Part shown: one piece after another, positions 1 through 32,314 of the stretch | How positions within the stretch are numbered: position 1 is the first letter of the stretch | Layout: the number at the start of each line of letters is the position of its first letter | IMG/VR virus record: IMGVR_UViG_3300046722_000347 | Coordinates: 1-32,314 of that record | Length of the DNA stretch: 32,314 nucleotides | Strand: one strand, 5' to 3' | Source of the DNA: a virus | The notes under the pieces: generated by a model | The model's input: the letters and a program-made list of their open reading frames with translations, nothing else | The model's database searches: none | Told to the model about the DNA's origin: nothing | Made by a program: the position numbers and the translations under genes

Positions 1-175
1 CGAGTGCCGACGGGCGATGAATGGTTCCTGTCCCGAATCACATAGCTCGGGAAAGCCAAGGACGGTCAAACTCTCTCGTTGGTTGACATCAGACCGATCT
101 GCGGAGTGTGGCACTCAGAAGCTTCTTGCGGGACCATTCATTGCGCACACACCCAAAGCCGAGCATAAATGGCCC

Positions 176-370
176 ATGACCAGATCGCATAAAAAGACCC
201 CGATCGCCGGCTTCACCACCGAGCGCAGCGAAAAGGCTTTCAAGCAGGTGGAAAACCGGCGACAGCGTGCCGCTGTGCGTGCAGGGCAGGAATTCATTCC
301 CGAGTCATACGGACCCAAGGATGGACGGCAATGGCTCGGCAAGGACTATCCAAAAGCCTTGCGCAAATAA
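176..370 (+). CDS. Small basic conserved hypothetical protein
   Basis: A 64-residue, Lys/Arg-rich protein that starts MTRSHKKTPIAG and ends in a PKALRK tail. No catalytic motif is visible. From memory, short proteins with this S-H-K-T-P-I-A-G opening are common in Bradyrhizobium and relatives, with no known function. The frame stays open upstream to position 17, but the Met at 176 begins the recognisable part, so I chose it. The ribosome binding site is weak. The gene ends 11 bases before a parS-like palindrome and converges on the next gene. It could belong to the host flank or to the phage. Confidence 0.55.
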   Translation: MTRSHKKTPIAGFTTERSEKAFKQVENRRQRAAVRAGQEFIPESYGPKDGRQWLGKDYPKALRK

Positions 371-380
371 ATCGTCGCGG

Positions 381-396
381 CGTTTCACGTGAAACT
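381..396. promoter_or_regulatory. parS-like palindrome
   Basis: GTTTCACGTGAAAC (382-395) is a perfect 14-bp palindrome. With one base on each side it matches 14 of 16 positions of the bacterial parS consensus TGTTTCACGTGAAACA, the site bound by chromosomal ParB. It fills almost the whole gap between the stop codons of two convergent genes, where a protein-binding site would not disturb coding. Chromosomal parS sites usually cluster near the replication origin. Whether this one is host or phage DNA cannot be decided from the window. Confidence 0.65.
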
Positions 397-644
397 CAAC
401 AATCCTCTCCTTGCGCCATGTGGCGGCTTATTGCCTTCTGGTCGTGATATTCCAAATTCTGTGGTTCAACCCATCGGATCAGCCGAACTTCGACCTCGAC
501 AACACCGCACCCGCCAGCAAGGCAGGTCTTGGCCTTGCGGAGGGAATCTTCGCTCGGGAAAAGAGCTGTTCCGTCCGCGTCGGCCTCGAGTTGGTGCTGC
601 CAATCGATGCCGTCCATGAAGCATCGAACCGTTCCGTCCGCCAT
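396..644 (-). CDS. Small conserved hypothetical protein
   Basis: An 82-residue acidic protein. It has a strong ribosome binding site, AGGAGG seven bases before the ATG at 644, which fixes the start. Notable segments are an early D-G-I-D-W motif, a P-S-E-D-S-L-R-K-A stretch, a paired C-L-A-G-G-C and a VEVEVRLIRWVEP beta-rich stretch. I recall similar small proteins in Bradyrhizobium genomes, but no function is known to me. It converges with the 176-370 gene. The next gene on this strand is the integrase, about 180 bases away, so this may be the outermost phage gene or the first host gene. Confidence 0.65.
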   Translation of the reverse strand: MADGTVRCFMDGIDWQHQLEADADGTALFPSEDSLRKAKTCLAGGCGVVEVEVRLIRWVEPQNLEYHDQKAISRHMAQGEDC

Positions 645-810
645 CTTCCGCCTCCTGCGGCTCTAGGCGCCGCGTTGCCTGTTCAATCGCTACTGACATT
701 CAATGATTCCAATGGCCCCGCGCTTTTGGGCGCTGAGCGGAAACACCCCTTAACCAATTGAAATCGCTAGATCCTGGTAGTGTATGCTAGTCATCGATGT
801 TCGCGTTGCG

Positions 811-827
811 TTTACGGTGATTTACGG
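811..827. repeat. TTTACGG direct repeat at the integrase 3' end
   Basis: TTTACGG occurs at 811-817 and 821-827, spaced 10 bp start to start, about one helical turn. The second copy contains the integrase stop codon. Tyrosine integrases bind short arm-type direct repeats next to the attachment core, so this is a candidate arm site. No tRNA gene or second att copy is visible, so the attachment core stays unidentified. The stretch 645-810 shows no gene. Confidence 0.25.
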
Positions 828-2051
828 CGCATCCGTTCCCGCCTTGTTCCGGCTTGCGGCACGGCCCTTCATGACCCTGGCAATCGCCTTGGTGTCGTCC
901 CGCGAGTAGGCTTGGGTCTGGCTGACGTTGCTGTGGGTCGCGGTGCGGCGAACGTCATCCATGGCGGCAACGTCCGTCCCTTCCGTGATCGCGCCGGCCC
1001 GGCTGTCCATGTTCCAAACGTGGTTTGGAACTCCGGCCGCAGTCGCGACCTTGCGCCACTTCTCGCGGAAGTTCTTGGCTTGCCACGCCACTCCGGTCGC
1101 CTCGCAAATGATCAGCGGGCCCTTCTCGGGGAACTTGCCGGCTAGATCCAGTTCCGCCATGACCATCGGGGCCAAGCGCAGATCGACCTCGACCGGCTTC
1201 TGCCGTTTGCTGGTCATGTGGCGCAGGATCAAATTGGCGTCGATCTCTTCGCCCCGGAGACCCCGAAGCCACTTCCATTGACCGTCATGGACATCCGACA
1301 GTTCCGGCTCGCCCATCGGGACCCATTCCCCGATCACATCCTTTTGCCGCAGGGTGCACTCGAACTGGAACGCCTGGGCGAGCGCGATCGAGTGGCGGCC
1401 GAGCTCGTGGGCCTTGGCGATGATGGCGAGTGCCTGGGTCGCCGTGATGTATTCCTTCCGGGGCTTGCCCATCTTGAAGCGCAGCAGCCCGGCATCCTCG
1501 CGCAACCGCCGACATTCGGGATCTCCTCGCTTTCCGACCAAGGTGGAGCCGAACGCGAAGAGTGTGCGGAGCTGCCCGACCTTGCCATGGGCCGACGGGG
1601 TCCGGCCGTCCGAGGTCCACGCCCGCCACCAATCCTTGATCATGCGGGCGTCGATGTCCGAAAGCAGCGTGTCGCCGTAATCCCTGGCGATCAGCTTGCA
1701 CCGGCTGTCGTCGTTCATCCGGCTCGCGTAGCGAAGCTCCTGATACGAGGAATCCTTGTCGGTCTGGTAGAGCCGGATCAGGCTGCCCAGCGTGCCGTCG
1801 AAGGCGTCTGCGATCACCGGGATGCCGCCGCGGCCCCAGACCAGCATTTCGGTCTGGAGGCGGGTGCATTGGTCGGAGATCAGGGCGCAGTCCGTCTCGG
1901 AGGGCCATTCCCCGACCCAGACGCGGGCGCGCTGGGGCAGGAAGCCCCGCTTGATCAGATCGGTGCGGGCGTGCCATTCGGCCACCCACCCGGATTTGCG
2001 GGGCGCCCAAACGAGGCCGGGAGCGTCTGCGACTTTCGGTCTATCGCTCAT
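822..2051 (-). CDS. int: Tyrosine-family phage integrase
   Basis: A 409-residue site-specific recombinase that would integrate and excise the phage by strand exchange through a 3'-phosphotyrosine. The catalytic domain occupies the C-terminal half. R235 lies in TLRQKDV, a candidate Lys in TSKRQK near 282-285, the second Arg (R351) in WNMDSR, H373 in ATHSN and the nucleophile Y382 in TQAYSR. The usual H-x-x-R box carries Met in place of His, a known variation. The N-terminal part, about residues 90-170, fits a SAM-like core-binding domain. The gene overlaps the end of the coiled-coil gene upstream by 11 bases, so the two are probably cotranscribed. It marks the left end of the phage. Confidence 0.95.
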   Translation of the reverse strand: MSDRPKVADAPGLVWAPRKSGWVAEWHARTDLIKRGFLPQRARVWVGEWPSETDCALISDQCTRLQTEMLVWGRGGIPVIADAFDGTLGSLIRLYQTDKDSSYQELRYASRMNDDSRCKLIARDYGDTLLSDIDARMIKDWWRAWTSDGRTPSAHGKVGQLRTLFAFGSTLVGKRGDPECRRLREDAGLLRFKMGKPRKEYITATQALAIIAKAHELGRHSIALAQAFQFECTLRQKDVIGEWVPMGEPELSDVHDGQWKWLRGLRGEEIDANLILRHMTSKRQKPVEVDLRLAPMVMAELDLAGKFPEKGPLIICEATGVAWQAKNFREKWRKVATAAGVPNHVWNMDSRAGAITEGTDVAAMDDVRRTATHSNVSQTQAYSRDDTKAIARVMKGRAASRNKAGTDAP

Positions 2052-2367
2052 CGGAAGCTCCGGTATCGGCGAGAAGCCGTTCGACGGTGGCGAGGCGGGT
2101 CTCGATCTGATCCTGTCTGGTTTGCACGCGGTCGATGTCGTCGTGCATGGCCGCGACCTCTCCAGCCGTGATGTTGACGCGCGCCATGTCGTTGATGGCG
2201 GCCTTCACCATTCGCAGGTCGCGACGCAAGTCGTGGGTTGACTCAGCTATCAGCGGAATACCGCTGACTTTTATCTCGATTATCTTAAGTTGCTCGCGGA
2301 CGGGCGCGAACTCGGCCTGCAACCCGTCTATGGCCCGCAGGATGGTGCGAAAATCGTCATCGCTCAT
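2041..2367 (-). CDS. Coiled-coil hypothetical protein
   Basis: A 108-residue protein with heptad-rich sequence along most of its length (LQAEFAPVREQLKIIEIKV near the N terminus, then a second helix with DRVQTRQDQIETRLATVERL). No enzyme motif or membrane segment is seen. GAGG seven bases before the ATG supports the start. It sits between a small HTH gene and the integrase and overlaps the integrase start, which points to translational coupling. Such proteins beside phage integrases are common and uncharacterised. Confidence 0.75.
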   Translation of the reverse strand: MSDDDFRTILRAIDGLQAEFAPVREQLKIIEIKVSGIPLIAESTHDLRRDLRMVKAAINDMARVNITAGEVAAMHDDIDRVQTRQDQIETRLATVERLLADTGASDER

Positions 2368-2394
2368 GGGATGCCTCGATGTCCTTTGGCGTGA

Positions 2395-2604
2395 TCAGTC
2401 ATGGGAAAGCTTCCGATAATAGGGGGTCACCGAGAACCCAGCGCCGCGAAGAATGGCCGGACCGGGGCGACGCCTACCGAGCAGAAAGTCAGAGAGGTAG
2501 GCGGCCGATATCCCGGCCTTTTCAGCCCACTCCTTTTGGGAGCTATGGCCGATCTGCTTCTTTACGACCGCAACAATTTCTTCATCGGTTATATAAATTG
2601 CCAT
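2395..2604 (-). CDS. Small HTH transcriptional regulator
   Basis: A 69-residue protein with one helix-turn-helix of the Cro/CI type at about residues 20-45 (QKEWAEKAGISAAYLSDFLLGRRRPG). The short segment after the HTH ends the protein, so there is no dimerisation domain of the usual repressor kind. A good promoter lies immediately upstream on this strand and its predicted start base coincides with the ATG, so the message may be leaderless. A short inverted repeat inside that promoter could be its own operator. Position next to the integrase and excisionase-like gene suggests control of integration or excision. Confidence 0.75.
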   Translation of the reverse strand: MAIYITDEEIVAVVKKQIGHSSQKEWAEKAGISAAYLSDFLLGRRRPGPAILRGAGFSVTPYYRKLSHD

Positions 2605-2611
2605 GCTGCCG

Positions 2612-2640
2612 AATGTAATCAGCGCATACGCTTACGTCAA
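2612..2640 (-). promoter_or_regulatory. Promoter of the small HTH gene
   Basis: On the minus strand, TTGACG (2640-2635) is followed after exactly 17 bases by TACATT (2617-2612), a good sigma-70-type promoter. The predicted start falls at about 2605, right at the ATG of the HTH gene (2604). The spacer contains AGCG-N4-CGCT, a possible operator. The -35 overlaps the stop codon of the excisionase-like gene. Confidence 0.6.
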
Positions 2641-2873
2641 GCCGATTTGCGCTCGTGGGGGATAAGTCCGCTCGTCTTGTCGAACCAAGCCACGCACGCC
2701 GGCCAATATCGCCGGTCCCCAAATAGCTTTTGCTTCTGGGGAAAACCGCTGGCCCGGTTCGCGTCGAGCGCCCGGATGGCCTCCCGCGCAATCTTCTCAG
2801 GCACGCCCATGCGCCGGATCAGCTCCGCGTCCGTGACGTACAGGGTATCGCGCTCGCCGGTCTCGTCCGTCAT
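2637..2873 (-). CDS. Excisionase-like small DNA-binding protein
   Basis: A 78-residue protein with the pattern LYVTDAELIRRMGV, then P-x-K-x-K-L-F-G-D-R-R-Y-W-P-A-C-V-A-W. This resembles the short MerR/AlpA-like winged-helix proteins found beside phage integrases. They help excision or regulate integrase. The family call rests on the T-D-x-E-L-I-R-R-M-G-V start and the R-Y-W-P-A motif, and is inference. It lies just upstream of the HTH gene and nine bases after the stop of a 53-residue gene, within the leftward integration cluster. Confidence 0.65.
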   Translation of the reverse strand: MTDETGERDTLYVTDAELIRRMGVPEKIAREAIRALDANRASGFPQKQKLFGDRRYWPACVAWFDKTSGLIPHERKSA

Positions 2874-2882
2874 CCGGTTAGC

Positions 2883-3044
2883 TCATTCCGTAAGTGCGCC
2901 CCGCTCTCGCTCGATCTCTTCCCGGACGACCTGGAACATGGTTTCGTAATGTCCATGTTTCCCTATCTGCATCAATTCGTTGTAGCGAGCCTGAATGCGG
3001 GCATTGCGCTCATTCATCTCCCGCCACCGCGCTAGTTCGTCCAT
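2883..3044 (-). CDS. 53-residue hypothetical protein
   Basis: A short charged, helical protein (MDELARWREMNERNARIQAR at the N terminus, ending in a REEIERERG helix). AGAGGGG seven bases before the ATG at 3044 supports this start over the Met two codons earlier. The stop is nine bases before the next gene, fitting an operon. Nothing indicates function. The heptad-like Leu/Met spacing allows a small coiled coil. Confidence 0.6.
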   Translation of the reverse strand: MDELARWREMNERNARIQARYNELMQIGKHGHYETMFQVVREEIERERGALTE

Positions 3045-3096
3045 CTTCATCCCCTCTGGTGCGCATTATTCCCGAATGCGCCGTGCTCCGGTGCGC

Positions 3097-3522
3097 TCAC
3101 CTGCTGTCTGCGCCCCTGCGGCCGTCGTATGGTGAAGTGGAGTTGAGCTTGCGAATCTCCTTGCCGTAGTTCATGTCGGCCATGATCCGGTCAGCATTTG
3201 CGAAGTCGTCCAGGATAGCGTCGGTCGACTCCAACTCCCGAGCGGGCTTGGTCGGCTCCTCGCCGCTCTCCTCGATGATGCGGTAGCCCTCCAGGATCTT
3301 CTCGGTGGCGGCCTTGTCGTTGGCGGTCTTGGTGTTGATGCGCCGCACCTCGTCGTTGGTCTGGGCCAGGATGATATCGGCCACCGACTTGGCGCGGTCG
3401 AGGTTGGCCTGCGCCCTGGTCACATGCTTTTCTGCCGCAGCTACGATGGCCTGCGCCAGATCCTGCCCGCGCTTGAGGATGTCGTCGCTCTCCATCACGC
3501 CGTTTACGTGCTCGCTATTCAT
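3097..3522 (-). CDS. Helical hypothetical protein
   Basis: A 141-residue mostly alpha-helical protein with a long Ala-rich amphipathic helix (AIVAAAEKHVTRAQANLDRA) and a second helix rich in Asn/Lys/Glu. No cysteines, membrane segments or catalytic signatures are evident. The start overlaps the end of the next upstream gene by 8 bases, so the pair should be coupled. The helical pattern resembles small phage scaffold or accessory proteins, but the context is the early left arm, so I assign no function. Confidence 0.7.
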   Translation of the reverse strand: MNSEHVNGVMESDDILKRGQDLAQAIVAAAEKHVTRAQANLDRAKSVADIILAQTNDEVRRINTKTANDKAATEKILEGYRIIEESGEEPTKPARELESTDAILDDFANADRIMADMNYGKEIRKLNSTSPYDGRRGADSR

Positions 3523-3733
3523 ATGCTTCTTCTCCGTCGAGGTTCCACGTTCTGAGTTTCAGTTCCAAGCGCCGCTGCCTTAGCGCGTCGGCGATCTCGA
3601 TCTGAATGTGACCGGCCTCGTAGGAGGTGGCCAGCATCGCGGCGAGGTCCATGACGTCCAGCTCGTCGCGCAGGCGCTCGATGCGCCGCCGCGGCACGCT
3701 GCCAGCGATCTCGTCGGGGTTGGGTGGCACCAT
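3515..3733 (-). CDS. Small helical hypothetical protein
   Basis: A 72-residue protein (MVPPNPDEIAGSVPRRRIERL at its start region) with two predicted helices, Arg-rich in the first and last thirds. Its stop overlaps the start of the 3097-3522 gene. Its ATG follows the TGA of a 40-residue gene by one base. Such tight packing is typical of phage early operons and is the main evidence for coding. Function unknown. Confidence 0.6.
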   Translation of the reverse strand: MVPPNPDEIAGSVPRRRIERLRDELDVMDLAAMLATSYEAGHIQIEIADALRQRRLELKLRTWNLDGEEAYE

Positions 3734-3734
3734 C

Positions 3735-3857
3735 TCATTTGCCTCGTTTAGAGCCTCGGACGCGGATGCGTCTGGTGCTGCCGTTCTTGTTACGGATGAC
3801 CCGCCAATGGGCGACCACCGTGTGGCGTCGTTTCTTGCTGGGCCGGTGTCTCGTCAT
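3735..3857 (-). CDS. 40-residue basic hypothetical protein
   Basis: Encodes a very basic peptide (MTRHRPSKKRRHTVVAHWRV, then an Arg/Lys-rich tail ending KRGK). Its TGA lies one base before the ATG of the next gene, which suggests coupling. The ribosome binding site is weak, so coding is likely but not proven. The charge suggests nucleic-acid binding, as inference only. The 95 bases between it and the 3952 gene end show no further gene. Confidence 0.45.
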   Translation of the reverse strand: MTRHRPSKKRRHTVVAHWRVIRNKNGSTRRIRVRGSKRGK

Positions 3858-3951
3858 GGTGGCCCGCCGGGCGGGATGCCGATGGATGGCGGTATCAACC
3901 CGGCGGGCCTGTACGCTGACGGAGCGGGAAGCAACGTCAGCCTACGCGCTA

Positions 3952-4716
3952 TTACGCAAGACGATTACTCTGACGCTTACGCACAAGCCCGGCGAGGCCG
4001 ACGAGGCCGATGCCGAACAGGAAGGCCGAGGCCGGCAGCGGGGTCTGCGCCACCGCCGGTGCCGCCTCGATGAAGAACGAGTCGGGCCCATCGTTTAGTC
4101 CAGTCATGATCGCCACGAAGCCAATCGTGTCGCCCAGGTGGACATCGTTGAGGTTGAGCAGGCTCCCGGTGATGCTGTAGTCCGGAAGCCCGGTGCCGTT
4201 GTGAACCGACGGCACGTTGCCGGTGAGTCCGCCAGTGAAGGAGGCCAACACGGTGTGGGTGGTGTAGTCGAGGAAGTAGAAGGCGTTGAGCGTCTGCGCG
4301 TTGCCGTTGTCGTTCACGTCCACGCCGATGCTGAACCCGAGGCTGGTATCGTTGTTGGCGAGCAGGAAGGCGAGCAAAGCACTCCCCGCGCCGACTTGGT
4401 AGCCGTCCCCGACGGTGTTGTTGGTCAGCGTATTCCGAGCACCATTGCCTTGGTCGGAGAAGGCGGTAGCCGCCGTCAGATTGCCGCCGTTCTGGTAGTC
4501 GTTGTAGCCGAAGTTCGCCGGCTGCTGCGGCTGGTTGGCACCGCAGATGACGCACGGGGCGTTCTGCGGTTGGTTCCCGGCGGGCACCACGCCGCCGAGG
4601 CTCAGGCTGCCGGAATTGGTGGTGTCCCAGGTCTGGCCACCTAGTGTGACGGTGCTGGCCGCAGCCGGCACCGCAAGCGCCGCCAGGATGGCGGTCGTAG
4701 CTAGTAGTCGCTTCAT
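3952..4716 (-). CDS. Secreted protein with PEP-CTERM/VPLPA-type sorting tail
   Basis: A 254-residue exported protein. It has a Sec signal peptide (MKRLLATTAILAALAVPAAA), an Asn/Gly/Thr-rich beta domain with one C-V-I-C pair near residue 50, and a C-terminal sorting signal: T-P-L-P-A-S-A, a hydrophobic helix FLFGIGLVGLAGL, and a basic R-K-R tail. This three-part tail is the hallmark of PEP-CTERM/VPLPA proteins, processed by exosortase in bacteria that make extracellular polysaccharide. GAGGAAAGCAAATG fixes the start at 4716. A sorted surface protein is unusual inside a phage left arm and is probably lysogenic cargo. The exosortase would have to come from the host. Confidence 0.85.
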   Translation of the reverse strand: MKRLLATTAILAALAVPAAASTVTLGGQTWDTTNSGSLSLGGVVPAGNQPQNAPCVICGANQPQQPANFGYNDYQNGGNLTAATAFSDQGNGARNTLTNNTVGDGYQVGAGSALLAFLLANNDTSLGFSIGVDVNDNGNAQTLNAFYFLDYTTHTVLASFTGGLTGNVPSVHNGTGLPDYSITGSLLNLNDVHLGDTIGFVAIMTGLNDGPDSFFIEAAPAVAQTPLPASAFLFGIGLVGLAGLVRKRQSNRLA

Positions 4717-4769
4717 TTGCTTTCCTCGTTGAAAAAGTGGTTTGATTCCCAGCCTAGTTGGTTGTTTGT

Positions 4770-5084
4770 TCATCGCCCTCCTTTGTACCCATCCACCGCG
4801 TCCTGATGGCGCGCAGCCACGTAATCGATGTAGCCGCCACCAACAACCCACTCGCCGCACAGGCACCATTTGCCGTACCTGATGCAGCGGATGTCCAATC
4901 CGTAGAAATCGCGGAGCTGAAACAAGGCGTTCTTGTTCTTGCCGAGAATGACCATGGGTATGACAACTCCTGGCGTGGACTGGAACAGGTCCCATATCTT
5001 GCGCAGATGGGTGCCCTCACGCGGAATGCGGTTCGTATGCCCCATGCCGTTGCCCTTCATCCGCGCCGCCGAGATCGTCCTCAT
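4770..5084 (-). CDS. Hypothetical protein
   Basis: A 104-residue protein with a basic N terminus (MRTISAARMKGNGMGHTNR) and a C-terminal part rich in aromatic residues and cysteine (I-R-C-I-R-Y-G-K-W-C-L-C-G-E-W). The three closely spaced Cys could bind metal. The ATG overlaps the TGA of the upstream proline-rich gene, and GGAG lies nine bases before it. No known domain is recognised. Confidence 0.6.
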   Translation of the reverse strand: MRTISAARMKGNGMGHTNRIPREGTHLRKIWDLFQSTPGVVIPMVILGKNKNALFQLRDFYGLDIRCIRYGKWCLCGEWVVGGGYIDYVAARHQDAVDGYKGGR

Positions 5085-5422
5085 CGATTACATCTCCAGG
5101 ACTTCCATCCGTTCTCGCGCGTGTACCAAGTCCGCCCGCGCGCCCCGCAGACCGGATCGGCGTGTGGCTTGGGCGGCGGCGCCTCAGCAACTGCGGCCAG
5201 CGGCTCGATCAGTTCGGCGACCGGTGGGGGCGGCGGCACCGGCTTCGGCGGAGGCGGTGGCGGCTTCGGGACCGATAGCCGATCGGACTTCAGCGGCGGC
5301 TCGACGAGCAACGACACCGGCGCCGGCTTGGCGGTGGACGGCTTTGTCGCATATCCGCGCATCGACACCGTCACCAACAACACCGCGATGGCGGCGACGG
5401 TCACGGCATAGATCGCCCTCAT
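5081..5422 (-). CDS. Membrane-anchored proline-rich protein
   Basis: A 113-residue protein with an N-terminal transmembrane segment (MRAIYAVTVAAIAVLLVTVS), then a proline-rich stretch with runs of consecutive Pro (PKPPPPPPKP), and a small C-terminal domain with two Cys and several Trp (R-T-W-Y-T-R-E-N-G-W-K-S-W-R-C). The proline segment could span the periplasm, TonB-like in style only, because the TonB C-terminal domain is absent. CGGAGC nine bases upstream supports the ATG at 5422. It lies 13 bases after the annealing-protein gene, and its stop overlaps the next start. Confidence 0.7.
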   Translation of the reverse strand: MRAIYAVTVAAIAVLLVTVSMRGYATKPSTAKPAPVSLLVEPPLKSDRLSVPKPPPPPPKPVPPPPPVAELIEPLAAVAEAPPPKPHADPVCGARGRTWYTRENGWKSWRCNR

Positions 5423-5435
5423 AGCGGCAGCTCCG

Positions 5436-6551
5436 TCACGCTTCGCCCTCGTCGGAAAATGTCGGGATCGGCTTACCGTCAAAACCGGCCCCCCATGCGA
5501 GCGCCTCGCGCGAATGTTTCAGATCACGGTATTCGGGCGGCATGGCTTTGCGCTCCCCGCCAGTCGTGCGCCAGGCCGCGCCGCGCTTGTAGGCGACCTC
5601 GACGGGGCCACCGGCTTCGACGGCTGATTGCTTATCGGCGGTCGGCGCAGGGCGGGGTGGATTGGGTGTGGCCTCGCCCTGCGCCTCGCCGGCCGCCTCC
5701 GGTCCTGACTCCATGGGCGGCGGCGTAGCACTTGCTGTCGATGCAGCCGGCTGCGCAACTTGCTCGATCGGCGGGAACGTTTCTTCGACAGACGCCATGC
5801 CGTCCGCGACGCTTTTCATCATCGCGATCACCTGGGCAACATCTGGCGCGAGCCAATCCTTGACGGCACGGCCGATGACGCGCTCGACGCGGTTCAGTTC
5901 GACCGGGATGCGCGCGAGGCCCTCGACGACGCGCTGGCGGTAGCCGGCCAAGTCTTTGCCGATCTTATCGACCAGCGAGTTGCGGGCATGCTCGAAAGCG
6001 TAGTCGGCATAGATCTGAAGCGAGTTGACGATGCAATTTCGGATCGCCTTCGATTGCCCTATTTGGTAGGTCTGATCGAGACTGCGATCGGCGTCCCTGG
6101 TCTTGATCGAAGTCTGCGACTTGCGCTGCCGGTAGGCGCGCTCCATCGAGAAGCCCGTCTCGATGTCGGTGAAGCGCGCGTAGAAGGTCCAACTGTCGCC
6201 GTTGTCGATCTCGCGGACTTCGTTGACGTTGTTGCCGAAGATGCGCGCGACATCGTTTGCGAGCTTGATGCTCGGCCCTTCGATGTAATCGGTGCGGCCG
6301 TCCTTCGACTTGACCGGGAAGCGGTAAAACCAGTCCGTGCCGGCTGCCGCGGCGAGCGCGGAGAGCTTCTGCAATATTTTCGCGTCGTCACGGTAGACCG
6401 CGACGTGCTGCGCGCCGATGACGCGATCGGCAAGCCCGGTGGTTGGCCTCACCAAGCCGTGGCCGGACGGGATGGGCTGCTGGAGCTGGCCGCCGGCATT
6501 GGCGAATTGCGCAAGCGCGCCGCGGCGGTCTTCGATGTCGGGGTTGGTCAT
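5436..6551 (-). CDS. Candidate phage ssDNA-annealing recombination protein
   Basis: A 371-residue protein. Residues about 45-210 form the conserved core, with IEGPSIKLANDVARIFGNN followed by S-W-T-F-Y-A-R-F-T-D-I-E-T-G. This G-P-S-(I/V)-x-L-A-x-x-(I/V)-A-R-x-(W/F)-G-N pattern recurs in phage proteins next to YqaJ exonucleases. I take it as a RecT/Erf-like annealing protein by pattern and context, not by proof. The C-terminal third is Pro/Ala-rich linker and a short charged tail. AAAGGAG before the ATG is a strong start. The exonuclease at 8505 would supply the single strands it anneals. A GGCNN repeat array lies just upstream. Confidence 0.65.
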   Translation of the reverse strand: MTNPDIEDRRGALAQFANAGGQLQQPIPSGHGLVRPTTGLADRVIGAQHVAVYRDDAKILQKLSALAAAAGTDWFYRFPVKSKDGRTDYIEGPSIKLANDVARIFGNNVNEVREIDNGDSWTFYARFTDIETGFSMERAYRQRKSQTSIKTRDADRSLDQTYQIGQSKAIRNCIVNSLQIYADYAFEHARNSLVDKIGKDLAGYRQRVVEGLARIPVELNRVERVIGRAVKDWLAPDVAQVIAMMKSVADGMASVEETFPPIEQVAQPAASTASATPPPMESGPEAAGEAQGEATPNPPRPAPTADKQSAVEAGGPVEVAYKRGAAWRTTGGERKAMPPEYRDLKHSREALAWGAGFDGKPIPTFSDEGEA

Positions 6552-6691
6552 TGGGTAATCTCCTTTGGGTTAAGAGTGCGCGCCCGGCCCAAACACTGGC
6601 GAAAACAGGCCGGGCGCGCGAGGCGGTCGCATTGCAGCGGACCCGAGTAGTCATCGGTAGCGTTGCGACCGCTTTTCATTGAACGCAGTCT

Positions 6692-6764
6692 CCCTGCCTT
6701 GCCTTGCCTGGCCGTGCCATGCCCGACCCCGCCTGGCCGCGCCACGCCCTGCCTTGCCCCGCCT
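6692..6764 (-). repeat. GGCNN pentamer array A
   Basis: About 14 consecutive 5-bp units reading CCNNG on the plus strand (GGCNN on the transcribed strand) with hardly any indel. Three bases are nearly fixed and two vary freely. It begins five bases from the ParB-like stop codon and ends, in transcription order, with GGCAGGGA. It fills part of the gap before the annealing-protein gene. Any peptides read from it are low-complexity artefacts. Confidence 0.9.
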
Positions 6765-6768
6765 AATT

Positions 6769-7440
6769 TTATGCCGCTTCGCTCTTGCCGCTGCTCTTAA
6801 TCGCCGACCACAACCCGACCAGCCGGTCCATCTCAAAGACAAATGTCGCGGAGTCGCGTGGCCACATATCTTTCTCGATCATTTCGCAAAGTTGGCGCAG
6901 ATAGAACACGGCCTTCGGCCCGCCATAGTGCCGGTTGACCTGCTGTTGTTCGCTGCTCAGGGATTGTCCGGCCAAATGACTGAGCCCGCCCTTGAGTGCG
7001 ACCGGCTTACCGGTATCGGCGTCGCTTGCAAATCCGCGTGCAATCTTTTCGATCATCTCAGCCGGCAGCCGCACGACATTTGAAATACGATCGCGTGAGT
7101 AGCCGTATTGTTCCAGCCGGATGATAGCTGAGCGGATTGAAAACTGATCGAGCGGTTCGCCGTGACCGATGTTGGCGCGCACGGCATCGGCGTAGAGGTC
7201 GGCCTCGCTGGCATACACCTTTTCAACAACGTCGATGCGCTCGATCTTTAACTTCAGAAATGCTTGCAACCGATGGCGGCCATCGACAAGTCGATGCGTC
7301 TTGGCCTCGATTAGAAGCGGCGGCAGTTTTACGCCGGTCTTGAGCGCCGAGACCAAGCGGCCAACGTTAAACTCATTGACGCCGGTTCTCGGATAGATTG
7401 ATTCATCAATTTTGATTTTGTCGATCGCCACTTTCGCCAT
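6769..7440 (-). CDS. ParB/Srx-like domain protein
   Basis: A 223-residue protein with a ParB-type N-terminal domain. The core motif is L-V-D-G-R-H-R-L-Q-A-F-L-K-L at about residues 51-64, matching the G-R-H-R signature that in this superfamily binds nucleotide. The middle (S-R-D-R-I-S-N-V-V-R-L-P-A-E-M-I-E-K) fits the HTH part. The family includes chromosome-partition CTPases, nucleases and phage transcription factors. The length and lack of a ParA partner argue for a phage regulator or DNA-binding accessory. GGAGGAGAATGAG before the ATG is a strong start. Repeat arrays lie on both sides of the gene. Confidence 0.8.
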   Translation of the reverse strand: MAKVAIDKIKIDESIYPRTGVNEFNVGRLVSALKTGVKLPPLLIEAKTHRLVDGRHRLQAFLKLKIERIDVVEKVYASEADLYADAVRANIGHGEPLDQFSIRSAIIRLEQYGYSRDRISNVVRLPAEMIEKIARGFASDADTGKPVALKGGLSHLAGQSLSSEQQQVNRHYGGPKAVFYLRQLCEMIEKDMWPRDSATFVFEMDRLVGLWSAIKSSGKSEAA

Positions 7441-7468
7441 CTCATTCTCCTCCGATTAAGCGAATAAT

Positions 7469-7538
7469 CCCTGCCTCGCCTCGCCCAGCCGCGCCGGGCC
7501 CCGCCGTGCCAAGCCAGACCCCGCCTTGCCCGGCCTGA
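7469..7538 (-). repeat. GGCNN pentamer array B1
   Basis: Fourteen units of CCNNG on the plus strand with no break in the 5-bp phase. In transcript direction it ends GGCAGGGATT, 28 bases before the ParB-like ATG, so it lies in the 5' leader of that gene. It is separated from array B2 by a 34-bp AT-rich linker containing GATGATTTTCC and GATGAGTTTC. Confidence 0.9.
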
Positions 7539-7572
7539 ACTGAAACTCATCAAGGAAAATCATCAAACAAAT

Positions 7573-7652
7573 CCCTGCCTTGCCGCGCCTCGCCCGGCCC
7601 CGCCGTACCTAGCCGCGCCCCGCCCGGCCCTGCCTGGCCTGGCCCCGCCAGA
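7573..7652 (-). repeat. GGCNN pentamer array B2
   Basis: Sixteen CCNNG units that abut the stop codon of the 7653-8279 gene with no spacer. In transcript direction it ends GGCAGGGATTTGTTTGATG, an ending shared with array C2. The perfect phase with variable NN positions shows selection on spacing and on the GGC triplet rather than on a fixed sequence. Confidence 0.9.
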
Positions 7653-8279
7653 TCACTCAAGCACCAAGTACGACACGATATCGTACCTACCGAACCACCC
7701 ATTTCTTGCTGGCCTGAAGTCACCAACACCAATCCGGCCACCGGCATCGGCGCAAATATCGACGATTAATTTTGGCTCGGCGACCAAGACCGGATCGTAT
7801 TCGACGGTGAACTGCGCGCCCCAGCGGTCGAACCGCGGGCGCCTTCTGACGATGCCCTTTCCCATGATGATCGCGCGGCGCGAGTCGATGATGTAGGACG
7901 TGAGCGGCTTGCCGTCATTGGAATCGACCAACTGCACCAGATCCTCAATTACGACGATGTGGGACAGCCGTGATTTCATTGTTGCCCGCTTGACCTTCCA
8001 GGCTCCGGCGGCGCCCAGGATCGAGCCCCGGAATGCCTCGCCCTTGATGGCCAGCGAGCCATCTTCCATCCTGTAGCAACCGGCCTCGGCCTCGACCTCG
8101 GCTTCCGGGATGCGCGAGCCGCGTCCGGCCTCGGGGGCGGTGCCCATGCTTTGTGGATTGTGGGTCAAGAGCGGCGTGCGCCCCCGCACGACGATCAGCA
8201 ATCGCGCCGCTTTGATCGTTGTGGAGCTGTATGGTATTAGCTCGTCGGTTATTTTCTTCGACTTCGGCTTGTCCAACAT
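7653..8279 (-). CDS. Conserved phage protein of unknown function
   Basis: A 208-residue soluble protein. The N-terminal part has a V-V-R-G-R-T-P-L-L-T-H-N-P strand, a central A-F-R-G-S-I-L-G-A-A segment, and a conserved-looking C terminus, G-V-G-D-F-R-P-A-R-N-G-W-F-G-R-Y. I recall phage proteins with a similar G-D-x-R-P...G-x-F-G ending near recombination genes, but I cannot name a function. The context between exonuclease and annealing protein suggests a role in recombination or single-strand binding. CAGGAG before the ATG supports the start. Arrays flank it on both sides. Confidence 0.7.
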   Translation of the reverse strand: MLDKPKSKKITDELIPYSSTTIKAARLLIVVRGRTPLLTHNPQSMGTAPEAGRGSRIPEAEVEAEAGCYRMEDGSLAIKGEAFRGSILGAAGAWKVKRATMKSRLSHIVVIEDLVQLVDSNDGKPLTSYIIDSRRAIIMGKGIVRRRPRFDRWGAQFTVEYDPVLVAEPKLIVDICADAGGRIGVGDFRPARNGWFGRYDIVSYLVLE

Positions 8280-8300
8280 AAAGCTCTCCTGTGTTCAAAT

Positions 8301-8410
8301 CCCTGCCGTGCCCTACCCAGCCGTGCCGTGCCCCGCCTTGCCGGGCCGTGCCCGGCCACGCCGAGCCACGCCGAGCCGGGCCTTGCCGGGCCATGCCCCG
8401 CCGCGCCGCA
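8301..8410 (-). repeat. GGCNN pentamer array C1
   Basis: The longest array: 22 CCNNG units in 110 bp without an indel. In transcript direction it runs from TTGC-GGCGC to GGCACGGCAGGGATTT, 22 bases before the ATG of the 7653-8279 gene. It contains a T-loop look-alike at its edge (GTTCAAATCCC) that is not a tRNA. Confidence 0.92.
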
Positions 8411-8432
8411 ACTGGAAACCCATCAAACAAAT

Positions 8433-8497
8433 CCCTGCCTCGCCGTGCCGTGCCTCACCACACCCGGCCTCGCCATGCCGCGCCGTGCCATGCCGGA
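8433..8497 (-). repeat. GGCNN pentamer array C2
   Basis: Thirteen CCNNG units starting eight bases after the exonuclease stop codon. It ends GGCAGGGATTTGTTTGATGG in transcript direction, then a 22-bp linker leads into array C1. The shared ending and linker with B2 show that array plus linker was copied as a module. Confidence 0.9.
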
Positions 8498-8504
8498 AAC
8501 CATT

Positions 8505-9464
8505 TCATGCCTCCTGTTGTTGCTTGAGAATTCGGAATACGCGAAAGTCGGCCGGTTCAACCGCGTAGCCCTTGCGATGCTGCAGGCGCCAGGACAAACG
8601 GCGGCCATCGGCCAGGCGCCCGTAGGTCGCGGCGCCCAACTTCGCGGTCAGTTCGGTTTTGAGTGCGGTCTCGGTCTTTTTCAGCCGACTAAGGGCCGCC
8701 TGCGCCTCGGTCAGCTCATCGACCGCGACGAGCGCGCGGTTGTCGGTGGTCAGATCGATCTCGCTGCCATCGTCCTGCGGAAAGAGTTGCTTGATCAGCG
8801 CCTCGTCGCGCTGCGGCTCGAAGTCGGGCATCACGCCGGGATCGAGATGGTCGCGCCAGAACGCGGCAACGTCGTAGCGGATGCGATCCTCGAGGATTGG
8901 GTCAGGCTCGATGTCGAATAGGCGAAACGACCAGTCGTATTCGCCGTTTACCAGCACCGCGAGCACGGCCCACGGGCAGCGGTCGGCGTTGAGCATGCGC
9001 TCGCAGACCGTCTGCAGTCGGAAGTGCGCCGGCGGCATCGCCGGCCCGTCGAACGGCCCTTCGGGATCGTCCAACCATTTGGCACGATAGACCGAGCGGC
9101 TCACGACCTTGGCCTGGACGAGGCCGAAGCCTTCCCGATCGGGCGCGGTCGCAAAGCCGTCCGGTGTGCAGGCGATCCGCGCCTCGCGATCGATGACGTG
9201 GACGCGGGCGCGCTGCACGTCCCATTCGGGCCGCTCGTCGGCGAGCGCCTGGAACGCAGCCGATTCTCCCCAGCGGCCGCGGCGTAGCACGCCGCTATCA
9301 ACCATCGGCGGGCGCAGGCCCTTCTTTTCGGCGTAGAGTTCGGCGAGCGAGCCGTAAGCCGCGACGCCGCAGACGGTGGCGACTTCGCTGGCGCCGATGT
9401 AGCGCTGTCGCTCGGCCAACCAATCGTAGGTGTCGGTGATCTCGACGCGCTCAATCGGTTTCAT
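8505..9464 (-). CDS. YqaJ-like phage exonuclease
   Basis: A 319-residue nuclease of the lambda-exonuclease/YqaJ fold that would resect double-stranded ends for recombination. Motifs in order: Y-I-G-A-S-E-V-A-T-V-C-G near residue 22, G-R-W-G-E-S-A (conserved Glu), C-T-P-D-G-F (metal-binding Asp) and L-V-Q-A-K-V-V, the equivalent of the E-x-K motif with Gln in place of Glu. The C-terminal 80 residues are a coiled coil (EAQAALSRLKKTETALKTEL). I start at the ATG at 9464 behind GGGGAG. An upstream in-frame Met would read through the left operator. It is the first gene of the leftward operon. Confidence 0.85.
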   Translation of the reverse strand: MKPIERVEITDTYDWLAERQRYIGASEVATVCGVAAYGSLAELYAEKKGLRPPMVDSGVLRRGRWGESAAFQALADERPEWDVQRARVHVIDREARIACTPDGFATAPDREGFGLVQAKVVSRSVYRAKWLDDPEGPFDGPAMPPAHFRLQTVCERMLNADRCPWAVLAVLVNGEYDWSFRLFDIEPDPILEDRIRYDVAAFWRDHLDPGVMPDFEPQRDEALIKQLFPQDDGSEIDLTTDNRALVAVDELTEAQAALSRLKKTETALKTELTAKLGAATYGRLADGRRLSWRLQHRKGYAVEPADFRVFRILKQQQEA

Positions 9465-9490
9465 CAGGCTCCCCGTTGTAGTGGGGAGCA

Positions 9491-9519
9491 GTGTTGTCAC
9501 CAATTTGGTGACTGGTCAA
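9491..9519 (-). promoter_or_regulatory. Leftward early promoter with operator in its spacer
   Basis: On the minus strand TTGACC (9519-9514) is followed by a 17-base spacer consisting almost entirely of the operator GTCACC-N5-GGTGAC, then CAACAC at the -10 position. The -35 and spacer are convincing and the -10 is weak. The layout mirrors the rightward promoter, where the spacer also holds an operator. Repressor bound here would exclude RNA polymerase. Confidence 0.5.
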
Positions 9520-9543
9520 TAGGCGTGTCACCAAAAAGGTGAC
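9496..9543. promoter_or_regulatory. Left operators OL1 and OL2
   Basis: Two 17-bp palindromes of the form GTCACC-N5-GGTGAC: 9496-9512 (centre AATTT) and 9527-9543 (centre AAAAA), 31 bp centre to centre, or three helical turns. They lie between the exonuclease gene and the 3' end of the repressor gene. The same element recurs three times on the right side of the repressor, so these are very probably its binding sites. Confidence 0.85.
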
Positions 9544-9567
9544 GATTTTTCCTATGCCGCAACCAGG

Positions 9568-10167
9568 CTATAGGTCGAGCATGGTCCGACGCACCCGCCC
9601 AACCACCTCAAAATCCTTGCGCTTTTCGATGAAAATAGGCCCCTCGGCGGGGTCGGTGGAAAATGCAGCTAGGTACGATGGCTTCCCGGCCTGCCATCGC
9701 TTATAGGTCGTCGCGCCGCGAACGGCGAAAACATAAAACCTGCCGGCTAGCAGCGTCTTGTCTGATTTGTCCACGACGATAACCGATCCGTCCGGTGAAA
9801 CTCGGTCCATTGAGGCACCGTGAACCCTCAAGGCAAAGAACTCGCCGCGGCCCAAGTCTGCAAAGGCCAAAAGCGGTACGTCTTCCATGGGGAGTTGGCT
9901 CCTCGTGTTGGTAAGCCTGCCAGCCTGTATCCAATCGAGTAGAGGAATGCGCTGGATTCCGCCGCCATCGGAAAGCAGCAGTTCCCCCGCAGTCGTTTGG
10001 AGCACCGGCGCTATCTTTTCGGCCCAAGGCACGGTGAGTTTCCGCTCCCCCCGCGCCCATCGGTCAATGTTTTGCTTTGTTGTACCGACCTCCGCCGCCA
10101 GCGCAGTAGGCCCAATGCCGAGCCGCTTCATCGCAGCCGCAAGTCCATTTCGGTAAATCTGCACCAT
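9568..10167 (-). CDS. CI-like prophage repressor, S24 family
   Basis: A 199-residue repressor. The N-terminal HTH, about residues 15-45, includes LAAEVGTTKQNIDRWARGER. The C-terminal S24 peptidase domain has Ser119 in V-H-G-A-S-M and Lys157 in T-T-Y-K-R-W, the catalytic dyad of LexA-type autocleavage. A-G in I-Q-A-G-R-L (residues 82-83) is the likely cleavage bond. DNA damage would thus inactivate it and induce the phage. I start at 10167. A longer reading frame would cross the operators. A TTATAA-like -10 lies just before the ATG, so its message may be leaderless. Five matching operators flank it. Confidence 0.9.
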   Translation of the reverse strand: MVQIYRNGLAAAMKRLGIGPTALAAEVGTTKQNIDRWARGERKLTVPWAEKIAPVLQTTAGELLLSDGGGIQRIPLLDWIQAGRLTNTRSQLPMEDVPLLAFADLGRGEFFALRVHGASMDRVSPDGSVIVVDKSDKTLLAGRFYVFAVRGATTYKRWQAGKPSYLAAFSTDPAEGPIFIEKRKDFEVVGRVRRTMLDL

Positions 10168-10176
10168 CCTTATAAT

Positions 10177-10250
10177 GTCACCGTATTGGCGACGGCGGTG
10201 AAGGCTCCAATTTGGTGACGGAGAGGTTGACGGGTCACCATAATGGTGAC
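10177..10250. promoter_or_regulatory. Right operators OR1-OR3
   Basis: Three copies of the operator between the divergent repressor and Cro-like genes: 10177-10193 (GTCACC-GTATT-GGCGAC, one half changed), 10203-10219 (only the right half GGTGAC is good) and 10234-10250 (GTCACC-ATAAT-GGTGAC, perfect). Centre spacings are 26 and 31 bp. The perfect copy sits in the rightward promoter and the weakest lies between, like graded operator affinity in lambda. Confidence 0.8.
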
Positions 10251-10256
10251 AATTAT
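10227..10256 (+). promoter_or_regulatory. Rightward promoter PR
   Basis: TTGACG (10227-10232) is followed after 17-18 bases by CAATTA/AATTAT (10250-10256). The spacer is the perfect operator. The predicted start, at about 10262, coincides with the ATG of the Cro-like gene, so that gene is probably translated from a leaderless message. Confidence 0.6.
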
Positions 10257-10261
10257 CTGGA

Positions 10262-10468
10262 ATGCGACTTTCCGCATTCATGGGCGAGCGAAACCTTTCA
10301 GACGCTGAGTTCGGCGCGCTGATCGAACGGTCGCGCCAAGCCGTGCACCGATATCGCTCCGGTGATCGAATGCCTGATCAAGCCACCATGGAGAAAATTT
10401 TCGAGGTGACCGACGGTGCCGTAACGCCAAACGACTTCTTTGGACTTGCACAGACGGCATCGTCATAA
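10262..10468 (+). CDS. Cro-like HTH regulator
   Basis: A 68-residue protein with a helix-turn-helix at about residues 14-40 (LSDAEFGALIERSRQAVHRY, then RSGDRMP). The pattern is that of Cro/YdaS-type phage regulators, which oppose the repressor and set up lytic growth. It is divergent from the repressor and separated from it by three operators. Only GGA stands before the ATG at 10262, and the promoter position suggests leaderless translation. A Met at codon 7 is a possible alternative start. Confidence 0.75.
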   Translation: MRLSAFMGERNLSDAEFGALIERSRQAVHRYRSGDRMPDQATMEKIFEVTDGAVTPNDFFGLAQTASS

Positions 10469-10550
10469 CCGCGGACGAGATGTCACGAGAACCATCAGCG
10501 CGGGCGAGGGATTTTCCATGTGCCGAGCATTGCGGTCTCATCCGGCAGAT

Positions 10551-10570
10551 TCATCCACAAATGTGGATAA
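10551..10570. promoter_or_regulatory. Convergent DnaA-box pair
   Basis: TGTGGATAA at 10562-10570 is the exact complement of the DnaA box TTATCCACA. TCATCCACA at 10551-10559 is a one-mismatch copy facing it. Together they form the palindrome ATCCACA-AA-TGTGGAT. It lies between the Cro-like gene and the next gene, in the replication arm. Possible roles are host DnaA recruitment or DnaA-controlled transcription. Confidence 0.55.
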
Positions 10571-10591
10571 ACCATCCATTGGAAGGCACAA

Positions 10592-10966
10592 ATGAGTAAT
10601 GCGTTGGCCGAAGCAGCCGAAGCAAAAAGCCTCACAGATGTTCTGATAAATCAAGAACATCGACGGGTTGGCGACCGGCAATTAGCGCGACAGCGTGTTG
10701 CTCGGTCTCTCGGTGTCTCGCCTGGTACCCTCGAAAATCTTCAGCGATCGCGCCTTAAGAAAATTTCAGGTTGGCTTCGCGACGCGCTTCGCGAGCGCGT
10801 CGTCCGTGAACTTGAATCCGAGGTGGTGAGGCTACAGCATGAAATCTCCGTCCTTCGGCGCACTGGTGTGGACCCTCGTAGGGACGAGATGGCGGCGGCT
10901 CGTGCGGACCTTTCGTCGGTACTGGCGGCGCTAGGTCGCGATCGCCCCCTGGCTCGGAAACGATGA
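10592..10966 (+). CDS. HTH and coiled-coil phage protein
   Basis: A 124-residue protein. The N-terminal half has an HTH-like segment (RQLARQRVARSLGVSPGTLE), the second half a coiled coil (VRELESEVVRLQHEISVLRR) and a basic tail. GGAAGGCAC before the ATG is a fair ribosome binding site. The position just right of cro, where lambda has cII, suggests an early activator, but this is context only. The DnaA-box pair lies immediately upstream. Confidence 0.6.
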   Translation: MSNALAEAAEAKSLTDVLINQEHRRVGDRQLARQRVARSLGVSPGTLENLQRSRLKKISGWLRDALRERVVRELESEVVRLQHEISVLRRTGVDPRRDEMAAARADLSSVLAALGRDRPLARKR

Positions 10967-10994
10967 CAGCCTGCATCGACGATGAGGACGCGCC

Positions 10995-11297
10995 ATGGAA
11001 ATGCGCTGCCCGCGGTGCCGCCAACCGATCCGCCGTGAGCGATTCGGCGTCTATCTGCCTGAGCTGAAAGGCCGCATTGTCGACGCGATCACGGCGGCCG
11101 GCGATATCGGGATCGGCGTCGACGACCTGATCGCCACAGTGTGGGGCACCGGCGGCAGCAACCGCAACACCGTCAAGTCGCACATCCAGCAACTCAACGA
11201 TCTGCTCGCTGGCAGCGGCGTGCGAATCCGCCGCGAGGGCTGCCGGTACCAGCCGGGATACTACTTCATCACGCACGGAAAGAGGGCAGTGGCATGA
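10995..11297 (+). CDS. Zinc-ribbon plus winged-helix DNA-binding protein
   Basis: A 100-residue protein. It opens with a C-P-R-C knuckle (MEMRCPRCRQPIRRERFG), then a winged helix of the OmpR/PhoB C-terminal type: LKGRIVDAITAAG, V-D-D-L-I-A-T-V-W, N-T-V-K-S-H-I-Q-Q-L-N and the wing RREGCRYQPGYYF. No receiver domain is present, so it acts as a stand-alone DNA binder. It is in the replication arm, 28 bases after the preceding gene, and is probably an early transcription factor. Confidence 0.75.
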   Translation: MEMRCPRCRQPIRRERFGVYLPELKGRIVDAITAAGDIGIGVDDLIATVWGTGGSNRNTVKSHIQQLNDLLAGSGVRIRREGCRYQPGYYFITHGKRAVA

Positions 11298-11328
11298 CAC
11301 GCGCCCTGACCATCGCGTCGGTATCCGG

Positions 11329-11520
11329 CTATGCGCGCGGCAGTCGCCGTTTGGTGGCGCGCCGCAGCACGGCATTGATCTGGGTTTGCCAGCCCGGGCC
11401 GAACTTTCGGAAATGGTCGAGCACTTCGGGATCGAGGCGAAGCTTGATCGCCAGCTTCGGAAAGGGCTTGCGCGGCCGGCCACCGCGATTGACGACGGGC
11501 GTGAGGGTTTTTTTGGGCAT
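11329..11520 (-). CDS. BrnA-like antitoxin, orphan
   Basis: A 63-residue protein. The core IKLRLDPEVLDHFRKFGPGW followed by Q-T-Q-I-N-A-V-L-R-R-A matches the BrnA antitoxin family, a ribbon-helix-helix protein. The partner BrnT RNase toxin is normally encoded just upstream of brnA, and none is found in the neighbouring sequence. It lies opposite to the surrounding replication genes, so it is likely expressed from a promoter of its own, possibly in the lysogen. It could be an orphan antitoxin or a plain ribbon-helix-helix regulator. Confidence 0.75.
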   Translation of the reverse strand: MPKKTLTPVVNRGGRPRKPFPKLAIKLRLDPEVLDHFRKFGPGWQTQINAVLRRATKRRLPRA

Positions 11521-11527
11521 CGTGGGC

Positions 11528-11767
11528 TCAGGGCTTCGCGGGCTCGGACACTGTCGTTCCAGGCGGCAACTGCAACTGGATGATGGTCTGTGGTGTCGAG
11601 CCGAACTTGTATCCAGCCAGGCCGGCGACGGCGCTGAAGAGCGCCGCCACTACGCCGACCAGGATCGCGATATTGCGCGGTGTCTCCCAGAAGTCCTGTT
11701 TTCGCCGCAGATTTACGTCGGCCATGAGCAGTTCCTGTTTCCATTCCTTCTCTTCATCGTCGGTCAT
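11528..11767 (-). CDS. Small single-pass membrane protein
   Basis: A 79-residue protein with a charged N terminus (MTDDEEKEWKQELLMADVNL), one membrane helix (NIAILVGVVAALFSAVAGLAGY) and a short Pro/Thr-rich end. I start at the Met at 11767. A longer frame begins at a non-ATG codon without ribosome binding site. It lies 7 bases before the BrnA-like gene on the same strand, so the two probably form a lysogeny-expressed pair. Function unknown. A superinfection-exclusion role is possible but unsupported. Confidence 0.6.
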   Translation of the reverse strand: MTDDEEKEWKQELLMADVNLRRKQDFWETPRNIAILVGVVAALFSAVAGLAGYKFGSTPQTIIQLQLPPGTTVSEPAKP

Positions 11768-11823
11768 CCGATTTGTGTACCCCCAAAAACCACCACCGTC
11801 AAGCACAGCGACGGAGCGTCCGC

Positions 11824-12354
11824 ATGACCAAGCTCGGCAAGCGGCTGATCAAGGCCGCAGATGAAGCTCTCGCCATCGCGCGCGGCGAAGTCAGCGCGCG
11901 CCAACTCAACCTGTTCAAAGGCAAGCGCCAGCGCGGCCAGCGCGTCGATGTCTCGCCGTCTGAATTCCAACTGCAATGCGAGGTGGCGGATCTGCTGCGG
12001 CGCTGCGCCAAACCGACGTGGCTGTGGACCCACCTTCCTTTCGGCGAGGCGCGGCCGGCGGAATTCCGCAACGGGGTGCGGGTGAGTTACGCGGGCGAGC
12101 GCTTGAAGCGGATGGGCGTGCGGCCGGGGTGGCCGGACTTCGCGCTGCTCGGACCGAAGGACGACGCCCCGCATCCCGGCATCCACTTTCTCGAATTGAA
12201 GCGCAAAGGCGGGCGGCTGTCGGAGCACCAGGCCGGCTTCGCGCTGTGGTGCGAGATAAATCGCATCCCGCACGCCGTCGTGGACACCGTCGAGGCCGCG
12301 ATCTTTGTACTCGATTGCTGGGACGTGTGGCGCCTCAAGCCGGAGGTCCAATGA
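11824..12354 (+). CDS. VRR-NUC domain nuclease
   Basis: A 176-residue protein of the PD-(D/E)xK superfamily. The VRR-NUC core contains RPGWPDFALLG (metal-binding Asp), then H-F-L-E-L-K-R-K-G-G-R-L-S-E-H-Q, the E-x-K and trailing Gln of the family. The N-terminal 40 residues are a basic helix. VRR-NUC proteins in phages are thought to act as structure-specific nucleases, for example on Holliday junctions. The gene ends in ATGATG, overlapping the next start, so it heads a coupled series of small genes. Confidence 0.85.
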   Translation: MTKLGKRLIKAADEALAIARGEVSARQLNLFKGKRQRGQRVDVSPSEFQLQCEVADLLRRCAKPTWLWTHLPFGEARPAEFRNGVRVSYAGERLKRMGVRPGWPDFALLGPKDDAPHPGIHFLELKRKGGRLSEHQAGFALWCEINRIPHAVVDTVEAAIFVLDCWDVWRLKPEVQ

Positions 12355-12575
12355 TGTCTAAGCCACCAGAACCGACCGAAAACGGCAACGGCGCCAAGGA
12401 AGCGTTGCAGCGCTATTTTGCCTCGCATTTTGACACGGCCGAAGACACCGATGACGCCGTGACGCACCTGTTGGCGTGGCTGTGGGACCAGGGTTTTGTT
12501 GTTGTTCCATTGTCCGACGAGCGAGCTGTGGAAATGTTGAAAAAGCTGTTTCGCGCCGGGAGGGACTTAATATGA
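12354..12575 (+). CDS. Small acidic hypothetical protein
   Basis: A 73-residue protein (MSKPPEPTENGNGAKEALQR at the N terminus) ending DERAVEMLKKLFRAGRDLI. GGAGG seven bases before the second of two adjacent ATGs supports the start at 12354. The ending DERAV-x-x-LKKLF recurs in the protein at 12613, so the two share a duplicated C-terminal module. Its stop overlaps a 14-codon frame. Function unknown. Confidence 0.65.
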   Translation: MSKPPEPTENGNGAKEALQRYFASHFDTAEDTDDAVTHLLAWLWDQGFVVVPLSDERAVEMLKKLFRAGRDLI

Positions 12576-12616
12576 AGCACGTTGTTCCATTATCGGACGA
12601 GGTGGAGGTCGCGTGA
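12572..12616 (+). CDS. 14-residue micro-ORF, duplication remnant
   Basis: ATG at 12572 opens a frame reading MKHVVPLSDEVEVA. It overlaps the stop of the gene before it and its TGA overlaps the GTG start of the gene after it. V-V-P-L-S-D-E repeats residues 49-55 of the 12354 gene. At DNA level 12501-12521 and 12581-12601 differ at two bases. GGGAGG upstream gives a plausible ribosome binding site. It may be only a coupling frame left by duplication. Confidence 0.3.
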   Translation: MKHVVPLSDEVEVA

Positions 12617-12831
12617 CCGACGACCTCGAGCTGGAGCAAGCCAAGGAAAAGGCGCTGGCCTATTGGCGCCGCGCCCAAGCCCGCCTCGGCTGGATATTCG
12701 ACCACGACTATCCCGAGCCGAGCGACACGATGAAGCCGTTCGTGTTTGCGCTGATGACGCGCGCGGTCGACGAGGACGACGAGCGAGCTGTGGATGCGTT
12801 GAAAAAGCTGTTCCCGCCGAGAGGGGATTAA
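12613..12831 (+). CDS. Small hypothetical protein, paralogue of the 12354 gene tail
   Basis: A 72-residue protein starting at GTG (overlapping the previous TGA), with GGTGGAGGTCGC upstream as ribosome binding site. It carries A-L-A-Y-W-R-R-A-Q-A-R-L and ends DDERAVDALKKLFPPRGD, matching the ending of the 12354 product. Highly charged and helical. No function known. Confidence 0.6.
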   Translation: MTDDLELEQAKEKALAYWRRAQARLGWIFDHDYPEPSDTMKPFVFALMTRAVDEDDERAVDALKKLFPPRGD

Positions 12832-12861
12832 GTCCCGGAGCAAAAAGAGGAGGAGCAACCA

Positions 12862-13095
12862 GTGTCGAAGAGACCCAGTAAGGATGTGACGGCGAGCGCG
12901 GTCAATGAGGCGGTCCACGTCGCCTTCGATCAAAGGGCCACGCCCGACGCGATCGACATCATCGCGGACCAGAGCGGCGAGGAACTGCGCTCGCTTGGGG
13001 AGAAGCTGCGCCTGCAGCGTGGCATCCTGGCTGAGCGGCGGGCGCAGGTGCAGCACGTCGTCAACGCGCTCGATGCGCAGATCGAGGCCAACTGA
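12862..13095 (+). CDS. Small coiled-coil hypothetical protein
   Basis: A 77-residue helical protein with a GTG start six bases after GAGGAGGAG, a very strong ribosome binding site. The C-terminal half (LRSLGEKLRLQRGILAERRA) is a probable coiled coil. No cysteines or catalytic residues stand out. It continues the string of small genes between nuclease and methyltransferase. About 95 bases of apparently non-coding DNA follow. Confidence 0.65.
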   Translation: MSKRPSKDVTASAVNEAVHVAFDQRATPDAIDIIADQSGEELRSLGEKLRLQRGILAERRAQVQHVVNALDAQIEAN

Positions 13096-13191
13096 CCGTG
13101 GCGTCCGTGGTCCGTTCGCTCCGTGACCGGCCATAGCCTGATCAACGCCGTGCTCGACGGCGGCGCCTGAATTTTTTTTATCGGAAATGCA

Positions 13192-13404
13192 ATGTCGGAT
13201 ACCACTCTTATTGCACCGATCCTGGTCCTGCGCGCGCGGGCGGAAGCACGCGCCCTGCTCTACGGCTGCAATGAATTAGACTACGGCGCGGCGACCGATC
13301 CGCTGCTGGCGTACGCCTGGCGGGCCGGGCTCATCGACCTGCTGGGCATCGCGGCCTGCGAGGCCATCATCTGCAATCCATTCGCTAGGTATTTCGCGAC
13401 ATGA
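13192..13404 (+). CDS. Small hypothetical protein coupled to the methyltransferase
   Basis: A 70-residue protein, Ala/Leu-rich (A-R-A-E-A-R-A-L-L-Y-G near residue 17, then LLAYAWRAGLIDLLGIAACE). The C-terminal half is hydrophobic enough to touch membranes but is not a clear transmembrane helix. GGAAATGCA before the ATG gives a modest ribosome binding site. The stop overlaps the methyltransferase ATG (13401), so the two are coupled. Function unknown. Confidence 0.6.
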   Translation: MSDTTLIAPILVLRARAEARALLYGCNELDYGAATDPLLAYAWRAGLIDLLGIAACEAIICNPFARYFAT

Positions 13405-14171
13405 AGCGCCCCCTCGCCATCGACCTCTATTGCGGCCTTGGGGGCTGGACGGAGGCCCTGCTGGCGGAGGCTTACGACGTGGTGGGCTTCGACATCGAGC
13501 GGCACCACTACGGCGAGCACCGCTATCCAGCCCAGCTCGTGATCCAGGACGTGTTGACGCTGCACGGCAGCCAGTTCCGCGATGCCACGCTCATCGTCGC
13601 CAGTCCCCCCTGCCAGGCCTACAGCTACCGGGCGATGCCGTGGAAGCGCGCCAAGGCGTTGCCGCCGCCCGACAACACCCTTTTCGAGGCGTGCTTCCGC
13701 ATCCAGCGCGAGGCGTGCGCGGCGGCCGGGCGGCATGTCCCGATGATCGTCGAGAACGTGCGCGGGGCGCAGAAATGGGTGGGGCGGGCGCGCTGGAACT
13801 TCGGCTCGTTCTACCTGTGGGGCGACGTGCCGGCCCTGATGCCGGTGACGGCCAAGGCGGTGAAGGTCGGCGGCCTCGACTGGAAACATCCAGACGACCC
13901 TCGCCATAGGCCGGGACAAGCCTTCAATACGCACGCCGAGCGCAACATCAAGAACAACGGCGGCTCCTGGTTCGCCATCGCCCTATCGCAAGTCGGCTTC
14001 AATTGCGCCAATGCACGCGAATTCGGTCACATGGTCGAGGGCGCGCAATACCGGCGCACCGCAGACGACAAGCGCCAGCACATTGGAAAAACCCGCAAGT
14101 TCGCCTCGGCCATGATCGCCAAGATTCCCGCCCCGCTCGCCCGCCATATCGCGAGGGTCTACCGGCCATGA
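13401..14171 (+). CDS. C5-cytosine DNA methyltransferase
   Basis: A 256-residue enzyme that would transfer a methyl group from S-adenosylmethionine to cytosine C5 in DNA. Motif I is A-I-D-L-Y-C-G-L-G-G-W (residues 6-16). Motif IV, A-S-P-P-C-Q-A-Y-S, carries the catalytic Cys71. Motif VI is V-E-N-V at 117-120. It is shorter than typical restriction methyltransferases (about 320 or more residues), with a reduced target-recognition region, as in many phage orphan enzymes. No restriction gene is adjacent, so protection from host restriction or gene regulation is likely. The stop overlaps the helicase start (ATGA). Confidence 0.9.
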   Translation: MKRPLAIDLYCGLGGWTEALLAEAYDVVGFDIERHHYGEHRYPAQLVIQDVLTLHGSQFRDATLIVASPPCQAYSYRAMPWKRAKALPPPDNTLFEACFRIQREACAAAGRHVPMIVENVRGAQKWVGRARWNFGSFYLWGDVPALMPVTAKAVKVGGLDWKHPDDPRHRPGQAFNTHAERNIKNNGGSWFAIALSQVGFNCANAREFGHMVEGAQYRRTADDKRQHIGKTRKFASAMIAKIPAPLARHIARVYRP

Positions 14172-15586
14172 CCATCGACGATCGCTTCCGGGAAGGTTTG
14201 GCGAACTGGCGGGCGGTGCTCGCCAGCCTGGGCGAGGGCGACGTCGAGGCCTGCGCCAAGGCCTTCGACGAGGCTGCCAAGGACGCCGCCGGCTACGTCG
14301 CGGGCGGCCTCCCCATGGCCACGGCGATCGATGCCCTCTACGAGATGGCGCAGGCCCACGGCCTGGTCGCCCACCTGGGCGAGGACGCCCTGCAGACCCG
14401 CATCGCGGCCGCTTTCGCCGGGGTCCAGCGGCCGCCCCCACCAGGCAGCAACGGCCCCGCCAAGGGCAAACCCTCCGGCCCCAGGACCGCGGCCGCGCCC
14501 CGCAAAGTCCTCAGCCAGGCCGAATTCATCATGGGCTTCATCCCGCCCGACTACCTGGTCGAAGGCATCCTCCAACGCCGCTTCATCTACGCCCTGACCG
14601 GCCAGACCGGCCACGCCAAGACCGCCGTCGCCCTCCACCTCGCCGAGCGCGTCGCCTGCCTCGACCGCAACGCCATGTTCGGTTCCCACCGCCTCGAAAA
14701 AGGCCGCGTCCTCTACTTCGTCGGCGAAAACCCCGACGATATCCGCATGCGCGTCATCGGCGCCAACAGCTTCCGAAACGACAACCCCGACAAGGACACC
14801 ATCTACTTCCTCCCCGGCGTCTTCGACATCGAGCAGATGTGGCCCACAATCGAGGCCGACGGCAAGGTCGTGGGCGAATTCAGCCTCATCATCGTCGATA
14901 CCAGCGCGGCGTATTTTTTGGGCAACGAGGAACTCAGCAATACCCAGATGGGCGCCTACGCCCGCACGCTGCGAAGGCTCACGACGTTGCCAGGCCAACC
15001 CTGCGTCCTCGTGCTGTGCCACCCCATCAAATACGTCACCGACCCTTCCCAACTACTCCCACGCGGCGGCGGCGCATACCTCGCCGAAATGGACGGTAAC
15101 CTCACCCTCGCCAGAACCACCGACGACGTGGTCGAGCTCCACTACAACAAAATCCGCGGCCCCGGCTTCCAGGCCATGTCCTTCAAGCTCGAGCCCATCA
15201 AATCCCCAGCCCTCGTCGACCAAAAAGGTAGGCAAATCACCACCGTGCGCGCCGTCCCCATCTCCCAGCGCGAGGAAGAACAGCACTCCGACAAGGCCGA
15301 GGAGGACGAAGACCGCGTCCTCACCGCCATGCTCAACATGCCCGCCGACCACGGCGGATCATTCGCCAACTGGGCAAGCGATCTCGGATGGGTCTCCGAA
15401 AGCGGCGAAGCCTACCGGAAAAAGGTCGAACGCCTCGTCAATGACCTCGAAAAGAAGAAGCCTAAATTAACAACCAAGCTCCGTAATAAGTGGCACCTCA
15501 CCGACGAAGGCAAAGACGCCGCCCGCCAGGCCGTCCTCCGCTTCAACCGGCAGCAGAATACCGGTGGCCAAAAGAACTTGTTCTAA
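14168..15586 (+). CDS. RepA-like replicative helicase/AAA ATPase
   Basis: A 472-residue RecA-fold ATPase. Walker A is T-G-Q-T-G-H-A-K-T at 144-152 and Walker B L-I-I-V-D-T-S at about 237-243. A V-L-V-L-C-H-P segment corresponds to the sensor region of RepA-type hexameric helicases. The first 110 residues are an Ala-rich helical domain plus Pro-rich linker. The last 100 look like a winged-helix tail (GSFANWASDLGWVSESGEAY, then a charged helix). It is the probable replication initiator or helicase loader of the phage. A repeat-rich stretch that could be the origin follows directly. Confidence 0.82.
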   Translation: MTIDDRFREGLANWRAVLASLGEGDVEACAKAFDEAAKDAAGYVAGGLPMATAIDALYEMAQAHGLVAHLGEDALQTRIAAAFAGVQRPPPPGSNGPAKGKPSGPRTAAAPRKVLSQAEFIMGFIPPDYLVEGILQRRFIYALTGQTGHAKTAVALHLAERVACLDRNAMFGSHRLEKGRVLYFVGENPDDIRMRVIGANSFRNDNPDKDTIYFLPGVFDIEQMWPTIEADGKVVGEFSLIIVDTSAAYFLGNEELSNTQMGAYARTLRRLTTLPGQPCVLVLCHPIKYVTDPSQLLPRGGGAYLAEMDGNLTLARTTDDVVELHYNKIRGPGFQAMSFKLEPIKSPALVDQKGRQITTVRAVPISQREEEQHSDKAEEDEDRVLTAMLNMPADHGGSFANWASDLGWVSESGEAYRKKVERLVNDLEKKKPKLTTKLRNKWHLTDEGKDAARQAVLRFNRQQNTGGQKNLF

Positions 15587-15613
15587 AGGGCCGGTCGCCC
15601 TAGATTTCGGGGT

Positions 15614-15641
15614 GGAGGGGTGGGGTCCAGCCCGCCCCTCC
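15614..15641 (+). terminator. Hairpin after the helicase gene
   Basis: GGAGGGG-T-GGG pairs with CCC-G-CCCCTCC around the loop GTCCAG: 11 pairs with one G-U. It starts 28 bases after the helicase stop. There is no real T-run after it, so it may be an RNA-stabilising hairpin or a Rho-assisted terminator. Confidence 0.5.
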
Positions 15642-15870
15642 GGCTTTACATCAGAACCACCGCACTCGGATAGCCAGCCTCGCGCGGTGCTTTCTGATGG
15701 CTATAGAAATCGCGATCCATAGCATCGCGGTTTCTCCCCATTCGGCGGGCACGGCACGGCCGCTCATCGCGCCGGGAGGTGCCTACCCTCCCGGCAGCGC
15801 CGCTGGCTCGGCGCCTCGCCTCAAGCCCGCCAAAGCCCCAAAATCAACCTCCATTCTGGCTGTCACAATC

Positions 15871-16067
15871 TGGGACAGGTTGTGTCCCAATACCAAGCAA
15901 ACTTTTCAGGTTTTTTACGCTTTTTTTACGCCTGGGACAATGGCTTTTGTCCCAGTTGTCCCAAAATCAATCAACCCATTCCCAGACAACAAAAAAGCCT
16001 GGGACAACTCTTGTCCCAACGCCCACGCCGGAATCCATACCCGGCAGGGGAGCGCGGTATTGGGACA
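15871..16067. repeat. TGGGACA/TGTCCCA iteron-like cluster
   Basis: Eight exact 7-mers: TGGGACA at 15871, 15933, 16000 and 16061, and its complement TGTCCCA at 15883, 15948, 15957 and 16012. Three form inverted pairs with gaps of 5, 8 and 5 bases. The TGGGACA copies recur every 61-67 bp, about six helical turns. Between them lie AT-rich blocks with T-runs. This is how initiator-binding iterons or multi-site operators look. Confidence 0.75.
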
Positions 16068-16211
16068 GGACAAGGTCTAGTCCTATATAAGGGAAACCCA
16101 AAATCGAAGTTCTAAAACCAACAAGGCGAACCATAGCCGAATTCTATACTAACGGTTGAAATGGGAAAACAGCGGACAGATATGCGGGGGGCACTGATAT
16201 AGAAGATCGAT

Positions 16212-16276
16212 GGGGGTGGCCTGGCCAGCCTACCGGGGGGGTCCGGGGGGGGCGTACCGGGGGGGGCGGATGGGGG
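16212..16276 (+). other. G-quadruplex-forming G-tract cluster
   Basis: Five G-runs of 5, 7, 8, 8 and 5 bases (16212-16216, 16235-16241, 16245-16252, 16259-16266, 16272-16276). The last four lie in 42 bp with loops of 3-6 bases, far above the usual G3 threshold for a quadruplex. Three runs are preceded by CC (CCGGGGG), so the cluster is partly a tandem repeat. It lies on the coding strand about 155 bases before the next gene. Confidence 0.7.
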
Positions 16277-16370
16277 CGAGGTGCGCGGAGAACTGTAGCT
16301 TGACGCAACAAAATTACGCGGGAGGGTGTGAGGATGTTCGCGGGCGCGAGCTGTGCTACGATAGGCGCAG

Positions 16371-16397
16371 CCGGACGGTGATTGCGTCACCGCCCGG
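16371..16397 (+). promoter_or_regulatory. Leader hairpin before the 16432 gene
   Basis: CCGG-A-CGGTGA pairs with TCACCG-C-CCGG around a short loop. It lies 34 bases before the ATG, so it would be in the 5' leader. A TACGAT sequence just upstream could be a -10, but no good -35 is seen. Confidence 0.4.
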
Positions 16398-16431
16398 CCA
16401 CTTGGCACAGCAACCTGGATAAGAGGCCACC

Positions 16432-16761
16432 ATGCCCATCGACGATATTGCACCGAATTCGTTATCAGAATCCTTCATTGTCCGGCATCCGGACGGTTCG
16501 ACGGAAGGCCGGCATCCGGACGACCTGGCGCCCGAAGTCCTAAGGCAAGCGCATCAAAAGCGCTCGATCATGGCGGTTATCCGGGCGAAATGTCTGGACT
16601 GCTGCTGCTACCAGCAATCCGAGGTCCGGCGCTGCACGGCTGTCCACTGCCCGTTATGGCCGTATAGGATGGGGACAAATCCATTTCACGGCGCTCGGGG
16701 CAAGGAAGTCGCCCCTGGAGCATTCGTCCGGAAAACTCCCGTTAAAGACGGGGGAGATTGA
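16432..16761 (+). CDS. Small zinc-finger-like conserved phage protein
   Basis: A 109-residue protein. The conserved part is KRSIMAVIRAKCLDCCCYQQ followed by S-E-V-R-R-C-T-A-V-H-C-P-L-W-P-Y-R-M-G-T-N-P-F. The Cys pattern C-x2-C...C-x4-C should bind zinc. This C-x2-C...E-V-R-x-C...C-P-L-(W/Y)-P-(Y/F)-R signature is, from memory, widespread in alphaproteobacterial phages, function unknown. The first 40 residues are less conserved and contain repeated R-H-P-D. AAGAGG before the ATG supports the start. It opens the accessory gene block. Confidence 0.8.
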   Translation: MPIDDIAPNSLSESFIVRHPDGSTEGRHPDDLAPEVLRQAHQKRSIMAVIRAKCLDCCCYQQSEVRRCTAVHCPLWPYRMGTNPFHGARGKEVAPGAFVRKTPVKDGGD

Positions 16762-17042
16762 CCTCGCCGCTGGTCGTAGATGGTCTGGAACTATGCTCCA
16801 AACATCGATCCCAGCGTACCCCACTACCACAACGTAATGATATCAGCGGCTTAGGCGCTCGCGGCCCTCACGCGTGCTGTGCGCACCGGCCTAAAGGTAT
16901 CCTGATGGGTGTGCCGGATTGGAAACGCTCCATCATGGCACTAAATAGACCATATGGCACTAAAACTACCAGATGGAGCGACCTTTTCCCGGCTCGGGCG
17001 CGCCATGGCACAAATCGAGAGCCCCCTCTCTTTGTTTCCTAA
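16758..17042 (+). CDS. Doubtful ORF sharing a KRSIMA motif with its neighbour
   Basis: An open frame of 94 codons starting at TTG and overlapping the previous stop. The only hint that it is coding is K-R-S-I-M-A, present also in the previous protein. The two DNA copies (16558-16575 and 16922-16939) differ only at third positions. Composition is otherwise unlike a protein gene, and no good ribosome binding site is seen. It may be a decayed copy. If not coding, the 430 bases between 16762 and 17191 hold only leader and promoter DNA. Confidence 0.3.
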   Translation: MTSPLVVDGLELCSKHRSQRTPLPQRNDISGLGARGPHACCAHRPKGILMGVPDWKRSIMALNRPYGTKTTRWSDLFPARARHGTNREPPLFVS

Positions 17043-17151
17043 ATGGCACATGGCGGACGCAACAAACTTTCGCGCTCGTGTGCGGATTTGTGTGGATCTT
17101 TCTGGTTCTTTACGGTTTTCTTTTTGTATTTGTTTGATAGGTTGTTGATTG

Positions 17152-17183
17152 CAAGCCCGAATGGCTTGGGCGCAAAGCGAGGA
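17152..17183 (+). promoter_or_regulatory. Leader hairpin plus GCGAGGA, copy 1
   Basis: The hairpin CAAGCC-CGAAT-GGCTTG (17152-17168) is followed by an A-rich gap and the ribosome binding site GCGAGGA (17177-17183), 8 bases before the ATG. It is the first of six leaders of this design in the accessory operon and the only one whose loop lacks TTGGC. Confidence 0.6.
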
Positions 17184-17191
17184 TCAAACAA

Positions 17192-17377
17192 ATGACCCGC
17201 ATTTATCAGACCTACGCTCCCATGAAGCGCGATGGCTTTTGGTGGGTAATTGATAGCGAAGGCTATGAAGTTTCCTATGTTGGATATGAAACCAAAAAAG
17301 AAGCTTTGGAGGCGGCGCGCATAGCCAAGGAGGATGATATTCGCAAGGCGAAATTTGTTGATGACGTTCTGCGTTAA
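17192..17377 (+). CDS. 61-residue hypothetical protein upstream of ribozyme 1
   Basis: A small protein (MTRIYQTYAPMKRDGFWWVI at the start) with a beta-rich first half, D-S-E-G-Y-E-V-S-Y-V-G-Y-E-T, and a helical second half rich in Lys/Ala/Glu. The layout resembles small phage single-domain proteins of unknown role. GCGAGGA 8 bases upstream fixes the start. The TAA is immediately followed, with no spacer, by the first base of a hammerhead ribozyme, so cleavage would leave this message with a hairpin 3' end right after its stop codon. Confidence 0.75.
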   Translation: MTRIYQTYAPMKRDGFWWVIDSEGYEVSYVGYETKKEALEAARIAKEDDIRKAKFVDDVLR

Positions 17378-17429
17378 GGTCGAAACGGGCTTTTGCCCGT
17401 CTGGCGGTAATGCCGTCACTGATGAGACC
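17378..17429 (+). ncRNA. Type II hammerhead ribozyme 1
   Basis: All conserved core elements are present in type II order. Helix II 3' strand GGTC (17378-17381); GAAA (17382-17385); helix III CGGGC-TTTT-GCCCG (17386-17399); T-C (17400-17401), with A17385 pairing T17400; helix I TGGCGG-TAATG-CCGTCA (17402-17418); CTGATGA (17419-17425); helix II 5' strand GACC (17426-17429). Predicted self-cleavage lies between C17401 and T17402. Helix II may extend past an internal loop: CGTT (17372-17375) pairs AACG (17436-17439), so the stop codon lies inside the fold. The ribozyme begins at the base after the TAA. Confidence 0.93.
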
Positions 17430-17442
17430 AGACACAACGAAC

Positions 17443-17478
17443 CGGGCGCTTTGGCGAGTGTCCGACAACATGCGAGGA
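17443..17478 (+). promoter_or_regulatory. Leader hairpin plus GCGAGGA, copy 2
   Basis: CGGGCGC pairs with GTGTCCG (two G-U pairs) around a TTTGGCGA loop (17443-17464), then GCGAGGA at 17472-17478, 7 bases before the ATG. It follows ribozyme 1 by 13 bases, so it would be near the 5'-OH end of the cleaved downstream message. Confidence 0.65.
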
Positions 17479-17485
17479 CGATCAA

Positions 17486-17692
17486 ATGCATTTCAACGGC
17501 ACGAGAGTAACCAAACGGGGTGATACGCTATTCATGCCACTTCCTGGTGATCTGCGTAGACCAATCGAAGGCGGCTGCAGCTGCGCATTCTGCAAGGCGC
17601 ATCCTGATCTTGTTCCGCAATGGGATGTAGTAGCTTGTTCGCCAGCGTCTCCATATGCATGGACAGTGCATTACCCAGAGCTGACGATCTGA
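17486..17692 (+). CDS. 68-residue Cys-containing hypothetical protein
   Basis: A protein with a beta-rich start (MHFNGTRVTKRGDTLFMPLP) and a centre with C-S-C-A-F-C-K, a three-Cys cluster, then W-D-V-V-A-C-S-P. The four Cys could bind a metal. GCGAGGA 7 bases upstream fixes the start. It lies between ribozyme 1 and the 17778 gene and is followed by a plain stem-loop, CATGGGCA-TTTCGG-TGCCCATG at 17701-17722, instead of a ribozyme. Function unknown. Confidence 0.7.
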   Translation: MHFNGTRVTKRGDTLFMPLPGDLRRPIEGGCSCAFCKAHPDLVPQWDVVACSPASPYAWTVHYPELTI

Positions 17693-17740
17693 TTGCAGCC
17701 CATGGGCATTTCGGTGCCCATGATCGGCGATCAGGCCGGC

Positions 17741-17769
17741 CTCTTTGGCGAGAGTCGACATAGCGAGGA
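17741..17769 (+). promoter_or_regulatory. Leader hairpin plus GCGAGGA, copy 3
   Basis: A short CTC-TTTGGC-GAG stem (17741-17752) followed by GCGAGGA (17763-17769), 8 bases before the ATG at 17778. The TTTGGCGAG core is identical to copy 2 although the flanks differ. Confidence 0.55.
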
Positions 17770-17777
17770 CAATGCAA

Positions 17778-18239
17778 ATGTCCGCTTTCGTAGTTTCCCA
17801 CGACCATATCGACGCGCTACTTTCGTTCGCTAAGGATAAACGGATGAAAGACCAGTTCGGCTATTACATTCAGCCGAGTAAGGCTGAATTGTTTGATTGG
17901 ACTGATATCGGCCGCGTACTATTGGCCGAGAACGAACGGTCGGTCTGCCATCGTTACCCGGATTGCGGCCCTGGCAACATGCCGGGCAAGATCGGCGAGG
18001 ACGCGAGCGGCTATACGTTCCGGTATTTTGAGCCATTCGTCCATATGGGGCACATGAAGCGCTGCGTCTGGGTCATCAAAAATTGCGACTGTTTCGACTA
18101 TCAGGCTTGCGAGACCGACGATTATCGGCAGACGGTCGCGCACCGGATTATAGCGGCAATCCGGTCGCGGGCGATTAATGGGCTTCCCGATTACGAGACC
18201 GCGCCCTGGGGGATAGATCGCAATCGATCGGCGGCATAA
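17778..18239 (+). CDS. Conserved hypothetical phage protein upstream of ribozyme 2
   Basis: A 153-residue protein beginning MSAFVVSHDHIDALLSFAKD. It continues with I-G-R-V-L-L-A-E-N-E-R-S-V-C-H-R-Y-P-D and later N-C-D-C-F-D-Y-Q-A-C. From memory, proteins opening with M-S-A-F-(I/V)-V-S-x-x-H-I-D-x-L-L are frequent in plasmids and prophages of Proteobacteria, function unknown. Start chosen at 17778 by GCGAGGA spacing over an ATG two codons earlier. The TAA at 18237-18239 is directly followed by ribozyme 2. Confidence 0.8.
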   Translation: MSAFVVSHDHIDALLSFAKDKRMKDQFGYYIQPSKAELFDWTDIGRVLLAENERSVCHRYPDCGPGNMPGKIGEDASGYTFRYFEPFVHMGHMKRCVWVIKNCDCFDYQACETDDYRQTVAHRIIAAIRSRAINGLPDYETAPWGIDRNRSAA

Positions 18240-18298
18240 GGACGAAACCGGGCGCTTGTTGTGCCCGGTCGGCCGGTATCGCCGGCCCTGACGAGTCC
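18240..18298 (+). ncRNA. Type II hammerhead ribozyme 2
   Basis: Helix II 3' strand GGAC (18240-18243); GAAA (18244-18247); helix III CCGGGC with GCCCGG (18248-18268), an apical loop that can add G-U and C-G pairs; T-C (18269-18270), with A18247 pairing T18269; helix I GGCCGG-TATCG-CCGGCC (18271-18287); CTGACGA (18288-18294); helix II 5' strand GTCC (18295-18298), perfect complement of GGAC. Predicted cleavage lies between C18270 and G18271. It starts at the base after the TAA of the upstream gene, as ribozyme 1 does, although stem sequences differ. This is covariation that supports the structure. Confidence 0.95.
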
Positions 18299-18314
18299 AG
18301 ATAACCACCAACCC

Positions 18315-18345
18315 GGCGCCTTGGCGGGCGCCCAAAATGCGAGGA
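18315..18345 (+). promoter_or_regulatory. Leader hairpin plus GCGAGGA, copy 4
   Basis: GGCGCC-TTGGCG-GGCGCC (18315-18332) followed by GCGAGGA (18339-18345). No ATG is found at the usual 7-9 base distance. An ATT at 18356 opens a 27-codon frame, and a GTG at 18348 is too close. The leader therefore serves a non-standard start or only passes ribosomes to the next gene. Confidence 0.6.
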
Positions 18346-18355
18346 CAGTGGCGAC

Positions 18356-18439
18356 ATTGGCCTGTTCTCCGATGACGCGCTACAGGCCAATCTTGATCTG
18401 ATTGTCGAAATGTTCCAGCAACCCACCAACGAGGAATGA
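18356..18439 (+). CDS. 27-codon ORF with possible ATT start
   Basis: From ATT at 18356 the frame reads I-G-L-F-S-D-D-A-L-Q-A-N-L-D-L-I-V-E-M-F-Q-Q-P-T-N-E-E and stops in the TGA of GAGGAATGA, which also contains the ribosome binding site of the next gene. The peptide is amphipathic and protein-like, and the leader upstream is a full copy of the operon type. ATT starts are rare, so this is either a real small protein with restrained initiation or a relic whose ATG mutated. Confidence 0.35.
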   Translation: MGLFSDDALQANLDLIVEMFQQPTNEE

Positions 18440-18443
18440 CGCC

Positions 18444-18638
18444 ATGTCGCCAGACGACGACCATAGCACACCGCCGACGCAGGCCGAGGTTGAGGCCATC
18501 TCGCGCGAGCTGACCGAGGCGCACCCGGGACGCTCTTCCGCCACCGCAGACCTATGCCAGCGCGCCGCCCTCATGATCGCGCGACTCGAGCGGGCCTGGC
18601 TGGAGGCCCGCAGCCACAAGGATGAAACGGGGAACTAA
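18444..18638 (+). CDS. 64-residue hypothetical protein overlapping ribozyme 3
   Basis: An acidic, helical protein (MSPDDDHSTPPTQAEVEAIS near the start, then AALMIARLERAWLEARSHKD). ACGAGGA 8 bases before the ATG at 18444 matches the operon's ribosome binding sites and sets the start. The last five codons and the TAA lie inside the third hammerhead: G-N-stop falls in the helix III strand and loop, so a terminating ribosome would hold the ribozyme open. Function unknown. Confidence 0.65.
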   Translation: MSPDDDHSTPPTQAEVEAISRELTEAHPGRSSATADLCQRAALMIARLERAWLEARSHKDETGN

Positions 18639-18674
18639 CCCCCGTCGCGCCGTGACGCGGCGCCTGATGAGTCC
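18620..18674 (+). ncRNA. Type II hammerhead ribozyme 3
   Basis: Helix II 3' strand GGAT (18620-18623); GAAA (18624-18627); helix III CGGGG-AACTAAC-CCCCG (18628-18644); T-C (18645-18646), with A18627 pairing T18645; helix I GCGCCG-TGACG-CGGCGC (18647-18663); CTGATGA (18664-18670); GTCC (18671-18674) pairs GGAT with one G-U. Predicted cleavage lies between C18646 and G18647. Helix I has the same 6-bp stem and 5-base T...G loop as ribozymes 1 and 2. Unlike those, it overlaps coding sequence: the upstream TAA (18636-18638) is in the helix III loop. Confidence 0.92.
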
Positions 18675-18685
18675 AGTTCCGACTC

Positions 18686-18713
18686 GCCGCATGGCGCGGC
18701 ACACAAGCGAGGA
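18686..18713 (+). promoter_or_regulatory. Leader hairpin plus GCGAGGA, copy 5
   Basis: GCCGC-ATGGC-GCGGC (18686-18700), then GCGAGGA (18707-18713), 9 bases before the ATG at 18723. It lies 11 bases after ribozyme 3. Confidence 0.6.
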
Positions 18714-18722
18714 CAAACGACC

Positions 18723-19037
18723 ATGATGAAACGATTATTGCTTGCGAGCACGTTATTGTTGCCTGTTGCGGCGCATGCGACACCGCTGGACCAGGCGAAC
18801 ACGCTCGCCTTTATAAAGGAGGCAATGGCAACTTGTTTGGCGGGAATGAATAACAACAACGCTTATTGCAGTTGTTACGTCCTCGCTGCCGCCAACAGGA
18901 GCACGATGGAGGACGGCGCGTATTTCATCGCAAACGGAAAACTTCCGGCCGATTACGTCGAGCGCGTTGCCAAGCCATCGATAGCGGATTGCCTGAAGCC
19001 ACCCGTATCCGACAAAAATTGGTGGCAAGTCTGGTAA
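18723..19037 (+). CDS. Small exported protein with conserved cysteines
   Basis: A 104-residue protein with a Sec signal peptide (MMKRLLLASTLLLPVAAHAT, cleavage likely after A-H-A). The mature part has C-L-A-G...A-Y-C-S-C-Y and a late D-C-L-K, four Cys suited to disulfides in the periplasm. Two ATGs are adjacent (18723, 18726) and GCGAGGA fits the first. It is the first gene downstream of ribozyme 3, so after cleavage its message would start at G18647. Function unknown, possibly host-envelope modification in the lysogen. Confidence 0.7.
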   Translation: MMKRLLLASTLLLPVAAHATPLDQANTLAFIKEAMATCLAGMNNNNAYCSCYVLAAANRSTMEDGAYFIANGKLPADYVERVAKPSIADCLKPPVSDKNWWQVW

Positions 19038-19047
19038 ACGGCGGGGC

Positions 19048-19115
19048 GGGCCGGCGGGATTGGCGTCCCGGCCGGCCCTATCCTTCCGCGGGCATCCGGG
19101 ACACCCAGGTGTCCC
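19048..19115 (+). terminator. Two strong hairpins after the exported-protein gene
   Basis: GGGCCGG pairs CCGGCCC with a further inner stem (19048-19078). GGGACACC-CA-GGTGTCCC follows (19098-19115). No T-run follows either. They occupy the place that ribozymes take after other genes and could stop exonucleases or terminate with Rho. The 19116-19226 stretch shows no gene. Confidence 0.5.
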
Positions 19116-19226
19116 TTGGCTGCCGCGAGGACCGAAGCAGCCGGCCCGGCGGACGGAATGATTAAACATTAACAGAGGCCGCCGCTCTTGCGCCATATGG
19201 CGCTCTGGGCAATATTACCGGAACCA

Positions 19227-19263
19227 GGGCGGCCTTGGCGGGCGCCCATCAAACAAGCGAGGA
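19227..19263 (+). promoter_or_regulatory. Leader hairpin plus GCGAGGA, copy 6
   Basis: GGGCG pairs CGCCC around GCCTTGGCGGG (19227-19247), then GCGAGGA (19257-19263), 7 bases before the ATG. The block CCTTGGCGGGCGCCCA is shared base for base with copy 4. Confidence 0.65.
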
Positions 19264-19270
19264 CAATCCA

Positions 19271-19564
19271 ATGCGACGACTTGTAATAATTACCGCCGTG
19301 CTGTGCGGCACGCTGGCACCCGCCCATGCCGGCGATCTGACGCCAGCCGAGCAGAAACAAATCGCCAATCTGGAAGCGCAGATAGAATTCGTCAACGCTG
19401 CCAACGACAAGCACGTTGCCAACCTCGAGGCGCAAATCCAGTTTGTCAAGGACAACGCCGCGCAACGCGAAGCGGCATGGCGGGCCAAGTGTACGGTCGC
19501 GTTCCTGGGGATTGGTTGCCCGCCCAGGAACGATCCTTGGGACCAATTCAGGATTGCCCAATGA
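19271..19564 (+). CDS. Exported coiled-coil protein
   Basis: A 97-residue protein with a signal peptide (MRRLVIITAVLCGTLAPAHA), then a coiled coil that contains an internal repeat: IANLEAQIEFVNAAND and VANLEAQIQFVKDNAA, 18 residues apart. A short Cys-containing end follows (C-T-V-A-F-L-G-I-G-C-P-P). GCGAGGA 7 bases upstream defines the start. It would act in the periplasm. The repeat suggests a trimeric or dimeric rod. No function known. Confidence 0.7.
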   Translation: MRRLVIITAVLCGTLAPAHAGDLTPAEQKQIANLEAQIEFVNAANDKHVANLEAQIQFVKDNAAQREAAWRAKCTVAFLGIGCPPRNDPWDQFRIAQ

Positions 19565-19589
19565 GCAGCGCCAAGGAGCACTAGCTCGA

Positions 19590-19790
19590 ATGACCGTCAT
19601 GATGGCAAAACTCTACGCTGCATTGCGGGCCGGCGACGTGCCGGAGGAGATCGCGCGCGCCGCTGCCGAAGAGGCCGCCGGCTATGAAAATCGGGCCGGC
19701 AAGATCGAAACCGATCTGACGGTCTTGAAATGGATGGTCGGCACCAACATGGCGATGACAAGCGCAATCCTGTTCAAGATGTTTGCTTGA
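19590..19790 (+). CDS. Small membrane protein of DUF1640-like type
   Basis: A 66-residue protein: A-A-L-R-A-G-D-V-P-E-E-I-A-R-A-A-A-E-E helix, a linker, then DLTVLKWMVGTNMAMTSAIL and F-K-M-F, a C-terminal membrane helix. The pairing of a short coiled helix with a D-L-x-V-L-K-W-M-V-G anchor is typical of small phage and bacterial proteins related to DUF1640. Assignment is from memory. AAGGAG 11 bases upstream supports the ATG at 19590. Confidence 0.65.
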   Translation: MTVMMAKLYAALRAGDVPEEIARAAAEEAAGYENRAGKIETDLTVLKWMVGTNMAMTSAILFKMFA

Positions 19791-19808
19791 AAGCGCCAAG
19801 AGGACCAA

Positions 19809-20024
19809 ATGGCAGACATCGATCCGATTGACGCGCGCGAGCAAACCGTTCGCATCGACAAGATGCTGACGGAGATCCATCGCAACTTTGCCGAATCCGA
19901 TCGCCGACATCAGGAAATGCGGCATGCGCCGTGGCAAGTCGCATTCGCCGGCATGACCGCCGGCGCCGCGCTGTTGGCGGCCGGCGTCGCGCTCGGTGCC
20001 ACGATTGTCAAACTGTTTGGATGA
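19809..20024 (+). CDS. Small C-terminally anchored membrane protein
   Basis: A 71-residue protein with an N-terminal acidic helix (MADIDPIDAREQTVRIDKML) and a C-terminal membrane helix rich in Ala/Gly (AGMTAGAALLAAGVALGATI). AAGAGGACCAA precedes the ATG, a variant of the operon's ribosome binding site. The topology matches the gene before it, so the two may interact at the inner membrane. The stop overlaps the next ATG. Confidence 0.65.
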   Translation: MADIDPIDAREQTVRIDKMLTEIHRNFAESDRRHQEMRHAPWQVAFAGMTAGAALLAAGVALGATIVKLFG

Positions 20025-20278
20025 CCAAAATGAAATACGAGGACGACCTCTCGGAAGTTGAACTCGTTAGCGGCGGGCCATGGATCGTCGATCGTCACGG
20101 CGGGCGCTATTCTGATACCCGCAAGGTTCGCGCCGTAGGACCGGACGAAGCGTCAGTCCGGCCCGTCTTCGATAAGATCAAGCGCGACTTACGACAGGGC
20201 GAAGTTAGGTTGCTCGACCCGACCGGAAAGATCGTCGATCGGTGCTGGGCGCCGTGCGCCAGAGTTCATTTGGGTTGA
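20021..20278 (+). CDS. 85-residue hypothetical protein
   Basis: Starts at the ATG overlapping the previous TGA (ATGA). The protein is charged, with MTKMKYEDDLSEVELVSGGP near the start and a C-terminal part reading GEVRLLDPTGKIVDRCWAP, a small beta-rich fold. No known motif. Translational coupling to the membrane-protein gene is evident. Confidence 0.6.
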   Translation: MTKMKYEDDLSEVELVSGGPWIVDRHGGRYSDTRKVRAVGPDEASVRPVFDKIKRDLRQGEVRLLDPTGKIVDRCWAPCARVHLG

Positions 20279-20283
20279 ATCAA

Positions 20284-20589
20284 ATGCCATGCAGGCACGC
20301 ACATTGGGAATCTGAGGCAGCGGTCGCAGATGGAATGTGCCCAATCTGCTTGGCGGCCGAACGCGATGACCTGCTGAAGGCCAACGCGCTGTTGCACGCG
20401 CTGATCGGCAACCGCGAGGCCGAGATCGAGCAACTGCGGGCCGATTTGCGCCGCCTTTGGCACTTCGCCGGCTGCCCATTCGATCACTGCCAAACCTGCA
20501 TCGATGACGCGAAATGGATCAAGAGCCTGGAGGATCGGCTAGGGCCGCCGTCTGCCAATTCCGTTATAGCGCAGCACGATCAAAAGTGA
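20284..20589 (+). CDS. Cys/His-rich coiled-coil protein
   Basis: A 101-residue protein. MPCRHAHWE and C-P-I-C near the start could form a zinc knuckle. The middle is a coiled coil (LLKANALLHALIGNREAEIE, QLRADLRRLW) and C-P-F-D-H-C-Q-T-C-I-D-D a second Cys/His cluster. I start at the ATG 5 bases after the previous stop. The ribosome binding site is weak, so coupling is likely. It is the last gene of the accessory block before a structured non-coding stretch. Confidence 0.6.
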   Translation: MPCRHAHWESEAAVADGMCPICLAAERDDLLKANALLHALIGNREAEIEQLRADLRRLWHFAGCPFDHCQTCIDDAKWIKSLEDRLGPPSANSVIAQHDQK

Positions 20590-20685
20590 TCCGATCGCGC
20601 CCCTGAAATCAACAAATATTCGAACCCTGAGACGGTTGCCGGGCTCGGAAATAGAAGCTGCTGCAGCAGTCATGAGAGCACCCTT

Positions 20686-20722
20686 CCCCGAAAATGATTC
20701 GGGGACGCAAAAGAGCGTCCCC
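20686..20722 (+). promoter_or_regulatory. Two mutually exclusive hairpins
   Basis: CCCCGAA pairs TTCGGGG (20686-20704), and GGGGACGC pairs GCGTCCCC around AAAAGA (20701-20722). The two hairpins share GGGG at 20701-20704, so only one can form at a time. The second could be a terminator without a T-run. The arrangement resembles an attenuator. The stretch 20590-20685 shows no gene. Confidence 0.45.
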
Positions 20723-20736
20723 GGGGTAGTTAGACT

Positions 20737-20831
20737 CGGTTCCCCGTATCCGTCGAGCGGGCGGTTTCCCGAGGGGTGCTTAGAAGCGCTACATATGCGC
20801 TCAACCCCTTAATAGTCAATGCGGGGAGCCG
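20737..20831 (+). ncRNA. Candidate structured RNA with three-way junction
   Basis: CGGTTCCCCG (20737-20746) pairs CGGGGAGCCG (20822-20831), ten pairs with one G-U. It encloses a CGGG/CCCG hairpin (20758-20771) and a longer arm, AGGGGT with ACCCCT continued by AGCGC with GCGCT (20772-20809). It is not a tRNA, and no hammerhead core is present. It runs into the 5' end of the truncated P63C frame. Confidence 0.4.
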
Positions 20832-21378
20832 TTCCGTTCCGGCCCCTGCGATGCCGACGAACTGACGTTTACGTCCTAGAGGATGAAACACGGGTTCTTT
20901 CCCAACGAGGTCTGCAGGGCGGCCTTGGTCTGTCTGAGGGCGGCGGAAGAGGCGGCGCGCGCAAAATTGCCATTTTGATGGAGGGGATTGAACAAAAGGG
21001 CATAAATGTCAAAGGCTTAATCGAGCGCGCAAATTCGCCTATTCGATTTATTCCCGCGCATGGCGGCCGGCCGGCGGACGGCTATGAAGCGACAATCCTG
21101 CCCGATATTTGCGCCGTTCTCATTGAAGCTGGCAGGCGGGGTGTTCTGACCAAGAGATCGGAGCACTTGGCAGAGCGAGCGGCGCTTCTTCAGCATGGAT
21201 TTGCGACGCTTGGCATCATCGCGTTAGTTGATGAGGCCACAGGCTTTCAGCGCGATCGAGCAAGGGATGCTTTGGCGCGTATTCTTGAGGCCTTCATAGC
21301 TAAAGAACTCAGGCCGTGGTTGCCGACCTTTCCGCCTGATTTCTATCAAGAGATGTTCCGGCTGAGAGGTATGGATTA
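20819..21378 (+). pseudogene. Truncated P63C-domain phage protein
   Basis: The frame encodes V-Y-V-L-E-D-E-T-R-V-L-S-Q-R-G-L-Q, later G-Y-E-A-T-I-L-P-D-I-C-A-V-L-I-E-A, G-I-I-A-L-V-D-E-A-T-G-F-Q, and F-P-P-D-F-Y-Q-E-M-F-R-L-R-G. These blocks match P63C-domain phage proteins. Full proteins have more sequence before V-Y-V-L-E-D and an extra C-terminal part after F-R-L-x-G. Here both are lost: the start has no ribosome binding site, and after about 21378 the frame only mirrors the packaging gene on the other strand. One lost base near 20867 could explain the broken N terminus. I judge it a remnant. Confidence 0.7.
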
Positions 21379-21469
21379 CTCCAGTGATATAGGGCACGTT
21401 GCCGGTGGCCGGCGGACCGGCCGCCGCCTTCATGCGCGCCGACAAGGACGTGATCCGCTCGCGCTAGAC

Positions 21470-22237
21470 TTACTTCTCCCGGCGCAGGAATGCCGGTATG
21501 TCTGGCAACTCGAACGGCGCGGAAGCCGCCTTGGAGGGCTTCGCGGCTGGCTCGGGTGGCGGTTGCGGCCTCGGCTTCTCGGCTGGCGCCATGGTGACCG
21601 GGGTGACCGGGGTGACCGGGGTGTTGAACGGATTGGGATTGCGAACCGGGGCCCCCCGCTTGTGTTGCGGCACGACCACCGGCGCCTCGGGGTTGAGCTC
21701 GTTATGCCGGCCGACCCAATTGCGGATCGTTTGTTTCGGTATCCCGAATTGATCCGCGAGTTCGGCCGGATGCTTCCCGGAGCGGACCAATTCCACGACT
21801 TGCCGCTTGAATGCCGGCCAGCCGATCTTCGGCCGCCGCACCTGCCGCACCCCCAGCTCGGCCCGTCTTTTCTCGTCGGCGGTCGGCGGCTTCTTGTGCC
21901 GGGCATCGCGGCAGAAGCCATGCACCTGCTCGCGGTAGCCGCCCGCCGTTATGCCGTGGATCCGGTGCGACGACCACCCGAGCTCGATCATGATCTTGGT
22001 CAGCCGCTGGTAGTGCTCGTTCTTGCGCTTGCCCATCGGCACCTTGAGGATGTCGAGCAGCGACTGCGCCGTGACCCGCTCGATCCCGTCATGATCGACC
22101 ACCCCCTTGGCCCGCTCGAGGATCGGCACCCAGACGTCGGCGTTGCGGTTCTCCAGCCGCACCTTCTCGGAATGGAGCCGCTCCAGCCAAGAAAGCGGAA
22201 AGTTCGGGACTAGGTCCCCTTGCTGTGCATCGCTCAT
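21470..22237 (-). CDS. Terminase small-subunit candidate with HTH
   Basis: A 255-residue protein next to the large terminase. Residues about 40-110 contain ERVTAQSLLDILKVPMGKRK and G-G-Y-R-E-Q-V-H-G-F, a segment also seen in phage DNA-replication proteins. Residues 135-175 are a homeodomain-like HTH (HPAELADQFGIPKQTIRNWV), as used by small terminases to recognise packaging DNA. The tail is Pro-rich and includes T-P-V repeated three times, from a 9-bp tandem repeat at 21594-21620. Small-subunit role is by position and HTH. It ends the leftward packaging operon. Confidence 0.7.
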   Translation of the reverse strand: MSDAQQGDLVPNFPLSWLERLHSEKVRLENRNADVWVPILERAKGVVDHDGIERVTAQSLLDILKVPMGKRKNEHYQRLTKIMIELGWSSHRIHGITAGGYREQVHGFCRDARHKKPPTADEKRRAELGVRQVRRPKIGWPAFKRQVVELVRSGKHPAELADQFGIPKQTIRNWVGRHNELNPEAPVVVPQHKRGAPVRNPNPFNTPVTPVTPVTMAPAEKPRPQPPPEPAAKPSKAASAPFELPDIPAFLRREK

Positions 22238-22240
22238 GGC

Positions 22241-23758
22241 TCAGGTCCATCCCGCCGCGGTGACGTGCCGCTCGACTGGCCGCTTCCGTGGCACCAATCG
22301 GCGGGCATATTCTTGCACAAGGTTTCTATTCTGGGCCACCAAACACACATATTGCAAGCAATCGACTACGTGCGAGTACCCCTCGGCGTCGAACTTCTCC
22401 GGGATTGCCCGCAAGCTCCCTTCCTTGTGGCGCTTGAAACGATAGCCGCCGCTCATGGCGCGGACCAGCATAGGGCAGCCGCGTCCGTTGATCACCAGCG
22501 ATGGGCCGCCATTGGTTTGCCGCCCAAGCATGGTCTCCACAGCGCGCAACCGGGCGTCAATGTCATTGGTGGGAGCCGGGAAAGCCGGCAAACCCATGCG
22601 TTTCAAGGCATCAAAGCTAGTTTCTTCCGCAATAGTTCCCTTGGCCACACCCGCCGGATCACCAACAATCATCACCTTCGCGCCGGCAAACTTGTTGCTG
22701 AACAGCCGTGGCCGTATTCTTTCCTCGACCTGTTTTTCCAGGCCGATATTGACCGCCGGAATCTCCTCGTGAACCAGCAATCGCCCCTGATGATCGACCT
22801 GGCAGACCAGGCTCCAAGGATTGCGTCCGAAGTCGATTCCTACGAGGAGGCTGTAACCTGGTATGCAAAAAGTATCGTCCACCACATGAAACGAGGGCTT
22901 GAATGTTTCCTTGAAGACCGCCTCCCCGCTGGGGTCATCTCCGAACTCTGCAAAAACATACCGCTTAACCCAAGCGTGCGAGCTGCCATATAACTGCACG
23001 AACCTTTCGTAGTATTTGCGCCCCTCCGCAATGCGATCGGGATGATTGATAGGCAGTTTGCTGGTCGTGACGTTTTGCACCAAGTAGTTGAGGTTTTCCG
23101 CATTGTCCGCCATCCCCGACGGCTGCCGGAAAATCTGAAAGTCCGCCGGCGGATCAACCATCAGCTTGTGCCAATCTGTCAGAAGCTGCGGCATGTTGGT
23201 GTCCGCGATTATTCCATAGAAGCTCGGAGTGCCGCGATTGCCGGAAGGATAGCGCCCGATGCGTCCGGAGATTGGGGCTACGATATCAAAATTGCACTCG
23301 ATAGCCTCGCTGATCCAACACATGGAGAGTTGCATGCTGAGCAGCCGTGCTTGATCTGCGGCGTCTTCTAGCGGGATGAAGACCCACTCGCTTCGCACGT
23401 CGCTGAAATCAAGATAAAACGTATTTTCACTGACCTTCCATTCCCCAAGGCCAGCGAGCCACATTTGCGCGTCGCGTAAGACTGTGTCCCGCAACTGACG
23501 GAGCGTCTGTCTCACTATGGCGACCCGTGTATAGCGGATGCCGTCTGGCGCTTTCGCCTGTGTCATGCACCGGCGTAGAAGTTCAATGATGCATGCGGTC
23601 GTCTTTCCACTGCCGACCGGCCCAGCCGCAAGTCGGAAAAAGGCGTTTGACCTCATGAACTTAGATAGTGTTGGAGGAGCCGTATATTCTATTGACATGC
23701 TATGCTGCATAACCGCGCCAGCGTCGGCGGCGCCGTGTAGGTCAGGGACATGAATCAA
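22241..23758 (-). CDS. Terminase large subunit
   Basis: A 505-residue packaging motor. ATPase part: Walker A G-P-V-G-S-G-K-T at 46-53, a likely Walker B region M-C-W-I-S-E-A near 145-151. RNase H-fold nuclease part: L-V-G-I-D-F-G-R-N-P, then I-V-G-D-P-A-G and a late H-V-V-D-C-L-Q-Y, the expected three metal-binding Asp. It cuts concatemeric DNA and pumps it into the prohead through the portal at 24924. Start uncertain: the first Met overlaps the upstream gene by 17 bases, and Met17 or Met21 is also possible. Confidence 0.92.
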   Translation of the reverse strand: MIHVPDLHGAADAGAVMQHSMSIEYTAPPTLSKFMRSNAFFRLAAGPVGSGKTTACIIELLRRCMTQAKAPDGIRYTRVAIVRQTLRQLRDTVLRDAQMWLAGLGEWKVSENTFYLDFSDVRSEWVFIPLEDAADQARLLSMQLSMCWISEAIECNFDIVAPISGRIGRYPSGNRGTPSFYGIIADTNMPQLLTDWHKLMVDPPADFQIFRQPSGMADNAENLNYLVQNVTTSKLPINHPDRIAEGRKYYERFVQLYGSSHAWVKRYVFAEFGDDPSGEAVFKETFKPSFHVVDDTFCIPGYSLLVGIDFGRNPWSLVCQVDHQGRLLVHEEIPAVNIGLEKQVEERIRPRLFSNKFAGAKVMIVGDPAGVAKGTIAEETSFDALKRMGLPAFPAPTNDIDARLRAVETMLGRQTNGGPSLVINGRGCPMLVRAMSGGYRFKRHKEGSLRAIPEKFDAEGYSHVVDCLQYVCLVAQNRNLVQEYARRLVPRKRPVERHVTAAGWT

Positions 23759-24086
23759 AATCCCGCCAGAGGCGCCTCCAGTACTGCTTTGTTTCTACAT
23801 CCGCCGGCTCAACGATCTCCTGCTGGCAAAGCTGGCTCCCGTCAGGTTTGCGCACCGTAGCCCGGAACAAGTGCATGGGGGGCTTCAGGTACCCAAGCGT
23901 CAAAACCTCGCTGCTCTCGACAACCCACCCACGTGGCGGCTCAACCAGCGGCTTGCAGTCCATATGCTGAATTTTGCCAGCCTCCCGCTCCAACGCCGCC
24001 AACGCGTCGGCCTCCGGCAAGGACAAACCCGCAAGCCGGGCAAGCGCGCGGGCCAACCGGGCGTGTAAGCTTTCTGCCTTCGCCAC
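23742..24086 (-). CDS. Hypothetical protein of the packaging operon
   Basis: A 114-residue protein with an N-terminal Ala/Leu-rich helix (MAKAESLHARLARALARLAG) and a C-terminal beta-rich part (HLFRATVRKPDGSQLCQQEI). It overlaps the terminase start by 17 bases and lies two bases after the small basic gene upstream. Tight packing and strand make it part of the packaging operon. No known domain. Confidence 0.65.
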   Translation of the reverse strand: MAKAESLHARLARALARLAGLSLPEADALAALEREAGKIQHMDCKPLVEPPRGWVVESSEVLTLGYLKPPMHLFRATVRKPDGSQLCQQEIVEPADVETKQYWRRLWRDFDSCP

Positions 24087-24088
24087 AG

Positions 24089-24316
24089 CTAGTCCTTGCC
24101 GATGCCGGGAAACTTGGCCTTCACCTTGGCCCGCACCTTGGCCTTCTCCGCGCTCGAGCCGTGCTTGCTGACCATCGCCAAGGCTAGTCTGGCGTGATTT
24201 TTGTCGGGCACCGGGTAGCTGCCGCTGCCCTTACCCTGCGGGCCCTCCCCTTTGCCAGGCAATGCAAACGCCGACGACGGCAGCCGCTTGCGCTGCCCGC
24301 TCGATAGCTTGGCCAT
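24089..24316 (-). CDS. Small basic phage protein
   Basis: A 75-residue Lys-rich protein. The pattern A-F-A-L-P-G-K-G-E-G...Y-P-V-P-D-K-N-H-A-R-L-A-L-A-M-V-S-K-H-G matches a short motif (L-P-x-x-x-Y-P-(I/V)-x-D-x-x-H-A-R-x-A) that I recall in phage capsid-related and small proteins, end unknown. Its stop is two bases before the next start and its ATG directly follows the upstream stop. Role in the head or packaging is likely from context. Confidence 0.7.
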   Translation of the reverse strand: MAKLSSGQRKRLPSSAFALPGKGEGPQGKGSGSYPVPDKNHARLALAMVSKHGSSAEKAKVRAKVKAKFPGIGKD

Positions 24317-24886
24317 CTAGTCCTCCTCCTGCCTCGGTGTTTTCCGCGGTCGCCCGGGCCCGCGCTTCACGACCACCTCGGCGGCAGGCTCGGCGGCAAT
24401 CAGGTCGATGTCCTTGGGGCCCATCCTCTCGATCGGCTTGTCGTACTTCTCGACCACCGGCTTGCCCTCGCCGTCCTCGCCCAGGTTTATCGTAATGACA
24501 AATCTTTCGTTGCTCTTGGCCTCCTTGGGATCGCCCCCCAGCCCCGCGTTGCGCGAGAACAGTTTGGCCACCTCGGTCGCCGCCGACAGCGACTCGTCGC
24601 TCATCATCCGTCCGCCCAGCCGCGGCAGCGCCTGCTCCAGATAGGCCGCGCTGATCAGCTTGACCCGCTCGTTGGTCGACAGCGCCGAATTCCATTCCAG
24701 CGTGAACTGCTCGAACGCGCGCTTGTAGAACGGCAGCTTGGATATCTCGTAGAAGTCCGGCTCGCTGATGCCGAAATCCGCGAAAATAACCGTATAACTG
24801 CGGATCGCCATCGCCATCTCGCGGGCGAGCTTCGCTATGGCAACTTCATCTAAATTTTGATCGGGCGGCTCAGTGGGCTCGGACAT
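24317..24886 (-). CDS. Packaging-operon protein with AT-hook-like tail
   Basis: A 189-residue protein. The first 120 residues are helical, with A-D-F-G-I-S-E-P-D-F-Y-E-I near 37-49 and S-A-L-S-T-N-E-R-V-K-L-I. The end carries V-K-R-G-P-G-R-P-R-K-T-P, an AT-hook-like G-R-P core that could bind the DNA minor groove. It is the first gene of the leftward operon, 37 bases from the divergent portal gene, so both promoters must sit within or near that gap. It could be the true small terminase or a DNA-binding packaging partner. Confidence 0.65.
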   Translation of the reverse strand: MSEPTEPPDQNLDEVAIAKLAREMAMAIRSYTVIFADFGISEPDFYEISKLPFYKRAFEQFTLEWNSALSTNERVKLISAAYLEQALPRLGGRMMSDESLSAATEVAKLFSRNAGLGGDPKEAKSNERFVITINLGEDGEGKPVVEKYDKPIERMGPKDIDLIAAEPAAEVVVKRGPGRPRKTPRQEED

Positions 24887-24923
24887 CCGCGCACCCTATA
24901 ACATTTCCCGCCAGTAGGGTAGC

Positions 24924-27239
24924 ATGGCCCGCATGGCAACCAACCCACTCGGCCAGCAAGGCGTCCTGCAGGTCGTTCCTCCGGCCGCGCTGGAGGCGCA
25001 TCTCCAGCAGCAACAATTGGCCAAAGCCCAGGCTAATGCCCCGCCAGAACCAGCGCCGCCGCAGCTCGCCGGATTCATCCGCGGCCAGTTCGAAATCTTC
25101 CGCAATCACCGCAATACCGCCGCCGGCTGGTCCAATCGCCTGCTCGAGGCTCTGCGCACCTTCAACGGCCAGTATTCCCCAACCAAATTCCAGGAGGTCA
25201 AGAAGTTTGGCGGCTCGGAAGTCTACGCCCGCCTGTCCGCCCAGAAGTGCCGCGCCGCCTCCTCCCTCCTGCGCGATATTTATCTCGGCTCCGACCGGCC
25301 CTGGTCGATCCGCCCGCCCGCCGATCCCGACGTCCCGCCCGATATCGTCCAGAAGATCGATGCGCTCATGGCCCACGAGCAGCAGATGATCATGCAGACG
25401 ATGGGTCAGGCCCCTTCCCCGCAGGACGTCCAGATGCGCCGCGCCGCCCTCATGGCGTCGGCCTCCGACGCCGCCAAGAAGAAAGCCGCCGACCAGGCCC
25501 AGGTCGCCGAGGACAGGATCGATGAGATCTTGAGGGAAGGCCATTTTTATACGGCCCTGGCGGAATTCCTGGTCGATCTCCCCATCTTCCCGTTCGCCTG
25601 CATCAAGGGCCCCACCGTCAAGATCATGCCCGAGGTCAAGTGGAACAACGGCCAGCCGCTGGTGCGCCAGATCCCGAAGATGGTGTGGAGCCGGATATCC
25701 CCCTTCGATATCTGGTTTACGCCGGGCGTGGCGGACATCGCCAACGCCAACGTCATCGAAAAATCCCGCCTGACACGCGCCGAGCTCAACGACCTCCTCG
25801 ACCTGCCCGGCTTCGACCAGGCCGAGGTCCGTGCCGTCCTCGACGAATACGGCCGCGGCGGCCTCTACGACAACTGGGACACCACCGACGCCGAACGCTC
25901 GGTCCTCGAAAGCCGCGAGAACCCGGCATGGAACCGCTCCGGCCTCATCAACCAAATGGAGTTCCACGGCAACGTCCAGGGCCGCCTCCTGCAAGACTAC
26001 GGCATGCCGGGCGTCGCCGACGAACTGCGCGACTACCACATCGACGCCTACGTCATCGGCAGCCACATCATCAAGGCCAACCTCTCCCCCTCGCCGCGAG
26101 CAAGACATTCCTATTACATGACCAGCTTCGAGAAAGTCCCCGGCACCCCCGTCGGCAACGGCCTCGTCGACATGATCGCCGATCTACAAGACGTTGCCAA
26201 CGCAACGCTGCGCAGCCTGGTCAACAATCTCTCGATCAGCTCAGGCCCGCAGGTCGTCATCAACGACGATCGCGTGCGGCCCGAGGAGAACACCGACGAT
26301 CTCTACCCCTGGAAACGCTGGCACGCCTCCTCCGACCCGGTCGGCAACAATGCCAAGCCGCCAGTGGAATTCTTCCAGCCACAGTCGAACGCGCAGGACC
26401 TGCTGACCGTGTTCAAGGCCTTCCTCGATCTGTCCGACGACGTCTCCGCCATCCCGAAATACATCGGCGGCCAGGCCTCCGGCGGCGCCGGCCGCACCGC
26501 ATCCGGATTGAGTCTTCTCATGAACAACGCGGCAAAGATTCTCCAGACCGTCGCTTCTAACGTAGACCGCGAGATATTCGAAGGAGCATTGCAGCAACTA
26601 TTTGATCTGGTGTTGTTGTCGGATACAACCGGGCTTTTGAGCGGTGAAGAAAATATTTTTGTCCAGGGAGTGGGTGTAGCAATTCAGCGAGAAACGCAAC
26701 GGCAACGACAGTTGGAGTTCCTCCAGAGCACGGCGAATCCGATAGATCAAAATATCATCGGAATTAAAGGCCGCGGCGCGGTTCTTAGAAGCGTGTCAAA
26801 GACGATCGGATTGGATGGTGACGAAATCGTACCGTCCGACGACGATCTCGAAAAGCAGCAGCAGGCGCAACAAGGCGGCGGCGAGCAGCAGGCCCTCGCC
26901 CAGAAGGTCGAACAAGGCGTGCAGCAAGGCGTGCAAATGGGCGTCCAGAAAATCGCCTCCGACTTAACCGCCGGCCTGCTGGCGAGCCAAGCCGGTGTCC
27001 CGGCCGGCCAGCGCGGCATCCTTCCAGCTCTGACCGGTGGCGCGCCTTTGGGTCCTCTCGGCGCTCCCGGGTCTGGCGCTCCGGGCGCCTCCATGGCCCA
27101 GATGGCCGCCCAGGCGCAAGGAAACCAGCCCTCGCCATTGAGCCATGCCCCCGTTCAGTCGGTTAATTTACTGGGGAATCAGAGGGCGCCGATAAATCCA
27201 GCTGCGCCACCTCCTGTAATCGGTGGTGGTCCGGGGTAG
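24924..27239 (+). CDS. Portal protein, P22-like
   Basis: A 771-residue protein, the length of P22-type portals, which form the dodecameric ring for DNA passage. Recognisable parts are W-S-N-R-L-L-E-A-L-R-T-F-N-G-Q-Y, L-S-A-Q-K-C-R-A-A-S-S-L-L-R-D (residues about 95-110), D-I-W-F-T-P-G-V, and F-L-D-L-S-D-D-V-S-A-I-P-K-Y followed by G-R-T-A-S-G-L-S-L-L-M, the usual C-terminal block of this family. The last 100 residues are Gln/Gly/Pro-rich and resemble the P22 barrel or tail. It is divergent from the packaging operon. Start at the first of two Met four codons apart. Confidence 0.88.
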   Translation: MARMATNPLGQQGVLQVVPPAALEAHLQQQQLAKAQANAPPEPAPPQLAGFIRGQFEIFRNHRNTAAGWSNRLLEALRTFNGQYSPTKFQEVKKFGGSEVYARLSAQKCRAASSLLRDIYLGSDRPWSIRPPADPDVPPDIVQKIDALMAHEQQMIMQTMGQAPSPQDVQMRRAALMASASDAAKKKAADQAQVAEDRIDEILREGHFYTALAEFLVDLPIFPFACIKGPTVKIMPEVKWNNGQPLVRQIPKMVWSRISPFDIWFTPGVADIANANVIEKSRLTRAELNDLLDLPGFDQAEVRAVLDEYGRGGLYDNWDTTDAERSVLESRENPAWNRSGLINQMEFHGNVQGRLLQDYGMPGVADELRDYHIDAYVIGSHIIKANLSPSPRARHSYYMTSFEKVPGTPVGNGLVDMIADLQDVANATLRSLVNNLSISSGPQVVINDDRVRPEENTDDLYPWKRWHASSDPVGNNAKPPVEFFQPQSNAQDLLTVFKAFLDLSDDVSAIPKYIGGQASGGAGRTASGLSLLMNNAAKILQTVASNVDREIFEGALQQLFDLVLLSDTTGLLSGEENIFVQGVGVAIQRETQRQRQLEFLQSTANPIDQNIIGIKGRGAVLRSVSKTIGLDGDEIVPSDDDLEKQQQAQQGGGEQQALAQKVEQGVQQGVQMGVQKIASDLTAGLLASQAGVPAGQRGILPALTGGAPLGPLGAPGSGAPGASMAQMAAQAQGNQPSPLSHAPVQSVNLLGNQRAPINPAAPPPVIGGGPG

Positions 27240-27281
27240 CAAATTCCGTGGTAAAAGTTCAACCAGAGAGGAGTACGTCCG

Positions 27282-27638
27282 ATGCCTTCCTATGAAGTCA
27301 AATCCCGTGTTACCCACGCCGCCACCGTCGAGACCATCGAGGCGCTGCACCGCGAGGATGCCGTTCATCAGGTCGTGGCCAACGCCACCGCTACTCCGGG
27401 CGACGAGATCGACGTTTTGACCGTCACCGAGCTGCCCGGCACCGCCGGCGAGGGCGTGACCGGTGCCACCGGCGGCGTATTCGGTGTGGGTGAAACCAGG
27501 TCGACCAAGGCGCAGCTCAACGACATGACCAAGGAGGAGCTGCTGAGCGTGGCTGCCAGCGAGGGTGCCGAAGTCAGTGAGCATTGGAACAAGGGCGACA
27601 TCATCGACGCGATCGTCAAGCATCGCAAGCACGCGTGA
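27282..27638 (+). CDS. Small head protein with SAP/Rho-N-like C terminus
   Basis: A 118-residue protein. The N-terminal half is beta-rich with many Val/Thr. The last 45 residues, STKAQLNDMTKEELLSVAAS followed by WNKGDIIDAIVKH, form a helix-extended-helix of SAP/LEM/Rho-N type, a short DNA- or protein-binding module found at the ends of phage head-completion proteins. GAGAGGAG before the ATG is a good start. Its last 23 bases overlap the 3' end of the endonuclease gene on the other strand. Confidence 0.7.
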   Translation: MPSYEVKSRVTHAATVETIEALHREDAVHQVVANATATPGDEIDVLTVTELPGTAGEGVTGATGGVFGVGETRSTKAQLNDMTKEELLSVAASEGAEVSEHWNKGDIIDAIVKHRKHA

Positions 27639-28317
27639 AACGCTTCAGATAGTCCGCAGCCTGCTGTAGAAATGCTGGATTGTCTCTGAAGTACCCAAGA
27701 CCAAGGTTGCAATGGTGGCACAGAAGCTGCCGTACGGCGTTGGTCTTGTGGCAGTGGTCTATGTACCAGTGATGCCCGTTTTTTCTTCCGGGTTTGTCTG
27801 TGTTGCATATGGCGCAGCGATTGTTTTGCGCTGTTACCATGGCAGCGTAGTCAGTGGCATTTAGTTTGTACATACGTTGGATGTGGTGCGTATGCATCAA
27901 CTTTTTTACGTGTTCAGCATGTTTCGCGCGGTACTTCGCGGTTGCTTCTTTAGCTCGCCCTGGATGTCTAAGTCTGTATTCAGCAGACCTTTCTTTAGCG
28001 CGTTTCTTATAAGTTTCAGGATTTGCAAGTCGCCAGGCTTTTTTACGCGCTCTTTCACGTTCGCGATTGGCGTAATACCATTTTTTGTTGCGCGCTTTGT
28101 TAGCTTCTTTGTATTTTTTATTTTGCTCGCGCTTGCGCGCTTTAAGTTCTTCGTCCGTAAATTTTATGCGCGCAGGGTTGGTTTCTCGCCATTTAGCATA
28201 GGCTTTTCTAGCGGTTTCGTTTACGAGTTCTACATTTTTTATTTTCCATTGCTTGATTGCTTCGCGTTGGCGCGCCTTGCGTTCTTCAGGCCAGTCAGCG
28301 TACTTTAGTTTAGCCAT
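27616..28317 (-). CDS. Endonuclease VII-like HNH homing-type endonuclease
   Basis: A 233-residue protein. The first 140 residues are very rich in Lys/Arg/Ala/Tyr with repeats such as K-A-R-N-K-K-W-Y-Y-A-N-R-E-R-E-R-A-R-K-K. The catalytic part is recombination endonuclease VII-like: R-C-A-I-C-N, Y-I-D-H-C-H-K-T, V-R-Q-L-L-C-H-H-C-N-L-G-L-G-Y-F, with four zinc Cys and the active His. It lies on the opposite strand to all neighbours and is AT-richer (poly-T tracts on the plus strand). Such free-standing genes in phages often behave as mobile endonuclease genes. It could also resolve branched DNA, but this placement favours a recent insertion. Confidence 0.85.
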   Translation of the reverse strand: MAKLKYADWPEERKARQREAIKQWKIKNVELVNETARKAYAKWRETNPARIKFTDEELKARKREQNKKYKEANKARNKKWYYANRERERARKKAWRLANPETYKKRAKERSAEYRLRHPGRAKEATAKYRAKHAEHVKKLMHTHHIQRMYKLNATDYAAMVTAQNNRCAICNTDKPGRKNGHHWYIDHCHKTNAVRQLLCHHCNLGLGYFRDNPAFLQQAADYLKRFTRACDA

Positions 28318-28398
28318 GGTCGAGGTCCCTTCTCGGCTGGTGGTTAGGGCTGGGCGGTGTTACAAGCACCGTTCAGCCCGTCTAATATAGGTTATGCG

Positions 28399-30363
28399 AT
28401 GTTGATGTGGAACGCAATCGTTAAGGACGAAAGTCGGATCATCGAAAGATGTGTGCGCAGTCTCATGCCGCACATAGATGGGGCTATTATTGTAGATACC
28501 GGGTCCAAGGATAACACGGTCGAGATACTTGAAAAGTTGTTCGCAGATGCAGGTAAGCCGCTTGAACTGCAGCGTGTATCGTTCGAGAACTTTTCCCAGG
28601 CTAGGAATGCTGCGCTACAGTTGGCGCGACGTAGTCAACTGCCATGGGAGTGGTTGCTATTGGCCGACGCGGACATGGAATTGGTGGTTCAAGAGCCGCT
28701 ACGGTTGAATGGTGGTCTGTCTTACGATGTGCGGCAGCGGGCTGGAAGCCTAGATTATTATAACCGTCGTTTTGTCAGCTGCGAAGCGACAGGTGAATTT
28801 TGCGGAGTCACGCACGAATATCTCGATGTTGCGTCGTCTGGCAGGATAGATACTGTGTTTTTCATTGACCACGCCGATGGTGCCAACAGGCCGGAAAAGT
28901 TTCAGCGTGATATAGCGTTGCTTGAAGAGGCACTTAAAACCGAGATGCGTCCTGGTCTTGTGGAAAGATACCACTTCTACTTGGCGCAATCATACTTTGA
29001 CTCTAAGAATTGGGAAATAGCTGCTGAGCACTACAAGATAAGGGTCGGGCTTGGTGGGTTTGATGAAGAGCAGTGGAATGCGCAACTTCATTACGCTCAC
29101 GCAATCGGCAACTTGGGCCGTGATGCGGAGTTTGTCTGGGAGATTTTGCAGGCCTACAAGATGCGCCCAACGCGGGCTGAAGTGCTGTATGACGCAGCTA
29201 GATTTTTTAGGGAACGCAGTGACAATCACGCAAGTCTTTTGTTCTCACAAGCGGGCATGCAGATAAAGAAGCCCGACGACATGCTCTTCGTCAACGACTT
29301 CGTCTACAAATCTGGTCTGCGCGAGGAGTTCTCCATCTGTGCGTATTACGCAGGCGGTAAAACCCGCGACCGCGGCGCGCAGGTCTGCAACGATCTGGCA
29401 CTCGAGGGCAGCGAGCAGGCGCGCAACAACCTGTTCTGGTATCTGCGCCCGCTGCCGGAGCACGTCCCTTCATTCAAGCCTACATGGTTGAAATTTGATC
29501 TAGACGACGGCTGGGCCGCCACCAACCCGTCGGTCATCAACTATCAAGGAAGGCCTGTCCTTGTTTTACGTACTGTCAATTACACGATCACGCCGGAGGG
29601 GGTGTATGCGATCCGGGGTAAGGATGGTACTTGCAGTCCTGATTGGTTTGTCAATCCTATCAATACCCGCAATTATCTGGTGCATTTATCCGATGCTTTG
29701 GACATCCTCGAGGTAGACGAACTGCCATTGCCGGAGAATTGGCCGGAACCGAAGTTTCATCCGGTACGCGGTCTGGAAGATAGCCGGTTGTTCGAATGGC
29801 AGGGCGCCCTGTGGACGATCTCGAACGTGCGCGAGCTCAACGCGGAAGGCTGGTGCGAGCAAATCCTGGTCCCGCTCAATGCGCGCGGCCTGCCTTGGAT
29901 GCGGATTTTGCCCAAGAAGCGCTACCACGAGAAAAACTGGCAGCCATGGGTGAAGAATGACGAGTTGCGGTTCGTCTACCGGCAGGGGACCTTGGTCGAC
30001 GACGACGGTAATGTGGTTTTCGAAAGTGATTCCGGTTTTGACGCCAGGGCGATCAGCGGCGGCTCGCAGGTTATAGAAGCTAACGGTGTGTACTTATCGC
30101 TGGTACACGAGGCGCGCACGATCCCAGGGCGGCCGAACCGCTATTATGCCCACAGGTTCGTGCGCTATGCGCCTGATGGCGCCGTTACCGGCATGTCCAT
30201 GCCGTTCTATTTCCATGACAAGCAGATCGAATTCGCGGCCGGCCTGGCGTATTTTCCCGAGCGGAGGCAGTTGATGGCAAGCTACGGCGTGCGGGATTGC
30301 GAGGCGTGGGTGGCGAGGATGGGTCTCGACGACGTGCTGGCGTTCATCGAGAAGCCGCGATGA
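28399..30363 (+). CDS. Two-domain glycosyltransferase with GH130/GH43-like propeller
   Basis: A 654-residue protein. N-terminal GT2 fold: M-W-N-A-I-V-K-D-E-S-R-I-I-E-R-C-V-R-S-L, I-I-V-D-T-G-S-K-D-N-T-V-E-I-L and L-A-D-A-D-M-E (DxD). The middle, about 190-340, is helical and TPR-like. The last 300 residues look like a five-bladed propeller of glycosidases or phosphorylases (F-H-P-V-R-G-L-E-D-S-R-L-F-E-W, then S-G-G-S-Q-V-I). Expected to build or trim sugars on virion or host surface. Start at 28399, with a weak ribosome binding site. The stop overlaps the next gene (ATGA). The first 900 bases are AT-richer than the rest, which suggests joined parts. Confidence 0.78.
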   Translation: MLMWNAIVKDESRIIERCVRSLMPHIDGAIIVDTGSKDNTVEILEKLFADAGKPLELQRVSFENFSQARNAALQLARRSQLPWEWLLLADADMELVVQEPLRLNGGLSYDVRQRAGSLDYYNRRFVSCEATGEFCGVTHEYLDVASSGRIDTVFFIDHADGANRPEKFQRDIALLEEALKTEMRPGLVERYHFYLAQSYFDSKNWEIAAEHYKIRVGLGGFDEEQWNAQLHYAHAIGNLGRDAEFVWEILQAYKMRPTRAEVLYDAARFFRERSDNHASLLFSQAGMQIKKPDDMLFVNDFVYKSGLREEFSICAYYAGGKTRDRGAQVCNDLALEGSEQARNNLFWYLRPLPEHVPSFKPTWLKFDLDDGWAATNPSVINYQGRPVLVLRTVNYTITPEGVYAIRGKDGTCSPDWFVNPINTRNYLVHLSDALDILEVDELPLPENWPEPKFHPVRGLEDSRLFEWQGALWTISNVRELNAEGWCEQILVPLNARGLPWMRILPKKRYHEKNWQPWVKNDELRFVYRQGTLVDDDGNVVFESDSGFDARAISGGSQVIEANGVYLSLVHEARTIPGRPNRYYAHRFVRYAPDGAVTGMSMPFYFHDKQIEFAAGLAYFPERRQLMASYGVRDCEAWVARMGLDDVLAFIEKPR

Positions 30364-31055
30364 GCGTGCTGGCCGTCACCGGCTTTATCCCAATCCCCGG
30401 CCATCCCCGCCCGGCGCGGGACTACGAAAGGTTCGGCGCGCAACTAGCCGCAGCCGACATCAAGTTGCTGCGCCTCGACACCGCGCTCGAGGCGTGCTGG
30501 CTCTACCGGCATCTGCAACGGCACGGGCCGGTGACCCACTCGACCGCCGACAACCCGGCCAAGAACTCGCTCGCCTACCACATCGTACAGGCGGAGAAGT
30601 CCGAGCTCATCGCGGACGCCGCCGATCTGGTTCCCGGCGCCGACGTCATCGTCTGGATCGATCTCGCCATCTTCCACCTGCCGGGAATGACCGCCGGCGT
30701 GATCGAAGATTTCATGGCCCGCGCCGAGGCCGAAGAAGCCATCGCCATCCCGGGCTGCTGGGAGAGGAACTACCAATACGACGATCGCTACCCGTGCTGG
30801 CGGTTCTGCGGGGGCCTCCTGGTCGTGCCGCACGAGCACGCCGCCGCGCTCGCCGCTGTGATGAGGGACGAGTGCAAGCGCCATCTGCGGGAGACAGGTA
30901 ACCTGAGTTGGGAAATTAATACCCTGGCGCGGGTCGAAGCGCGCTATCCGGAACTACCAATTCAGTGGTATGGTCCCTGCAATCATGATGCGTCCATGTT
31001 TTTTAACTATCGGGCAACGGAGCATGCCGATGGCCGGAAAACGCAAGTCGTATGA
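30360..31055 (+). CDS. Probable glycosyltransferase-like protein
   Basis: A 231-residue protein coupled to the previous gene by ATGA. It shows a nucleotide-sugar transferase-like pattern: V-T-G-F-I-P-I-P-G-H-P-R-P-A-R-D-Y-E-R-F near the start, A-D-V-I-V-W-I-D-L-A-I-F (a D-x-D-like variant) and W-R-F-C-G-G-L-L-V-V-P near the middle. It then has S-W-E-I-N-T-L-A and W-Y-G-P-C-N-H-D-A-S-M. I am confident that it is a sugar-active neighbour of the two-domain enzyme, less so about the exact fold. Confidence 0.65.
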   Translation: MSVLAVTGFIPIPGHPRPARDYERFGAQLAAADIKLLRLDTALEACWLYRHLQRHGPVTHSTADNPAKNSLAYHIVQAEKSELIADAADLVPGADVIVWIDLAIFHLPGMTAGVIEDFMARAEAEEAIAIPGCWERNYQYDDRYPCWRFCGGLLVVPHEHAAALAAVMRDECKRHLRETGNLSWEINTLARVEARYPELPIQWYGPCNHDASMFFNYRATEHADGRKTQVV

Positions 31056-31191
31056 AGGTAGTAAGGAAGACCTGGCCGAGGACAAGCGCGGCGCCAAGCG
31101 CAAGGGCATGTCGCTCAAGGACTACGAGACTTCCGCACAGGACAAGGCCGAGGACAAGCGCGGCCAGGCCAAGATGGGGCGCAAGAAGTGA
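31030..31191 (+). CDS. Small basic phage protein with duplicated EDKRG motif
   Basis: A 53-residue highly charged protein. S-K-E-D-L-A-E-D-K-R-G and Q-D-K-A-E-D-K-R-G show an internal duplication. Small proteins of the form Y-E-x-S-x-x-D-x-x-E-D-x-x-G are frequent in phages, unknown function. GGAG seven bases before the ATG at 31030 decides between two Met. It overlaps the end of the previous gene by 26 bases. Confidence 0.7.
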   Translation: MAGKRKSYEGSKEDLAEDKRGAKRKGMSLKDYETSAQDKAEDKRGQAKMGRKK

Positions 31192-31194
31192 GCC

Positions 31195-31470
31195 ATGATG
31201 ACGAGCGTCCGCTCATGGTTCGCGGATAACCAGGCGCTGGTCTACTTCCTGGTGGCGCAGGGCGTGGCGATCGGTGCGGCGGTATTGTCGATGACTGCCT
31301 ACATGGTCGAGCTCGAGGCGCGGGTGAGCACGCTGGAGATTCGCGGTTCGCCGCACTTGGTGACGGTCGATAGCCGGTTGACGGTATTGGAGAGTCAGAC
31401 CAAGGCTAACAAGGGAAGCATCGACAGGATCGTTGACGTGATGACCAAGAGGCTGAATATCAATCCATGA
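31195..31470 (+). CDS. Small inner-membrane protein before the endolysin
   Basis: A 91-residue protein with one membrane helix (LVYFLVAQGVAIGAAVLSMT) and a periplasmic coiled coil (M-V-E-L-E-A-R-V-S-T-L-E-I and T-V-L-E-S-Q-T-K-A-N-K). Layout is like an i-spanin or a small accessory lysis protein. Its stop overlaps the endolysin start. Two ATGs are adjacent (31195 and 31198) and neither has a strong ribosome binding site. Confidence 0.65.
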   Translation: MMTSVRSWFADNQALVYFLVAQGVAIGAAVLSMTAYMVELEARVSTLEIRGSPHLVTVDSRLTVLESQTKANKGSIDRIVDVMTKRLNINP

Positions 31471-32024
31471 ACGAGGATCGCAGCCTGAGTTCTGCGGGTG
31501 CTAATTTAATCAAGCACTACGAAGGCTGTTTGAAGAAAGTTGGCGATTATTATCAACCGTACCATTGCCCTGCTGGAGTTCTCACGATTTGTTGGGGCCA
31601 TACTCATCATCACGGGAGAGAGTTCAATGCCGACTCTCGATGGACGATGGAAGAGTGCGATCAAGCGTTTCTGGAAGACATGGGGACGTTTGAGCGAGCT
31701 GTACGTAAACTTGTCAAAGTGCCTCTCGAGCCATGGCAGTTCGACGCCCTCGTCTCCTTCTGCTACAACTGCGGAGAAGGAAATCTCGCCAAAAGCACTC
31801 TCCTCAAAAAAGTAAACGCAGGCGACTTCGAGGGTGCCGCCCTCGAGTTTCACAAATGGAACAAGGGCGGCGGCAAGGTCCTGGCTGGTTTGACGCGACG
31901 GCGCGCCAGCGAGGCTCTGTTGTTCCAGAACATCACGGATGCCGATTACGACGGCAAGCCGGACAAGGTCATCCATCCGATCCCGGAGCCGATGCCGCAG
32001 GCGGTCGATGATCCGGAGGGTTAG
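31467..32024 (+). CDS. Endolysin, GH24 muramidase
   Basis: A 185-residue T4-type lysozyme that cleaves peptidoglycan between N-acetylmuramic acid and N-acetylglucosamine. Catalytic Glu19 is in I-K-H-Y-E-G-C. The second and third residues are C34 and T40 in H-C-P-A-G-V-L-T-I-C-W-G-H-T, the C-P-A-G variant of the usual D...T. Later R-R-R-A-S-E-A-L-L-F is the family's closing helix. No signal peptide, so release needs a holin. The last 30 residues are an extra Pro-rich end. It overlaps the spanin-like gene before it (ATGA). Confidence 0.92.
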   Translation: MNEDRSLSSAGANLIKHYEGCLKKVGDYYQPYHCPAGVLTICWGHTHHHGREFNADSRWTMEECDQAFLEDMGTFERAVRKLVKVPLEPWQFDALVSFCYNCGEGNLAKSTLLKKVNAGDFEGAALEFHKWNKGGGKVLAGLTRRRASEALLFQNITDADYDGKPDKVIHPIPEPMPQAVDDPEG

Positions 32025-32026
32025 CC

Positions 32027-32137
32027 ATGCGGTATGATCGTGCAATGTACGGTGCCGCTGCGATATTCGTGGCCCTCGTGATCGCGGTGCTTGCGCTCTA
32101 TTTTTTCAGCGACGTGCCCCCACCGATAGGCGAATAG
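32027..32137 (+). CDS. 36-residue single-pass membrane peptide
   Basis: ATG at 32027, two bases after the endolysin TAG, opens MRYDRAMYGAAAIFVALVIA, continuing with more hydrophobic residues, then S-D-V-P-P-P-I-G-E. One membrane helix with a short outer end. GGAGGG lies just before the endolysin stop. Size and site fit a small holin-like or accessory lysis peptide, unproven. Confidence 0.55.
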   Translation: MRYDRAMYGAAAIFVALVIAVLALYFFSDVPPPIGE

Positions 32138-32146
32138 GAGACTGAC

Positions 32147-32314
32147 ATGGTCGCATTGCTGGTCTATCTCGTCATCATCGTCATCGTCTGCATCTTCCTG
32201 TGGTGGCTGTTGCAGCAAGTCGCCTTGCCGGAGCCGTTGCGGAAAATTGCGATGATCGTGATGGTGGCGATCGGTGTGATCGTGTTGATCGGTTTGTTGT
32301 TGCAGTTTACTGGT
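32147..32314 (+). CDS. Two-helix membrane protein, cut by the window end
   Basis: Starts at 32147 behind AGGAGA and is still open at the end. It reads MVALLVYLVIIVIVCIFLWW, a short charged turn (P-E-P-L-R-K-I), and a second membrane helix. From memory it resembles small two-helix phage membrane proteins of the Thivi_2564 type, and position after the endolysin makes a holin possible. At least 56 residues. Confidence 0.6.
   Translation, partial: MVALLVYLVIIVIVCIFLWWLLQQVALPEPLRKIAMIVMVAIGVIVLIGLLLQFTG

Follow-up and report, generated by a model that had tools for sequence, protein, structure and literature searches.

Why should one short row of phage genes carry three type II hammerhead ribozymes, each of them placed at a stop codon? 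The material considered here is viral DNA, IMG/VR record IMGVR_UViG_3300046722_000347, positions 1 to 32,314, and this whole stretch of 32,314 nucleotides is referred to as the window. Type II hammerheads were reported by Perreault et al. in 2011, in whose accessible text clusters of them flank single genes or short blocks of variable genes in prophages; three of those arrays cleaved in vitro, the triple array around ardA also in E. coli, and the cutting of long phage transcripts into smaller mRNAs was already proposed (PMC3088659). A 2017 review, in its accessible part, has hammerheads flanking small non-conserved ORFs and treats their prokaryotic role as an open question (PMC6155905), and a further account states, in the portion available, that ribozymes of this kind are found gathered close to one another and to particular phage genes, for reasons left unexplained (PMC10085705).

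The window has gene matches to a terminase large subunit, a head-tail adaptor, an endolysin and a DNA methyltransferase, as well as to a RecE-like exonuclease and a CI-like repressor. The sequence-only reading spoke of a lysogen, which the CI-like repressor makes plausible and no more than that, as none of 39 window ORFs compared with the PHROGs has an integrase-named match (the nearest being weak transposase matches of one ORF, E 8.5e-4); the record is possibly a fragment. Six small ORFs lie in one row on the plus strand at 17147–19564, and type II hammerheads stand behind three of them. The features of the row are as follows.

17155–17183, plus strand: leader J1, an AUGGC-loop hairpin and GCGAGGA, preceding the ORF at 17192.
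17192–17377, plus strand: ORF of 61 aa, without a match to a known family.
17378–17429, plus strand: type II hammerhead A (junction J2), predicted cut after 17401.
17443–17478, plus strand: leader J2, a UGGC-loop hairpin and GCGAGGA, preceding the ORF at 17486.
17486–17692, plus strand: ORF of 68 aa, without a match to a known family.
17689–17734, plus strand: J3 element, a long hairpin on the stop codon TGA 17690–17692, in the hammerhead's place; pairing across relatives assessed by eye only.
17741–17769, plus strand: leader J3, a UGGC-loop hairpin and GCGAGGA, preceding the ORF at 17772/17778.
17772–18239, plus strand: ORF of 155 aa (153 from the ATG at 17778), matching phrog_29304, a family without assigned function (E 1.1e-4).
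18240–18298, plus strand: type II hammerhead B (junction J4), predicted cut after 18270.
18315–18345, plus strand: leader J4, a UGGC-loop hairpin and GCGAGGA, then a short gene remnant with no clear ATG.
18444–18638, plus strand: ORF of 64 aa, its final codons inside hammerhead C.
18620–18674, plus strand: type II hammerhead C (junction J5), predicted cut after 18646, with the upstream stop in loop III.
18669–18685, plus strand: GAGUC-N7-GACUC hairpin, a folding prediction, mutually exclusive with stem II of hammerhead C.
18686–18713, plus strand: leader J5, an AUGGC-loop hairpin and GCGAGGA, preceding the ORF at 18723.
18723–19037, plus strand: ORF of 104 aa with a signal-peptide-like start (by eye).
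19227–19263, plus strand: leader J6, a UGGC-loop hairpin with one mismatch and GCGAGGA, preceding the ORF at 19271.
19271–19564, plus strand: ORF of 97 aa with a signal-peptide-like start (by eye).

Two of the five gene–gene boundaries in the row, 17690–17771 (J3) and 19038–19270 (J6), have a different region in place of the hammerhead. Between 16800 and 19700 a single promoter-like site was found against 1.5 expected, other promoter types lying outside the scan, and there are ten terminator-like sites against 3.1 expected, none of them at a hammerhead.

The sequence-only reading had described A, B and C as complete type II hammerheads, and every core base is indeed present: CUGANGA, GAAA, U16.1 and C17 are found in all three, stems I and III are closed and stem II is open, as in type II ribozymes, and the predicted cut sites can be derived directly from that anatomy. 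Each has a stem III hairpin, a helix I of 6 bp with a 5-base U...G loop, and a stem II of 4 bp, which reads GGUC/GACC in A, GGAC/GUCC in B and GGAU/GUCC, with a closing U-G pair, in C. The stop codons TAA 17375–17377 and TAA 18237–18239 directly abut A and B, and TAA 18636–18638 lies within loop III of C. The pattern GAAAC-GTC-CTGANGA matches the window three times, against 0.05 expected and a maximum of one in shuffles, and for each of the three folded alone the hammerhead is the lowest-energy structure (z −3.40, −4.32 and −2.79).

The Rfam search that had been recommended as a check gave a mixed answer. RF02276 (Hammerhead_II) has no match in the window at its gathering cut-off of 37 bits; it does find A and B, at the sub-threshold scores of 30.6 and 32.4 bits, but C is unmatched, even when its 131 surrounding bases are searched at E values up to 10. 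The same holds for the wider family, with the cut-off reached in none of 19 related records and matches at E up to 0.001 in 15 of the 19. Relatives were obtained via the terminase (22 loci, 59–100% identity over the best segment) and via the leader motif described below (4 loci); blastn of 17000–20600 against 50,697 phage records gave one 40-base match and no more, and terminase alignment of the 153 genome-contig stretches carrying one of two peptide patterns gave no relative. A covariance model, R1, was built from 20 aligned hammerheads of the window and its relatives. Of 24 records, the window included, 16 carry copies scoring more than 58 bits, several of these records being near-copies; such copies number 47 and are clustered within a span of about 3.1 kb per record, and there are two extra matches at 13.6 and 15.2 bits. 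The eight records without an R1 match are seven pieces of 4–13.6 kb and one 66.6-kb relative with 60% terminase identity. In 15 loci chosen for their arrays, Rfam finds two hammerheads at gathering whereas R1 gives 63 matches with E values of 0.01 or below, including a weak one of 18.8 bits. A covariance model for the subtype with a 4-bp stem II would thus reveal many ribozymes that lie beneath the Rfam cut-off.

Covariation of the stems, another claim of the sequence-only reading, is borne out by the 20-copy alignment, in which 19 sequences are distinct: all 285 of 285 paired cells hold standard pairs, double-sided changes occur at 8 of 15 pairs, and covariation scores 0.506, where shuffled alignments give 0.137 and slid structures at most 0.116. 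One of the 47 copies, in a relative, deviates in the core, where C3-U4 has become CC. Folding in wider context, in which A and B retain their fold, is less uniform across the family. When 40 bases beyond the hammerhead are included, the ribozyme is part of the predicted minimum in 13 of 26 family copies and lies 0.4–7.5 kcal/mol above it in the other 13, including hammerhead C (1.9 kcal/mol), whose stem II is lost to the GAGUC/GACUC hairpin, and all five copies (1.0–7.5 kcal/mol) at J7, an extra hammerhead junction present in five of nine records and absent from the window. In these six the GAGUC-N7-GACUC hairpin is possible instead of stem II and is formed in all six predicted 3' products; as modelled, it could be either an aid to product release or an off-state. 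The elements of the window are type II hammerheads, as well supported as sequence allows.

Each of the six leaders in the row has a hairpin with a UGGC-containing loop, which a short spacer separates from a GCGAGGA lying a few bases upstream of the start. Five precede an ATG, namely those of the ORFs at 17192, 17486, 17772, 18723 and 19271, and the sixth (J4) precedes the gene remnant. The pattern TGGC..GCGAGGA occurs seven times in the window (0.72 expected; none of 100 shuffles reaches seven), and six of the seven matches are the leaders of the row. J6 is missing from the leader listing, where its mismatch falls foul of a 5-bp stem filter, and the alignments hold 28 of the 33 leaders listed (omitted are L155:5839, L157:4380, L162:31, L163:7932 and L164:6036). 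The stems covary: in a first loop class 98.9% of 90 cells are paired, with a score of 0.822 against 0.191, and in a second 100% of 65 cells, with 0.600 against 0.129. Percentage paired, covariation score and number of changed cells all exceed those of all 500 shuffles, but the number of doubly changed pairs does not, being reached by 190 and 118 of the 500 in the two classes. A fixed-spacing pattern missed leaders that a gapped one recovered; the loci found in viral contigs with a loose leader pattern have no hammerhead among the matches listed and were therefore set aside as noise.

From the hammerhead and leader evidence the order at a boundary is therefore stop codon, hammerhead, leader and start codon, and the hammerhead makes up one half of a junction module that recurs along the row, its partner being the covarying UGGC-loop hairpin with GCGAGGA. 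The role that seems likeliest for the hammerheads is the cutting of a polycistronic message, an idea already put forward in the accessible text of the 2011 paper (PMC3088659), and we consider it rather probable that the whole forms a gene-boundary module, in which self-cleavage between genes would give each of them its own RNA ends. A polycistronic RNA would be produced, presumably as a single transcript; right after a stop codon the hammerhead would form and cut itself between helix III and helix I, leaving the upstream mRNA with a very short 3' tail and the stem III hairpin as its end, and the downstream mRNA would start with the helix I hairpin, followed by the leader with its ribosome site and a UGGC loop that may serve a function. 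Both new ends would be hairpins because stem II is the open stem, and might be protected as a result; of the three classical permutations, type II alone yields two new ends that are each closed by a hairpin. Every gene would have a separate 3' and 5' end whatever its neighbours, owing to the hairpin-ended cut and the self-sufficient leader, which would suit a row of small exchangeable accessory genes such as the ArdA and ArdC genes of the relatives. Weighing against a boundary module are the half of family copies that are off the predicted minimum, the one core change and the two hammerhead-free boundaries, and compact gene packing alone would place any element near stops and starts. A stronger version, in which hammerhead and leader give any ORF its own 3' end and start, the stop edges the ribozyme and the end of translation times the cut, is possible but rather doubtful; if true, it would allow accessory and antidefence genes to be exchanged without disturbing their neighbours.

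The placement of stop codons was followed in a wider survey, using two patterns with a 4-bp stem II in viral contigs and one in genome contigs (39 stretches), which gave at least 359 hammerheads in at least 232 loci, 329 with enough flank and 314 after dereplication; the counts that follow are among the matches listed. In 201 of 314 the stop codon closing a reading frame of 60 or more open codons begins at −14 to +2 of the core G12, against 12–23 of 281–303 (4–8%) at five shifted control positions. By source the figures are 191/291 for viral and 10/23 for genome contigs, and 113 of the 314 have no such tight register. The first base of the stop is most often at −6, −9 or −7 (60, 44 and 40 of 314), so that the peaks fall in more than one frame, and the A at −5, which a UAG at −6 uses, is 94% conserved, though not demanded by the patterns. 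The sequence-only reading had each window hammerhead locked to a stop; this stands for A and B, which abut theirs, and in another form for C, but the association is widespread and not specific to this operon. Much the same applies to the shared helix I design, which is present in all three but marks the subtype and not the operon, since loop I has five bases in 223 of the 314, with a tendency to UNANG. Open-licence literature yielded no paper joining hammerheads, stop codons and phage, and the term 'stop codon' is absent from the main text of Perreault et al. (PMC3088659).

Other features of the surveyed loci, again among the matches listed, accord with a boundary role. A stop lies near the 5' end of 243/314 hammerheads (47/301 antisense), a Shine–Dalgarno sequence with a start follows the 3' end by no more than 50 nt in 191/314 (11/301 antisense), and the median distance to the start codon is 24.5 nt. 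Neighbouring ribozymes share a strand in 232/232 loci, with a median gap of 497 nt over 127 pairs, and a single ORF covers at least 70% of the gap in 75 of 126 filtered gaps. Among 84 proteins encoded between hammerheads there are nine Pfam families, ArdA occurring in one of the 84, and 32 PHROG families, the best 25 of which are mostly without function, and no functional enrichment can be claimed from either database. Stop register, one gene per interval, paired leader and junctions between unrelated flanks together point to one testable job, and the survey supplies a ready set of loci for the question of what hammerheads do.

The boldest reading of the stop register is that the ribozyme is gated by translation and would report translation of the preceding gene: given the width of a ribosome, one terminating at the stop would mask the 5' strand of stem II and the GAAA strand, and folding and cutting would follow only once upstream translation had ended. 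The tight register in more than one frame speaks for it, as does J2, where the stop lies 2–6 nt ahead of the ribozyme in 8/8 phages despite differing genes. We nevertheless think it unlikely, as start codons are also close and packing accounts for part of the register, the stop of hammerhead C is in loop III, and hammerheads with tertiary contacts can, according to the accessible part of the 2017 review, cut fast (PMC6155905), perhaps ahead of the ribosome. Type I hammerheads, moreover, show the same effect, with 105/138 against 16/136 antisense, partly as expected because their core CUGAUGA itself contains UGA; in type III it is weaker, 14/38 against 6/38 (188 and 52 of the two types were found, 138 and 38 used). 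Termination coupling as the sole cause of the register is rejected on the same two grounds, the nearby starts and type I, and the two-hairpin argument is not the whole reason either, because type I shows the register, yet only type II caps both ends.

What happens between the junctions is seen by comparing relatives, in which the junction order is the same as in the window. The comparison covered ten records, then nine (G008 repeats G018) and, at J2, eight (G016 repeats G013); G003, with the window's own gene set, was excluded. For 21 of the 28 possible pairs among the eight phages at J2, neither 150-base flank is more similar than the 99th percentile set by random pairs. In those 21 the hammerheads are at least 0.81 identical (mean 0.89) and the leaders at least 0.75 (mean 0.85), the 99th percentile for random 53-mers being 0.66. 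By blastp the downstream proteins are clearly homologous in one of 28 pairs (87%), with two more short matches (E 0.001), and the upstream proteins are of five kinds. Genes between junctions in the relatives encode ArdC (two domains, E 1.3e-36 and 3e-45), ArdA (9.1e-32) and GP88 (1e-38); 16 of 20 scanned proteins have no Pfam match and one has sub-cut-off matches only. In the window itself the J4 leader continues into a stretch of 28 codons resembling, by eye, the end of an ORF in relative G004, likely the trace of a deletion that spared the junction. Homologous recombination within the conserved junctions has probably served to exchange the genes; open-licence searches found no paper on hammerheads with mosaicism or accessory genes.

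Such conserved islands flanked by unrelated sequence, the RecE-like exonuclease encoded in the same phage and the gene remnant joined to the J4 leader would also fit DNA-level anchors, that is, junctions kept chiefly as recombination homology, with the ribozymes tolerated or a relic. We hold this to be quite improbable, in that selection for DNA identity is not expected to yield compensatory changes preserving all hammerhead helices and leader stems, nor the same stop register in ribozymes of unrelated phages (among the matches listed). Still less probable are circular or religated products, in which two hammerheads would free a one-gene RNA with a 5'-OH and a 2',3'-cyclic phosphate for an RtcB-kind ligase to circularise. 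The presence of one gene per interval and of ribozymes all on the same strand, among the matches listed, speaks for such products, but circular and spliced products were considered by Perreault et al. and, in the accessible text, none was detected (PMC3088659). Chance or inactive look-alikes are extremely improbable: all three scores are under the Rfam cut-off and C is predicted to misfold in context, but just 0.05 matches were expected, and the helices covary across 19 distinct sequences.

Of the known systems, the closest to the proposed boundary module are the type II hammerheads of Perreault et al. and RF02276. The window copies have the same core and topology, with stems I and III closed, and likewise occur in a phage, cluster around genes and have a proposed part in the cutting of transcripts, several hammerheads on one strand flanking genes here as in the published arrays. 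Unlike the type II hammerheads in the accessible text of that paper (PMC3088659), those here have a 4-bp stem II and a UNANG-type loop I, and the pseudoknot between loop I and the tail has left no trace in the survey: pairing of at least 4 bp is found in 73/314, against 72.5 ± 6.5 when loops and tails are re-dealt, among the matches listed, and in one of 15 family loop–tail pairs, that of hammerhead B. With no excess over the re-dealt control, the pseudoknot is not supported as the tertiary contact of this subtype. Unlike RF02276, the window copies, below its cut-off, are linked to the UGGC-loop leader and to stop codons.

The ardA triple array of Agrobacterium tumefaciens is similar in having three hammerheads in a phage-type polycistron with an antirestriction gene (PMC3088659), and ArdA and ArdC lie between junctions in the window's relatives; a start leader and gene exchange between fixed junctions are not mentioned for it in the text available. 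On the leader side, the SAS/ESAS elements of cluster K mycobacteriophages are likewise short repeats; they precede the starts of small genes that are unrelated to each other and lie on the non-structural arm, some SAS carrying an added inverted repeat (PMC3203893, accessible part), and the leaders here are also a repeated element tied to the starts of unrelated genes. The sequences differ, the 13-bp SAS consensus GGGATAGGAGCCC having five window matches with up to three mismatches against 11.05 expected; the ESAS repeats do not, according to their authors, support RNA pairing, whereas the leader stems covary, and no ribozyme is mentioned in the accessible part of that account (PMC3203893). The idea of clustered hammerheads cutting phage polycistronic RNA is thus already published, and what is new here is a junction of modular build, the leader paired with the hammerhead, and a register to stop codons that extends well beyond this locus. 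This modular arrangement, with its tight placement at stop codons, is a clue to the job of phage hammerheads.

Type II hammerheads with a 4-bp stem II are a blind spot of Rfam: in 15 loci chosen for carrying arrays (L165, L170-L172, L175, L176, L182, L187, L188, L191, L200, L203, L206, L232 and L236), R1, a covariance model built from 20 aligned family hammerheads, gave 63 matches at E up to 0.01, as against two Rfam hammerheads at gathering (37 bits for RF02276). A link to stop codons is also found for type I phage hammerheads (loci from L439 on), where the stop codon may be supplied by the ribozyme core, through the UGA in CUGAUGA.

The features discussed below are, in the window unless otherwise stated:

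17689-17734, J3 hairpin formed on a UGA stop codon, with stem GAUUGC/GCGAUC and an inner stem
18338-18439, J4 leader (UGGC-loop hairpin and GCGAGGA) continuing into 28 codons
18669-18685, GAGUC-N7-GACUC hairpin, mutually exclusive with stem II of the J5 hammerhead
19038-19270, J6 stretch, about 200 conserved bases in which a G+C-rich hairpin is found together with the palindrome GCGCCATATGGCGC
L157:4628-4679 (related record G011), hammerhead at J7, a junction of the relatives only, with U4 changed to C (CCGATGA)
8505-9503, minus strand, RecE-like exonuclease
9568-10281, minus strand, CI-like repressor

The GAGUC-N7-GACUC hairpin recurs, again excluding stem II, in five J7 copies (L155, L157, L160, L161 and L163), and in all six cases it is formed in the predicted 3' product. 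The J7 hammerhead of G011 is structurally intact apart from its core substitution, which is either decay or a natural core variant.

At J3 the stop-codon hairpin occupies the hammerhead position and is retained in relatives, its changes in pairing having been read by eye. The J6 stretch may contain a terminator, together with a promoter and its operator. The codons behind the J4 leader lack a clear start codon and, by eye, resemble the end of an ORF from the relative G004.

The exonuclease and repressor possibly indicate a temperate phage with recombination of its own. Between hammerhead junctions, relatives carry homologues of ArdC (G018, L160) and ArdA (G004, L155), and Perreault et al. (PMC3088659) report ArdA in an unrelated hammerhead array.
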